Part shown: positions 1-64,000 of the stretch, piece after piece
Layout of the letters: every line of letters starts with the position of its first letter
Numbering within the stretch: the first letter of the stretch is position 1
The notes under the pieces: generated by a model
Told to the model about the DNA's origin: nothing
What the model saw: the letters and a program-made list of their open reading frames with translations, nothing else
The model's database searches: none
Translations under genes and position numbers: made by a program
Source: Clostridium sp.
GTDB taxonomy: Bacteria > Bacillota_I > Bacilli_A > RF39 > UBA660
Assembly (NCBI GenBank): GCA_022010095.1
Contig: CP091739.1
Coordinates: 682,001-746,000, forward strand
Length of the DNA: 64,000 bases
Reading direction: 5' to 3'

Positions 1-609
1 CATTTTCTAATTCTTTTTTTCGCTCTTATAAACATTTGTATCTCTTGATAATGTAGTTCCCTCTGTTATAAGTAAATCAACATTTCCAATAGATTTTTAA
101 ATTCTCTATTGTTTCATTTCCTTTTCTTCCATGAAATCTATAATCTCCTGTATGTAGTATTTTTTTACCTTCACTCTCAATTAAATACATACAAGAATTA
201 TAAGCAGAATGATCAACTCTATATGGTGTTATACTAATATCACCTATTATAATTTTTATTTGATTTATTTTTTTAATTTAAAAAGTATTAACTTTTTCTA
301 TTTATTTTTTTCATTCCACAAAAAAATCACAAGTTATAGCATAAATCTTAAACGTATCTTCATCTATATATATTGGAATATCTTTTATTTATTTTTATCA
401 ATTAAGCCTATATGATCACTATGACTATGTGTTATAAAAACTGCATCATATTTAGACTTACCATAAGTTAATCCATCTATTTGAGTTAACTCCTTGGTCT
501 CATCTAAATCACTTCCAAAATCAATTAAAAATTTTTTTGATTCTTTACTTATAATTTCTGTTACACATCCACCTATTTGATTAGTTCCTTTAATTATTCT
601 TACTTTCAA
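1..609 (-). CDS. MBL-fold exonuclease-like hydrolase (5' part, runs off window)
   Basis: Metallo-beta-lactamase-fold hydrolase of the RNA-processing exonuclease type. The N-terminal half shows the metal motif THSHSDHIGL around residue 60; after a frameshift near 395 the reading continues to HTGDYRFHGRKG, the second metal-binding block, before the window edge. The start is a TTG at 609 with a strong AGGAGGT seven bases upstream; no nearer ATG fits. The stop codon of the upstream PolC-like gene lies inside this Shine-Dalgarno sequence, so the gene is in the same transcription unit as the 0.6-6.3 kb cassette. At least three frameshifts lie in T-rich stretches. Substrate unknown; nuclease action is family inference. 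Confidence 0.75.
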
Positions 610-611
610 AA

Positions 612-2356
612 TTACCTCCTAATTTTTATTATATCACCAATTACTCCACAATTCTTTTTTTCTTTAATAATTAAATCTAATATTATTTGTAATTTATCTT
701 CACCTAATACTCTATAGTTTTTCCTTTTAATTTTTTTCTATATTTCCCATACATATTAATTTTTATATTTAAACTAGGATGTTCTTTTTTTAAAAAAATT
801 CTAATGCTCTATTCATTTTTATCAATCATATATTTATAATCTTTTTAATTTGTTATCACTATAAATTGTATATTCACAAGTATATTTTTATTGTATCATT
901 AGGAATATTAAAAAAATATTTGTTATATAGTTAGCTCCATTATTTTTTTAAATATAAATACTCTTCATCTGTATAACTTAAGTTACCTTTTTAATTCTTT
1001 CTTATGAATATAATAACTAATTAGTTTATTATTTCCTTTATCATAAACATAATAACCATCATCTAATAAATATAAACTATAATTAAGTCCTCTAAATACT
1101 CAATAGTTTTTTTATTACTTTCTTTTAAATCATAATAATGAAAAAAACACAATTATACATTTTTTTAGTTCATACATATCAGTTAATAATTGCACCAATA
1201 TATTTGAAATATCATAACCAATTACAAAAGTTTTTATTTATAAAATTTATTAATTCACTAATAGTTTCTCTTTTATATTTATACTTTAGAGTTGATACCA
1301 TATCACTATTTATCTTTATACATTCTATACATTTATTTCTTTTTATATTTTTTTAAATTCATAAACACATATTCTCTCACCACTAGTTATCTCCTTCATA
1401 AGACTTTATTACTTTTACCGTATTCTTTTAGGATAATAAAATTTATAAAATGATAACCAATAAATAATAATCGCTCTAGTGATACATATACTTCTTGGCC
1501 ATAAATAAGATATTTTTTCTAGTACATTTATATATTCAAACTCAATATTATATTTTTAATAAATACTCTTTATATTTATCCCATGTCTTTCTATAACTAC
1601 TTACACAACACTTATAAATAAATTTTTGTAATAAGAAAAAGTATCTTCTTTTTTTATATGATGTTTTTTTATGATCTCTAGTATAAGGAAACGCGTTAAG
1701 ATTATAACTTAAAAAAATCAGTATCACCTATATTAAAAATCAGATTGTATCAAAGAATAAATATTTGCAAGTTTATCAATTGAGTCTATATCATATATAT
1801 TAAATAAATTCTTTTTTTGAATCTCTTCTATATAACAATACTTCACTCAAATCTAAATTCTTATATACATTAATATCACCTAAATTTATTTTTACCTCTT
1901 TCTATCTTTTGTTTCTCTTTCTAATAGTTCAAGTTTATAAGCATAACTATTTATTTCTAAAGAAATTCCATATCTTTTTTTAACTCATTAATATTAAATT
2001 CATCAGATATTTCTATACTTTTTCACAAAAATCACTTTCAAATAATCATAAATAATCTGAAAATAATCTTTTGAAACTCCACAATAAAATGTCATATCTT
2101 CTCTTAAATCATTTAATAAATTATATTTAATTGGATTCACAAAAGTCATACCAAGTAAATAATCAATATATGAAGAACCACTTATTCTATCTATTATAAT
2201 TCTATTGTCTTTTTTTAGCTTTCTCTACAATTTTATAAACTAGTAAATAATTATTCTCTAGCTTTTTTTCATATATAATTTTTTTATCTCTGAGTTATAT
2301 TTTTCTAAAACATATTCAGGAATTTTAACATCATATAATTCATTTAATTTATTCAT
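612..2356 (-). CDS. second PolC-like protein (palm-to-C-terminal region only), frameshifted
   Basis: Heavily frameshifted reading of about 580 residues. Pieces line up by eye with the C-terminal half of Gram-positive DNA polymerase III PolC: RISGSSYIDYLLGMTFVNP (near 2110-2210) against the PolC GSRGSVGSS...ITEVNP block, LDLSEVLLYRRDS against the LSEVIGCRDD block, and EKISYLWPRS followed by YKFYYP (near 1480-1560) against KIKYMFPKAHA...YFKVHHP. The catalytic PDIDLNF block is not recognisable (nearest is EISDEFNINE) and there is no PHP or exonuclease domain. ATG at 2356 lies 10 bp after the stop of the preceding PolC-like gene; the RBS is weak. It ends inside the RBS of the MBL gene. Not the essential replicase, which would keep its motifs. 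Similarity is visual, not a search result. Confidence 0.5.
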
Positions 2357-2366
2357 AGTTATTTTT

Positions 2367-5210
2367 TTAAATTACCAAGTCTTTTTCATTTACTAGTACC
2401 CTCTACTATAATTCTTTTTGTAAACGATACTATATTTAATATTTCTTTCATACATTTCTAATAATATTTCTAATAATTTATATTCTTCAATTTCACTTAC
2501 ACATAAATTATCTTTATTACTATTTTTCTAATTCATAATATCTATTTTTTTAATATCCATTATTTCATAACAATAAACTTTTTTTCATTCAACACATTAT
2601 AATTAATATTCTTTAATATCTCAAAATAGTATTCAACAGGATAATATAATTTATAATATATAAGAATATATGATATTTTTAAATTTTATTTAATATGAAT
2701 GCTCTTGATAATAAAGTTTTTTTCCACTTTCTCTTAAAGAATTAATAACATTAAATATATCTACCTCTTCTAAAAAAATCTACTTTTTTTAAATCAATAT
2801 ACAAATCATCTTCTAATATATTATTACCTACTAAAACTTTAACTAAATCATTAATCCATATATTATGTATATTAACAAGTTTATTTTTCTAATTTTTGCA
2901 TCATCAAAATGCCTTATATTTAAAGTACCAGTATTTCTATTTAATATGGTAAATCTGCAACCAAACTCTTCTGTATTTCTAAATAAATTAAATACTTTTT
3001 TTCATCATTACACTCACTAACAACATAATTGGTTTTGTTAATTAAATTATTTATCTTTTTCTATATCATCATTTAATCTAAAAACTTATATTAACAAAAT
3101 TATTTTTTTAAATCTTTATAATCATAATATGTATTTTTTTATAAAAAGTATTATCTTTTATATACGGAATAAAAATTCATATCTCTAGGTATTAAATAAA
3201 ATGAACTAAATGTAGTCTTAGTAAATAATGGAATATCTTTAAGTACACTACATATATAATCTTTATCTTTAGAATCAAAAATATACTTTTTCATAATCTC
3301 ATAATGCTTAATTATTCTTGGTATATTAGAATCATTCAATTTAAAAATAATAGTTACATCTTACCAATTCATCCTTATAATTATCCATAATAAACTTAAA
3401 TAACTTTTTTTATAATAGAATTTTTTTCTGATACTATAAATTCTATTTTTAGGTATTTCACTAAAGAATAATTCATAAGGTAATCTATATGGCTCAGTCT
3501 CAATAATATTCAACACATATGCCACTAAAGAATTATTTATAAAACCATCTAATTGATAATATTGTTTTTTTCACTCTTTATATATTTACTAACACTTATC
3601 AAGAACTTATAAACATATGTATAATTTAATTCTTTTTATTAACTTTAATTCTTCATTTAACCTTTTTTTAAAATTTTTTAAACTAGGATTTTTTTATATT
3701 TAATATTAAAAACTATCTCTCACTAACATTTCAAATTCATTAAAATCATCTATATTAGTTATATAAAATTTATCATCATTAATTATTATTCTATCCAAAT
3801 TGTCAAAGATCATATTAGAGTTTTTTTGATTACTATATCTTCATCATCAAACTCTTTTTAATAAACTTTTTAGTATCTTTGTATATTCTACACTCAGAAT
3901 TATTATCTATCTTTTTGATGAAAAATATAATACCTTCTTTTGCCAGTATTTCATCATTAGATAACGCATTAGGCATATTTGAATATATAAGTTTTTTTCT
4001 TTATAATTTTTTTAAGTTTAGAAACATGCTTTTTTTATAATTAATTTCTATATAATCAAAAAAATAGATAAATCTAATTCTAAACTTTTTATCATTTGCT
4101 ATAATACCTACTAACAAATCATCTCTATATTTTTAATACTTCTTCAATAGATATTCTTTTTATTATATTCGTTTATATACTTAGTCATTATTTCATATAA
4201 ATTGTTTAATCCATTTTTGATTTTTTTAACAACTATTACTATATTAGATTCTATATTTTCAATTATTGAAGTTATTTCCACACCGTAACATATTTTAATA
4301 TCTTCAAAACTATTATCTTCTTCACATAATTTCTTATAAATATTTTCTATTTTTAGGAAAAACTAATTATAGAATCTTTTATCAACAAAAAAATAACACC
4401 TCTTTCATTATTTTTCCTTTTATATTCCATAATAATGCCTCAATATCTATAGTTGAATCTTTATCTAAACTATATTTTTGTCTTAATATGTAACTCTACT
4501 TTATTCATACTTTTTTTCATCACTTCCATTAAAAAGAATAACATAGTTAATATTCATCTTTCCTAAACGACAAAAATAGAGATTGTTTTTCTCTATTTAT
4601 AGACATATTCAAACTATTTAACTACCAAATAAAGTACCATTCATTTAAAGTGTAATCATATCCAATATTATGATAAATGTCATTAAGTTCATTCATATAT
4701 CTTTGAACCTTCTTTTTTTATTTATATTTAATTCATTACATATTTTATCAGTCTTAATATTTTTTTGTAATCTTTAAGATAACTATAAAATTTATTTAAT
4801 TTATTAAGTTTATTACCACTTAATAATTGTTTAAACTCAACTTTTTTTATTATCTTTATATTTATCCCATTCTTCACTAAATTGAAAAAGAATAATCATT
4901 AAAAAAATATCTCTATTTACTTTTTTTCAAATCTATTCCATTTATTATATTTCCATTTATAGCTTTTTATTATATATTAATATTCTTTCAAACTTATTAA
5001 ATGACTTTCTATACCTCTTATCAAGTAAAACCGAATCATTATTATTACTATTATCGATTATTAACATATAACCCTGATATAAAAATAGCTTCGCTAATAC
5101 TATTGCAAAAAAATGAACTTCACCACTTTCTATAATAGGATAACTTATACTATTTCTTTCTTCTTCATTAAATCCAACTATAACAACATTCTTTTTTTAA
5201 ATTTATTCAT
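2367..5210 (-). CDS. divergent PolC-like DNA polymerase III protein with degenerate PHP domain
   Basis: About 950 residues after frame repair. In order I read: an unrecognised N-terminal domain (KNVVIVGFNEEER), an OB-like stretch, a PHP-like block VELHIKTKYSLDKDSTIDIE...RGVIFFVDKR, YGVEITS, NIVIVVKKIKNGLNNLYEIM, RDDLLVG, FFDYIEI, NSNMIFDNLDRIIIND, a palm entry with RLNEELKLI and NNSLVAYVLN, KTTFSSFYLIPRDMNFYSVY, then KISYILIYYKLYYPVEYY and KLLEILLEMYERN. Each has a counterpart at the same order in PolC. The exonuclease domain normally inserted in the PHP domain is absent, the PHP HLHTK has become HIKTK and TDHG has become VDKR, and the RGSxGSS palm motif is lost. ATG at 5210 follows AGAGGA. 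Probably a non-catalytic or altered paralogue; frame breaks are numerous. Confidence 0.6.
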
Positions 5211-5219
5211 GCGTTTCCT

Positions 5220-6289
5220 CTAAAAAAATTTATTTAATGGCATTCCTTTTTTTCTAATAATATTTTTAGTATTACAAGAACCAACTATAATAGTATTTTT
5301 TTCCATTCTTTATAATTTTTTTATATTTACTTTTTTTCTTTTTAAATTTAGATAATAATCTTCTTCTTAAATCTTCTTCAGTTTCATTATCAAAGCCACA
5401 AACTATAATAATATCAGGTGACTCACTAAAATCTATATTATCAAGAATATTTCTTACATTCTTAATATCTAATAATTTATGTTCCACTTTAAATTCAAGA
5501 TTAAACTTAACGTATTTTTATAAAACGTTCTTTTTTTCTTTTTAAATTAGAATTATATAATTTACTAAAGTTTAAAGTATCGATTATATGATCTCCTATA
5601 TTTGATGAATCGCCATTCACAGAAGTATTAACATTTTTCCTTTTAATTCAATAAACACCACTCTATATTTATCATTACATTTCTTTAATGCAACTAAATC
5701 AGCTTTAATAGTTTTTCCAGCATTATCTTTATCAGGTTGAGCATCAAAACTATGTTTATATTCAGTATCAAAAAAACTATATAATCATTTCTATCATTAT
5801 CATATGCATATGTAAATTCTTGTTTAAATGTTTCTTCTTTTCTAGAATCTTTATAACTTTCAAAAAAACTTTGCACAACTCATCTAATAAACTTTTTAAA
5901 ATCATACTTTTTTTATTTCATTATCATATATTTTAGCGCTTAATATATTATTCTTTTTGTTATCTATTTTTCCACTCGTTATACTTAGAAGTATCAAAAT
6001 TATATTTACTTATAAATTCTATTAATTTATCCAACTCCTCTTCACTATATAAAAAAAGCAGTATTAAGATTAAAACTCATAACGTAATTATTAACATTCC
6101 TTTTTTATATTTATACCTCTACCATAAGAATATAATGTTATCTTATTATCACGAATAGTTAAATTATATTTTTTTCTTTATTGTTTTCTAAGTATTTAAA
6201 TAAATTATCTAAATCTCCATTATTAATAGAATTTATGAATCTTTTTATCACTTATAAATCTTCCTTTTTAACACAATTTCTTCGTTCAT
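5220..6289 (-). CDS. PD-(D/E)XK nuclease-like protein, first gene of the cassette
   Basis: About 340 residues after repairing several frameshifts. The middle carries KADLVALKKCNDKYRVVFI followed by ELKG, which fits motifs II and III (D...ExK) of the PD-(D/E)XK nuclease fold, preceded by a candidate upstream acidic region (FDTEYKHSFDAQPDKD). A lysine-rich C-terminal part contains DIIIVCGFDNETEEDLRRR. The start at 6289 is supported by AAGGAGG spaced 7 bases. The next gene begins 10 bp after its stop, so it is operonic with the two PolC-like genes. I do not recognise the family; a DNase role in a defence or repair module is inference. Confidence 0.5.
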
Positions 6290-6317
6290 TTTATTCCTCC
6301 TTAAATAGATTATAGCA

Positions 6318-6352
6318 TAAAAAAAATACTTAGATTATTATTCTAAGTATTC
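6318..6352 (-). terminator. intrinsic terminator after the dacF-like gene
   Basis: Ten-base inverted repeat AATACTTAGA/TCTAAGTATT around a seven-base loop, followed on the minus strand by eight Ts. One of the few eight-base runs in the window. Confidence 0.85.
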
Positions 6353-6357
6353 TTTAC

Positions 6358-7554
6358 TAAATTCTTTTTAAGTTATTTTTTTCTTATAATACCAGTAATT
6401 ATATCTTTTTAAATTACTAAAAAAATATCTTTAAAAAAATGTTGCTTTCTTTACTTCATCGTGAATTACTAAATCATAAGTATAAGTATTATTATCATAT
6501 TTTTAATATTAGCTTTCCTACTTTACTTCCTTTTTTTCTATAGGTGCTTTTTGCATCATTAAGTTTTTACTTCAGTAGTATATTTTTATATCTTTTTCTA
6601 TCTTTATCAACAATAATTTTTTTATATCATTCTCTAAATAATATTTATAATTTCTATTTTTCACTACCTTTTTATATTTATTACTCCAGAATAATCTTTC
6701 TTATTCAATATAGTTTCACTACCATACATACTATATCCATATTCCATCATACCTATTGTATCACTACTTCTATTATCTTTTTGTATTACTTTTTTCATAA
6801 CTACACTAATAAGTCTCATATTATTTTTTTATTCATAGTTGCAGTTAAACAATAACCTGCTTTATCAGTATAACCAGTTTTAAGTCCATCTATTCCTTTA
6901 TAAAAATTTAATTAATTTATTAGTATTCACAAGCCAATGATTCTCTCCTGAAACATTAATATATTCATCAAATGTACTTGATATTTTTAATCGCAAGTTC
7001 ATGTTTAACGAGTTCTCGTGCCATAAGTGCCATATCATATGCAGTTGTTAAATGACCATCTTCATCAAGCCCATGAGGATTTTTAAATGTAGTATTTTTG
7101 CATCCAAGTTCTCTTGCTCTATCATTCATCATATTAACAAAATTTTCAACTGTACCACCCATACTTTTCAGCAAGTGCAACCGCCGCATCATTCGCAGAA
7201 GCAATACCTATTCCTTTTTAATAAATCATGTACTTTTTACATTACTTCCTGCTTCAACATATATTTGAGTTCCACCCATACTTTGTGCTCTTTTAGAAAT
7301 AAGAACATCATCATCAAGATTAAGTTTTCCACTTTCAATTGCTTCCATCGCAAGTAACATAGTCATTATCTTAGTCATAGAAGCAGGAGCCATTTTCTTA
7401 TCCTTATCTTTTTCTCAAATAATATTTTTACCTGTACTTGCTTCAATTAATATAGCACTCTCACTATTTTTTTAGCAAGTCCAATATCAACCGCACCAAC
7501 ATTACTCATCAAAAAAATAAACATAAAACAAAAATATAAAAAGATTTTTTTCAT
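6358..7554 (-). CDS. dacF: D-alanyl-D-alanine carboxypeptidase (S11, DacF/PBP5 type)
   Basis: Penicillin-binding serine carboxypeptidase that trims the terminal D-Ala of peptidoglycan pentapeptides outside the membrane. All three active-site motifs are seen in order: SMTK (SxxK) about residue 55, SAND (SxN type) about residue 115, and KTG about residue 220. An N-terminal hydrophobic signal peptide (start MKKIFLYFCF) is present. ATG 7554 has GGTGA eight bases upstream. Several frameshifts in A/T runs split the reading; the C-terminal family domain is only partly readable and the exact stop is approximate, just before the terminator. Confidence 0.85.
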
Positions 7555-7617
7555 ACATTATTTCACCAATAAATAATATGCATTTAAAAAAATCTTTTTA
7601 AACATTAATTCTTCATT

Positions 7618-8803
7618 TTATAGAAATTTTTGTTTCTCAAATCCACATTTTTTTAGCAAATTCTAAAACACTATCTTTTTCCCATTAAATAATCATCTTT
7701 TTATAGTTTTAACATAGTAATCAGGAAAAAACATAACTGGTTCAAATTCACTACCATTAAGACTTCTTATATCATCTTTATTTGAAATTCTTAAATCTTT
7801 TATTGGATTTAAATAACACGTAGAAATTGTAAAATTAAAACCCTCTATGTCTATCCTACATTGTTCACCATACGAATTTAATGGTGTACCTATCTCTTCT
7901 CCTACTGTAGTAGCGCCCAAATTTATTAATTCAATAAGACATAATCTAGCTGAAGAAAACACTTTATAATCTGTTAATACAATTATATCTTTATTCACAT
8001 GTTCATTCAAAAAAATGAAACTAAAAGGCTTATTTAGCAAAAGAATTTCCACCAATATTTCCTCTTAAATCAATTATAATTCTATCAATATCTTTTTAAA
8101 TCTAAACTTCTAAGTGATTCAATTGATTCAAATATCTTCTCTTTATATTCATTTTTGAATTGAACTATGATTATATATTAATACATTATCTTCTATTCTA
8201 TAAGTTCCTGGATTACCATAGTAATACTCATCTATACTAAATTTTTTTCATAAGTGTCATTTCGATCTTCTTTACTAAATTTTTCTAACTATTATTTTAC
8301 CATTAACATCTTTAAACTTAAAATTTAAAAAGAGTACTATTTCTTAAAGATGGTAAACAAAATAACAAATTTAAATCAAATAAAAGCCTTTTTCAAGTTC
8401 ATATCTTCTTTTTACCATCTGTACCATATATAATTATATTATCAAGTTCTCTTAATATATCATTAATATCAACATCATTTATTGATTCTAACTTACTTCC
8501 TTTCATTTTTTTCAGGATAATTAACAATTACTTCATCATCAAATATTCTATAATTGTAGGGGAGAATATAAGCTTTTGACCTATATTTAGTATGTGAATC
8601 ATCTACACCATCTAATCTTTTGATAATAAAATCCATAAAATATTTAAATGAATAATCATCATTTACTTTAAGTTCTAATAATAAATGCTTACATATTTTT
8701 TTCCAATTCTATTAAACTAATATTATGCCAAGGATTAACATGTAACTTTTTCATACTCACTTAAAAAAATTTCTTTAATATATTTTTGATAATATTCATT
8801 CAT
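7618..8803 (-). CDS. S41-like peptidase (tail-specific protease fold), cytoplasmic
   Basis: About 390 residues after frame repair. The C-terminal half has IIIDLRGNIGGNS, a typical S41 strand-turn, then IIVLTDYKVFSSARLCLIEL, in which the SSA serine sits where the S41 nucleophile lies, and ATTVGEEIGTPLNSYGE. No signal peptide or PDZ domain is visible, so it is likely an intracellular S41 homologue. ATG 8803 follows AAGGAG. It ends TTTCTATAA at 7618. Substrate unknown. Several frame breaks between 8050 and 8720. Confidence 0.65.
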
Positions 8804-8885
8804 ATAATTAGTCACTCCTTATCAAAGATTATATCAATTTTTTTCAATAAAAAGTCTTTATTTTTAATAAAAATCATATCAAAAT

Positions 8886-8915
8886 AAAAAAAGAGAATTT
8901 TTCCTTCTCTTTCTA
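8886..8915 (-). terminator. intrinsic terminator after the SPFH gene
   Basis: AGAGAA/TTCTCT hairpin followed by a T-run on the minus strand, about 90 bp after the SPFH stop. Confidence 0.7.
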
Positions 8916-8998
8916 AGTTTTTATAATTATATACAAACATAACCTGAAAATTTTTCTAAATCACAATTATTATCTTCAAAAAAATTGATACATCCTTT

Positions 8999-9787
8999 TT
9001 AATTATCTTTTTTAGTTATTTTCTTAATTACATCTTCACTAATGCTTTTACCTTTTATAGCCTCTAGTACTTCAATTGGTAAACAGAATATAATTGTATT
9101 TGATTGATCACTACTTATATCATTAATAGTTGATAATGTTCTTAGATGTAATGCTCCTGGTGTACTAGACATAGTTTCAGCAGCAATGGCTAAATTTTTA
9201 GATGCTTCAACTTCACCTTTTGCTTTAGTTAAGATTGCTTCCTTTTCTCTTTCAGCTTCTGCAGCCTTAGCAATTACTCTCTTCATTTCTTCAGGAAGAC
9301 TAACATCTTTAAGTTCAACATTCTCTACTTTAATCCCCATGGATCTGTAGCTTCATCAATAATCTTACATATTTCAACAGAAATCTTTTCACGTTCACCA
9401 AGTAACTCATTTAAAGATACACTACCTACTACATTTCTCATAGTAGTTTGAGCAAGTTGACTAACTGCATAATAGAAATTCTCAACTTCAAGAATAGCTT
9501 TTGAAGCATCAAATATCTTATAGTAAATAACAGCATTGATTCTAACTGAAACATTATCTTTTGTAATAGCATCTTGTTCTGGAACATCTACTGCTTTAGT
9601 TCTTATATCAATCTTCTTATAAGATTCAAATATAGGTAAAAACTAAATTCCATCCCGAGTTGCATTATTTTTACTAAATTTACCCTTACTAAATTTAACT
9701 CCTCTTTCATATTCATCAATTTGTACAATACTTCTAAGTAATATAATTACTACTATAATAACAATAAACCAAAAATAAATAATCCAT
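8999..9787 (-). CDS. SPFH/band-7 membrane protein (slipin type)
   Basis: Membrane-anchored SPFH-domain protein. After frame repair it begins with one hydrophobic segment (IVIIVVIILLRSIVQ), then the band-7 domain with VPEQDAITKDNVSVRINAV and a charged alpha-helical tail (AKAAEAEREKEAILTKAKGE). These proteins scaffold membrane microdomains and often partner with NfeD proteins; no NfeD gene is adjacent. ATG 9787 follows GAGAGGTG. Two frame breaks near 9345 and 9645. It is followed by 200 bp containing its terminator. Confidence 0.85.
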
Positions 9788-9832
9788 ATAACACCTCTCT
9801 ATATAAATTATATCAAAATTAAAGAAAGAATA

Positions 9833-10189
9833 CTATAATTCTTTCTTTAAAATAACATTATCATGAACATTATAATTACAATCAGTTTTTACTTTATATT
9901 CTGAATCAATAATTCCTTTAGATACAACTATATTATTTAAACAATATTTATCAATTGTATCAGTGTATTCTATGTAATCGTTAAGTATTAATTCATCAAC
10001 ATTAATAACAACAGAATATCCTACATTTGGCATTAAATCTTTATCGTTAACATATGTTTTAGTCGCACTAAGTAATTCTTTTTCAATATTTTTATATACT
10101 TTATCTTCATCTTTTTTACCAAGATAAACTAGAAATCCACATATAAGCACAACTATTGTTCCCCAGACTGCCATAATTGTTTTATTCAT
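9833..10189 (-). CDS. short exported protein, paralogue of the next gene, pilin-like
   Basis: Intact 118-codon gene. One N-terminal hydrophobic segment (residues 5-23, TIMAVWGTIVVLICGFLVYL) is followed by an extracytoplasmic domain. The C-terminal pattern, KYCLNN...YKVKTDCNYNV, with two cysteines about 25 residues apart, resembles the neighbouring 10189-10614 product, so the two look like paralogues. Its ATG overlaps the stop of that gene (TAATGA), implying translational coupling. No canonical prepilin cleavage motif. Function not recognised; a minor pseudopilin is one possibility. Confidence 0.6.
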   Translation of the reverse strand: MNKTIMAVWGTIVVLICGFLVYLGKKDEDKVYKNIEKELLSATKTYVNDKDLMPNVGYSVVINVDELILNDYIEYTDTIDKYCLNNIVVSKGIIDSEYKVKTDCNYNVHDNVILKKEL

Positions 10190-10614
10190 TATTCATTACT
10201 TCTTTCATATCCACTAGTTGTATAACCACTACATCTAATGTATGGAACTATTGTAGATGTATCATTATTTACAATTACTTTTGAATAACCCTTACACTCT
10301 CTATCATTTTTATCATATAATTTAGAAATATAACCACCACTATACAAAGTAGATAGTTTAATGATAACAATGTCTTCAGTGTTATCATTATATTTAACAT
10401 TATAATATTCACGAGTAGCCACTCTTAACTTATCTTCAAGTCCTTCATAAAATAAAGTATTATTTTTCAGTAATAGGTTCTTTAATAATAGGATTATCAT
10501 TTTTTTACCTAATAAACCAAATTTATTAGCGCCTATACAAGCAACGGCTAAACATATAACAAATAATAATATAATTAACAATTCAACACGAAGTCCCCAA
10601 CCATTCTTATTCAT
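10189..10614 (-). CDS. pseudopilin-like exported protein
   Basis: Single-pass protein of 141 residues. The N-terminus NGWGLRVELLIILLFVICL places a glycine and a glutamate just before a long hydrophobic helix, reminiscent of type IV prepilins although the spacing is not exact. The C-terminal domain has two cysteines (DRECKGY...YIRCSGY) matching those of its downstream paralogue. A possible small indel near 10500 follows the helix. ATG 10614 lies after an AAAAGGTGA sequence. No pilus ATPase or prepilin peptidase gene is in the window, so a pilus role is inference. Confidence 0.6.
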   Translation of the reverse strand: MNKNGWGLRVELLIILLFVICLAVACIGANKFGLLGKKMIILLLKNLLLKNNTLFYEGLEDKLRVATREYYNVKYNDNTEDIVIIKLSTLYSGGYISKLYDKNDRECKGYSKVIVNNDTSTIVPYIRCSGYTTSGYERSNE

Positions 10615-10662
10615 AAAATCACCTTTTTCTACCTTAATTATATATTAATATTTAATTTTTTT

Positions 10663-10967
10663 CTATAATAATTCAATAATTTTTACTTTTTTTATATCTT
10701 CATCATTAACATTTTTTTAAGTATTTCTATTATTTTTAGAATTTCTATCATTAATTTTTTTAATATTTTTTTCATAATTAATAATTTTTATCATTTATTT
10801 GATTTAGATATTTTTGATGCATATGCCTTACTTACTTTATATAAATCAGCAATTTCTTGCATAGAATAATCTTCAAAGTAATAATATTCAAAGTAATTTC
10901 TTTCTTTTTCACTTAATAATTCTTTATATATTTCATATAAAGTAGTTATGTATTCTCTATTATCCAT
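10663..10967 (-). CDS. ylxM: YlxM-family DNA-binding protein
   Basis: About 100 residues. The readable N-terminal part, MDNREYITTLYEIYKELLSE then DYSMQEIADLYKVSKAYASK, is a helix-turn-helix of the YlxM/SecB-regulator type (UPF0122), which accompanies ftsY and ffh in Firmicutes. Its ATG overlaps the ftsY stop (TAATG), so it is translated after ftsY. One or two frame breaks in A-runs interrupt the C-terminal half. ffh is not in the next stretch. Confidence 0.8.
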
Positions 10968-12167
10968 TAGAACTCCTTAAATAATCCATATATATATTTT
11001 TCTATATCAAATGGTATTAAGTCTGTTTCTTTTTCACCTAATCCTACAAACTTAACTGGTATATTAACAAGCTCTCTAATCGCAAGAACTATTCCCCCTT
11101 TAGCAGTACCATCTAATTTAGTAAGAACTATACCTGTTATATTAGTTATTTCTTTAAAACTTTTTGCTTGTGCAATACCGTTTTGTCCAGTAGTAGCATC
11201 AATAACAAGTAATGTTTCAACTGGATTACCTGGTAGTATTTCACCTATTACTCTATTCATTTTTTCAAGTTCTTTCATTAGGTTTGCTTTATTTTGAAGT
11301 CTACCTGCAGTATCAACAAGTACTAAATCATAATGTTCATCTTTTGCTTTACTTACACCATCATATATAACAGCTGAAGGATCTTTTCTATCATCTCCAT
11401 AGAATGAAACATTAAGTCTATCTGCCCATTCTTTTAATTGATTAACAGCACCTGCTCTAAAAGTATCACCAGCAACTAACATTACTTTCTTTCCATCATT
11501 CTTATATTTATTAGCTATTTTAGCAATACTAGTAGTTTTACCAACACCATTAACACCAACAAATAATACAACATTAGTTTCACCATCTTTAATATTTAAT
11601 TTAGAACTAAGTAAATCATCACCAACATATATCATGAATAATTCATCAACTATAACTTCTTTTAAATATTCAAAGTCAGTAATACTTTCACTTTTAACAC
11701 GCTTTTTAAGTCTATCAACAAAATCCATAACAGTGTTAACACCAATATCAGCAGTAATTAATATCTCTTCAAGTTCATCATAAAATTCATTACTTATTTT
11801 TAGTATACTTAATACCAAGTAAAGATAACTTACTAACAAAGTTTTTCACGGCTCTTAGATAATCCATCAACATATTTTTTTCTATTTCTTTTTACTTCAT
11901 TATGCTTATCAGGTTCTTCTTTCTTAATTTTTTTGTTTCTTTCTTATCTTCTTTATCATGAATATTTTTTTATCATCAACTACTTCATCATCACTATCTA
12001 AATCATTATCAATATCTTTATTACTTGATATTTCTTCACTAGTTTCATCATCTATTTCTTCATTAGTTACTTCATCATTAGTATTTTTCATTAATAGATG
12101 TATTCTTTTTTTATCTTCTTCTATTTCTTTATTAAATAAACTTTTTAATCTTACTAAATAATCCCAT
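10967..12167 (-). CDS. ftsY: signal recognition particle receptor FtsY
   Basis: SRP receptor GTPase that docks ribosome-SRP complexes at the membrane. The NG domain is clear: GVNGVGKTTSIAKIA (G1), LVAGDTFRAGAVNQL, VDTAGRLQNKANLM (G3), TKLDGTAKGG (G4) and GLGEKETDLIPFD near the C-terminus. An acidic N-terminal A-like region (rich in D/E, residues 20-70) follows the start MGLFSKIK. ATG 12167 has GGGTGATA upstream. Frameshifts near 11845, 11815 and in the acidic region split it. Its stop overlaps ylxM. Confidence 0.95.
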
Positions 12168-12214
12168 GTATATCACCCTACTTGCTATTATACACTATAT
12201 ATTATTATGAATGC

Positions 12215-12243
12215 TAGACAAAATTAATAAAATTTGATATAAT
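12215..12243 (+). promoter_or_regulatory. promoter of the RNase J gene
   Basis: TAGACA and TATAAT with a 17-base spacer; TGA directly precedes the -10, giving an extended -10. The -10 lies about 40 bp upstream of the ATG. On the opposite strand TATAAT near 12188-12194 probably serves ftsY. Confidence 0.75.
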
Positions 12244-12283
12244 TAGAAACACGAATTAAACTTTTTTTGAAGGGATGATTAAA

Positions 12284-13972
12284 ATGAATAGTAAAAAAAT
12301 TAAAGAAACTTTTAGTATGTGCCTTAGGTGGTCTTGGTGAAGTTGGGAAAAATATGTATGTAGTAATGCATGAAGAAGAATTATTTATAATTGATTGTGG
12401 AGTAATGTTTCCAGAGGATGATTTAATGGGAATAGATTATGTTCTTGCTGATTATAATGTTCTTAAAACAATGCAAGATAAAATAAAAGGTCTTATTATA
12501 ACACATGGTCATGAAGATCATATTGGTGGTATACCTTTCTTACTTCAAAATATAGAGATACCTGTAATATATACACCTAATATAGCTGGTAAATTAATTA
12601 AAAAAATAAGTTAGAAGAAAGAAATATTAAAATGCCTAAAATGATACCTGTAAATGAAGATTTACATATCAAGACTAAATATTTTTAATATAGAATTTTT
12701 TTCACGACCACTCACTCTATACCAGATTCATTTGGTATGGCTATTAAGACTCCTAATGGAACAATTGTTGAAACAGGAGATTTTAAATTTGATTTAACAC
12801 CTATTGGACCTGTTGCTAATATGGGAAAAATGGCAGCCATTGGTAATGAAGGAGTTACATTACTTTTAAGTGATTCAACTAATGCTTTAGTACCAGGATT
12901 TTCAGCAAGTGAATCTGTCGTTGATGAAGCACTTGGTGAGATATTTGCTGAGAACACTACATCAAGAATAATTTTAGCAACATTCGCAAGTAACATATAT
13001 AGACTTACTCATATAGTTGAAACTTGTAAAGAAAACAATAGAAAGATAGTAGTATTCGGAAGAAGTATGAACACAAATATTGAAATAGCTAAAGAATGTG
13101 GATACATTAAAGATAGAGATATATTTATTTCTAGTGAAGAAGCTAATAGAATGGAACCATCTAAAGTATGTTTACTTTGTACAGGTAGTCAAGGAGAACC
13201 ATTAGCTGCATTATCAAGAATCGCAAATGGAAATGATAGAAATATAACTCTTATGAAAGATGATACAGTTATATTCTCAAGTTCCCCTATTCCAGGAAAT
13301 GCAATGTCAATAAATAGAATAATAAATAAACTATATCTAAAAAGGTGCTAAAGTTTATACTAACACTAGTGAATATGATGTACACACAAGTGGACACGCA
13401 AAACAAGAAGAATTAAAATTATTATTAAGACTTATACGTCCTAAATACTTCATGCCAATGCATGGTGAATATAGAATGCTTGCTTCTCATACAAACCTAG
13501 GAGTACTTTGTGATATACCAAGAGAAAAATACATTTATATGTAAAAAAATGGTGATATACTTGCTTTTAAAAAGATGGTGAAGTTTATAGAAAAGGAAGT
13601 ATTCCAATAAATGATATATATGTAGATGGAAGCTGAATTGGAGACGTTGGTGTTGGAGTTATAAAAGACAGAAAAAAATAATGTCAACAGATGGAGTTCT
13701 AATCGTAATACTAAATCTTGATTTAAAGAATAAAAATGTTAATAGACCCAAATATCACAACAAGAGGTTTTTGTAGTAGTAAATGATAATCAAGAACTAA
13801 TTAAAAAAAGATTCAAGATAAAACAAATATCATTACTTTAAATGAACTTGAAAAAAAGATAACTTTAATCTAACAGATCTAAAAAAATAGAATCATATTA
13901 GAAATAAACTCATATGTAATAGAATTAACAGGTAGAAGACCTATCATTATACCTATGATATTAAGTATTTAA
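12284..13972 (+). CDS. rnj: ribonuclease J
   Basis: MBL-fold/beta-CASP 5'-3' exo- and endoribonuclease for mRNA turnover and rRNA maturation. Seen: GGLGEVGKNMYVV, IIDCGVMFP, metal motif THGHEDHIGGIPF, HSIPDSFG, ETGDFKFDLTPIG, then the beta-CASP region (GRSMNTN, CTGSQGEPLAAL) and HTSGHAKQEELK with RPKYFMPMHGEYRML. The C-terminal domain follows and ends RPIIIPMILSI. ATG 12284 has AAGGGATGA upstream. At least eight frameshifts, at 12310, 12612, 12684, 12700 and in the last 600 bp, yet all core residues are present, so I read this as an intact gene with sequence errors. Confidence 0.93.
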
Positions 13973-13998
13973 AAAAAGACCTACAAAGTCTTTTTTTA
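13971..13998. terminator. bidirectional terminator between rnj and the phosphoesterase
   Basis: AAAAAAAGAC/GTCTTTTTTT hairpin with a short loop, placed between convergent genes and usable from both strands. Both neighbouring stops lie in or next to it. Confidence 0.85.
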
Positions 13999-14002
13999 TT
14001 TT

Positions 14003-15272
14003 TATAAAGTACTCTCTCAAATTTAATCTCTGTATCTTTATTCTCAAAATCTTTATATGTTACACAAAGCTCACTTGCTTTTACCTAAACTATCAAAAAT
14101 GTACTTCACATATCAAATATCCTTTATTAACAATAACATCACTAGTATCACCTTCTAAATCAGAACAAGTTGGTACTCTAAAAAGTAACATACTTTCCAT
14201 CATAATTACATTTATATTGATGACTATGTCCAAGAAAAATTAAATAATACTACATTATCAGTTATTTCATATATAACCCTATTTATCTCATGTTTTTAAT
14301 GATATATATTCTTCTTTTTATTTTATAATACCCACTTCTATATCCACTAACCTCAAAATCACTTCTATTTTTGTAAATCACTAAACATATCATATCCTTC
14401 AACAATAATTGGAAATGCTTCATGATTACCGAGTAATATATGATTAATAATATTTTTTTATCATATGGATAATCTTTTTAATAAATGCATAACTTGAGAA
14501 GTAGTTGTTGAATATTTATCATAACATCTATTATAATTCGCATGACAACCTTCCACTACATCACCTGATATAAATATATCTTTTATACCGTTCTTTATTG
14601 CTTCATTATATACCTCATAAGCATAATCAATATTTTCATATCTACTACCAGCATGTAAATCTGATATAACAATAAATCTAAATGTATCATTACAATCAAT
14701 AGTCTTTTTAAAGATGATACAGGACTATTTGTTACCACAACTTCTTCATTAAGCCCTCTTAATCTCATAATAGATGGAACAATGTTAATTTCACCTGACT
14801 TAGCTTTAACATAAGTATTTTCTCTAAGTACTTTATAACCCTCTATAAGCGCACTTCTTATAACTGATAAATATATCTTTTCATTATATTGTCCATAAAG
14901 AAACACTTCATAATACATAAACTTTAGAAAATTAATATACCCTTCTATACCTATTCCAAGTAAATTACATATTTCATTACAACTTCTACCATCACATATT
15001 AAATTAAATATAATATCTTTTTTTACCACCAAAATTATTAATGATTTTTCTTTTTTTCCTTTTTTCTATTTAATAATATATCAATTTTTATGTACTAATT
15101 CATATTTCTTTTTCATCAAAAAGACAAAATATATTCATTACGAGCTCTTTTTAAGTACTGTCGCAACAAAACTTTTTTCAAGATTTAATTCATGTGATAT
15201 CTCACTAATATCTTTACCATCCATTACTAAATTACTAACTAAATCATAAATATTATAATTTACATCACTCAT
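14003..15272 (-). CDS. metallophosphoesterase with two tandem N-terminal HTH-like repeats
   Basis: Calcineurin-like phosphoesterase: FIVISDLHAGSRYEN (D, H), DIFISGDVVEGCHANY (GD), HILLGNHEAFP (GNHE) and FLGHSHQYK (GHxH) appear in order. Unusually, the first 130 residues hold two similar helical units, NYNIYDLVSNLVMDGKDISE... and KKDIIFNLICDGRSCNEICN..., each like a sigma-region/HTH fold, so the enzyme may bind nucleic acid. ATG 15272 follows AGGGGAT. Frame breaks near 15150, 15045, 14705, 14460 and later. The gene ends in the shared terminator. Confidence 0.8.
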
Positions 15273-15286
15273 ATTATCCCCTAACT

Positions 15287-15314
15287 AAAAGAGAGTGAAT
15301 TATTCTTCACCCTC
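15287..15314 (-). terminator. intrinsic terminator overlapping the CPBP gene stop
   Basis: GAGGGTGAA/TTCACTCTC stem (one G-T pair) followed by TTTT on the minus strand; the stop codon at 15300 lies in the loop. Confidence 0.7.
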
Positions 15315-16758
15315 AATTTTAAATAATTTATTATCTTTATCAAGTATAAAATGATTATAAGAAGAATCTAAAAAAATATGGATATTTATAATTATCATTT
15401 TTTTAAATGTAACATAACCACCAATTGAAATAGCTGGAAGATCATATTTCTTAAACGAATCCTTTATCATATTTAAATATTCCTTATTATTAGATATATT
15501 ATTTTTTTATTAATAAAGTCACTATAATATACTTCACTATTATATCCATCATTAGTATATGCAATTAAAGTATATTTGTTGTCATTATTAAGGACATAAA
15601 AAAACCAACCATATCATTAAATTCTAACTTAATATTTTTCTTTAGTAATTTTTATTTGTTAAAAAGTACATAATCCTCTTTTTACTTCAAAAAAACATAA
15701 TTGAATAATTCAGTTTCATTATATAATTCATTACTTCTTTCAGATGAAACATAATATTCTTTATAACTAGGATAATGTTTTTTTCAAAATCATAATTTTT
15801 TTAACTGTTTTAACATCATAATTATAGCAAGTTTCATATTCATCATAACCCTTTACAAATATACCAAATGGCATTAACATTAACATAAATATAGTTACTA
15901 TTGCTATTACTATTGAAGTATTATCTTTATTTCCTTTTTAATTTATCTTTTTAAATCAGTAGTTCTAAGTACTAATACAGCATTAAATACATAAAATAAG
16001 ATTATTAATATAGAAGAAAAATGTACTATAAATAGCAATACTTGTAGTTGGTGTCCCATATGTACATTCTTTAATTACATTAACATCACTTAACATTATT
16101 GAAAAATCATATAATCCATGTAAAAAAATATAACAGACCATATATTCTTACTTTTTATAGTAAATTGAACCAAATAAGATACCAATTGATGTAGCTTGTA
16201 TTATTTGCATTATTGTTTGAAATAAACTTTTGCCCTACTAAAATATTAGATAAATGCATAAAAACCAAATATTAAAGAAGAGAATACTATAGATAATATT
16301 ATATGTTTTTTTATTATCACCAAAACGTTCTATAAATTCATTTTTGAAGCCATCCCCTACATAAGAACTCTTCTGCTATACCGATGAATACACATAGTAA
16401 TAATAAGTTAAATAAATTAGACATATTAACATTATTTAAAGAAGAAGCACTACCATATAAATTAATTCCTATCAATATTAACATTGGTATTCCAAGTAAC
16501 ACCGAATCCCAAAATTTCATTTTCTTTTCAGTAAATACATAAGAATTTTTTTAAATAGAAGCATAATTATTAAAAATAACTAAAGCAAATAACATTTCAA
16601 CTAATAATTCACTACCATATTTGCTATAGTTTATATTTCTAGCTATTAAAAACAGGCAATACATCACAAAAGCAAACTAACTGCTGTAAAAAAACAACTA
16701 TCATTGTTATAAAGTAAAAAAATATATTTCTTTTTTTCCTTTTTTTATTCTTTTTCAT
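15300..16758 (-). CDS. CPBP-family intramembrane metalloprotease with C-terminal extension
   Basis: Multi-pass protein. The CPBP motifs are FIGIAEEFLCRGWLQ (EExxxR) and FLHGLYDF (FxxxH type) within hydrophobic segments; such proteins are Rce1-like proteases, often linked to self-immunity to peptides. After the membrane domain an extracytoplasmic or lumenal domain of about 150 residues (SERSNELYNETELFNYVFL, DMVGFFVLNNDNKYTLIAYT) runs to the stop. ATG 16758 follows AGGTGAAATA. Many frame breaks. The target is unknown. Confidence 0.8.
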
Positions 16759-16762
16759 TATT

Positions 16763-17299
16763 TCACCTACTTTTTTTATCTTCTTCACTTAATAACTTGA
16801 TTATTCTATTTTTGATTAGATATCATTTTAGTCATTTGATCATGTAGTTCTTCTAATATTAATTCACTTTTTTTAAGTCTGTTTTATAATCATTTTTTTA
16901 CCACGTAATGAATCTTTTTCAGCAGCTCTATTTTTGACTCATCATTATTATTGGTGCTTGTAAAGCTGCTACACATGATAAGAAAAGATTTAATAATATA
17001 AATGGATATTCATCAAAGGCTTTTTCTTTACAAAGTATTATTCCATTTACTATCATCCATAATGCTAAAAATATAATAAAACCTATTATGAAACCCCAAC
17101 TACCTGCTCTTTTAGTTATTTTATCAGCAAGTTTATCTTTCCACGTTGCATTTTCTTCAACATATTTATCAACATCTACTGCTATTTCTTGATCAAATAA
17201 CATTTCCATTAGTTCTGTTTCATCTTTATCTTCTAATACTTTTATATTTTTAAGTAACATTTTTTTACTATTTCTTTTTTTAGTCTTAACTTGTGCCAT
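16763..17299 (-). CDS. DUF1003 family membrane protein
   Basis: About 175 residues. Two transmembrane segments are seen in GSWGFIIGFIIFLALWMIVN and YPFILLNLFLSCVAALQAPI, the latter with APIIMMSQKNRAAEKD, the signature of DUF1003. A coiled, charged C-terminus follows (ELILEELHDQMTKMI). ATG 17299 with an AGAGGT upstream. Ends 5 bp before the CPBP gene start, so the two are likely cotranscribed. Function of DUF1003 is not established. A frame break near 16925. Confidence 0.85.
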
Positions 17300-17406
17300 A
17301 TTATTTTTTTACCTCTATATAAAATATATAACAATTGCAATACTTTGTAAAGAAAAAATGAAGTAAATAACCAATTTTATGAAATGGGTCACCCACTTTT
17401 AGGCAA

Positions 17407-17431
17407 AATAAAAACCACCATTACAGTGGTT
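17407..17431 (-). terminator. terminator of the tRNA-Ala unit
   Basis: AACCAC/GTGGTT stem followed by TTTTTATTTT on the minus strand, 11 bp after the tRNA CCA end. Confidence 0.8.
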
Positions 17432-17441
17432 ATTTCCTATT

Positions 17442-17518
17442 TGGTGGAGAATACCGGACTCGAACCGGTGACCCTCTGCGTGCAGGGCAGATGCTCTAGC
17501 CAACTGAGCCAATTCCCC
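17442..17518 (-). tRNA. tRNA-Ala (TGC)
   Basis: Acceptor GGGGAAT pairs with ATTCTCC (one G-U) and the 3' ACCA is encoded. D-arm GGCTCAGTTGGCTAGAGC, anticodon stem-loop TCTGC-CCTGCAC-GCAGA with anticodon TGC, and T-arm CCGGTTCGAGTCCGG are all recognisable. Confidence 0.92.
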
Positions 17519-17554
17519 ATATAGGTAGGCACTTGATAACAATCAAGCATATTA

Positions 17555-17584
17555 ATACTACCATATACTAATCTATAAAGTCAA
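17555..17584 (-). promoter_or_regulatory. promoter of the tRNA-Ala gene
   Basis: TTGACT and TAGTAT with an 18-base spacer, about 37 bp upstream of the tRNA 5' end on the minus strand. Confidence 0.55.
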
Positions 17585-17658
17585 GCATTATTTTTATTAT
17601 TTTTGATAAAATATTTATGATTTCTAGTCCTAATTTAAGATTATCATGTCTTATAACA

Positions 17659-18539
17659 TTATTTTTCAACCCTAATTAATGGCTTACTAACAATCTCTAT
17701 ATCAATATTTTTCATCATCAATAATAACTAAACCTTTTTGTTCAGTAGTTTCATATATTCTTTGTGTTTCAACGCTAATCTCTTCACTATTAGTAATAAC
17801 AGTATCTATCTTTCTTTTGCCTAAGTAACTATTTAATAATTTAATATGATCACTTACCTTAAAGTCGTCAGTTTCTCCAGGCTGAGTCATTACATTACAT
17901 ACATATATTATTTTAGCATTAGATGAATCTATCGCATCAATAACTTCTTTACATAACAAATTAGGTATTATACTTGTATAAACACTACCCATACTTAATA
18001 TAATTGCATCACTATCTTTAATTTTTATCAATAACTTCAACATTAACAATTGGTGACTCTTTATAAAATACACGTTTTATCTTTTTAGGAGATAATGTAA
18101 TATTATGTTCTCCTTCAATAATGCTTCCATCATTCATTTCTCCCATTAAAACAACATTATCATCAGTAAGTGGTAATACTTCTCCCTTAAGATTAAGTAT
18201 TTTACTAATCTCTTTAACACCACTACTTAAGTTACCACATATATCACTCATCGCTGTTAATAATAAGTTACCAATATTGTTACCACCTAAATCACAATCA
18301 CCTTTGAATCTATAACTAAATAATTCAGCAACAAAATCTTCAGTTTCACTTAATGCGATTAAAACTCTTCTAACGTCTCCCATGGCAGGAATATTAAATT
18401 GTTCTCGTAGTTTTCCAGTGTTCCTTCCATCATCTGCAACACTAACAACAGCAGTAATATTAACAGGAAATTTCTTAAGCCCACTAAGCAAAACAGATTG
18501 ACCAGTTCCACCACCTAAAACAACAACATTTTTATTCAT
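17659..18539 (-). CDS. yvcK: gluconeogenesis factor YvcK (CofD-like)
   Basis: YvcK-type protein needed in Firmicutes for growth on gluconeogenic carbon sources and for cell-wall precursor partitioning; binds UDP-sugars. The Rossmann start VVVLGGGTGQSVLLSGLKK, VADDGRNTGKLREQ, GDVRRVLIALS, GGNNIGNLLLTAM, LSMGSVYTSIIPNLL and VMTQPGETDDF are characteristic. ATG 18539 has AAGGAG five bases upstream and follows the stop of the VanY-like gene by 2 bp, implying coupling. Two frame breaks, at about 18030 and 17708; repaired length about 293 residues. The usual neighbours rapZ and whiA are not here. Confidence 0.92.
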
Positions 18540-18541
18540 AT

Positions 18542-19512
18542 CTACTCCTTGTCAACAAAATAAGCATAATATTCTTCAAAACATATTTTTTCATTTTCAA
18601 TTATTGATGCTACATCAGTTCCAACATATCTAAGTCTCCATGTATAAGAATCAAATAGTGTTATATCTTTCTTATCTTCAGGATATCTAAATATAAACCC
18701 ATATTTATATGCATTATCACGAAGCCATAAATACTCTTCACTTTCTCTTGGCTTATCAAATACTTTATTATATGGCACTATTTGAAAAGATATTCCAGTT
18801 TGATATTCAGAATGACCAGGACGAGCAACATTTTTATCTGCTTCTTCATACCCATAACTATTCTTATAACTTTCAAACATCTTTTCTTGCGCTTCATAAC
18901 TTCTATATCCATCAGATAAAAACAAAAGTATATCCAGCCTCTTTACCAGCATCAATTAATTCTTCAATATTTTCAAGTATACTTTTACTAATCTTAACAC
19001 CACTATAAGAAATAGATACGGGTACATCAATAATATCATCAGGCTCATAATCTTTAGAAAGTCCATATAACCTATTAACAAGCATAAGATTGCCTTTAGA
19101 AGTATCAGTTTCTTTCTCATTATCAAGCCACTCTACATCTGCTTCAGTATTAATAATAGATACAATATGAGTATATGTATCATTTTTTTATTCTTTTTTT
19201 CTTATATTCAATATATTTAGATAAATTATTATATATGAAGTATTTTTTTCCTTAATAAAAAGATACAACATTCTTATCATACTTTTTCCTTTTAACAATA
19301 TGTCAATCTTATCATCACTAAATTTATTCTTAATAACTTTAACTTCTTCTTCACTATATCCAGCACTTAATAACTTATAATCATATGTTTTTCTTATAAT
19401 TATAATTCTTAATAAATTTAACACTATAAAATATAATACAGAATAGTATCCCAAGAGTTACACCTATAAATATGAAAAAAATCTATAATAATTAAATTTT
19501 TCTAACTTTCAT
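18542..19512 (-). CDS. VanY-like M15 protein lacking the zinc ligands (probable pseudoenzyme)
   Basis: Membrane-anchored protein (one N-terminal hydrophobic segment, LGILFCIIFYSVKFI) with a helical linker (LLSAGYSEEEVKVIKNKFSD) and a C-terminal D,D-carboxypeptidase M15B fold: SDGYRSYEAQEKMFE, ARPGHSEYQTGISFQIV and TWRLRYVG. In active VanY/DdcY enzymes these read SEHQTGLAxD and WHxRYVG; here the His is Tyr, the Asp is Gln and the last His is Arg, so all three metal ligands are gone. I checked these codons directly. ATG 19512 follows GGAGG. Frame breaks lie upstream of the catalytic region only. It may bind peptidoglycan stems without cutting. Confidence 0.8.
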
Positions 19513-19661
19513 CTATATCCTCCACAATTATTATACTAAAAAAATACAATGAAATTTATATATTCATAATAAATTTTTTTATACAAAATATGACATATTT
19601 ATTTAAAATGTGAAAAAAATATATGATAAAATTTATTTATAAAGTAGAAAGGAGTAAATGT

Positions 19662-20405
19662 ATGGATTCAAGTTTTTTTACACAGACATTGATTATAGTT
19701 CTTCAAGTAGTGCAGCCGGATTAACAGGTGCTATTGCAGCATTCATAGGGTTGGTATGGATAATTGTTATAGGAATGTATGTATTACAAATAATTGCTAT
19801 GTGGAAAATATTCACAAAAGCAAATAAACCAGGATGGGCTTCCATAGTACCTATTTATAATATTTATACATTATTACAAATCGCAGAAGTTCCAACATGG
19901 TATTTGCTATTACTTATAATTCCTGTTGCAAATATATATGCAACATTTAAAATGTATATTGAACTAGCACATAAATTTGGAAAAGACACAGGATTCGGCA
20001 TAGGATTAGTACTTTTAAATCCAGTGTTTATGTTAGTATTAGCATTTGGTAGCGCAACATATAATGGTAATAGTAATATGGGTTATCAAAAATAATATGA
20101 ATGGTATGAATAATAACATGAACAACAACATGAATAATAATATGAATAGTTATATGAATGCACAACCTACTACACCTGTTCAACCAATGCAACAAACACC
20201 AGTACAAAATACATTTGTAGAACAAAATCCACAAATGCAAAGTGGACCTACTGTAACAAATAATTCATTTGAACTTCCAGATGCAACACCTAGTCCTGAA
20301 ATAAAAAATGACCCAGTTGTTGAAAATAAATTTGTTCAACCAAATATAGAAGTTCCAAATGCTGAAACAGTTACAGATAACACAACAAATAATAATGTAC
20401 AATAA
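19662..20405 (+). CDS. DUF5684-like membrane protein with Asn/Met-rich tail
   Basis: After one frame repair at 20090 a single gene of about 245 residues. The N-terminal part has hydrophobic segments (AFIGLVWIIVIGMYVLQIIA, then WYLLLLIIPVANIYATFKMY) and the signature KPGWASIVPIYNIYTLLQIA, matching DUF5684. The C-terminus is low complexity: a run of NNMN repeats and then Pro/Gln/Asn-rich sequence ending TDNTTNNNVQ. ATG 19662 has GGAG at the right distance (7 bp), whereas ATG 19658 is only 3 bp away; choosing 19662 requires one more T in the run near 19675. Role unknown. Confidence 0.75.
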
Positions 20406-20422
20406 AAGAATCAATTTGATAT

Positions 20423-20457
20423 GAACCCCGTTTCTTGGACATAAGAAATGAGGTTTT
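20423..20457 (+). terminator. hairpin with T-run at the IS left end
   Basis: AACCCCGTTTCTT pairs with AAGAAATGAGGTT (two G-T pairs) and is followed by seven Ts. It would end transcription from the DUF5684 gene and shield the IS. Confidence 0.6.
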
Positions 20458-20462
20458 TTTAT

Positions 20463-20981
20463 ATGTCAAAAATTAAGTTATGAAGATAAAATAAATATAT
20501 ATAATGATAGAAAGAAAGGATTATCAGTCTCATCTTTAATAGCTAAATATAATGTAAGAAAGACAGTGATTGTATATTTAATAAGGCTAATTGATAAACA
20601 TGGTTTTTGATATTCTAAGAACAAGCAAAAAAAATAGAAGTTTTTCCTGCTTATGAGAAAGAACGAATTATTAATCGCGTTTTAATAAATAATGAATCAA
20701 CATGTTCTGTATCAATAGATGAAGGCTTGCTTAGTAACGGAATATTATTTAATTGGATTAAACAATATAAAGAAAATTGTTATAATATAGTTGAACGAAA
20801 GCGAGGACGGTCAGCTATGCCTAAAGTTATAAAGGAAAAAAAGGAAAATGAAACTAAAGACGAAAAAAATTTAAAAGATTAGAAGAAGAAAAATTTATAT
20901 TTAAAAGCGGAACTAGAATACTCAAAAAAATTGAGAGCCGTTGTTCAAGCAAGGAAGAATCAACAACAGAAGAAAAAGTAA
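20463..20981 (+). CDS. IS150-type transposase OrfA
   Basis: HTH DNA-binding subunit of the transposase. Readable blocks: YEDKINIYNDRKKGLSVSSL, SKYN-type HTH (IAKYNVRKTVIVYLI), NGILFNWIKQYKE, ERKRGRSAMPK and a leucine-zipper-like LEEENLYLKAELEYSKKLRA. Ends QQQKKK at 20981 with an A-run suited to the -1 frameshift that makes OrfAB in this family. Several other frame breaks, which may be errors or decay. Confidence 0.75.
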
Positions 20982-21834
20982 ACGTTGTAAGTGAACTTTG
21001 ACTAAAAATATCCATTAATGATTCTTCTAAAAAGTATCTGGTTTAGCTAAATCAGTATATTACTATACTTTAACTAAAGAAGATAAAGATGTAAAAAAAA
21101 TAAGGAAATCATAGATAAAATAAGAGAAATATTTATTAATAATAAAGAAAGATATGGCTATCGTAGAATTACATTAGAATTAAGAAATCAAGGCTATTAT
21201 GTTAATCATAAGAAAGTTTACAGAATAATGTTAAAGTTTGGATTAAAACCACTAAAAAAAGAAATAAAAAGAAAGTATTCTTCATATAAAGGAACTGTTG
21301 GTAAAATTGCTGATAATTTAATCGAAAGAAATTTTGCGCGGATAATCCAAATGAAAAAAATGGTATACAGATGTTACAGAATTTAATCTTCGTGGTAAAA
21401 AATGTTATCTTTCACCAATATTGGATGGATTCAATGGTGAGGTAATATCTTATAACATATCTAAATCACCAAATCTAGAGCAGATAAATGATATGCTTAA
21501 TAAAGCATTTGATGGTAAAAATCTAGAGGGCTTAATATTTCATTCAGATCAGGGATGGCAATATCAACACCAATCTTATCAGCAAAGACTAAAAAATAAA
21601 GGTATAAAACAAAGCATGTCCAGAAAAGGAAATAGTATGGATAATGGAATGATGGAAAACTTTTTTGGACTACTTAAAACTGAAATGTTTTACGATCAAG
21701 AAGATAAATATAAAACACTAGATGAATTAATTTTAGCGATTGATGACTATATTAAGTATTATAATTATGATAGAATTAAAGTGAAATTAAAAGGACTGTC
21801 ACCTGTAAATTACAGGTTACAATCCTCTAATTAG
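20950..21834 (+). CDS. IS150-type transposase OrfB (DDE integrase)
   Basis: IS3-family DDE transposase. RYGYRRITLELRNQGYYVNH (HTH_21), WYTDVTEFNL (first D), HSDQGWQYQHQSYQ (second D) and GNSMDNGMMENFFGLLKTEM (E) are all present, and it ends LSPVNYRLQSSN. The 5' third has three frame breaks; from 21421 the reading is open. The catalytic triad is intact, so the element could be active if the breaks are errors. Confidence 0.88.
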
Positions 21835-21877
21835 AAACTATTTATAAACTGTCCAAATTTTGGGGTTCAGTTCAATT

Positions 21878-23291
21878 TCATGATTCTTTTTTTATTTTTC
21901 TCTCAAATGTAGTACCTTCTCTAGTATCTTTAAGAATGATACCCATTTCTAATAATTCATTACGAATAGTATCAGCAAGTTCAAAGTCCTTATTCTTCTT
22001 TGCTTCATTTCTTTCTTCTATTTTCTTAAGAATTTCTGTATCATCCTCAAAACTTACTTCATCAGAAACTGTTAAAGATAATCCAAGAACTTTATCAAAA
22101 TCACTAATTAATTTATATTTAGTTGCATCATTACAATCAAGTTTTTAACACTTCAAATATTAATGTTAGTGCATTAGCAGTATTTAAATCATCTTCAAGA
22201 TAAGCAATAAATTTATTATTATATATTTCATACACTTCACTATCAATATTACCTTCTTTATTAAGACTTAAAACTCTATTTTTAAGTTTTTTATATGCAG
22301 TTTCAGCACCAGCTAATGAGTTATAACTGAATGTTAGTTGTTTTCTATAATGACTTTGTAAACATAAAAAACGATAACTAAGTGAATTATATCCCATTTC
22401 AATTAGAGTATCAACTGTAAGTGTTTTACCGTGACTCTTACTCATCTTACCGCTTTCATCATTTAAATGTTCACCATGTACCCAATAATTACACCAATGA
22501 TGTCCTAAAAAACTTTCTGATTGAGCAATCTCATTAGTATGATGTGGAAATATATTATCAACACCACCACAATGTATATCTAAATATTCACCTAAATATT
22601 TAATACTTATTCCAGTACATTCAATATGCCAACCTGGATATCCTGTTCCAAAAGGACTATCCCATTTTAAATCTTGACTATCAAATTTAGATTTAGTAAA
22701 CCAAAGTACAAAATCAGTTTTATTTTTCTTATTAGTATCAACATCAACTGTATCTCTTACACCTTCTAAAAGGTTTTCTTCTTCATGATTAGTAAGAACA
22801 TAATATTTATCAAGTTTACTAGTATCAAAATATACATTACCGCCTCTTTCATATGCATATCCATCATTTTAATAATTTTTTTCTATTATCTTAATATATT
22901 CATCTATATTTTCAGTGGCCGGACATACAAGTTCAGGCTTTTTTATATTTAGTTTATCACAATCATCAAAGAATTTATCGGTATAAAACTTAGCAATTTC
23001 CATAACTGTTTTATGTTCTTTCTTAGCAGAGTTAACCATTTTATCATCTCCACTATCAGCATCGCTAGTTAAATGACCTACATCAGTGATATTCATACAT
23101 CGTTTAACATTATACCCTAAATACCTTAAAGTTCTTTCTAAAATATCTTCCATAATATAAGTCCTTAAATTTCCAATATGAGCAAAATGATATACTGTAG
23201 GACCACAAGTATACATAGTAACACATTCACTATTCCAAGGTTTAAATTCTTCTTCCTTATGACTAGCAGTGTTATATATCATTAATGACAT
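21878..23291 (-). CDS. cysS: cysteinyl-tRNA synthetase
   Basis: Class I aminoacyl-tRNA synthetase for Cys. Seen: [20 protein letters not shown] (zinc Cys and HIGN), [38 protein letters not shown] and [11 protein letters not shown] (KMSKS). The anticodon-binding domain follows and the gene ends RKIKKES. ATG 23291 is chosen over GTG 23303 because AGGTG lies 8 bp before it. Two or three frame breaks, near 22870 and 22140. The IS element sits directly downstream, replacing any terminator. Confidence 0.93.
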
Positions 23292-23360
23292 ATGCTTTTT
23301 CACCTCTTTCTTTAAATTAGATTTTTATCACATTTTTATATTATTATTCTATGTTTAAAA

Positions 23361-23386
23361 AGAAAAAAGATAATTATTTCTTATCT
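23361..23386 (-). terminator. terminator overlapping the recA stop
   Basis: AGATAA/TTATCT stem with a T-run on the minus strand; the last recA codons form the 5' arm. Confidence 0.6.
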
Positions 23387-24398
23387 TCAATCTTTTTAAC
23401 TTCATCAGGATTACTAAATAAACTCTTACGAACTTTATCTTCAATTTCCTTATACATCGCTGGATTATTCTTAAGAACAAGTTTAACATTCTCTTTACCT
23501 TGTCCAATCTTTTCTCCTTTATAGCTAAACCATGCTCCACTTTTATCAATGATTCCTAAATTAGATGCAAGGTCTATTATTTCTCCTACTTTAGATATAC
23601 CTTCTCCATACATAATCTCAACTTCAGCAGTTTTAAATGGAGGAGCAACTTTATTTTTAACAACCTTAATGTTTGTTTTATTACCAAGAACATCTCCACC
23701 TACTTTAATTTGTTCAGCACGTCTAACATCTAATCTAACAGTTGAATAAACTTTAATGCTCTTCCACCTGGTGTAGTTTCTGGATTACCAAACATTACTC
23801 CAACTTTTTCTCTTAATTGATTTATAAATATACAAATAGTATTTGTTTTATTAATAATACCACTTAATTTTTCTAAGTGCTTGACTCATAAGTCTTGCTT
23901 GAAGTCCAACATGAGAATCTCCCATTTCGCCTTCTATTTCAGCTTGTGGTACTAATGCAGCAACTGAATCTATAACAATTATACTCATAGCTTCACTTCT
24001 AACTAAAGCTTCAACTATCTCAAGAGCTTGTTCTCCGGTATCAGGTTGACTTAATAAAAGTTCATCTGTATCTACTCCTAACTTCTTAGCATAAACTGGA
24101 TCTAATGCATGTTCTGCATCTATAAAAGCAGCTCTGCCTCCTGTTTTTTGAACTTCAGCTATCGCATGTAAAGCAATAGTAGTTTTACCACTTGATTCAG
24201 GTCCAAATATTTCAATAATTCTTCCCTTTGGAAATCCACCTACTCCTAATGCTTGATCAAGTAATAAAGAACCACTTGATACTACATCTATATTTTTTTA
24301 ACTCCTCTTTCTCCTAATTTCATAACAGAACCCTTACCAAATTGTTTTTCAATATTGGCAAGAACTTCATCTAAAGTTTTGTCTTTTTCTTTTTTCAT
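23374..24398 (-). CDS. recA: recombinase RecA
   Basis: Homologous recombination and SOS co-protease. Walker [91 protein letters not shown] and [20 protein letters not shown] are all read. About 340 residues once four frame breaks (about 24295, 23875, 23755) are repaired; the break at 23755 needs an added base while those at 23875 and 24295 need removal. ATG 24398 follows AAGGAG with a longish spacer. Regulated by the promoter and palindrome just upstream. Confidence 0.96.
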
Positions 24399-24426
24399 AA
24401 CTCTATTTGTCTCCTTCAGTAACTTA

Positions 24427-24455
24427 ATTGTAAAATAAAAAATAACCTTTGTCAA
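24427..24455 (-). promoter_or_regulatory. recA promoter
   Basis: Consensus TTGACA and TACAAT with a 17-base spacer, about 30 bp upstream of the recA ATG on the minus strand. Confidence 0.8.
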
Positions 24456-24465
24456 CACCTATTTA

Positions 24466-24479
24466 CAAACACTTGTTTG
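24466..24479. promoter_or_regulatory. SOS-box-like palindrome upstream of recA
   Basis: CAAACACTTGTTTG, a near-perfect palindrome ten bases upstream of the recA -35. It matches the spacing of the Gram-positive LexA box GAAC-N4-GTTC but with A/T replacing the outer G/C. LexA binding is inference. Confidence 0.5.
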
Positions 24480-24657
24480 ATAAAAAAATTTAATTATCAA
24501 CGCCAAAATATTTCAATAATTAAATTATCGCTAAATAAACTATATATAAAAATACAATTTTACCAAGAAAAAAACACTCTCAAAAACACAATTTTTTTAC
24601 CACTTCATAATATTTTTTTATAAAATTCATAAAAAAATATTATCATTTTTCAATATA

Positions 24658-27196
24658 TTAGCCTATTCTAAAGGCTGGTGAGACACCAATTGAACCTGCC
24701 AAACCGTTATCACCATTATGATTTCCACTACTAGTTACATAATGAAAAAGCAAAAATTAGAATCAGAAGAAGAAGAACGAAGTCCCCAATAATTCTTAAT
24801 AGTATCAGATTTTTTTATAGCTGCACTATAATTATCTGTTGAAGTCCCTTGTGCTTTATAATAGTCTAGTTGTCTTGTCATATTTCTCGCAGAATCAGAA
24901 GTAATTTTATTCGATGTTCCTTGTGCCCATATTTCTGCTGTACTAAGTAAATATAATTTATCTATCGATGTAAAATTTGCTGTATCTTCACTTCCATGTC
25001 CAGACACTACCGTTGTATTTATTATTCCGCTTTTTAAATCTTCTGGTAATGAATTATATATATCATTATTTATAAATGTTCTCATGCTTGTTGCTGGCCA
25101 TCCTCCTACATTTGTACCCTTTAGCCCACCTTTATTATTCATTTTTAATTTTCAGTTATAGTATCTGCAAATTCAAGCACAAAACCACATGCACTTTGTG
25201 AGAAACCAGAAGTAGAACACTCGCTTGGTGTTGTTGTGTTTGCTACTCTTAAAGTATGTGTTCCATATGTTCCCATGTCTATAGTTTTAGTTTCACCTAC
25301 TTTATATCCACGAGAATTTCCTGCTTTAACTGAAGCTGCTATTGTTTCCCATGAATCAGTTGGAAATGTTGATGGTTTATCAGCAATATCAGTAAAGTAT
25401 CCTGGATTACTTGTTCCACCATCTATTCTAGCATACGTCTTATCTACTTTAGTTGAATTATATACTGTACCAGAGCCACCTACTAGAGAAGTACAATTTT
25501 TAAACATATTAGTACTGTCAGTAACAGCAGCAGTATTAAATTTATCACTTGCATATATTGTCTTTAGATTAGTATTTGCATAAAATATCTTATTCATATT
25601 AGTAACATTGTTCGTATCAAAACTGCCTAAATCTAAAACTGTAGCTTTACTATAAGAGAACATTAGACTCATATTCGTTACTTTCGATGTATCAAAGTTA
25701 CTTAAATCTAATGTTGTAGCTTGACTACCAGAAAACATTTCACTCATATCAGTAACCTTTGAAGTATCAAAGTTACTTAAATCTAATGTTGTAGCTTTAC
25801 TACTAGAAAACATAGATCTCATATAAATTACTTTACTTGTATCAAAAACTACTTAAATCCAATGTAGTAGCTTGACTACCAGCAAACATAGAACTCATAT
25901 AAGTAACTTTACTTGTATTAAAACTACTTAAATCAAGTGTAGTCATTAATGTATTTGCAAACATGATTTCCATATCTACTACATTACTTGTATCAAAATT
26001 ATTCAAACCCTTTATTTCCTCTATCAAACTTTGAAGAAACATAGAGCTCATGTCAGTTACATTACTTGTATCAAAATTACTTAAATCTAAGGTTTTGACT
26101 TGACTTTCAAAAAACATACCACCCATATTTGTTACTTTTGATGTATCAAAACTACTTAAATCCAATGTAGTAGCTTGACTTTCAGAAAACATGCCACGCA
26201 TACTAATAACCTTACTAGTGTTAAAATTACTTAAATCTAAGGTTGTAGCTTGAATTCCTTGAAACATATAACCCATATCTGTTACCTTGCTTGTGTTAAA
26301 ATTACTTAAATCTATTGTTGTTGCTTGACTATAAGAAAACATAGCGTTCATATTTATTACATTGTTTGTATTAAAATCACTTAAATCTATTGATGTGGCT
26401 TGACTATATTGAAACATATATGACATTGAAGTTATTGGTTTATTATTTATGTAAGTGCACACTTTACTTGTTACTGCGTCTGTACTTGTTTTATCAGTTA
26501 ATTGAATGCCCCAGCTATTATTGTTTATATTGCTCCAATCTAAACCTGAACTTGCATAATATCCTTCTTGTTTATAAGCGTAAGTATATTGCCCATTTAC
26601 ATATTGTAACCCTTGTGTTAAAGTATCATTTGTCTTACAAAAATATGTACTTGCTTTTGTATTAATTGAAGCAATCTCACTATAATTAGATGGTATTGCT
26701 ATATCACTTAATGTATTTGTTATGTAACCACCTTTTACACTTAAACCAAGTGTTTGTGATGAAGTACTATTATTTGTTATTTGAAGTTTTATTGTTTTTT
26801 TGAATTACTTGATGTAACTGAATCATTTGGTATATCATATGATTTTTGTTGTATTATTAGAATTATCTAAATCATATGCTGAACTAAAAATATTCAACTA
26901 TCAAATTTGAATTCTTTAAGTAAAGCAATTTATAATAAGTATCTACTGGATTTAAATTATTTATTTTAACATCAATTATAGTTTCACCTGTTGGTACTGA
27001 TAATGTATTAGTACTACTTTCATCTATTTCTATTGAATATTTTTAATGCTCCTATATACATTTCAGCTGCTTTATGATTATTTGAAGTAACAATAAAGTT
27101 TGAATAAGTTAATCCTAATGTAACACTGAAACCTACTATTATTAAAAGTACCATTAAATATTTATGTTCTTTTAAAAACTCTAAAACTCTTTTCAT
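24658..27196 (-). CDS. BspA-like surface protein with DUF285 repeats and DUF6273-like tail
   Basis: Large exported protein, about 845 residues. An N-terminal hydrophobic segment (YLMVLLIIVGFSVTLGL) followed by a beta-sandwich-like region resembles TasA/CalY-type exported proteins. The centre has about eleven 25-residue repeats of the pattern LDLSNFDTSKVTDMSxMF (DUF285, BspA-type leucine-rich). The C-terminal domain has YLLSTAEIWAQ, MTRQLDYYKAQ, YWGLRSSSSDS and ends GVSPAFRIG, like DUF6273. Such repeats mediate adhesion in gut bacteria (family knowledge). ATG 27196 with GGGGAG upstream. Frame breaks near 25845, 26790, 26880 and 24740. Confidence 0.88.
25590..26445 (-). repeat. tandem 75-bp coding repeats (DUF285)
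   Basis: About eleven copies of a 75-bp unit encoding x-T-x-[LI]-D-L-S-x-F-[DN]-T-[SN]-[KN]-V-x-x-M-x-x-M-F. Most diverged copy is GLNNFDTSNVVDMEIMF. These are the surface-protein repeats, not a CRISPR array. Confidence 0.9.
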
Positions 27197-27237
27197 AACT
27201 TACTCCCCAATTATCTTATATTTCAATTTTATCATTT

Positions 27238-27258
27238 TGCATTGCGAATTGCAATGCA
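27238..27258. promoter_or_regulatory. perfect palindrome between BspA-like gene and RHH gene
   Basis: TGCATTGC-GAATT-GCAATGCA: 8-bp perfect arms around five bases, placed between the divergent starts 27196 and 27304. Position and symmetry suggest an operator, perhaps for the adjacent ribbon-helix-helix protein (inference). Confidence 0.6.
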
Positions 27259-27303
27259 TACTTTATATCTTTTTTTGTAATACGATAATTTTGGAGATTA
27301 GAT

Positions 27304-27499
27304 ATGACTTTTAAGATGAAAGAACATAAAAAGTGAAACAGAAAACAAAAACAATAAGGTTTCCTATTGAATTAATTGAAAAAAATTGAAAAAAACAATT
27401 AGTTGGTAAAAATATTACATTTTTCTTCATTTGTAATTCAAGCATGTAGATATGCTCTTGAAAAATATTGAAGAAACTGACATTAAAGAAAAAAAGTGA
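27304..27499 (+). CDS. small ribbon-helix-helix-like protein, frameshifted
   Basis: A gene of about 65 codons hidden by frame breaks. Start ATG 27304 has GGAG eight bases upstream. The readable parts give KTKTIRFPIELIEKIEK and SSFVIQACRYALENIEET, the form of Arc/CopG-type ribbon-helix-helix regulators (basic strand, then two helices). It ends GAAAAAAAGTGA at 27499. It is the only plus-strand gene between the IS element and the germination operon and is divergent from the BspA-like gene. Confidence 0.6.
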
Positions 27500-27500
27500 C

Positions 27501-27547
27501 AAATAAAAAAAGTATTTATTTTTGTATCGAATAAATACTTTTTTTAT
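27501..27547. terminator. bidirectional terminator between RHH gene and pgsA
   Basis: Eleven-base stem AAGTATTTATT/AATAAATACTT with T-runs on both strands, between convergent genes. Confidence 0.9.
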
Positions 27548-28123
27548 ATTTTTAACATAATATTGAATACCACTAATGACTGATAATACTGTAGCTATCA
27601 TTATTATTGTACGAGATACAAAATTAACACCAAATAGTGAAAATGGAATATCTTGGAAAAAAATAATAATGTAACACCAACTAACATAAATGCAGTTTTT
27701 GAATTTACCAGCCTTACTAGCACCAACAGCACCAGATTTTTTTGACCTGCGACCATCTTTATAGAATCAACAAATATATCTCTTGAAACTATAACTACAG
27801 GAACAATTACACTAATATAACCTTCAACAGCAAGTACAATAAGTACACCATTTACCAGTACTTTATCAGCAATAGCATCCATTACTTTACCTAAATCAGT
27901 TACTAAATTATATTTTTCTAGCTAAATAGCCATCTAAGAAATCAGTAAGTGAAGCAATCATAAATATAATGCCACATATTAGATACTTACTATTGATGAT
28001 AACATCACCAATCTTAAATTCTGGAAAATCAATACCTATCTTCTCCATTGGAAATATTATTAATACTAGTAAAAGAATTGATAAAATAATCCTACATAAT
28101 GTAATTTTATTAGGTACATTCAT
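27518..28123 (-). CDS. pgsA: CDP-diacylglycerol-glycerol-3-phosphate phosphatidyltransferase
   Basis: Integral-membrane enzyme making phosphatidylglycerol phosphate. The CDP-alcohol transferase motif is DFLDGYLARKYNLVTDLGKV followed by MDAIADK (DG..AR...G...D...D). Start MNVPNKITLCRIIL is typical; ATG 28123 has GGAGAG upstream. Frame breaks near 27910, 27735 and 27650; I place the stop in the terminator stem, because otherwise the frame would run on antisense to the RHH gene. rodZ lies just upstream, the usual Firmicutes pairing. Confidence 0.92.
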
Positions 28124-28151
28124 AATCTATACTCTCCTTTCAATTAAATTA

Positions 28152-28629
28152 TCATGAATAACTTTTTGTATTTACATCTCTATCAGTAATGAATTTGATG
28201 ATCATAAATACTAACATTATTAGTACTATTATAGATACTACATATATAATTATATATTTTTGTATTATTGTTTTTTTCTTTTTAATTGTATATGGAGAAA
28301 CTATTTTTATTATCTTCTTTTTTTGTTTCTCTAATATTTTTAAATTCTTTTTGTTTGCTCTAATATGTCATTTATAGGTATTCTTGAAGTATATCCAAAG
28401 ATAAAATCATTAAATTTATCTATTATTTCATCTTCAGCTAAATTTAAATATATAGCATATTTTTATTGTTTCTTTTTAAGAAGAATACATCTTTAAATGC
28501 ATTAGCATTTCCATCTTCTAAATTTTTCTAATTGACTTTCTGTTATATTTAAATCTTTTTATTACTTCACTTTTTAGAAATACCGATTGTTTCTCTTGCT
28601 TCTTTAAAACTTTCTCCTATTTCTTTCAT
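28152..28629 (-). CDS. RodZ-like HTH membrane protein
   Basis: About 155 residues. N-terminal Cro/RodZ-type HTH (MKEIGESFKEARETIGIS, ITESQLENLEDGNANAF) and domain ending FIFGYTSRIP, then one transmembrane segment (YIIIYVVSIIVLIMLVFMII) and a very short external tail. RodZ links MreB to the cell-wall elongation machinery. ATG 28629 follows AGGAG. Six or so small frame breaks. Placement upstream of pgsA supports the call; it lacks a long periplasmic-type domain. Confidence 0.75.
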
Positions 28630-28660
28630 ATTTCTCCTGTTAATAATGATAATTTTTTTA

Positions 28661-28990
28661 ATAAGCCATGTTCTGTACCTTTAAGGTGACAAACATTTAT
28701 CTAAGGATTTCTCCCTCACTTACTCTTTTATTTATTCATTCGTAAGCACTCCCCTACCAAATTTGGGTTTCTCGCTTGTGGGGTTTACCGCGTTCCATAA
28801 TAGTTATTCCTAACTATCTCGTCTCTATGGCACTTTATGACTAATATAGTCAGTTCTTGACTACCTCATCGCCGTTAATACTTACGTACTACCTAAGGTT
28901 ATTTTTTCCCTTAGCACGAACACTTTCATTCATTTCAGAATGAGTGAGCATGGACTTTCCTCTACATTTACATGCAGCGTTTGTCTAAAA
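28661..28990 (-). ncRNA. rnpB: RNase P RNA, type B
   Basis: Catalytic RNA for tRNA 5' maturation. Conserved elements on the minus strand: GAGGAAAGTCCATGCTC near the 5' end, ACGGCGATGAGG, GGTAAACCCCACAAGCGAGA, and ACAGAACATGGCTTA at the 3' end. Its place after gpsB is typical of Bacilli. Ends are approximate. G+C is clearly above the background. Confidence 0.93.
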
Positions 28991-28993
28991 AAA

Positions 28994-29310
28994 TTATTCA
29001 CCATATACTACTTTTTTTCTAAATCACTAATTCTTTTTAATAAATCAACATTAGTTACACCTTTATTAGAGTTAGCTATTTCAAGTGCAGATTTTAAGTT
29101 TCTAAGTTCAGCCTTTAATTTAGCATTATCAGATTCTAGTGCTTTTATTTCAGTTACAAGTCTTTTAGTTGTAGCCTCAAAATCAACATAATCTTTAATA
29201 ACTAAATCTAAGAATTGATCTACTTCTTGAGGTCTATATCCTCTAGCATCAATCTTAAAATCTTTTTCTAATATCTCACGTGCTGTTAGAAATCTCTTAT
29301 CATCATACAT
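28994..29310 (-). CDS. gpsB: cell-cycle protein GpsB (DivIVA domain)
   Basis: DivIVA-like coiled-coil protein coordinating division and elongation with PBP1. N-terminal lipid-binding motif FKIDARGYRPQEVDQFLDLV is diagnostic; a coiled coil (TKRLVTEIKALESDNAKLKAE) and the terminal oligomerisation helix (VDLLKRISDLEKK) follow. A frame break near 29015 shifts the last few residues. Start ATG 29310 follows GAGAGG. rnpB begins right after its stop. Confidence 0.93.
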
Positions 29311-29396
29311 ACTTTTTTTAGCCTCTCTTCCAATATAATTTTTACCTCATACATATGAAGTTGTCAAGAATACCAAAAAAATTCAACATAAATTTA

Positions 29397-29422
29397 AAAA
29401 AACAAGTCAAATAACTTGTTCC
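29397..29422 (-). terminator. terminator after the 22-codon ORF
   Basis: AACAAGT/ACTTGTT hairpin followed by seven Ts on the minus strand. Confidence 0.8.
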
Positions 29423-29492
29423 TCATATGTTAAAAATACATAAATTAATATCACTATCTAATTCTTTAAAAACATGAATTTATATCTATCAT
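29423..29492 (-). CDS. possible 22-residue peptide gene
   Basis: A strong GGAGGTGG precedes ATG 29492; with one base removed from a T-run the frame gives MIDINSCFKELDSDINLCIF plus two residues and stops (TGA) directly at the terminator at 29397-29422. The ATG, RBS and terminator are the only support. No similarity recognised. It could also be a leader or a chance ORF. Confidence 0.35.
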
Positions 29493-29534
29493 TCCACCTC
29501 CATTTATATGATAAAATAATTTAAATATAAATTC

Positions 29535-30355
29535 ATTCTATTCGACAAAAACTAGTTTTTAATTTTTTAAATAAATCAGGAAATAATGTATAAGCATCAC
29601 TATAATCAACTTTATCAACATTAGATATATATATATTATATATTAATTCATCATAACTATCATTACTTATTATATTATTAAGTAATCTATAATCCATTTT
29701 AAAAATTAGTTATATTTGATGCACTATTATATACTTGCATAGTTATTTTAGTGTTATCATCATATACAGTATATGATTTATTAAATAATGTATTATATTC
29801 ACTTAATAAATCATTAAATTTAATTTCACAAGTTGATATATTTCTATTTTTTTCTACTACATTCACTTTTTAGAGATTATATTTTTTTAATGAACTCTAA
29901 GTTACAAAAAAATTAGTATTAACATATTTATCTACACTAATATCATTATTTATTACTAATTTATTATTTTTTTAACTTCATATTTATTACCTTTATATTT
30001 TTAAATAACCTATATTGTAATTACTAACTTCCATTCCCTCAAATATACCATCTGTTTCATATAAGTATTGGTATTCATCATTGTTTCTTGTTATTTTTAG
30101 CAGTAAGTTCATAATTATTTTTTTATTTTTACCAAAGTATTCATCTAATTTTTTTCTGCTGTAACAAATACTTTTTAATCTATTAGTTTTTATCATTATT
30201 AGTGGTAATTCCATCACCAAATATATTATTTAGAAGTACTATTATTACTGCCACACCAAATATTATAAGATATATTTCTAGTTTTTTTAGGTTCCAATTC
30301 TTTTTTTCCTTTTGTTTTCTTTTTTTCTTGATAATCAAGTATTTTTTTCTAACAT
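29535..30355 (-). CDS. hypothetical single-pass membrane protein
   Basis: About 270 residues after frame repair. A lysine-rich cytoplasmic start (KKKRKQKEKKNWNLKKLEIY) is followed by a transmembrane segment (LIIFGVAVIIVLLNNIF) and an external domain with many Asn/Tyr residues (DLLSEYNTLFNKSYTVYDD, MDYRLLNNIISNDSYDE). ATG 30355 has AGGAG upstream and overlaps the end of fmt, so they are cotranscribed. Many frame breaks in A-runs. Family not recognised. Confidence 0.5.
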
Positions 30356-31287
30356 AATTTTTTTCTCCTAATAGTTTATCTTTACCTCTTCCATTTATAA
30401 AATCTCGTGCCGTCATTTCTTTTTTACCACTTGGCTTTAGTTTTGTAATTATTATTTCAGTATCACTACATTTAACACCTATACCATTATCATAAATACT
30501 GATTATTTCACCAACTATTCCACTTGTTTTTAGTACCAATCTTACTTTCACATATTTTAATTATTTCTCCATTTAACGTTGTATAGGATACTGGAAAAGG
30601 ATACATTCCTCTTATATGATTAAATACTTCACGAGCATTTTTATTAAAATCTAACTTTTCTTCTTCACGTTTTATATTATAGGCAAATGTTACTTCACTT
30701 TCATCTTGATGAATTCTTTCATTCGTACCATTAAATATTGATGGAAGTGTTTCAAGTAATAAGTTTCTACCTAAAACACTTAATTTATCATGTATTGTTC
30801 CTACATTATCGCTATCTTCTATTTTTAATACTTTCTTGTGTAATGATATCTCCATCATCCATACCAGGAGCCATATACATAATAGTTACTCCTGTTTCAC
30901 TATATCCATCTATTATACATCTATGTAGTGGACTACCACCTCTTAGTTTAGGTAAAAGTGATGCATGAACATTAACTGCTTTATACTTTGGTGTATCTAA
31001 AAGTACACTTGGTATAATTTGCCCATAAGCACATGTGATAATAATATCTGGATTATATTTGAGTATTTCATCTGGTTCTTCTCTTACTTTCTCAGGTTGA
31101 AAAACAGGTATATTATGTTTTAAAGCACATTCTTTAACTGGAGTATATTTTTAATTCATGTTTACGACCTACATAGCTATCAGGTTGAGTCACAACTAAA
31201 ACAACATTAGTGCTTTCTATTAACATTTCAAGAACTGGTACACTAAATTCAGGAGTTCCCATGAATACTACTTTTTTTATCTTTCAT
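30350..31287 (-). CDS. fmt: methionyl-tRNA formyltransferase
   Basis: Formylates initiator Met-tRNA. N-terminal domain begins [33 protein letters not shown] and [17 protein letters not shown] are the folate/substrate blocks. The C-terminal OB domain reads [38 protein letters not shown] and [21 protein letters not shown] 31287 with AGGTGA close by. Frame breaks near 31275, 31155, 30838 and 30545. Lies downstream of priA as in many Firmicutes. Confidence 0.93.
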
Positions 31288-31325
31288 TTAATCACCTACA
31301 TATATAATTTACATTAATAATTATA

Positions 31326-33503
31326 TTAAATATTTATATTTATATCAATAGTAACACCACTATAATTATTATCATTTATTTCTCTTAATACTTTCATAAG
31401 TAAATCATTTTTTTCTTATATTTTATCATTATATTAAATCTATATTTATTATTAAGTTTAACAATAGATGCTACACTTGGACCAAGTACTATATAATTAT
31501 CATCTAAATTATTATCAAGATATTTCTTTATTACATTTGCTGTGTCTCTAGATTTTTTTCAAATGAATCACTTATCATAGTAAGATTACATATATAATAA
31601 TATGGTGGATACATTAATTGTTTTTCTTATATTCATTTCATAATTAAAGAAATATTCATAATCATTTTTTTAGTAACTGCATTATATACATAGTTAGTAG
31701 GATTATATGTTTGTATAATAACTTTACCTGGTAAATTAAATCTACCAACTCTACCTGCTGTTTGACTTAAAAGTTCATATGTTCTTTCGCTACTTCTAAA
31801 GTCAGGCATAAGTAGTGCTGAATCACTATTAATAACACCAACTAAACTTACATTTTCAAAATTAAGTCCTTTTGATATCATTTGTGTCCCAACTAATATA
31901 CTATATTTTCCACTACTAAATTCACTTATAAGTTTTTGATGGGAATTTTTAGTACTAGTAGTATCAGCATCCATTCTAAGAACTGGTACATTATATTTTT
32001 TTAGATACCATTTCTTCAAGCTTTTCTGTTCCAAGACCTAAATCTCTTATTGCATCTTCATGGCACTTAGGACATACTTCACTTTTAGTAATTCTATATC
32101 CACAATAATGACAACTATATGAATTACTACTCTTATGATAAATTAAAGATATATCACAATTAGGACATTTATAAACATAACCACAATTAGTACAAGATAA
32201 AAAAGTACTAAAACCACGTCTATTTAAAAGAAGTATTACTTGTTCATTACGACTTAAAGCATTTTTTATTTCATTATCAAGTTTGTCACTAATAATATAA
32301 TTATGTTTATGAGATTCCCTTTCCATATCAACTATTTCTATACTTGGAAACTTACCACTTATTCTAGTAGTTAAGTTCACTAAATGATAAACATTCTTTT
32401 TTTAGCTCTAATATATTGTTCAAGACTAGGAGTTGCACTACCAAGAATGACTTTAGCATTATTATATTCACCTCTTAAAAAGGCTACATCTATAGCATTA
32501 TATTTAGGAGTATTTTCTTGCTTATATGTTTGACTTTGACATTCATCTACTATTATCAACCCTATATTATTAAGTGGTACAAATATTGCACTTCTAGCAC
32601 CAACTACAAGTGATACTTCATAATTCATTATTCTTCTATATTCATCATACTTTTCTCCTTCACTAAGTGAACTATGAAATACTGCAACAGAAGAACCAAA
32701 TACTGACTTAAATCTTGAAACAATTTGTGGTGTTAAAGATATTTCAGGTACTAAAACAATACCAGTTTTACCATCACTAATAGTTTTTTTTAATAGTTCA
32801 ATATATACTTCAGTTTTACCACTACCAGTAACACCATATAATAGAAATTTATTATCACTTGAATTAATTATTTCATTAACAGCACTCTCTTGATTATCAG
32901 TAAGTTTTTATATCACGCTTCTTTTTCATCAATGAACATTACTTCTCTATTTACTTCTTTTTATTTCTAAAAACAATACCATTATTTATTAAGTTCTTTA
33001 ATGATGGCGAATTAATATCTTTCTTATTAATATCTTTTTTTCTTTTAATAAACTAATTATTTCTAATTCTTTCTTATTCCTTTTTATGTTCTAAAAATAT
33101 AGGTATCAATATGAGCATCTTTATTAAGACTAATAATTGTTTCATATTTCCTACTAATATTTGTCTTATATGATGCTTTTAATGCTTTAGGTAACATTAC
33201 TTGATAACAGCTTATTAAATTGCATAGTAAAGAATTACTTAAACTTTTTACCTAATTTAAGTAATTCTTCATTTAAATAGAAATCACTTTCTTGTATTCT
33301 TATAATAGATTTATAATTCATATTATCTTCTTTATTATTATGAAGTTTTTAGAACAAATCCTTCCACTTCACTTTTTACCAAAAAGATACTATTACTTTA
33401 TGTCCTACTTTAATTATATCTTTTTATATCATCTGGTACTATATAATCAAATACTTTATTAAGTGATTTAACTGAATATTCTATTAAAAACACTTGCAAG
33501 CAT
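31326..33503 (-). CDS. priA: primosomal protein N' (replication restart helicase)
   Basis: Superfamily 2 helicase that reloads the replisome. Seen: GVTGSGKTEVYIELL-type Walker A region (KFLLYGVTGSGKTEVYIE), SLVVGARSAIFVPLNNI, IIVDECQS, VILGSATPSLEQYI, RRGFSTFLSCTNCGYVYKCP and YSCHYCGYRITKSEVCPKC (eight zinc cysteines), GTQMISKGLNF, QTAGRVGRF. ATG 33503 overlaps the stop of the MBL gene. About ten frame breaks, mostly 32900-33480 and 31600-31660. The Walker B is DECQ rather than DEEH. Confidence 0.93.
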
Positions 33504-34036
33504 TATATACCTTTCAAGAACGGATTGTTTTTAAGTTCTTCTTCTACTGTTGTTTCACTATCATGACCTGGATATATACGTACATTAGTTGACATATATT
33601 TAAATACTTTAAGACTATTTATCATAGCTTGCTCATTATCTTCTTCGAAGTTTCCAATAGTTCTCTTTAAATACAAAGTCTCCAGTAAATAGTATATCAT
33701 TTTTTTATCAAAGTAGAATGATACACTATCCATAGTATGACCATATGTTTCTATTACTTTAAATTCAAATGTATTAATTTTAACGTCCCCTTTAGTCTTA
33801 TAATCAACTATTTTAGCAGTAGGATATATTTCTTTAAACGCATCTAAACATCCTACATGATCAAAATGATAATGTGTTATTAGTATACCTCTTACATGTA
33901 ATCCTCTTGTATTAATTTCAGTAAGTATTTTTTCTTGATCACTTCCTGGATCAATAACTAAACAATCTATACCATTATGTATAATATAACAATTTTCTTT
34001 TAAAAGACCTGTTACTACTCTTATAACCTCTACCAT
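33503..34036 (-). CDS. MBL-fold hydrolase, hydroxyacylglutathione hydrolase-like
   Basis: Small metallo-beta-lactamase-fold enzyme with LKENCYIIHNG, VIDPGSD, metal motif ITHYHFDHVGCL, ETYGHTMDSVSFYFD and YPGHDSETTVEEE, the pattern of glyoxalase II-like hydrolases such as YqgX. One small break near 33670-33715 where the expected GDxLF metal Asp region is garbled. ATG 34036 overlaps the upstream HAD gene stop; its own stop overlaps the priA start. Substrate unknown. Confidence 0.85.
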   Translation of the reverse strand: MVEVIRVVTGLLKENCYIIHNGIDCLVIDPGSDQEKILTEINTRGLHVRGILITHYHFDHVGCLDAFKEIYPTAKIVDYKTKGDVKINTFEFKVIETYGHTMDSVSFYFDKKMIYYLLETLYLKRTIGNFEEDNEQAMINSLKVFKYMSTNVRIYPGHDSETTVEEELKNNPFLKGI

Positions 34037-34548
34037 TTATTCCTCACTTTCAAACATATCAATTAATTTATCTAATTTATTAATTACTTTAAATCCATGA
34101 GATTCTAAATCTTTAGAGAATCTAACTGCTACTCCACCATTATCTTCCCATTCTTTTAAATTACCAGAATAATCATCTACAAGTATAGCATCTTTACTAT
34201 GAACTACTCTTGTTTTAGATATTTCTTTAGGAACCATTATAATAGTTATATCATCAAAAATATCTTCTTAAATAATCTACTTTAACAATACCTTCTGTTA
34301 ATGAATTAATATGTGTTAAAAAAAGATATTTCAAATAATTTACTTTCTTGTAATTTTTTTATACACTCTATTGAATCATTAAGAATATTTTTTTATCATT
34401 AACAACTCTAGTAAAATCAAATGTAGAAAAAAATATAGATATTTCTCTATGATTACTTACATCAGTTCCACTCTTTTTCAAGTGCATCATAAAGTTCAGG
34501 AATAGTGTCCATTACAACACCATCAAAATCAATATATAATCTTTTCAT
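34037..34548 (-). CDS. HAD-family 5'-nucleotidase-like protein
   Basis: About 168 residues after frame repair. Motif I is MKRLYIDFDGVVMDTIPEL (DxD), motif II ISFLTHINS, motif III/IV KTRVVHSKDAILVDDYSGN. This matches small 5'(3')-deoxyribonucleotidase-like HAD proteins. ATG 34548 follows GAGGAGAC. Breaks near 34470, 34395, 34325, 34265. It shares a stop/start junction with the MBL hydrolase. Confidence 0.75.
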
Positions 34549-34628
34549 AATACTATTTGTCTCCTCTTTAACCAATATAATATTTTTATTTATAAAATGT
34601 CAATGAATACAAACATATTTTTTTGCAA

Positions 34629-34655
34629 TTTAAAAAGAGAACTAATTCTCTTTTT
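34629..34655 (-). terminator. terminator after the 34.7-35.2 kb gene
   Basis: AAAGAGAA/TTCTCTTT stem with a four-base loop and a T-run on the minus strand. Confidence 0.8.
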
Positions 34656-34656
34656 A

Positions 34657-35234
34657 TCATTTTTTTATTTCATCTTTATCACTAATAACAGTAAGATCAT
34701 TTATACATGCATTATCTCCATCATTAAGTGATATACCTTTTACATCATAATCTAATTCTATTTGATAGAATGGTTCTTCTAAAAATAAACTTGTTCCTCT
34801 ATCAGTTCTATATACTTTATTATCACTAGTAAGAACTACGTAATACGTTTCACTACAAAATGTATTTGATTCAATATATTTAGCATTATGAACATTATCA
34901 AATGTCTTAAGAACTTTATTATCAAGGCCTACAAATTCTAATGTACCATCTTCTATCTTTAAAGAACCTGCTTCCATTTCATCAGTTACATAGTTATACA
35001 TATTATTAACGTCTATACTAGTTTTATTACTAAAATAATATTTTTTTATTATCTTTAACTATACATTCATATCCATTTATACATTTAGTATCTTTTTATA
35101 GTCTCAGTAGTTTTATTTTCACCATCATTACTATTATCATTATGATTTTCTTTTTTATTATTATTTTTTTGTATAAATAAACTCCACCAATTATAAATAT
35201 AATTATTAATATATATATTAAATACTTCTTCATT
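34657..35234 (-). CDS. hypothetical membrane-anchored protein
   Basis: About 190 residues. N-terminal transmembrane segment MKKYLIYILIIIFIIGGVYL, a polar Asn-rich linker, then an external domain with repeated short strands (FVGLDNKVLKTFDNVHNAKY, YYVVLTSDNKVYRTDRG) that looks beta-rich. Cysteines at KCINGYEC, FCSET and DNACIND. ATG 35234 with AGGTGA. Breaks near 35095 and 35045. Directly downstream of miaB. Family not recognised. Confidence 0.6.
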
Positions 35235-35240
35235 TTTACT

Positions 35241-36661
35241 CACCTATATATTTTTCCATCTAATGAGAAACTCTTAGTATCAGTTATTTTTAACTGGAAT
35301 AATATTTCCAATTAATGATTTAGGTCCTTCTATGTTAACAAGTTTCATATTTTCTGTATAACCACATACTTTATTTTTATCTTTTTCACTTTCACCTATT
35401 ACTAAACATTTAACAGTAGTACCTAGTAATTTTTGATTTCTAAGATTACTATATTTATTAACTACTTCATTTAGTCTATGTAGTCTATCCATTTTAACAC
35501 TTTCTCTTATAGCATCTTTCATTAAAGCAGCAGGTGTATTTTCACGAGGACTATACGCAAATGTAAAAGCTCCGTCAAATTTACATTCATTTACAAGTTT
35601 TAACGTATCTTGAAAGTCTTCCTCTGTCTCACCTGGAAAACCTACTATTATATCAGTAGTAACACTTGAATCTTTAACTTTATCACGAATACTATTATAT
35701 AGTTTTTAAATATTCTTCACTTGTATATTTTTCTATTCATAAGTTTAAGTATCTTATTACTACCTGATTGAAGTGGTAAATGTATATAAGGCATAATATT
35801 ATCTCTTGATGCGATTATATCAACCATACTATCAGTAAAATCCCATGGATGACTTGTAACAAATCTAACTCTTTCAATTCCTGTATCACTTACATCTTTA
35901 AGTAAGTCAGCAAGATTATAATTATCATATAAGTCTTTACCATATGCATTAACATTTTGACCAAGTAAGGTTACTTCTTTATATCCATCTTTAACAAGAG
36001 TTTCTACTTCACTCACTATATCTTCATGTTTTCTACTTCTTTGAGTACCTCTTGTATATGGAACTATACAATATGTACAAGAATTTATCACAACCATAAA
36101 TAATATCTATCCATGCAGAATATTTACTATCTCTTACTACTGGTACTCCTTCAACAACATCACCTTCATAACTAAGAACCTCTATTTGTCTTTTATCAGT
36201 ATCAATTTTTATATTTTTAATTATTGAAAGCATATTATCAAGATTATGAGTTCCACATACAAAATCAACATATTTATATTTATTTAATATATCATTTACA
36301 ACTACTTCTTCTTGAGCCATACATCCACAAAGACCAATTAATAAATTAGGCTTACTTTGTTTCATATGTTTAAGAACTCCTAAGAATCCAAATACTTTAT
36401 CATGAGCATTTTCTCTTATCGCACATGTATTTAATATAACAACATCAGCATCATTAATATCATCTGACTCACTAAATCCGACACTCTTAAGCATTCCTTT
36501 GATCTTTTCACTATCATGTTCATTCATTTGACAACCATAAGTTCTTACATAAAAACTCTTTTTATCTTTACCAAATTTATCAAACTCTTTATCATATTTA
36601 ACATATTTTTATTTCATTTTGATTTCTCTTTTTAGCATCTAACATATTAGGTGTTTTTCAT
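35241..36661 (-). CDS. miaB: tRNA-2-methylthio-N6-dimethylallyladenosine synthase
   Basis: Radical SAM methylthiotransferase acting on i6A37 of tRNAs. N-terminal UPF0004 domain: [46 protein letters not shown] (three Fe-S cysteines). Radical SAM CxxxCxxC is [15 protein letters not shown], broken by one inserted base near 36090. [52 protein letters not shown] and a C-terminal TRAM domain ([20 protein letters not shown]) follow. ATG 36661 lacks a strong RBS. Ends GGTGA at 35241. Confidence 0.95.
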
Positions 36662-36684
36662 ACTACATCAACTTCCGCTTTTGT

Positions 36685-36734
36685 ATTATATCATATTTAA
36701 AAAAAGAAAACAATAGTTTTTAAATGCTATTGTT
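36685..36734 (-). promoter_or_regulatory. terminator and extended -10 promoter upstream of miaB
   Basis: AACAATAG/CTATTGTT hairpin (36709-36734) plus T-run ends the thioredoxin-fold gene, its stop lying in the loop; immediately after comes TGATATAAT (-10 at 36685-36690), so miaB starts its own unit 24 bp later. Confidence 0.65.
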
Positions 36735-37625
36735 ATCATAACTATAATCTTCTGGAATATTAAATCCAAATTTATTTAAATAATATATTGTACTTCCAGA
36801 ACTAACAAAACCAACTGTATCACCTATATATTCATTATTTCTTATAACAAATGTATATGGAACACTTCCTGAATAATCAAATTCATCACTATTAATATTA
36901 GTTAAAAATATCTTTATCACTTTCAACAAGTGAATATACTTCAAAGAAGTATAATTTAATATTATATTTATTTGCTATATCTGTAATAACAGGTTTATAT
37001 TCTTTGCAATGAGGACATCCTGAACTAGCTATTACTGTAATTACTTCTCTACCACTATTAATATCATTTTTCCATGATTTAAGCATTCCATTAGTTGGAT
37101 TACCTGTTATCTTTATTTGTTTTTTAACAATTGTATTGTCATCTAAATTTCTATTTCCATTGTTATAGTTATCATCACCATGATTATCTTCTATAAGTTT
37201 TTCCAGTATCTAAATCATATTTTACGACCATCTTTACATGTACAACTATCTCCTACACTTCTATAATTTCCACCACATAATGCACTACATGAATAATTAG
37301 GTAAATTAGAATCTATATCTGCAGCAATTATAAAAGCAAATATAAAGAAGAAGAAAAATGAAATTACTTTTAAGTCCTATAGATACAAACGATGTTATAA
37401 ATATTGGCTTAGAAATATCTTTTTCTATCTTTAGAATAAATACATCCAATTATAATACCCACTATTGGAAAAAAAGAAACCTAATATAGAAAAATAATAT
37501 TTTTTTCATTACCTTTATTTTTGTACATTAACATTATTTACATTTGCACTTAAATCATTACCACAATTTCCACAATATTTAGAACCTGCTTTATTAGCAA
37601 ATCCACATTTATTACAATTAATCAC
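36720..37625 (-). CDS. zinc-ribbon / transmembrane / thioredoxin-fold fusion protein
   Basis: Joined across four frame breaks (37510, 37385, 37240, 37200), this reads as one protein of about 300 residues. The N-terminus has a zinc ribbon (CNKCGFANKAGSKYCGNCG), followed by two hydrophobic segments (FFPIVGIIIGCIYS; VISFFFFFIFAFIIAA), a cysteine-rich stretch (CSALCGGNYRSVGDSCTCKD) and a thioredoxin-like domain with SSGCPHCKEYKPVI (CPHC, DsbA-type). GTG 37625 has AGGAG eight bases upstream. The redox domain should face outside. If the breaks near 37510 are real, two genes result. Confidence 0.65.
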
Positions 37626-37664
37626 ATCTATCAACTCCTACTATAAACATTATAATTAATTTTT

Positions 37665-39651
37665 TTAATTGCTTTTACAACATTTATTTTTAAATCTTTT
37701 TAGTTCAAATATTACATCTCTAAGTTCAGTAGCTCTCTCAAAAATCAAGTCTTGATGTCTGCTTCTTTCATCTCTATTTCAAGTCTATGAATCATATCAT
37801 TAAGTTCTTTTTTAGAATATTTTTTCTTTTCAATTTTTTCTTCTTCTACTGAATTACTTATTGCTTCTTTGATTTCTTTTTGTATTGTTTTAGGAATAAT
37901 TCCATGTTCTTTATTATATTTTTCTTGAATAGCACGTCTTCTATTAGTTTCACTAATTGCAGTCTTCATTGCATCACTCATAGTATCTGCATACATTATT
38001 ACTTTACCATTACTATTACGAGCAGCTCTACCTATTGTTTGAATAAGACTTCTATCACTTCTTAAGAATCCTTCTTTATCAGCATCCAAAATACATATCA
38101 AGGATACTTCTGGTATATCAATTCCTTCTCTTAAAAGGTTAATACCTACTATGATATCTATTTTTACCAAGCCTTAAATTTCTAATAATATTAAGTCTTT
38201 CAAGAGTCTTAATTTCATTATGTAAATACGTTACTTTATAACCAAGTTCTTTTTAAATATGAAGTTAATTCTTCACTCATTCTAATAGTTAATGTTGTTA
38301 TTAATACTCTCTCATTATTTTTTTGATTCTTTCATTTTATTTCATTAATAATATCATCAATTTGATTCTTAGTGCTTTTTAACTTCAATAATTGGATCAA
38401 GTAGTCCTGTTGGTCTAATAATTTGTTCTACACATTTATTATCAACAAGAGAAAGTTCATAATCACCTGGTGTTGCTGAAACATATATTACTTGATTAAG
38501 TTTTTCTTTAAATTCTTCAAATTTTAGTGGTCTATTATCCATCGCACTTGGAAGTCTAAATCCATAATCAACAAGAGTTTGCTTACGCATATGATCTCCA
38601 TTATACATACCTCTTACTTGTGGAAGTGTAACATGACTTTCATCAATAACAAGTAAGAAATCTTCAGGAAAGAAATCTATTAATGTTGTTGGAGTTTCAC
38701 CTGCATCTCTAAGTGACATATGTCTACTATAGTTTTCAATACCATGACAAAATCCAGTCTCTTTAAGCATCTCTATATCATACATAGTTCTTTCTTTAAG
38801 TCTTTGCTCTTCTAATAATTTACCACTATCATGTAATTCTTTAAGTCTATCATTAAGTTCAGCTTCAATTCTTTTAGTTGCCTCAATCATTTTTTCATCA
38901 CTAGTTACGAATAATGATGCTGGAAAAATACTTACTGTTCTTACATTAGAACTTACTTTTCCTGTTAATGGATCAAAGAATGATAAAGTTTCTATTTCAT
39001 CACCAAACATACTTATTCTAATTCCACTTTTCTTTTCACCAATAGGTATAAGTTCTATAGTATCTCCTTTTACTCTAAAAGTTCCCCTTTTAAAATCAAG
39101 TTCATTTCTTTCGTATTGCATACCAACTAATTTTTCAAGAATAACATCTCTATCAATAGTATCTCCTACTGAAAGATTCAACATTTTATTAACATATTCT
39201 TCTTTTTTTCACCAATACTATATATACATGAAACACTAGAAACTATGATTGTATCTCGTCTATCGATTATTGCTGCGACTGCTGCATGTCTTAATTCATC
39301 TATTTCGTCATTAATAGATGAATCTTTTTTTCAATATATAAGTCTTTACTTGGTACATATGCTTCTGGTTGATAATAATCGTAATATGAAACGAAATATT
39401 CTACTTTATTATTAGGAAATAGCTCTTTAAATTCAGCATATAATTGACCTGCTAATGTCTTATTATGAGCAAGTATTAATGTTGGCTTATTAGTCTTTTC
39501 AATAACATTTGCTATAGTAAAAGTCTTACCTGTTCCTGTTGCTCCAAGTAATACTTGATTCTTTTTTCCTTCTTTAATACCTTCTACTAGTTTTTTTATT
39601 GCTTTTTGGCTGATCACCACTAGGTTTATAGTTACTAATTAATTTAAACAT
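37665..39651 (-). CDS. uvrB: excinuclease ABC subunit B
   Basis: Nucleotide excision repair helicase-like damage verifier. Walker [16 protein letters not shown], beta-hairpin [41 protein letters not shown] block, [49 protein letters not shown] and QTIGRAARN are read. The C-terminal UvrC-binding helix ([16 protein letters not shown]) is also present. ATG 39651 follows AAAGGAGG. Breaks at about 39610, 39330, 39210, 38375, 38325, 38250, 38165, 37745. uvrA is not in the window. Confidence 0.96.
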
Positions 39652-39654
39652 GTG

Positions 39655-40527
39655 AGTTTTTCCTCCTTTATTTTTTTCTAATTTATTTAAGAAATCTGTA
39701 ATAGTATTTAAAACTTCAGTTTGTGAAAAAAATATCCATTATGATTTACATTATCTAATACTACAACATCATCAAGCTTTGAAAAATGTCCTGCTAAATC
39801 TAATGAATGTTTATAATTTATTACTTCATCTTTTTTAGATGTGAAAATCAATGTGGGTTCAGTAACATTTTCAGCATAAGTAGATGAGTCAAAACTATAT
39901 TTTACAAGACTAGCAACTGAACCATGAAAACTATCTATAGCATCATTATATAAACTTAATGCTTTATCATATGGCGCAACTAATATTAATCCACTAGCAT
40001 CGTTTTCACTAGCACAATAACTTGCGACACCTGTTCCTATACTATAACCCATAATAACTATATTATCAATATTAACCTCATTCATCTTAGTTGCATACTC
40101 AAATATATATTTTGAAGCAATAAACATACTATCATCAGATGGCTTACCTTTACTCATCCCATATCCTGGATAATCTATAAGCAACAAATTATAATTACCA
40201 AAAAAACATCTTTCATAGTTTTTAGATTGATAATAATTATAAAGAGTATTAGACGAATTTTTGTGCATTACCTCCAAAAAAATATTACAAGTGGATTCTT
40301 TCCTTCTTTATTTCCAATATTCCAAAAACCAACCTGATAAATTTACTTCATCATTTTTTTAATTTTTAATCTCTTTAAATTCATCAATATCTTGTAACTT
40401 TTTTTATATGATATCATATCATTCCAAGGATGAAAAAAATATATATTCTTGCAATTTATTCCAACCTATTATTAATATTATAATTAATACTATAGAAATT
40501 AATACATATATTATCCTTTTTCTTCAT
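39655..40527 (-). CDS. membrane-anchored alpha/beta hydrolase
   Basis: N-terminal hydrophobic anchor (VLISIVLIIILIIGWNKL), then an alpha/beta-hydrolase fold: VIFFGGNAQNSSNTLYNYY (oxyanion region), LLIDYPGYGMSKGKPS, VIMGYSIGTGVASYCAS (nucleophile elbow GYSIG), LIFTSKKDEVI (acid) and LDNVNHNGYF (His). Resembles the Bem46/serine-aminopeptidase-like group. ATG 40527 with AGGTGG. The end is approximate and abuts the uvrB start. Substrate unknown. Confidence 0.8.
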
Positions 40528-41512
40528 TATTTATCCACCTTTTTTTGTTTGATTTTTTTCATTTTTTTCTTGATTCTTACTTTTTTTAATAACATTAAAT
40601 TATTACATTTATTAACAAGTTATACTAGGTTCAAAAAAATCATATCACGCCACGAACCTGAATCTAACATAAAATTATTATCTAAATAATCCATCAAAAA
40701 GTCTAACTCACTATTACTAATTTCTTTTCCATAAGATTTATTATATTCTAATCCTGCTGAAATAATCTTTGATAATCTTTCAGTGTCAGTACATTTAGAA
40801 CTTAATGTTGTAAAAATCATCTCTAGTAATTAATGTTTGTTTTTTTCTTCAACATCTTTGTAAAACTTTTTCCATACCAGATATATCTTTCATAAAATAA
40901 GCATTTAACAAATAATTATTACTAGACATAAACAAATACGAAATAACAACAAATGGAGCATAACTACCAGTATATTCACCTGTTATAATTGATGTAAGTA
41001 ATTCAGTTATCCCTTCATTTAATCCATCTGAAGAAAGATTATTTGTATTTTTCATAATCATTTAGAGATTTATCATAATAATCAATTTTTTTGTTCCAGT
41101 TTTTAGTATAAGTAATTCCATTTTTCATCAAAAAGAATTATGTTTTTTTGATGTAATACCATGTAACATTTCATGAGTTAATTGATGATTATTAAAATTC
41201 TTTCTCATGACTATACCTGGTTCTATATAAAGTTCATTTGGATTTACACTAATAGACATATTTGTTTTAAGAGCTCCTACTCCACCTGAAATTCTATTTC
41301 TGTCTTAAAGAACCATTAGGAAGTTTTTATAGAATATGTATTATCTTCTGAAACCTGAATAAATAAATCTTTAAAGTTAGATAAAGATTCTTCTAAAAAT
41401 ATCTTTATCAACATTAGTATTTCTTAAAAGTACTTTCTATATTACTAACTATTTCTTTAACATTTGATGGTTCACCCACAATATTAAAAATTTTTTTATC
41501 TATTACTTTCAT
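40528..41512 (-). CDS. zincin-like metallopeptidase (HExxH)
   Basis: About 325 residues. The sequence NHQLTHEMLHGITSKKHN contains HExxH, followed about 40 residues later by LNEGITELLTSI, which could supply the third zinc ligand (E of NEGITE) as in gluzincins. No signal peptide is evident. The C-terminus is helical (RLSKIISAGLEYNKSYGKEI) and ends with a lysine-rich tail just before the hydrolase ATG (overlap GATAAATAATG). Breaks at 41315, 41295, 41130, 40860. Peptidase function is inference from the motif. Confidence 0.6.
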
Positions 41513-41552
41513 TTTTCTATTTTTTTCCAATCTATATAATTATATTAACATA

Positions 41553-42020
41553 TTAATTATTATTAGGCAAACTTAATGCCCAAGATAATAATTCATTATT
41601 AACATTTTCTATTTCTTTTTGTATATCGTTACTATTTCTTTTCTCATTATCTTCGTAATAACTTATTTCATAAGAATAAATAGTTTTTATCATCTACCCA
41701 TCTAAAAGCTTTTATGTAAATCAAAATCATGTTTTTTTATCAAACATGATATAAACTACTGTATTTTGATACGGAATTAATACATCAATATAATCATCTT
41801 CTTCATTAATAATATGATAATCATATATACTATCTAATTCATCTTTATGTAAATGATATTTTTTTCATACAATCTTGGATCTTTAACATGACCACTACAA
41901 CAATATAAAGTGTGATACCCTTTCTCTATTTAAAATAGATATAGTTTCTGCGATTAAGTCATCTACTTCAAATATATCATTAACTATTTCAAATGTATTA
42001 CCGTTTAAATATTTATGCAT
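41553..42020 (-). CDS. hypothetical protein (CCSGH-containing)
   Basis: About 155 residues after repairing five frame breaks. Begins MHKYLNGNTFEIVNDIFEVD; a motif YCCSGHVKDPRLYEKY lies near residue 45, and a Trp/Tyr-rich segment (HKSFRWVDDKNYLFSYEISY) follows. ATG 42020 follows GGTGGG. Overlaps no neighbour. The CCSGH motif is seen in small uncharacterised Firmicutes proteins, as far as I recall; function unknown. Confidence 0.5.
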
Positions 42021-42045
42021 GTTACCCACCTATCTCTTTTTATAT

Positions 42046-43042
42046 TTATAATAACTTACCCGTTAACTGATCAACAGATATATTTGTCTTATCATATATT
42101 CTTGAAACTTTTTCCATTTCAGCTTCTATTAATTCTTTTACCATATCCTTCAGCCATTCTAACATTTCTAATAATATCCATCATTTTTGTCTTTCGGTAC
42201 TCGTTTAGACTTAAACATATTTAACATAAAGTCATGGCCTTTATTACCAAAAAGTATCATTAATATCAGAGGCAAACAAATTATTTGTATTAAAACTTTG
42301 TGGTAAAAAAATGAGTTTCTTTTTACCTTTTACTTATTTCTTCCATTGTATTAACACTACTAATTGCTTTATCAATGTTTTGCTCACTTAAATTTTCATT
42401 CAAATAGTTTATATCTCCTCTAAAAAAATTAACATTAGAGTCATGAGGAAAAAAACTTTCTTATAATCACTAAAAAGGAATCATAAAATATTTATATAGG
42501 TCAAGAGCATTATAATCTTTATCAATTTTTTTCAGTACCATTTTTCCATTACACTATCCCATGTTGGATCTAATGCATAAGCACCTTTAATACCATACTT
42601 TTCATCATTAACATAGACAATTGCTCTACTATGTCCACCTCTTTTAGTCACATTATCCTTTTTATAGCAAGTTACTCCAAAAGAGCCTACTAATACATTA
42701 GGATCTAAATCTCTAAATATTTCTTTTAGCATATTAGTATAGCCACTACAAACGATATGACCAGTGTTTATTATTAAGTCAGGGTGTCTTGATTCACTTG
42801 TATCAATAGAAGATTCATTATATTCAAATGTTTTTAATATATCATATGCAAAGGCTAATTTTTCAACTGGTGATAAAGGATATTCATTTATAATTTCTCT
42901 ATACCATTTCATAGATTCAACAAGCCCTCTAAAGTTTTCCCATTGCATTAATCCAACGCCATCTAAAAACATTAATAGATGTTTTTTTACTAATCTCATC
43001 TAACGCCTTATAATCTATATCAATATAATTTATTTTTTTCAT
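42046..43042 (-). CDS. transglutaminase-like cysteine-protease-fold protein
   Basis: About 330 residues. The core has INTGHIVCSGYTNMLKEIF (Cys), KRGGHSRAIVYVND (His) and AYALDPTWDS (Asp), the Cys-His-Asp order of transglutaminase-like proteins. The N-terminal part (SPVEKLAFAYDILKTFEYNE) is helical. No signal peptide. ATG 43042 overlaps the upstream stop by four bases (ATGA), so translation is coupled. The C-terminal third reads NLSEQNIDKAISSVNTMEEI and ends VDQLTGKLL. Breaks at 43015, 42960, 42535, 42480, 42305. Confidence 0.65.
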
Positions 43043-43930
43043 TTTGAATTTGGTCTTAAGTAAAAGGTAATATGATTAACACTTAAACCATGACTTTTTT
43101 TAATTCTTCATATAGCATACTAATATTATCTAAATTTTTCATCTTTAATACTTAAATCTACAATGCCATCTTTAATATTTAAATTATATACAGATTTTTC
43201 CACATACAATATTAATAGTTCTATCTATTGACTTAATATCTTGATTAAATGAATCAAATATTCTTTTTAACATTTTTTTACTTGTTAAAGTACCTATTTT
43301 TAGCATTAACATTTCTATCATATTTCTTATCTTTTTTTCTTCTTCAAAACTATTATTATCAACATCAAATACCTTTTGGCTTTTTTCTTCTATTATACTT
43401 ATATCTCCATATAAATTTATTTCTTCACCATCAACATTTATATAAAAATATTTTTTTCACTATCTTTAACTTCGCTTGGTAAATATGACATTGTTATTTC
43501 ACTAATACCTGTATTTTTTTCAATATAATCCATTACATCTAAAGATAAAGATTTATAATCATTAATTCTTAATTTACTCAAATTTCTAAGTCTTGATAAA
43601 AAAATTCAAAATTATTATTTAAAAAAATGTTCCTGGAATATTTAATTCACTAATCATAGGTGATATACTTTCACCTATTCTTTTTCTTAAATTCAGCAAA
43701 AATCATATAAAAAAAGTTAACTGTATCATTTTTCACATTTAACTTCAAAAATCTAAATCAATCAAACCTTTTAAGTATTTTTCTTAATTCTAGCATATCA
43801 ATGCCTTTTTTTCTTAAGTGTTAAACTTTTTATCTTGACTCTTAATAAATTCACATATTTTATCTATATCATTCATTTCATAGAATTTTTTTGTCCTAAA
43901 ATTTCTTCTATTCTTTTCTTCATAATTCAT
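43039..43930 (-). CDS. hypothetical protein coupled to the transglutaminase-like gene
   Basis: About 295 residues after frame repair. Readable blocks: MNDIDKICEFIKSQDKKFNT, YIEKNTGISEITMSYLPSEV, YINVDGEEINLYGDISIIEE, MLKRIFDSFNQDIKSIDRTI and GLSVNHITFYLRPNSK. Alternating strands and charged helices, no membrane segment. ATG 43930 with AGGT upstream. Ends TCAAAATGA, sharing ATGA with the next gene. Family not recognised; co-translation suggests a joint role. Confidence 0.45.
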
Positions 43931-43958
43931 AGTATAAACCTCATAATAACTTTCATAT

Positions 43959-44649
43959 CTATTTAGGACAACTAGTAAGACTTAATGGTATTTTATATGT
44001 AATAGTTTTATCATCTTTACTAGCCTGTATTTCTATATATAAATCATTACTACTAAATGTTTTACAGCTAGATTCAAAATTATCAATCGCAAATTCTATT
44101 TCATTTAAATATTCATCTAATGTTATTGAACTTTTACTTTCACTTTTATACTCTTCTATTTTACGAGTAACATCATTATGACTTTCATATAAAGTACTAC
44201 TTATTGAATCATATAAAGTATTATCTTCTTTACCACAATATTTAACATTAGAAATATATATAGAAGATTTATCTTTATTATAAGATATACTTCCTTTAAT
44301 AGTAAAATTATCACATGTAGTTGTTAAAGTTTTTAAATACAAAATCTTCATTATGAGTAAATATTAAAACAAATAAAACAACAAATAATACCACAATGAT
44401 ACCAATTATATAATAAGAAGTTTTAATCTTTTTCTTACTAGTTTCTCCATCAAGTAAATCATTAATATCAATATTAAAAGTCTTTACTCATTTGTTTAAG
44501 TATAGAAATATCAGGTATATTTTTTTACCATTTTCCCATTTACTAACAGCTTGATAAGTAACATTATATTTATTTGCTAAATCTGCTTGTGTTAAATTAT
44601 TACGAACTCTTATATCTTTTATAATTTTACCTATTTTTTCTTGATCCAT
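43959..44649 (-). CDS. XRE-family regulator with transmembrane anchor
   Basis: N-terminal Cro/CI HTH (IGKIIKDIRVRNNLTQADLA, YQAVSKWENGKNIPDI) is followed by a linker, one transmembrane segment (YYIIGIIVVLFVVLFVLIF) and an external domain of about 130 residues (FTIKGSISYNKDKSSIYISN) with cysteines near its ends (TTTCDN, LTSCPK). ATG 44649 with GAGGAG nearby. Breaks at 44520, 44480, 44345. A one-component membrane-tethered regulator is the likely role. Confidence 0.8.
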
Positions 44650-44665
44650 ATTTACTCCTCTAAAA

Positions 44666-44708
44666 ACATTATATCATATTTAAAAAAAGAAATACCAAAG
44701 TATTTCCT
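44666..44708 (-). promoter_or_regulatory. terminator of the J-domain gene followed by XRE promoter
   Basis: GAAATAC/GTATTTC hairpin with four-base loop (44689-44706) and T-run, immediately followed by TGATATAAT (-10 at 44668-44673), 19 bp before the XRE start codon. Confidence 0.65.
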
Positions 44709-44754
44709 TAAATTGAATTAATTTTTCAATAATTTTTTTACCTTTTATTTTTTT

Positions 44755-46380
44755 CTTTTTGTATTTTTCTTAGTATAAGGTCTAAACATACTTTGTACTT
44801 TATATGCTACTTTACTCTTAACTTCGAATTGTTCACTATAATCATATCCTTTATGGTCAGTTGCTCCAGTTAAATAGAAATCATTAATTGCACCATCACA
44901 AGCATCATAATTACAAACTAAATCATAACCATTATATTGATATAATACATTATCAATAGTTTCCCCATCACTTGTATATCTAAATACAGGAGTACCATAA
45001 TTAATAATATCATTTAATGAAATTAATGTACTATTTTTTTCTTTACTTCTTCTTTACTCTCTAAAGAAACATTACCATTTCCATCAGTACTTAAAAAAAT
45101 TCATCATCTTCATTCTTTAATACAAATGGATTATATAATTCATCTATTTCTTCATTAGGTATTTTTAACATAAATACTAAATCCTTTATTATTTAACATA
45201 GAAAGTATCATTTTTATCAGTATTTTTTTATCACTAAATGTAATATTTTTCTAATATTGAAACATCTTCTATACTATATTTTCCTTTATATGCTTTTAGA
45301 CAATATTTCAGTACATATAGACATAATAGAATAAACATAATCAAGACGTGCTTTATCTTTACTTGATTTTTAAACGAGAAGAGACTAAGAAAGATTTCCA
45401 ATTTAAATATGTTTGAAGTTTATTTATAGCTCTTTTCCTTATCATCAAATTGATAAATTAAATCTAATACTTTTTTTACTAACAACATCAAAATTACCTT
45501 TATAAACACTATCATTTAATTTACATAATAATCTACTTTTTTTCACATTCTTTATCTTCATAAGTACCAGGCAACTTATCAATAAGTCTTTTTTTATATC
45601 TAAATAATCATAACTAATACTTACATAATAATCATGTTTTTCTTTTACAAAATCTCTAAAATCTTCTAATATTCCTCTTTCTTCATAATCAAATAAATTA
45701 TAATTATGAAATAAGTATTTCATACCATCAATTCTATTATCTAAATATGGTGATGTTGTAACACTATCTCCCATATTAAAATATGTATATATAGTACCAT
45801 TTATTTTTACTATCAATATATGATTCATAAGATTTATCAAGTTCACTTAATTCTGTCATAAATTCATCAGTATTACAATCATATCTTAATGAAAAAAATC
45901 AAATTTTTTTAGGAATACCATTTTTGTCTTCTAAAACCTATTTCATAATTTTTTTATAACATATTCTTAATAATGCATAGAAATTTTCAACAGCACTATC
46001 TAATTCAATAACATCTTTACAATCTTCAATAGCTACATTTCTAGTATAAATTTTTTTCTACTTTTTTTGTCTTAATACTGTATCACTACATTCTTCAAAT
46101 ATACTTCTAATCTCATTTATAGCTTTAGCTTTCATAAAAAAAATAAATTCTTGATCTCTACTTTCAGTATCTTCTAAATATGATTTTTAATACTGAATAT
46201 GCTTCGTTAAATAGTGAACATTTTTCATTAAATTTTGCTATTGTTTTTTCATTTTCTGATGCATGCATATCTGGATGATTCATTTTCATAAGTTCTCTAT
46301 ATCTTCTAGTTAACTCTTCAAGTGTAAAAGAACCATTTATATTAATACCTAAAAATTAATTTAGCCTGTTTAGTTGTCAT
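44755..46380 (-). CDS. J-domain protein with long C-terminal region
   Basis: About 535 residues. The N-terminal 70 residues are a DnaJ-type J domain: FTLEELTRRYRELMKMNHPD carries the HPD motif, then NEKCSLFNEAYSVLKSYLED. The remainder is unrecognised: MKAKAINEIRSIFEECSDTV, YTYFNMGDSVTTSPYLDNR, EERGILEDFRDFVKEKHDYY and a C-terminal basic end (YTKKNTKRKK). No Gly/Phe or zinc-finger region, so it is not DnaJ itself but probably directs DnaK to specific clients. ATG 46380 follows AGGGGGT. About ten frame breaks. Confidence 0.75.
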
Positions 46381-46412
46381 ATATACCCCCTTATATTCCA
46401 AATAACGCACAT

Positions 46413-46441
46413 ATTATATCATATTTGATACACAAAGTCAA
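46413..46441 (-). promoter_or_regulatory. promoter of the J-domain gene with palindromic spacer
   Basis: TTGACT and TATAAT, 17-base spacer, extended -10. The spacer holds the dyad TATCA-AATA-TGATA; the same 17 bases, GTATCAAATATGATATA, recur in the promoter at 50772-50800. Confidence 0.75.
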
Positions 46442-46477
46442 CATTTGCCTTAAATTCTGCATATTTTCACAAATAAA

Positions 46478-46506
46478 ATAGTGTTAATCATGTAAATCAA
46501 CACTAT
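46478..46506 (-). terminator. terminator after the short secreted protein gene
   Basis: ATAGTGTT/AACACTAT stem around a 13-base loop, followed by TTTTATTT on the minus strand. Confidence 0.7.
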
Positions 46507-46512
46507 GTTAAG

Positions 46513-46964
46513 TTAGCCTAATCGGAAAGCTGGCGCCACGCCGCTCATATAACTAGCATCATTGCTACACCAAGCTCCGTAGTCGTCAACACCTAAGAAA
46601 CTGTAAGTAGTATTAGAACGAGCCGCGCGAAACCACCAAAACGAAGCACTAGTTCCGTTTTTCTTTATTGCTCCACTTTTATTACTTGTAGTAACCTCCT
46701 GTGCTGTATAATAATCTAATTGTCTTGTTAAATCTTTTGCTGTATCATAACTATTAGAAAAAAATTAGTATATATTTCTTTTTAGTGCTAATAAATATAA
46801 TTTATCAGTATATGTGAGTTTCAGTGTTCCTGCTTCCACTACTACATCTTTTGCATTATCATTTCCTTTTACAGTAGTATTAAAATATGCATAAGAAAGT
46901 CCTGTCGTAAGAAGCAACAACAATACAAGAGCTGTTCCAATTAAAAATTTTTCTTATCTTTCAT
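46513..46964 (-). CDS. short secreted protein with TasA-like start and DUF6273-like tail
   Basis: About 150 residues. A signal peptide ending LLLLTTGLSYAYFNTTVKG and the following VVVEAGTLKLTYTD resemble SipW-processed TasA/CalY proteins. It then jumps directly to YLLALKEIYTN, LTRQLDYYTAQ, SASFWWFRAARSNTTY and GVAPAFRLG, the same C-terminal domain as the BspA-like protein at 24.7 kb. The last 150 bp are strikingly G+C-rich for this genome. ATG 46964. Breaks at about 46945 and 46760. It may be a truncated or domain-swapped surface protein. Confidence 0.7.
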
Positions 46965-47023
46965 AATTATCTATCCTACTTTCATTAGTAATGTATAGCA
47001 TAAATTAACTCTCTCCTGCAAAC

Positions 47024-47054
47024 AAAAAAATGTTCGTATTTTTGCAATACGAAC
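47024..47054 (-). terminator. terminator after the lipoprotein gene at 47.1-47.6 kb
   Basis: Nine-base perfect stem GTTCGTATT/AATACGAAC with a T-run on the minus strand. Confidence 0.85.
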
Positions 47055-47081
47055 AAAATTCACACAAATTAATGATACAAT

Positions 47082-47572
47082 CTATCTTATCAAAGCTTTG
47101 CCTTTTTGATGATAAACTATACTATTAATATCACCATCGAATTTAAAATATTTATAACCAGTTGATACTGCATCTTCAACTGTATCAAAAGCACAACATA
47201 CAGCAGAACCATCATACGATACAGCATAAAATATCCATTTATCATTAACATCTTTATAACCATTTTCAATTAAATAATCTAAATAATCATAATTATCTGG
47301 TATATAAGCTAAATCATTAAGAACTACACTTTTTTGTTTAGTATCATTTTAAACTATAATATTTAGTTCTATCAAATTCATAATCTCCAACTTCTTCATT
47401 TACTTTTTCACTATTAAAATACTTTTTCTACTGTTACATCATCATCAATAGTGCATTCATATAAGTGAGAATGCCTAGCTGTCTCATCACATTTAACTTT
47501 TTTAGCACATCCACTTATATTAAAAGCAGTTATTAATGCTAATATAGAAGAAATAATACTTTTACTTTTCAT
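47082..47572 (-). CDS. hypothetical lipoprotein
   Basis: About 160 residues. Lipoprotein signal MKSKSIISSILALITAFNIS followed by the lipobox SGC, then an external domain with KVKCDETARHSHLYECTIDD and a C-terminal part (WIFYAVSYDGSAVCCAFDTV) that looks like a short beta domain. ATG 47572 with GAGGG. Two frame breaks (47425, 47350). Family not recognised. Confidence 0.65.
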
Positions 47573-47609
47573 GCTTCAATCCCTCTTAAAATCGAACATA
47601 TTATACCAC

Positions 47610-47639
47610 AAAAAAAGATTTTTAGTAAACTACTAAATC
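47610..47639 (-). terminator. terminator after the lipoprotein gene at 47.7-48.1 kb
   Basis: GATTTAGTA/TACTAAAAATC hairpin (one bulge) followed by seven Ts on the minus strand. Confidence 0.65.
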
Positions 47640-47683
47640 ATTTTTCTATTTTTATTATAAGCACCACTAAAAATCTACTCCAT

Positions 47684-48123
47684 CTATTTTTTTAAATAAT
47701 CATTTATACTCTTACCATCAGCTGTAAAATAAACATCATAGTTCTTGATATTCTTACGAATAGTATATGTTAAACTATTTAACATAAATAATCTCATTTC
47801 ATCATTATCTTTAAATTCAAAATTATTATTTTCATAATCATCACTTAACCCTTTAACAAAAGTAGAATTAGGTAAAAAATTAACATATAAAGTGTTTTTC
47901 GTTAGGTTCACTAGTTTCTAAATAAAAATTAAGACCTGTCCAAAAAGATATAGAACTAGCAATTTTTAGTAATATTTAATTCATTATCATATGCATATAT
48001 TATTTCTTTAATATTGTCTTTAGACTTAACACCATATATAGTAGCGTCTTTTTCTACTTCACCACATCCACCTAACATAAATAACATTATAAAACTAATT
48101 AAAATTAATAATACTTTTTTCAT
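47684..48123 (-). CDS. hypothetical lipoprotein
   Basis: About 145 residues. Signal MKKVLLILISFIMLFMLGG with lipobox GGC, then KDATIYGVKSKDNIKEIIYA and YVNFLPNSTFVKGLSDDYEN, ending GKSINDYLKK. The start at 48123 is chosen because GGTGA lies five bases upstream and the hydrophobic core follows directly; longer ATG starts give no signal peptide. Breaks at about 47965 and 47900. Family not recognised. Confidence 0.6.
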
Positions 48124-48164
48124 TACATTCACCATATACATATTATCACATTTTTTTAACATTT

Positions 48165-48188
48165 TAAAAAAACAGTTTTTCACTGTTT
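48165..48188 (-). terminator. terminator at the cotE stop
   Basis: AACAGT/ACTGTT hairpin with seven Ts on the minus strand; the stop codon forms part of the 5' arm. Confidence 0.75.
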
Positions 48189-48734
48189 ATTCACTAAATA
48201 ATTAGTATCTACACTTTTTATCTATTTCATTATTTATATCATTTTTCATCAACTATGATATCATAATCATCTTCACTATTTGAAACTGGAATTTTTTTAA
48301 TTTTTTCATCTCCTACTATCTCAATACCAAGTTCTTTTTGATATAGTATATTTAATAGTTTTTATCTTCATTACTAACATCTACACATGTTGGATTCTTA
48401 AGACTTCTTATTATAATTTCTGATTCATCATTAAGTTCAGCATTTTTCACGTACCTTTACTTTTAACTTTTTTTCTTCATAAAAACATTTTTCTTACTTA
48501 CAACATCTGTTTTAGTATTATTATCATAACTATACCAAATATTTATATCATAACTACCATTTATTTTTGATATAATCTTCATCCTTTTTTTCCTCTTAAG
48601 TTATGATTAATAACCCAACATCCAAGTACATTATTAATATCTTTATCAACAGTTATTTCATAATCATTTTTAAATACTTTCTTTCCTTTACCAATGATTG
48701 TTTTAGTAACAATCTCTTTATAATTATTAAACAT
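48187..48734 (-). CDS. cotE: CotE-like outer spore coat protein
   Basis: Morphogenetic spore-coat protein. After frame repair the whole N-terminal CotE domain is readable: YKEIVTKTIIGKGKKVFKND, NNVLGCWVINHNL, GSYDINIWYSYDNNTKTDVV, LNDESEIIIRSLKNPTCVDV and KELGIEIVGDEKI, closely matching the Bacillus pattern (WIINH, YDINVWYSYADNTKTEVV). The C-terminus is short and acidic (SNSEDDYDIIVDEND). About 180 residues. ATG 48734 with AGGAGG. Presence argues for sporulation; a sigma-E-type promoter was not identified. Confidence 0.85.
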
Positions 48735-48782
48735 GACATCCTCCTATAATAGAATATGCTAATAAACTAGATTTGATAAAAG

Positions 48783-48811
48783 AAAAAAAGAAACTACATT
48801 ACATAGTTTCT
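48783..48811 (-). terminator. terminator after the ABC exporter gene
   Basis: AGAAACTA/TAGTTTCT stem with seven Ts on the minus strand. Confidence 0.85.
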
Positions 48812-48825
48812 CATGAATTTAAAAG

Positions 48826-50579
48826 ATTCATTTTTTTATAGATTTTTTTATACATATTACATGTTTTTTTAGTAATTCATTATGTTTACCTGATGCTATT
48901 ACTTTTACCATTATCTACTACATGTATTATATCAGCATCCATTATAGTAGATAATCTATGAGCAACAATAACTACTGTATGATTTGATACTAAATTATCA
49001 ATAGTTCTTTTTATATAATCTTGACTATTGTTATCAAGTGCTGAAGTTGCTTCATCAAATAATATTATTTTACTATTTCTTGATAAAGTTCTAGCAATAG
49101 ATAATCTTTGTTTTTGACCACCTGATAGATTAACACCACCTTCTCCTAAAACTGTATCATAACCTTTAGGAAGGCTCATTATATAATCATCTAAGTATGC
49201 CATCTTACAATACTTTCGAATCTCATCTAAAGTAAGATTCTCATCTACAATAAGGAAGTTCTCTTTTATACTTCTATTAAATATAAATGGTTCTTGTCTT
49301 ATTATAGATATATTTTTTTCTAAGTTCACTTTCTTTTTAAATCTTTAATGTTAACATTATCAATAAATATCTTTCCACTATTCACATCAAATATTCTAGT
49401 TAGTAAGTTGAATAATGTACTTTTTACCTTGACCCGAAGCACCTACTATTGCTACTTTTTTTCTTTTGGCTTAATTGTTAAATTAAATCCATTTAAAGTA
49501 TTTTTCTTCATCTGGATATGCAAAAGATACATTTTTTTAAATTCAATAACACCTTTAACATTTTTCTAATTTTTTTATCTCCAAACTTTTTCATCTTCAA
49601 AAAGTCTATTTTTCTAAAAATATCATTAACTCTTGAAACAGATACTTTTTACTTTTTTTGATATGTTTGAGTTAATTCATTAATATCTTCTATTAAATAA
49701 GTAAATCTATAAATGTAATATGTCATAGAAACTAAAAAAATGATAATGAAATTTGTTTATAATATAACAATACTATGCTTGTAGCTATAACACCACATTC
49801 AAGAACTGATTTTTAAAAAAAACCTGTACCTATATCAAAATTCTTCTTAGTATCAATTTCATATGCTGACTTATTAAATATTCTTTTTACAATTTCAATT
49901 GCATTATTAACTAAATTATTCTTAACACCTAATGTTTTTAATCTCTCTTATACCTCTAATTGATTCATTAGTTAAAGATATAAACTTATCTTGTTCCTTT
50001 TTTTCTATCTTTATGTATTTTTTTCTAATATTGGATTATACTTCTTTATTATTAAATATAATATAATTATACAAACTATTATTTCTAAACCAATTATCCA
50101 AGAATTTATAAATATATATACTAGTAAAACCATTGATGTAACAAATACTGTTACCATATTTAATAATCTTAAAAAAATACAAAAACTTAATGTATTAGCA
50201 TCATTCGTTATACGGTTAATTATCTCACCAGAAGACATTTTTTCAAATGCTACTGCTGGTAGATTAAGAGCTTTTTGATATGTATAAAACTCTAATTTTC
50301 TTGTAAGTACACTTTCTAATTTTGATAATATTGATTTAGCTTTTAAATAAAGTATACCATCTGTAGTAATCTCTAATAAAAAATATATACCAATATATAT
50401 AAGTGCATATTTAATATTCATTTCTGTAATACACTCAATACTTTTTACCATTTAAATAACCAGTAAATATCTCACAAAAAAACCACATATAACAACTATT
50501 ACACTTGCTAAGATAAGTTTACCCTTTTTCATCTTTCATTAACTTAATTAGAGGCTTAAATTCTTTTTAAATCTTTCAT
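48826..50579 (-). CDS. ABC exporter, fused permease and ATPase
   Basis: Homodimer-type exporter of about 570 residues. The membrane half has KLILASVIVVICGFF and further segments, with FEKMSSGEIINRITNDANTL, the coupling-helix region of type IV exporters. The ATPase has a Walker A region (VGASGQGKSTLFNLLT, frame broken), NISIIRQEPFIFNRSIKENF (Q-loop), LGEGGVNLSGGQKQRLSIAR (signature), ILFDEATSALD (Walker B) and VAHRLST (H-loop). No N-terminal C39 peptidase. ATG 50579 with GGAGGT, 12 bp after the terminator of a 31-codon peptide gene, which may be its cargo (inference). Breaks at several A-runs. Confidence 0.9.
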
Positions 50580-50590
50580 TTCTTACCTCC

Positions 50591-50620
50591 AAAAAAAGAC
50601 TACTCATGATAAGAGTAGCC
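50591..50620 (-). terminator. terminator between peptide gene and ABC exporter
   Basis: GGCTACTC/GAGTAGTC stem and seven Ts, between the peptide stop (50642) and the exporter RBS. Exporter expression would need read-through, giving excess peptide mRNA. Confidence 0.85.
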
Positions 50621-50641
50621 ATATTAATTAATTATTAAACG

Positions 50642-50737
50642 TTATAAAGTTTGTGGAAAACATTGAAGATTCCCACTTCCTTTATCAAAACTCTTATCAT
50701 TAAAAACATATAAATTCAAATTTAAAAAAATCTTCAT
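50642..50737 (-). CDS. 31-residue peptide gene upstream of the ABC exporter
   Basis: Intact 32-codon ORF, unlike most genes here. AAAGGAG lies eight bases before ATG 50737, and a near-consensus promoter lies 35 bp upstream. The product has a hydrophobic start (MKIFLNLNLYVF), a central NDKSFDKGSGN and a C-terminal LQCFPQTL with a single cysteine. Own terminator at 50591-50620, then the exporter. The layout suits an exported signalling or antimicrobial peptide, but no family motif (double-glycine leader, AgrD) is clear and no modification enzyme is adjacent. The frame depends on a T-run of seven being correct. Confidence 0.6.
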   Translation of the reverse strand: MKIFLNLNLYVFNDKSFDKGSGNLQCFPQTL

Positions 50738-50771
50738 TTCTTCCACTCCTTTCTCTTTAAATTCATTTTAA

Positions 50772-50800
50772 AATATATCATATTTGATACCGAGTGTCAA
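50772..50800 (-). promoter_or_regulatory. promoter of the peptide gene with palindromic spacer
   Basis: TTGACA and TATATT, 17-base spacer with TG at the extended -10 position. Contains the dyad TATCA-AATA-TGATA shared with the J-domain gene promoter. Confidence 0.8.
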
Positions 50801-50851
50801 TAAAGCATTTAAAAACTAGTTATTTCAATAAAACTGGTCTTTATTTATTAA

Positions 50852-51022
50852 TTTATTTTTTTAATTCATAATAATCATTACAAGTCATATTAAGAGTATT
50901 TAGATTTAAATTAAGAGTAGTTTTTTTCCACCATTTATTAAACTCAACTTTATCTATTTCATTATTTTTTTAATATTATAAGTATTTTTAAAAAAACATG
51001 GACTACATCATCCATGTTTTTA
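50852..51022 (-). other. possible short ORF remnant and bidirectional terminator
   Basis: On the minus strand an open stretch reads NEIDKVEFNKWWKK then LNTLNMTCNDYYELKK and stops, without a credible start or RBS; it may be a decayed small gene. Beside it, at 50990-51020, an inverted repeat of at least 12 bp (AACATGGA/TCCATGTT core) with T-runs on both strands is a good bidirectional terminator. Confidence 0.4.
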
Positions 51023-51036
51023 ATTTTGTCTATTAT

Positions 51037-51190
51037 TTAATTAATTATTTTTTTAACTTTAATAACAGTTATTAATGCTAATAAACTAACAATAAATAAT
51101 ATAATTGAAACGATTACCTTCACTACTAGCAGTAACATAAAGCTTAATCTTAACAGTAACTTTACTATCATGAGCAAATCTTACTGTCAT
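51037..51190 (-). CDS. small membrane protein, frameshifted
   Basis: About 53 residues: MTVRFAHDSKVTVKIKLYVT, then after one break a transmembrane helix (VIVSIILFIVSLLALITVI) and a basic end KVKKIIN. A TTGACA with a TATAGT 16 bases on lies at about 51255-51285 on the minus strand and would drive it. RBS is weak. Family not recognised; lies between the peptide/ABC unit and the divergent germination operon. Confidence 0.4.
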
Positions 51191-51330
51191 ATTTCCAAAA
51201 GCCTTCCTATAATCTAATTTTTTTAAAGAAAAAAATATTGCTTAAAAATACTATAATAAAAATATAATTTATGTCAAACTATTTTTGACTAAAAAGTATA
51301 AAATTCAAAATATAAACTCATAATATAAAT

Positions 51331-52743
51331 ATGATAAATATTGATAGATTCTATAAAATGAAAAGAATATGCCCCTGATCTTCAAATAAAGGAAGTTTCT
51401 TTTTGGTATATCAAAATTATATATAATAAATATACAAACAGTATCTTCTTCAGAACTTACTAATCATTTTTATATTAGATTATTTATCTAAAAAGAAGTC
51501 TTATCAAAAAAATGAACTAATCTCTAATCTTAAAAAAATGATATACAATATCATATACCATCTATAAGTTTTATAGAAATAAAAGAGAATGATATAACAG
51601 AATATTTATATAATGGATTTACTATATTAATATATAAAAATGAAGCTATAGCATTTGAAACAAAGGCGAGTCTTGATAGAGGTGTTAACGAACCATCAAG
51701 TGAACCTACTATAAAAGGTCCTAAAGATTCATTTAATGAAAACTATAATACAAATATAGGACTTGTAAGAAAAAGATTAAAAAAACAGATTCACTTCATA
51801 TAAAAAGAACTTACTCTTGGTACTAAAACAAAAACTAAAGTAAGTATTCTTTATTTAGATGACATAGTTGATAAAGAATTATTAGATGAAACAATAACTA
51901 AAATAGAAAGTATTAAATCAGATAAAATATTAGATACATATTATATAAAAAGTCTTATATCTAATGAAAATAAATCTACATTTCCATCAATAAAGTCAAC
52001 TGAAAAAAACCAGATACAATAAGTAAAAAGTTTAACAGAAGGAAAAAAATATGTATTATATCTGAAAATTCATGTAATGCTTTAATAATACCCACATTCT
52101 TTATAGATTATTTTTTTATAATGATGAAGATAATTATCAAAAAAATATATATATTAAATTTGTTAAAATTATTAGAATAATAGCACTCTTTATAACTATT
52201 TTTTTATGCCAGCTATATATCTTGCGATTATTACATATGACCAACAAATATTACCAACAAGTTTACTTATAAATTTCTCTCTTCAAAGAGCTAGTGTTCC
52301 TTTTCCAGCACTTATTGAAGCATTTATCTTAATGTTTACTTTTGAACTATTATATGAAGGAGATGCATTAACGCCATCATCAAGAGGTACTTCTCTTTCA
52401 ATACTTGGTGCTTTATTACTCGGAGATGCTGCTGTTAATGCTGGTGTTGTATCCCCTATAATGGTAATAATAGTCGCTGTTACTGCAATTAGTTCTATAT
52501 TCTTTGTTTATTATGACTTTCAATCATTCATAAGATATTATAGATATTCACTTATGTTTTTTTAGCATCTTTCTTAGGTATAGTTGGAGTATTATTTGGA
52601 TTCATATTTATAATAACTAACCTATGTAGTATTAAATCATTTGGTAAACCATTTATGATACCTATAAGTCCTAAATTAAATATAAAAAAAGTAAAAAAAA
52701 GAAATTAATAAAACGAGGACTAATGATACAAAAATACAAATAA
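51331..52743 (+). CDS. gerAA: spore germination receptor subunit A (GerA/KA family)
   Basis: Inner-membrane germinant-receptor subunit. After frame repair: YNGFTILIYKNEAIAFETKA, DRGVNEPSSEPTIKGPKDSF (family hallmark), NENYNTNIGLVRKRL, KSLTEGKICIISENS, then membrane region IFMPAIYLAIITYDQQILPT, FPALIEAFILMFTFELLYEG and LGALLLGDAAVNAGVVSPIM. About 465 residues. Start at ATG 51331 is tentative, as no clear RBS is seen. Stop TAA at 52743 sits at the RBS of the next gene. Around ten frame breaks before 52200. Confidence 0.9.
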
Positions 52744-52752
52744 GGAGACTCT

Positions 52753-53850
52753 ATGAAAAAAAGATAATACTATTATTTATACTTTTTACTTTTTAACTGG
52801 ATGTAAAGACTATACTGAAATAAATGACCTTGGAATAATAAGTGGAATGATAATAGATTATAACAAAAAAATAAATATGAAATAACAACAGAAATAATTA
52901 CAAATGATAAAAGAAAGTAAAGTAGAAATACTTAGTACAACTAGTACATCAATAGATGAAGCAATAAAAGAACTATCTAAACTCACTAATAAAAAAGTAT
53001 TCATACCACACTTAAAAGTATTAATAATAACAGATAACATATTAAAAGAAGATATAGATTATTATGATTACTTTCTTCGTAATTCAAAAGTCATCAATGA
53101 ACTTCTATGTTTATTATATAGATTCAAAAAAATAAAAAGATAAAATATTTAAAAATAAATGATAAAAAAATGATAAAAAAATGCTTTTACATATAGAAAA
53201 AGATGTTAGAGTTTAATAAACAAATATTTTTCATCAACTACACCTCTTACATTTATAGATTTAGTATATAAGAAATTAGAACCAGGTATAGATATAATAT
53301 ATCCTGCAATAGAAATAAAAAAAATAATAATGATAAAGATATACTATACTTATCTAATCAAATAAGTTATAAAAAAATGATAAATTAATAACATTTGCAG
53401 AAGACGAATCTATCACATATAATATACTCACTAATTCAATAGATAAAAAGTTCAGTAACAATAGATTGTGATAAAGAATCATTTACACTTCAAATACAAA
53501 AATATATAAAAACTAAATATAAGTGGAATAATAATTTATTTAATATAAATACACATATAGACGCTAAAATAACTGATTATGAATGTAAATATGATTTAAA
53601 ATGATATAGATTCATTAAAGAAACTTGAAAAATTAAGTATAAACTATATCAATAATAAAATAAATAATTTAATAGATAAAACTAAAAAAAGATAATAATG
53701 ATATTCTTGGTATACAAAAATTATATTTATAAACATGATAAAAAAACTATAATAAAAAGAGATTTCAAACTTAACAATATCAAAAAAATATAAAAACAAT
53801 ATAGAATTTAACATTATATCAACAGGAGAAATAAGAAAAATGAGAGATAA
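52753..53850 (+). CDS. gerAC: Ger(x)C family germination lipoprotein
   Basis: Lipoprotein subunit of the receptor. Signal ending LLFILFTFLTGC (lipobox), then DYTEINDLGIISGMIID, the Ger(x)C N-terminal hallmark, ESKVEILSTTSTSIDEAIKE, LTNKKVFIPHLKVLIITDNI and a C-terminal FKLNNIKKYKNNIEFNIIST. About 360 residues. ATG 52753 with AAGGAG. Many frame breaks between 52780 and 53800. Its end overlaps the start of the permease gene. Confidence 0.85.
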
Positions 53851-54952
53851 AAAAATGAAAAAAATAAATAGTTTAGGATTATCTTCACTTATAATATCTT
53901 TAAGTGGTGCTTCATTTTGGGGGCATTCTTACTTCTTTTTATGTTATCTAAATCAAAAACATCAACAATCATTTCAATGCCAATAGGATTTATCTTAGGA
54001 CTTATCATATCAAAAAAATATTATTATATTTTTTTATAGTAAGTTTCCAAATTTATCTCATACAAATAAATTCAAAAAAAGTGTATAAGAAGTTATCAAT
54101 AATATTAAATTTTTATCATATTAATAATATCTATATTCTTATACATATTTTTTTAGCATATAGACTTTCTAATTTCTTATCAAGTCAATATCTAACTGAA
54201 ACACCTACTTTATATTTTTTTATGTTATGATATTATTATTAACAAGTTATACTGCCTCACTTGGTATTGAAACAGTAACTAGAGTTTCTCTTATCACATT
54301 ATACACTTCACTTATTATGTTCATATTTGATTTAATAAATTTAATTTCATACATAAAGCTAGATAATTATTTACCAATTATATCAGTAGATTTTTAAAAA
54401 GTATATTAATTTCTAGTATTATATATGCATTATATTCTACAATACCACTGTTCTTTATAACAACAACAAAAAAAGATAACCTTGTTGATAAAGAAAAGTT
54501 TAATAAATATTTTATAGGTATGTACACACTATCATTTATACTAGTATTTACTGCGATCGCGGTTACACTTGGTATATTTGGTTCCAATCTTGTTAATATG
54601 TTTGATTATCCTCTTTATACAGTACTTAAAAAAATACAAATATTTTTCATTTATAGATTCAATAGAAAACATAAGTGCTTCATTATGGATATTCTTTACA
54701 ATAACAGGTTGTTCAATAATAAATCTATCAATATTTAACAATATAAAAAGAAACACTAAATCTATCTAGCAATAATAAACTATATAAAAATAATAATATT
54801 TATAGTTATATTATTGATACCTAAATTCTTATTCACAGATAATAGTTACACTGAAACATTTAATTATGTTAAAGTACCTGTTATATTAACAATTGTTTTA
54901 TTAATTATTATAACGATTACAACTATCATATTGAAATTTAAAAAAAGGAATG
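53840..54952 (+). CDS. gerAB: spore germination permease (GerAB/endospore family)
   Basis: Amino-acid-permease-like germinant-receptor subunit with about ten membrane segments. Readable: INSLGLSSLIISLSGASFWG, LLLTSYTASLGIETVTRVSL, LITLYTSLIMFIFDLINLIS, LFFITTTKKDNLVDKEKFNK, LSFILVFTAIAVTLGIFG, FDYPLYTVLKKIQIFSFIDS, ENISASLWIFFTITGCSIIN and a last helix ILTIVLLIIITITTIILKF. ATG 53840 with AGGAG ten bases upstream; ATG 53855 is an alternative. Order A-C-B differs from the common A-B-C. Ends at the terminator. Confidence 0.88.
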
Positions 54953-54975
54953 AAACTAATCATTCCAATTTTTTT
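54947..54975 (+). terminator. terminator of the germination operon
   Basis: GGAATGA/TCATTCC stem, six-base loop and seven Ts on the plus strand. Confidence 0.85.
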
Positions 54976-54993
54976 ATGTATTTTTTTGATAAT

Positions 54994-55434
54994 TTATATT
55001 CTTCCATTTTTCTCTTGTTCAAATGGTTCAAGTACTGCTTCATAATATTCTCCATTTGAATAACAAGTGCGTCTTTCTACTTCATCTTTTTTTAAATTTA
55101 AATACTTCAACTGCATTATATTCTCTATTAGGTATATCACCAAGCAATCTTTCAACATTCATATCAACAAATGTTTCATTTAAACGACTTACCATAATAC
55201 CTGTAATATATCTATTTTTCCATTCCATTTGTAATTGAACCATTAAATTCAATACCATTTTTCAGTTCTCATAAGTGACATTTCAACTATATCATATTGA
55301 GGTTTATATCCACATACACTATCAACAACTTCTTTAGAATGTCTTAAAACATCTAAATAAAAATCACCATCTTCCTTACTCATATTCTTATATCTGAAAT
55401 ATATTTCATACACTAATTCATCATCATAATTCAT
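54994..55434 (-). CDS. hypothetical protein
   Basis: About 145 residues after repairing four frame breaks. MNYDDELVYEIYFRYKNMSK, DFYLDVLRHSKEVVDSVCGY, ERLLGDIPNREYNAVEVFKF and CYSNGEYYEAVLEPFEQEKN can be read; acidic, soluble, no membrane segment. ATG 55434 is preferred over 55449 because AGGTGAT lies before it. Convergent with the germination operon. Family not recognised. Confidence 0.55.
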
Positions 55435-55511
55435 AATATCACCTATCATTCCTTTGGTGTTATATTATATCATGAAATAGAAGAAAATGCTAGTAAAACT
55501 TTTTTTAAAAG

Positions 55512-55562
55512 AAAAAAATTATATTATTTCAATACATCAATAACGTATGAAATAATATAATC
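55512..55562 (-). terminator. terminator of the dlt/PPTase operon
   Basis: Long stem TTATATTATTTCA/TGAAATAATATAA and seven Ts on the minus strand; the PPTase stop lies within it. Confidence 0.85.
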
Positions 55563-56068
55563 TTTATATTTTACTGTTTCATTATAATAATTGTTATAAT
55601 CATCTATATAATAAGAATCATATTTTTAAATCCTTCATCTTAATATATGATTCTTTCAAAAGTAAATACTCTAAAAAAATCATAATTCGTTTTAACTAAA
55701 TTCTTTTTCATCATTAGTAAAAAAATTCTCAACGATTCTTCTATCATAATTTATTATTCTTTCTATATCAACACCAACATTATAATGTGATATAGCTAAA
55801 AACTACTAAATCATCTTTATTTGAGATACTAAAAATATAATCCATTTAACAAAAGGCTTACCATTTTTTTAGAATAATATATATCATTTATATTTAATTC
55901 TATATTATATATTTCTAAATATTCATAAATAATACAATAAGAAATAATTCTACTTTTTTTAACACTAATAAATTCTTTATGATAATCATTTAACAAATTA
56001 TAAATATTTCTTTTTATATTCATTAGAATAATCCTTATCATTTTTTTAATAATTATATCAACTTGCAC
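55524..56068 (-). CDS. 4'-phosphopantetheinyl transferase (Sfp type)
   Basis: Transfers phosphopantetheine from CoA to a carrier protein. Motifs in order: NGKPFVKWIIFSISNKDDLV (P1/GKP, substrate region), AISHYNVGVDIERI (ppt-1, GVDIE), VENFFTNDEKEF (FFT..E) and LKESYIKMK (ppt-3, KESYIK). About 180 residues after repair. The start is a GTG at 56068 that overlaps the dltD stop (TAGTG). Position as the last gene of the dlt operon makes DltC its obvious substrate. Breaks at 56050, 55865, 55815, 55690, 55670. Confidence 0.8.
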
Positions 56069-57114
56069 TATTTTTCTAAGTCCTCTATAGCTTTAATATA
56101 ATCTTTATAATCTTTATTCCATGAGTCAATAATATCTTTATCATGTTTCTTAAATGAATAATTTTTCACTTAAGTAATTTCCTAAATATTCACTTACTTT
56201 TTTAGCACCATATATATTTAAATGATCTCCGAGCATCAGCTGTATCAGTTTCAAAATCAATACCAATTTCCTTGTAAATTAAATTTAAATCATTAAACTT
56301 TATATCATGCTTTTTAGCGTATTCATAAGCAGCATTAGATTTACTTATAGTCCACGAATCAGGAGATGGAATCCATATAAATTCTAAATTAATATTCTCT
56401 TTCTTACATTTATCTACAAATTTATCAAGATATTTTTAATACATTATCACTAAGTTCATAAACTTCATCACCAGAAGTAACATATTCACCTTCATATGGC
56501 TTAGAATCTATTGTAAGATCTAATCCTTTATATGGATTACTATAATCACTATATGCATATTCAAAATCTTCTTTTTGTAAGTTCATTATATCTTGTATGA
56601 TATGTAATAAATGGTAAGAATAATGAAATCTTTTTTTACCAAAAACTAAAGTTAAATACTGGATCCATAATCGCATCTACTTTATTTTTTTACTAAGTTT
56701 AGTAGTATCAAATACTTTTTCTATAATTAGAAAGTGAAGAATGATTACTTGAGAATATACCATCTACATTAAACATAATAATATCAGGTTTTTTTGCGTT
56801 TCTAAAGCCTCATTCAACATATAATAACCAGTCCACATTCTTTGACCAGGTGAAACATAATTATAACTAGTAATACCATATGAATTCCATATTTCCATAG
56901 GTGAAATGCCTCTATAAGTATCACTATTTCCCATAAATATTACATCTAATGAATTCTCTTTTTCATTAAAATATCCTTTAGATATATAACCAAATCTATT
57001 ATCAACAGGATCTAACCACTTAGGAGTAAATAATCTATTTAAAAAAATCAATAGTAAAGAAAATGCAAATTACAAAAAAATAACAAAATAAATTATTTCT
57101 CTAACAACTTTCAT
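56068..57114 (-). CDS. dltD: DltD-like SGNH protein of D-alanylation
   Basis: N-terminal transmembrane helix (VVREIIYFVI...FAFSLLLIFLNRLF), then an SGNH-hydrolase-like external domain: DVIFMGNSDTYRGISPMEIW (GxS nucleophile), NYVSPGQRMWTGYYMLNEAL, LDLVLMVMDGIFS-like block read as PDIIMFNVDGIFSSN, and a C-terminal TADDGDHLNIYGAKKVSEYL (DxxH). About 345 residues. ATG 57114 with AGGAGGG. Called DltD from fold and operon position; sequence is divergent. Breaks near 56790, 56720, 56690, 56240. Confidence 0.75.
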
Positions 57115-57124
57115 ATTTTCCCTC

Positions 57125-58677
57125 CTAAAACTGTCCATATATGAAGTCACTAGCATTATAACCAGGTCCATATATTCCAAAAAAACAATTATCATTACAA
57201 TCAATATATAGTAAATTAAATATTTCTTAATACCACATCCATCTACTATAGAATCTATAACATTCTTACCTTTTTTTCTTCAAGAAACCCTATTACAAAT
57301 AATATAATTAAATATAAAATAATTATAATAAAGTCTATATAAGATAATCCAAAGTTTAAAACATTAACATTATTACTATGAAAAAAATACTTCCAATATA
57401 ACTAAATGCTTTATCCATTGATTCTGCATTAAATATAGTCATACCAATAACAATAAATATCCAAGTTCTAAATATTTTTTTAATATATTAATCCATTTCT
57501 TATCAGGAATTTTTTTCTAAATAAAGGTTCTAATAATAAACCTATCATCATAATTACATAATAATATAATCCATATAATACATATTTAATGCTTGCTCCA
57601 TGCCATAAACCATTTAAAAACCATACGAAGAATAAAGGTATTGCCGAAAGCTAAAAAAATTTAGATAAAAAAAACGATCCAAAGTGAGAATTATTAAATT
57701 TAGTAAGTTTCATATTTATTTTAGATAAACTTATTGGATAAAATACATAGTCTTTTAAGAATGATCCAAGTGTTATATGCCATCTTCTCCAAAATTCTTC
57801 TACTGATGTAGAAAAGAATGGTCTTCTAAAAATTAACTGGTAATTCTATTCCAAACATTTTTAGCACCACCAACAGCCATGTCTATAAAACCAGAAAAAT
57901 TCAGCATACAATTCTAAAGTATAAAATATTATTGATAATAATGATATATATCCTTTTGATGAACCAAATGTATTACTAACGAAAATACCTAATCTATCAG
58001 CAATAACCATTTTTCTTAAATAAACCAAATAATATAATTAATACGCCTATACATATTTTTTTATATTCAAACTTTTTTTACCTTCATATAACTGACTATC
58101 CATTTTATCAAATCTATGAATAGGTCCTTCTTGTACACTAGGAAAGAAAATAATAAATAACATTACTCTAAAAGGATTATTACTAGCCCTATATTTACCT
58201 CTATATACATCAACTATATAAGATATAGCCATAAGAGTATAATAAGATATTCCCAAAGGTAACACTATTTTCTCGAATGGTTTTTCTATACTTAAACTAA
58301 ATACACTATTTATACTACTAACTAAAAAAATTAGAATACTTTAAATATACAAGAATACCTATATTAATAAAAAAATTACAATAAATAATACAATTTTTCT
58401 TATATAATTTATATTTCTTTTTTTATTTGCTTTTTTTAATTCTTTATCATCACAATCTATCTTTTTTTATCACTAATTTTTATTTATAATAATACCACCT
58501 AAATAAATAGATAAACCACTAAATATAATTGGCAATAAAAAGTTCTTACTCATTATATAATAATAAATAAAACTAAATACTAATAATGATACCCATCTAA
58601 CTCTTTTAGGTAATATATAGTAAACGAAGACACACACAAAAAGAATTAGAAAGTATTTTTAATAAACTTGTTAACAT
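57125..58677 (-). CDS. dltB: DltB, MBOAT D-alanyl transferase
   Basis: Membrane-bound O-acyltransferase moving D-alanine across the membrane. Read: [96 protein letters not shown], and [20 protein letters not shown] with the catalytic His. About 510 residues. ATG 58677 with AGAGGA, starting inside the end of dltC. Around ten frame breaks. Neighbours dltC and dltD support the name. Confidence 0.92.
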
Positions 58678-58679
58678 AA

Positions 58680-58914
58680 CTATTCCTCTTCTAATTTACA
58701 AATTGTTTTTATATAAAGCTTCAGCTGAATTAAAAATTTTTCAGGTATAACTTCATTTACAGAAAATTCTACATCAAATTCTTCACTTAGCTTAGCAATG
58801 ATAGTAATAATATCAAAAGATTCTAAGATACCATTATCAATTAAACCTTTTTTTCGTTTTTTTGTAATCTATTCCAGGTTTTACACTTTCTAAAATTTCT
58901 ATTACTTTATCCAT
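58680..58914 (-). CDS. dltC: D-alanyl carrier protein DltC
   Basis: Acyl-carrier-like protein, about 78 residues. MDKVIEILESVKPGIDYKKN, then LIDNGILESFDIITIIAKL, where the Ser of LES is the phosphopantetheine site, and FDVEFSVNEVIPEKFNSAEA. ATG 58914 with AAGGAGG. One frame break at about 58860 and one at 58740. Ends GAGGAATAG at 58680, overlapping the dltB RBS. Confidence 0.88.
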
Positions 58915-58925
58915 TTTGTTCCTCC

Positions 58926-60437
58926 TTATACATTTTTCATTAATTTTTACTTTATCAATTTTTACCATTTGAATTATATGGCATTTTTAGATAACTTAAT
59001 TATTTTTATTTGGTCTCATATAGTTAACTAATCTTTCGTTAGAAAAACTTAACAATATCTTCAACTTTAGCTTTACCTTCATAATATAGAATTATATTAT
59101 CACTTTCATATATACAAGCACATAATGTTATTCCATCCATAGCATTAATATTAGTTTCAATTTCACCAAGTTCTATTCTATATCCCATATGTTTTATTTG
59201 AAAGTCTTTTTCTTGATAAATATATAAGTTCTCCCCCTATCATTATATTTAACTATATCACCAGTTCTATATATTAACTCATTAAATGATTTATTTAATG
59301 GATTTTGTACAAATGTAGAATCAGTTTTTTCTTTATTGTTATAGTAACCTAAACTTATTATTGAACCTTTAATACATAATTCTCCTTCTTTACCATATGG
59401 TACTTCATTATTATTTTTCATCTAATATTATTGCTTCACAATTATCACATGTTCTTCCAATTGGAAGCGTTTCATTATCTTCAAAATCTCTATCAACTAC
59501 ATAATAAGTACATATATCAGTAAGTTCAGTTGGACCATATAGATTAGCATACATTAGCTTTGGCAATGCTCTTCTCCATATATTAAGTGGTTTCATAGGC
59601 ATAACTTCACCTGCGAATAATACTTTCTTTAAATATTTTGGTTTAACATAATCAAATGTTTTCAAATTAGCTACAATAGATAATGCAGATGGAACCCAAT
59701 ATATTGTATTTATCTTTTTTTCATCCATATATTTAATTAAATTTAATGGAAATGAAAAATAAGATTTAGGAATTATATCAAGAGTAGCACCCATCATAAC
59801 AGTAGAAAATACATCACTAACTGACATACTAAAATAAAATGGCGTTTGACTCCCAAAGATAGTCTTATTATTAATATTAAATGTTTCACTAAACCATTTA
59901 CAATAAGATATAACTGATTTATATGAAATAACACTTCCTTTAGGAATACCAGTTGAACCAGATGTAAATAATACATACATAGGATTTATATCAATTAATT
60001 TTTTTCTTGAGTTTCTTTAATCCTATTATAATCAATTTCATTTTTTTAATGAATCTTCTAATACTAAAGTATTAATATTATAACCAAATTCTTCTAATTT
60101 AGACTTATTTTTTTCTCATCAGTAATTATTAATGATGGATTTAATGTATCAACAATATTATCTACTCTATTTTTTTAGGCATATTAACATCTATAACAGT
60201 ATAAAAATTAGCACCATAAGTAACGCCAAACATAGATATTAATGCATTAATAGTTTTATCAATAAAAATGATTATTGGCTTATTATATAAATTTAAATTC
60301 AATATTGAAGTTGCAACACCTTTAGCAGAAGAAACAAAATCATTATAACTTATACTTCTTCCATATTCACTAAAAACAATTTTATCACCATGTTTTTTAC
60401 AACTTATTTCTAAATAATCTACTATACTTTTCTTCAT
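58926..60437 (-). CDS. dltA: D-alanine-D-alanyl carrier ligase DltA
   Basis: Adenylation enzyme. Core motifs: YVLFTSGSTGIPKGSVISYK (A3 P-loop), FGSQTPFYFSMSVSDVFS, YANLYGPTELTDICTYYVV (A5), LCIKGSIISLGYYNNKEKT, LIYRTGDIVKYNDRGELIYL (A7), HMGYRIELGEIETNI (A8) and YNSNGKIDKVKI (A10 Lys). About 500 residues, the usual DltA length. ATG 60437. Breaks at 60175, 60110, 60045, 60005, 59415, 59235, 59200 and near the end. First gene of the operon. Confidence 0.94.
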
Positions 60438-60515
60438 AACATACCACTTTCAATAAATATATTTCTTTTTTTATATAATATACTATATTAAAGTATTTTT
60501 GCAACAAGATATAAA

Positions 60516-60542
60516 ATAAAAAAAGCACTATTTCTAGTACTT
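60516..60542 (-). terminator. terminator after khpA
   Basis: AGTACTA/TAGTGCT stem closed by a GAAA tetraloop (minus strand) and seven Ts. Same CTAGAAATAG core as the hairpins at 61145 and 62206. Confidence 0.8.
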
Positions 60543-60795
60543 TATATTAAAAATGAATCTATGTTTACTTTTTACTTTTTTAATGCCATCATTATAAGCC
60601 TTAGCTTGAATTAATGTTTTAACACTAGTAGCAATCTTACCACCTTTACCAATAATTCTTCCCATATCAGCTTCAGCTACAAGTATTTCTATAGTTTTAT
60701 TTTCATCACTATCAAATTCTTGCACTTTAACTAAATCTGGTTCTTTAACAAGCTTTTTTTAACGATTAATTCAGAAAAAAATCTACTAAACTCAT
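60542..60795 (-). CDS. khpA: KH-domain RNA-binding protein KhpA
   Basis: About 80 residues: FFSELIVKKLVKEPDLVKV, ENKTIEILVAEADMGRIIGK and GGKIATSVKTLIQAKAYND; the GRIIGKGGK loop is the KH RNA-binding GxxG. KhpA/KhpB regulate small-RNA and cell-wall genes in Firmicutes. Start ATG 60795 directly follows the rpsP stop (TAAATG). Breaks near 60765 and 60570. rimM and trmD, the usual followers, are absent. Confidence 0.9.
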
Positions 60796-61063
60796 TTATT
60801 TTTCTCTTTTTGAATTATGGAATTCTTCCATAACACCTACTTCACTTAAAATATTCTTAGCTGTATCTGTAGGTTGAGCTCCTTCCTTAAGCCATTTTAA
60901 AGCTGCTTCTTTATCAACATTGTATAGTAGCTTCTAAAGGCATATAAGTTCCTATAGATTCAATAACATTACCATCTCTTTTAGCTCTAGAATCAGCTAC
61001 AACAACACGATAGTAAGGTCTTTTCTTAGCTCCCATTCTTTTAAGTCTAATTTTAACTGCCAT
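60796..61063 (-). CDS. rpsP: 30S ribosomal protein S16
   Basis: [40 protein letters not shown] and, after one break near 60925, [20 protein letters not shown]. About 88 residues. ATG 61063 with AAAGGAGG. A longer upstream in-frame ATG exists but lacks an RBS. Operon rpsP-khpA is typical of Firmicutes. Confidence 0.96.
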
Positions 61064-61143
61064 TTTAATTCCTCCTTTGTGCTTATTAATATACACTATT
61101 TATCACTATATGTCAACCTTTTTTAGTTAACTTACAAGAAACT

Positions 61144-61568
61144 TAAAACACTATTTCTAGTGTTTGATATAATACTTTTTTTAATATAATTTTTAAATTC
61201 ATTTGGTAAATCGTCTAGTGCATCATGCATTTCCATTTCAGTTAAACCATACATTGCCTTTACTATTATTTTTCTCTTTTTCACCATGAGTCCATTTAAT
61301 AGTGCCAAGTGAAAACATCTTTTTCCAAAATAAGTACTAAAAATTTGGTCTATAATTTTTCATATTTTTAAAAATATATTCTTTTTAATGTACTTTCATA
61401 ATCTTTACCATTCATAATAGCATCCATTACTGCGATTGTTTCAATCGTATCATCACTATAAAATGAATTATCTAATATTAACTTTTCAGGTTCAATAGGT
61501 TTTATTTCACTAATTTGACTATATTCATATATACTACCTGCTTTATCACCATATATTGCACCTATCAC
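61144..61568 (-). CDS. short ADP-ribosylglycohydrolase-like protein
   Basis: The first 65 residues are clear ADP-ribosylglycohydrolase N-terminus: MIGAIYGDKAGSIYEYSQIS and NSFYSDDTIETIAVMDAIM (metal-binding DDT). After a break at 61375 only about 75 more residues follow (YRPNF, STYFGKD, LTEMEMHDALDDLPNEFKNY) and the C-terminal DxD metal region of the roughly 270-residue family is missing. Either truncated or a short variant. ATG 61568. A GAAA-loop hairpin (61145-61162) lies at its end. Confidence 0.6.
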
Positions 61569-61577
61569 ATAAACTTC

Positions 61578-62167
61578 CTAGTTATTATTCTTAAATTTAT
61601 ATCCTTTAGTATAAGTAATTAATTTATTACCCTCAACTACATATGCTGTTCTTGCTGACTCTAATATTGGTATATCACAAGATGAATCACTATATGCACT
61701 AACAATAACAGCATTTGGTATAACACTCGCAAGTCTTTTTAACTTTTCAGCGCCTTTACAATTCTTACCTATTATTCTACCATCACTATCAGTTTTAGTA
61801 GCAATAACATATCTTATACCAAGCCTTTTACAAAACTGCATTATCCATAATTCATAAGAAGCACTAATTACAATATCATTTTGAGTTCTTCTACTTATAT
61901 ACCAAGGTTTAATATTTTTCATATGAGAATCTACAAAATCATTTATAAACTTAGGATAATTCTTTATCTTGAATATAAATGATAACATTGCTTCTTTTTA
62001 CTCTTTCAAATTCTATTACACCTCTTTTATAATCTTTTTTGTAGTTTTTTTGCTTTCTTAAGCGCTTTTTAAAACAAGAAAAGGATGTTTTTTTAAAAGC
62101 CATACATCAATATATCTCTATTAGTATCTCCATTATAAATTGTATCATCAAAATCATATATATTCAT
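61578..62167 (-). CDS. HAD-superfamily phosphatase, SerB-like (IB)
   Basis: About 195 residues. Motif I MNIYDFDDTIYNGDTNRDIL (DxDxT), cap helices, motif II DIVISASYELW (S), motif III GKNCKGAEKLKRL (K) and motif IV NAVIVSAYSDSSCDIPIL (DxxxD). This is the HAD-IB/PSP-like arrangement. ATG 62167 with AGGTGATA. Breaks near 62085-62000. Substrate unknown; the neighbouring tagGH genes could imply a wall-polymer precursor (weak inference). Confidence 0.82.
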
Positions 62168-62199
62168 ATTTTTATTATCACCTATATTAAATTATACAA

Positions 62200-62225
62200 T
62201 ATAAAAAGTACTATTTCTAGTACTT
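62200..62225 (-). terminator. terminator after tagH
   Basis: AAGTACTA/TAGTACTT perfect stem with GAAA tetraloop and TTTTTATA on the minus strand. Confidence 0.8.
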
Positions 62226-62231
62226 AATAAA

Positions 62232-62978
<747 letters not shown>

Positions 62979-62981
<3 letters not shown>

Positions 62982-63773
62982 TATTTCATCACCTTAACAT
63001 ATGTATTTTCATATTTATATATAGTATGTACCCCTAATATTGAAAGTAATACACCTATAAAGAACCATATAAGAGTCCACATTCCTACTGGAGCACTCTT
63101 ATATATTAATACATTTCTCATGTTATATATAAAATTAGCAAGTGGATTTAAATCAAGTAATATCGTTCTATAAACAGCATTATGTATTCTAGAACTTATA
63201 TCATAGAAGATACCAGTTAAATAGAATAACATACGAAGTCCTATATTAACTAAATTAGTTAAGTCTTCAGCAAATACTCCAAAATGCATTATTAAAGTAC
63301 ATACACCAAAAAGTAAATACCATAACAGTTATTATAATTGGAACAAACCATAATACATTCCATGTTATAGGTACTTTATATATTATCATAAATAATACAA
63401 CAAGTAAGAATGATACTGCCATCTTAAATGCATTAACACCCATCTTTATAAGAAGCAATACAAATTTAGGCAAATATACTTTAGTAACGGTATCCCTATT
63501 AGTCGCAACTAACTTAACAGATGAAGTAACCATCTTGTTAAAAATTCCATATAGAAAGCCCAATAAATACAAATACAGAAAAAAAATATTCAACTTTAGA
63601 CTTGAAAACTATTGTTGCTATAAAAGTATATATAAGCATAAATGCAAGTGGTTCTAAAATCATCCATAAAAAAATCCTAAATATGAATTTATAACTTCAG
63701 TTTTAAGTTCAGCCCATGTTGCATACATAATATAATTTTTATACTTCTTTAAATCATTAAAAAATCTTTTCAT
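62979..63773 (-). CDS. tagG: teichoic acid / polysaccharide ABC exporter permease (TagG type)
   Basis: ABC-2 permease with six membrane segments. Read: TWAELKTEVINSYLGFFWMI, EPLAFMLIYTFIATIVF, FVFIGLSIWNFFNKMV, KLVATNRDTVTKVYLPKFVL, VLWFVPIIITVMVFTFGVC, LVNIGLRMLFYLTGIFYDIS and WTLIWFFIGVLLSILGVHTI. About 265 residues. ATG 63773 with AGGAG. Breaks near 63670, 63580, 63560, 63320. Pairs with tagH. Confidence 0.9.
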
Positions 63774-63823
63774 ATATCTCCTCTACATATCAATTTTTAC
63801 CATATAAAAGGTATTAAATACCA

Positions 63824-63866
63824 TAGAAAAAAATGATTATTAATATAGAGTTAATAATCATTTTTA
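63824..63866 (-). terminator. terminator upstream of tagG
   Basis: Fourteen-base stem AAAATGATTATTAA/TTAATAATCATTTT with seven Ts on the minus strand, ending the partial gene at the window edge. Confidence 0.85.
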
Positions 63867-64000
63867 ATCTACTATTTACTAAAAATTTTTCAATCCAATC
63901 ATTATATTGAGTTACTTTTTTTCATAATCACTTAAATGTCTAACCTTTAAAGCAACTTGTGATTTATAATATTTATCAAATAATTTCTTCTTTTTTTCAC
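63866..64000 (-). CDS. C-terminal end of an unidentified gene (partial)
   Basis: Reading on the minus strand gives LFDKYYKSQVALKVRHLSDY, EKKVTQYNDWIEKFLVNSRL, a soluble charged tail that stops near the terminator. Upstream of tagGH, so a wall-polymer glycosyltransferase or polymerase is possible, but no motif supports it. Confidence 0.4.

Follow-up and report, generated by a model that had tools for sequence, protein, structure and literature searches.

Relationship to described systems

C-family DNA polymerases are known as replicases or mutagenic repair enzymes. The genes reported here lie at one end of the window, the whole stretch of 64,000 nucleotides that was analysed (Clostridium sp., contig CP091739.1, positions 682,001 to 746,000), and belong to a cassette whose products resemble PolC and several other known proteins. 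Protein A is predicted to share the fold of the PolC-type DNA polymerase III alpha subunit, but it differs from PolC in having no OB domain, Exo domain or C-terminal end, in the loss of the PHP HxH motif and, in the clade of the window, of catalytic aspartates, and the cassette proteins fall outside the clade of host PolCs. The MBL protein shares the motifs HxHxDH, HTGD, TEGT and TSGH with RNase J and other beta-CASP proteins (as read in sister cassettes, the window copy being cut); it differs in its length of about 400 aa, in its low scores (in locus L001, 51.5 bits for TIGR00649 against a cut-off of 400 and 60.7 bits for RnjA against 820) and in sitting in a cassette, where it is fused to an N1 nuclease part in three loci. 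Protein C lacks the DEDD catalytic residues of DnaQ exonucleases, and the D proteins, although similar to DnaB where its RecA domain begins, have no Walker A motif. The cassette proteins do not qualify as PolC, DnaB or DnaQ enzymes.

Regarding defense, the cassette may be compared with the multi-gene anti-phage systems covered by PADLOC in manner of working only, being a mobile operon with nucleases and with defense genes near some copies; no known defense model was matched. Specifically, PADLOC models gave no match for eight A homologues, C or MBL, and H of L001 matched only WYL (0.0082). A search of titles and abstract beginnings, which covered few subscription papers and no preprints, returned no described system with PolC-, DnaQ- and DnaB-derived pseudoenzymes, and such a cassette goes unmentioned in passages of two polymerase surveys (among PMC12926913, PMC3919608, and PMC12592400). 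If the sensor or decoy reading given below is correct, a C-family DNA polymerase would for the first time form the basis of an immune system, one in which stages between active and dead polymerase are still found in living organisms, and a cassette that keeps the shape of a polymerase while mostly discarding its chemistry would show a new route from a copying machine to a detector.

Organization of the locus

Four whole genes (H, A, B, and C) and the start of a fifth (MBL) were found in a row on the minus strand. Gene H (4622..5210) encodes about 190 aa with an HTH-like C-terminal part, gene A (2386..4508) a PolC-like pseudo-polymerase of 684 aa with PHP and palm/thumb/fingers regions, and gene B (1383..2389), the ATG of which overlaps the stop codon of A, a PolC-like protein of 333 aa without the catalytic palm segment. 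Gene C (634..1380) encodes about 240 aa with a putative N-terminal fold resembling DnaQ and the PolC exonuclease, in which the catalytic motifs are absent, and MBL (1..609), a beta-CASP RNase J-like nuclease, is truncated by the window edge. These boundaries were derived by comparison with relatives, and start and stop codons are present at these places. The initial annotation had described two adjacent, frameshifted PolC-derived genes with lost catalytic signatures, and this description holds, whereas its gene boundaries do not: by homologue profiles and start and stop codons, its first gene comprises H and A and its second gene comprises B and C.

Homologue profiles run against all 2014 pieces of the window placed the pieces of these genes in the right order. 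The A profile matched 16 collinear pieces (profile 9 to 684, best 1e-25) and the B profile eight (8 to 321, best 1e-40); the H profile (A4) matched, in order, 4960-5196 (8e-21), 4731-4895 (0.005), and 4625-4717 (4e-13), and the MBL profile (A5) 388-618 (3e-34), 314-388, 80-277 (1e-26), and 10-96. Ten stop-to-stop pieces scanned singly gave weak matches to PHP (0.035), PF07733 (0.13 and 0.059), and TIGR01405 (0.0058), which are no stronger than chance matches in the same outputs; the case was decided by the profiles built from intact homologues. Profiles of the cassette proteins K and D (DnaB-like) had no match in the window, whose cassette is cut at MBL.

Upstream of H, a gene with broken frames (about 5223..6290, minus strand, rough boundaries) is a candidate PD-(D/E)xK-type nuclease, judging by its position and by eye; a D...ELK pattern was seen by eye in piece 5620-5784. 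Its assignment to the N1 or N2 nucleases was not borne out, as the profiles N1, N2, and A12 gave no significant match (best 0.28 at 5275-5517). The GC content is 20% at the cassette end of the window and 25% in the remainder. A class B RNase P is present in the organism of the window.

Protein A and the fate of the catalytic residues

To search for homologues of A, the first gene was translated across its frame changes, each marked by an X, and this query retrieved 75, of 541-722 aa (mostly about 687 aa) and with identity down to 38%, the nearest named relatives being uncultured Bacilli, a Bacillota bacterium, and Candidatus Faecisoma. The predicted model of the homologue nearest to the window (P0001) matched PolC (3f2b) with a TM score of 0.84 over its whole length, its residues 1..684 aligning to PolC 338..1384 with no Exo insert; the structural comparison proposed by the initial annotation thus agrees with its assignment, and A is predicted to have the PHP-palm-thumb-fingers fold of PolC. 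The OB domain, the Exo domain and the C-terminal end are missing from its 684 aa. Of eight A homologues scanned, seven match PolC models, at 91-133 bits against cut-offs of 873 and 1043. P0001 matched none of these models and only PRK05672, at 32 bits, and the curated cut-off of TIGR01405 was not reached by the eight A homologues (maximum 119.5 against 1043.45 bits; none for P0001). The A protein of L014 has an extra DnaB-like C-terminal part by alignment.

Of the three aspartates that we take to be catalytic in the PolC alignment, at least two are lost in all eight A homologues aligned; the catalytic residues are absent from these eight A rows and from three B rows. The PHP HxH motif was found in none of 25 cassette rows against seven of seven host PolCs. 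Among 17 aligned cassette PolCs, all three aspartates are kept in six (L049, L050, L051, L053, L054, and L055), L052 has Asn for the first Asp, and ten have lost at least two. The earlier proposal of non-catalytic polymerases thus applies to the clade of the window but not to these six proteins, and some members of the family may still depend on catalysis. Since sister cassettes range from intact to lost catalytic triads, the change from active to dead polymerase is traceable and testable.

Proteins B and C

With a read-through of the second gene as query, 13 homologues of B were detected, nine of them of 333 aa, and their similarity to PolC is confined to two regions, around 832-914 and 1205-1298 of PRK00448. 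B was not seen to be closer to A than to PolC (hhalign E 2.4e-6 for A against 3.8e-10 for PolC). The initial annotation suggested a complex of the two polymerase-like proteins, for which the gene content speaks poorly: homologues of B are far fewer than those of A (13 against 75), and no separate B was seen next to A in any of the 20 loci that carry a PolC-like gene of the cassette.

Protein C probably derives from a DnaQ-type exonuclease. A comparison of C with the PolC exonuclease by sequence (hhalign) returned nothing, and the relationship is suggested only by a modest fold match and by the homologue in L048, which is also the only one with a DIETTG motif. The DEDD catalytic residues were absent, by eye, from the 28 rows of the C alignment (A7).

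Host PolC and phylogeny

Of 21 genomes with a cassette that were searched with TIGR01405, 16 gave a PolC that exceeds the curated cut-off, and G003, G189, G054, G150, and G215 had partial or lower matches only. PDIDLN frames occur in the fetched loci of G001, G002, G004, G005, G006, and G008, and a partial one in G007; in the fetched locus of G003 the match was a DnaE. G008 has two PolC-length frames of different kinds, and G050, a genome without a known cassette, also has a PolC over the cut-off.

The tree (48 rows, 587 columns) groups the 20 host rows with one clostridial-looking PolC at a support of 100/100, and this clade excludes all 26 cassette rows. When the tree was rooted with DnaE, the cassette rows did not form one clade: nine rows with PDID-type proteins adjoin the host PolCs (93/83) and 16 rows, those of the A clade among them, lie outside, G312 being deepest, a branching order that is unsure because of a program warning on long branches and odd composition. 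As related genomes have a separate PolC in a clade that excludes the 26 cassette rows, A and B appear to be kept pseudo-polymerases and not a misread replicase. The data thus support A and B as extra, non-replicative relatives of PolC, and the earlier claim of additional paralogues stands, given the open-framed, conserved homologues, the predicted PolC fold and the separate full-length PolC seen in sequences of related genomes.

Distribution and composition of the cassette

Protein A was detected at 1e-40 in four of 385 genomes of the order and in one of 395 genomes of the class (G001). H searched alone was found in 23 of 385 genomes of the order at 1e-4, 21 of them below 1e-20, in four of 395 of the class at 1e-8, all already in the order sample, and in one of 392 of the phylum (again G001). 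Twenty-five same-strand loci were compared, which are not independent of each other (L001/L002, L006/L007, and L014/L015 are close), and three of them (L045, L048, and L060) are cut off by the end of a contig. H was present in 25, although 17 of these loci were chosen by H itself; among loci found by A alone it was present in eight of eight. MBL was present in 22, a PolC-like gene in 20, an N1/N2 nuclease in 19, K in 18, a DnaB-like gene in 17, and C in four. L046, L047, and L056 have other parts with no cassette PolC-like match, so the cassette polymerase is common and not universal or essential to each version. L056 adjoins the polC of its host.

Regarding the nucleases, pattern searches in 22 sister cassettes found HxHxDH and TSGH in 22 MBL proteins, HTGD in 20 and TEGT in 19, and PDB profile matches of MBL are to EF2904 (1.5e-28) and RNase J. 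In L046, L049, and L055, the MBL and N1 profiles match one frame, with a D...ExK pattern in L046 and not in the other two. D341, E354, and K356 of N1 are invariant in ten sequences and a D...E[LI]K pattern occurs in 15 of 19 nuclease frames, all from sister cassettes; as the N1 profile gave chance-like matches and no true one against the PDB, its PD-(D/E)xK fold is putative. The D proteins, mostly of about 200 aa, have a match to DnaB where its RecA domain begins (0.0057), and Walker A was found in none of 23 DnaB-like proteins. K is a small protein with a KOW motif in some copies. H of L001 matched Pfam HTH_11 at 0.0017, under its cut-off, and the profile of the 350 aa form of H gave chance-like matches only against the PDB.

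Mobility and selection

L008 and L001 share a stretch of 2264 bp at 99.8% identity, which covers the nuclease, H and the beginning of A; it starts just upstream of the first gene, and L008 ends inside A. The RecG beside this stretch is 59% identical to that of G001, which argues that the cassette moves between species, and since this RecG lies in L008 itself, the inference does not depend on the purity of the G008 assembly. Between the cassettes of L014 and L015, 7.8 kb align at 98.3% identity, up to a point shortly after the last nuclease; about 0.4 kb on, a further 0.7 kb with a gene for 192 aa is 93% identical, and the remaining flanks are unmatched. GC content was lower in the cassette than in its flanks in all ten cases examined (the window and nine of the 25 loci). 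By eye, integrases or recombinases were seen near L001, L002, and L013.

The dN/dS values of A were 0.15, 0.16, and 0.20 in three pairs of dead proteins and 0.20, 0.19, and 0.20 in three pairs of the PDID type; other values were 0.14 for H, 0.26 for C, 0.20 for MBL, 0.26 for D, and 0.19 for RT. By these sequence ratios dead A is kept under purifying selection, a constraint weaker than that on host PolC (0.06 in one pair). The H pair of L006/L007 gave 1.03 with a dS of merely 0.02, and the MBL pair of L001/L002 has no synonymous changes.

Genomic neighborhood

Clear defense neighbors were found at three loci only, the other loci lying among ordinary genes. L014 has a HEC-05 protein and HsdR (7.5e-246, cut by the fetched edge and 5 kb away), L015 has a type II methyltransferase with a restriction enzyme and an Orf5/HEC-06-like protein, and next to L006 lies a retron RT, along with a DnaB-type helicase domain. 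Ten neighbor proteins of L014 and L015 were scanned, of which five gave clear matches, three none, and two matches to helicase-type or mad3 models, which may be housekeeping proteins. In a pooled PADLOC scan at 1e-10, 183 models were matched in 130 neighbors against 44 in 129 controls; these counts are of models, not loci, with heavy overlap and with housekeeping-like models included, and an enrichment of defense genes around the cassette is only suggestive.

Possible function

Taken together, the sequences and predicted models place the locus in a mobile and conserved gene cluster of uncultured Bacilli, which encodes proteins derived from PolC, from DnaB and probably from an exonuclease, together with intact-looking nucleases. 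The initial annotation listed defense, plasmid functions and lesion handling as possible roles. Defense gains some support from the intact-looking nucleases, the horizontal transfer and the restriction genes near two copies, while nothing seen pointed to a plasmid origin or to lesion handling. A mobile, defense-like system in which degenerate replisome parts aim or gate nucleases is a reading that we consider about evenly balanced between right and wrong. The sequences and models show copies of replisome proteins (of PolC, probably of a DnaQ-type exonuclease and, in sister cassettes, of DnaB) that were stripped of the OB and Exo domains, the C-terminal end and the PHP metal site and that lost catalysis in most lines. 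On the defense-like reading, dead A, with B and C in the clade of the window, might still bind primer-template DNA or a fork partner; it could thereby recognize foreign or abnormal replication and hold or release the nucleases there, which would cut the nucleic acids of the invader or those of the cell itself (abortive infection). H would control expression or carry a signal. More tentative, and in our view somewhat doubtful, is a specific form of this reading, in which the parts of a replisome taken to pieces (PolC core, proofreading exonuclease, and DnaB, with catalysis gone in much of the family) would sense foreign replication, or act as a decoy for it, and direct the nucleases.

The replisome-type parts, the horizontal transfer, the integrases or recombinases near three loci and the six members with intact aspartate triads would also fit an integrative element whose module for replication or maintenance was domesticated, the replisome-like proteins being remnants of it and the nucleases processing DNA or RNA of the element. 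We consider this unlikely, as most members have lost catalysis and are nevertheless held by purifying selection, and none of the 23 DnaB-like proteins has a Walker A motif. Moreover, one piece of the window searched against plasmids and one against phages, and two single pieces and the alignments A1, A5, and A11 searched against viral contigs, found no relative, although with such narrow queries absence is weak evidence. Quite improbable is a chromosomal system of repair or fork processing, in which active PolC fills gaps, dead PolC caps forks and nucleases trim ends: RNase J-like and PD-(D/E)xK nucleases may be capable of end processing, and the same six loci have their aspartates intact, but the cassette is confined to few genomes (21/385) and horizontally transferred, the PHP HxH motif is lost in 25 of 25 rows and the exonuclease motif is absent from the clade of the window.

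RNA is the substrate of most beta-CASP enzymes. A toxin-antitoxin-like or RNA-targeting abortive system, in which a harmful MBL is restrained by the replisome-derived proteins until a phage disturbs them, would account for the RNase J-like character of MBL and for its better conservation than that of H (mean column identity of 69% against 50% in the same six loci), and the HTH-like part of H, below cut-off as it is, would suit autoregulation; this is nevertheless very doubtful, as there are more parts than usual in such systems. That the locus is a normal polC badly read, an option which the initial annotation had named and to which the strong homopolymer artefact of the window lends some color, is effectively refuted by the open-frame homologues of steady length (75 for A, 13 for B), the separate PolC in 16 of 21 genomes and the 100/100 clade of host PolCs.

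The frame breaks themselves are most likely a read artefact, since the window has an excess of A/T runs of length 7 over length 6 (548, 57, and 362 runs of length 5, 6, and 7) that is reversed in the loci of seven relatives (982, 446, and 205). Open-frame homologues of C were as numerous as those of A (75 each). Many genes of the window look broken.

Probable recombination and gene content of the cassette copies

Regarding divergence between cassette copies in related genomes, the gene encoding the beta-CASP RNase J-like nuclease (MBL) carries no synonymous changes between loci L001 and L002, while dS of the PolC-like gene (A) in this pair is 0.27; similarly, between L006 and L007 dS of the HTH-like gene (H) is 0.02 compared to 0.20 for A. 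Given this unequal dS within both pairs, the genes of different cassette copies appear to undergo recombination with one another.

In L006 (5363-9865) and L007 (2307-6808), the region immediately upstream of A encodes a 726 aa gene judged kinase-phosphatase-like by eye, a small gene likewise judged OB-like, a helicase domain of the DnaB type that has a Walker A motif, and a retron-type RT to which no effector is fused. In L056 (1378-6150, genome G145), the cassette lacks a PolC-like gene of its own and is directly adjoined by the full-length host polC.

Two further genes each lie within a single cassette: by eye, a macrodomain-like gene of 173 aa (L058 5972-6493) and an HNH/NUMOD-like gene of 133 aa (L048 9700-10101), the latter close to the exonuclease-like gene C carrying DIETTG. 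Between HsdR and the cassette of L014 lies a 1211 aa gene (3002-6637) that has no match to the PADLOC defence-system models at 1e-20.

Read quality and other frames in the window

Throughout the window (1-64000), A/T runs of length 7 greatly outnumber those of length 6 and frames are broken in many genes, a pattern that most likely reflects a systematic homopolymer artefact in the assembly. On the minus strand, long frames that carry DLSxFDTSxVTxMSxMF repeats (25145-26462) are BspA-like, and a plus-strand frame (21421-21834) looks by eye like a transposase-type integrase core.
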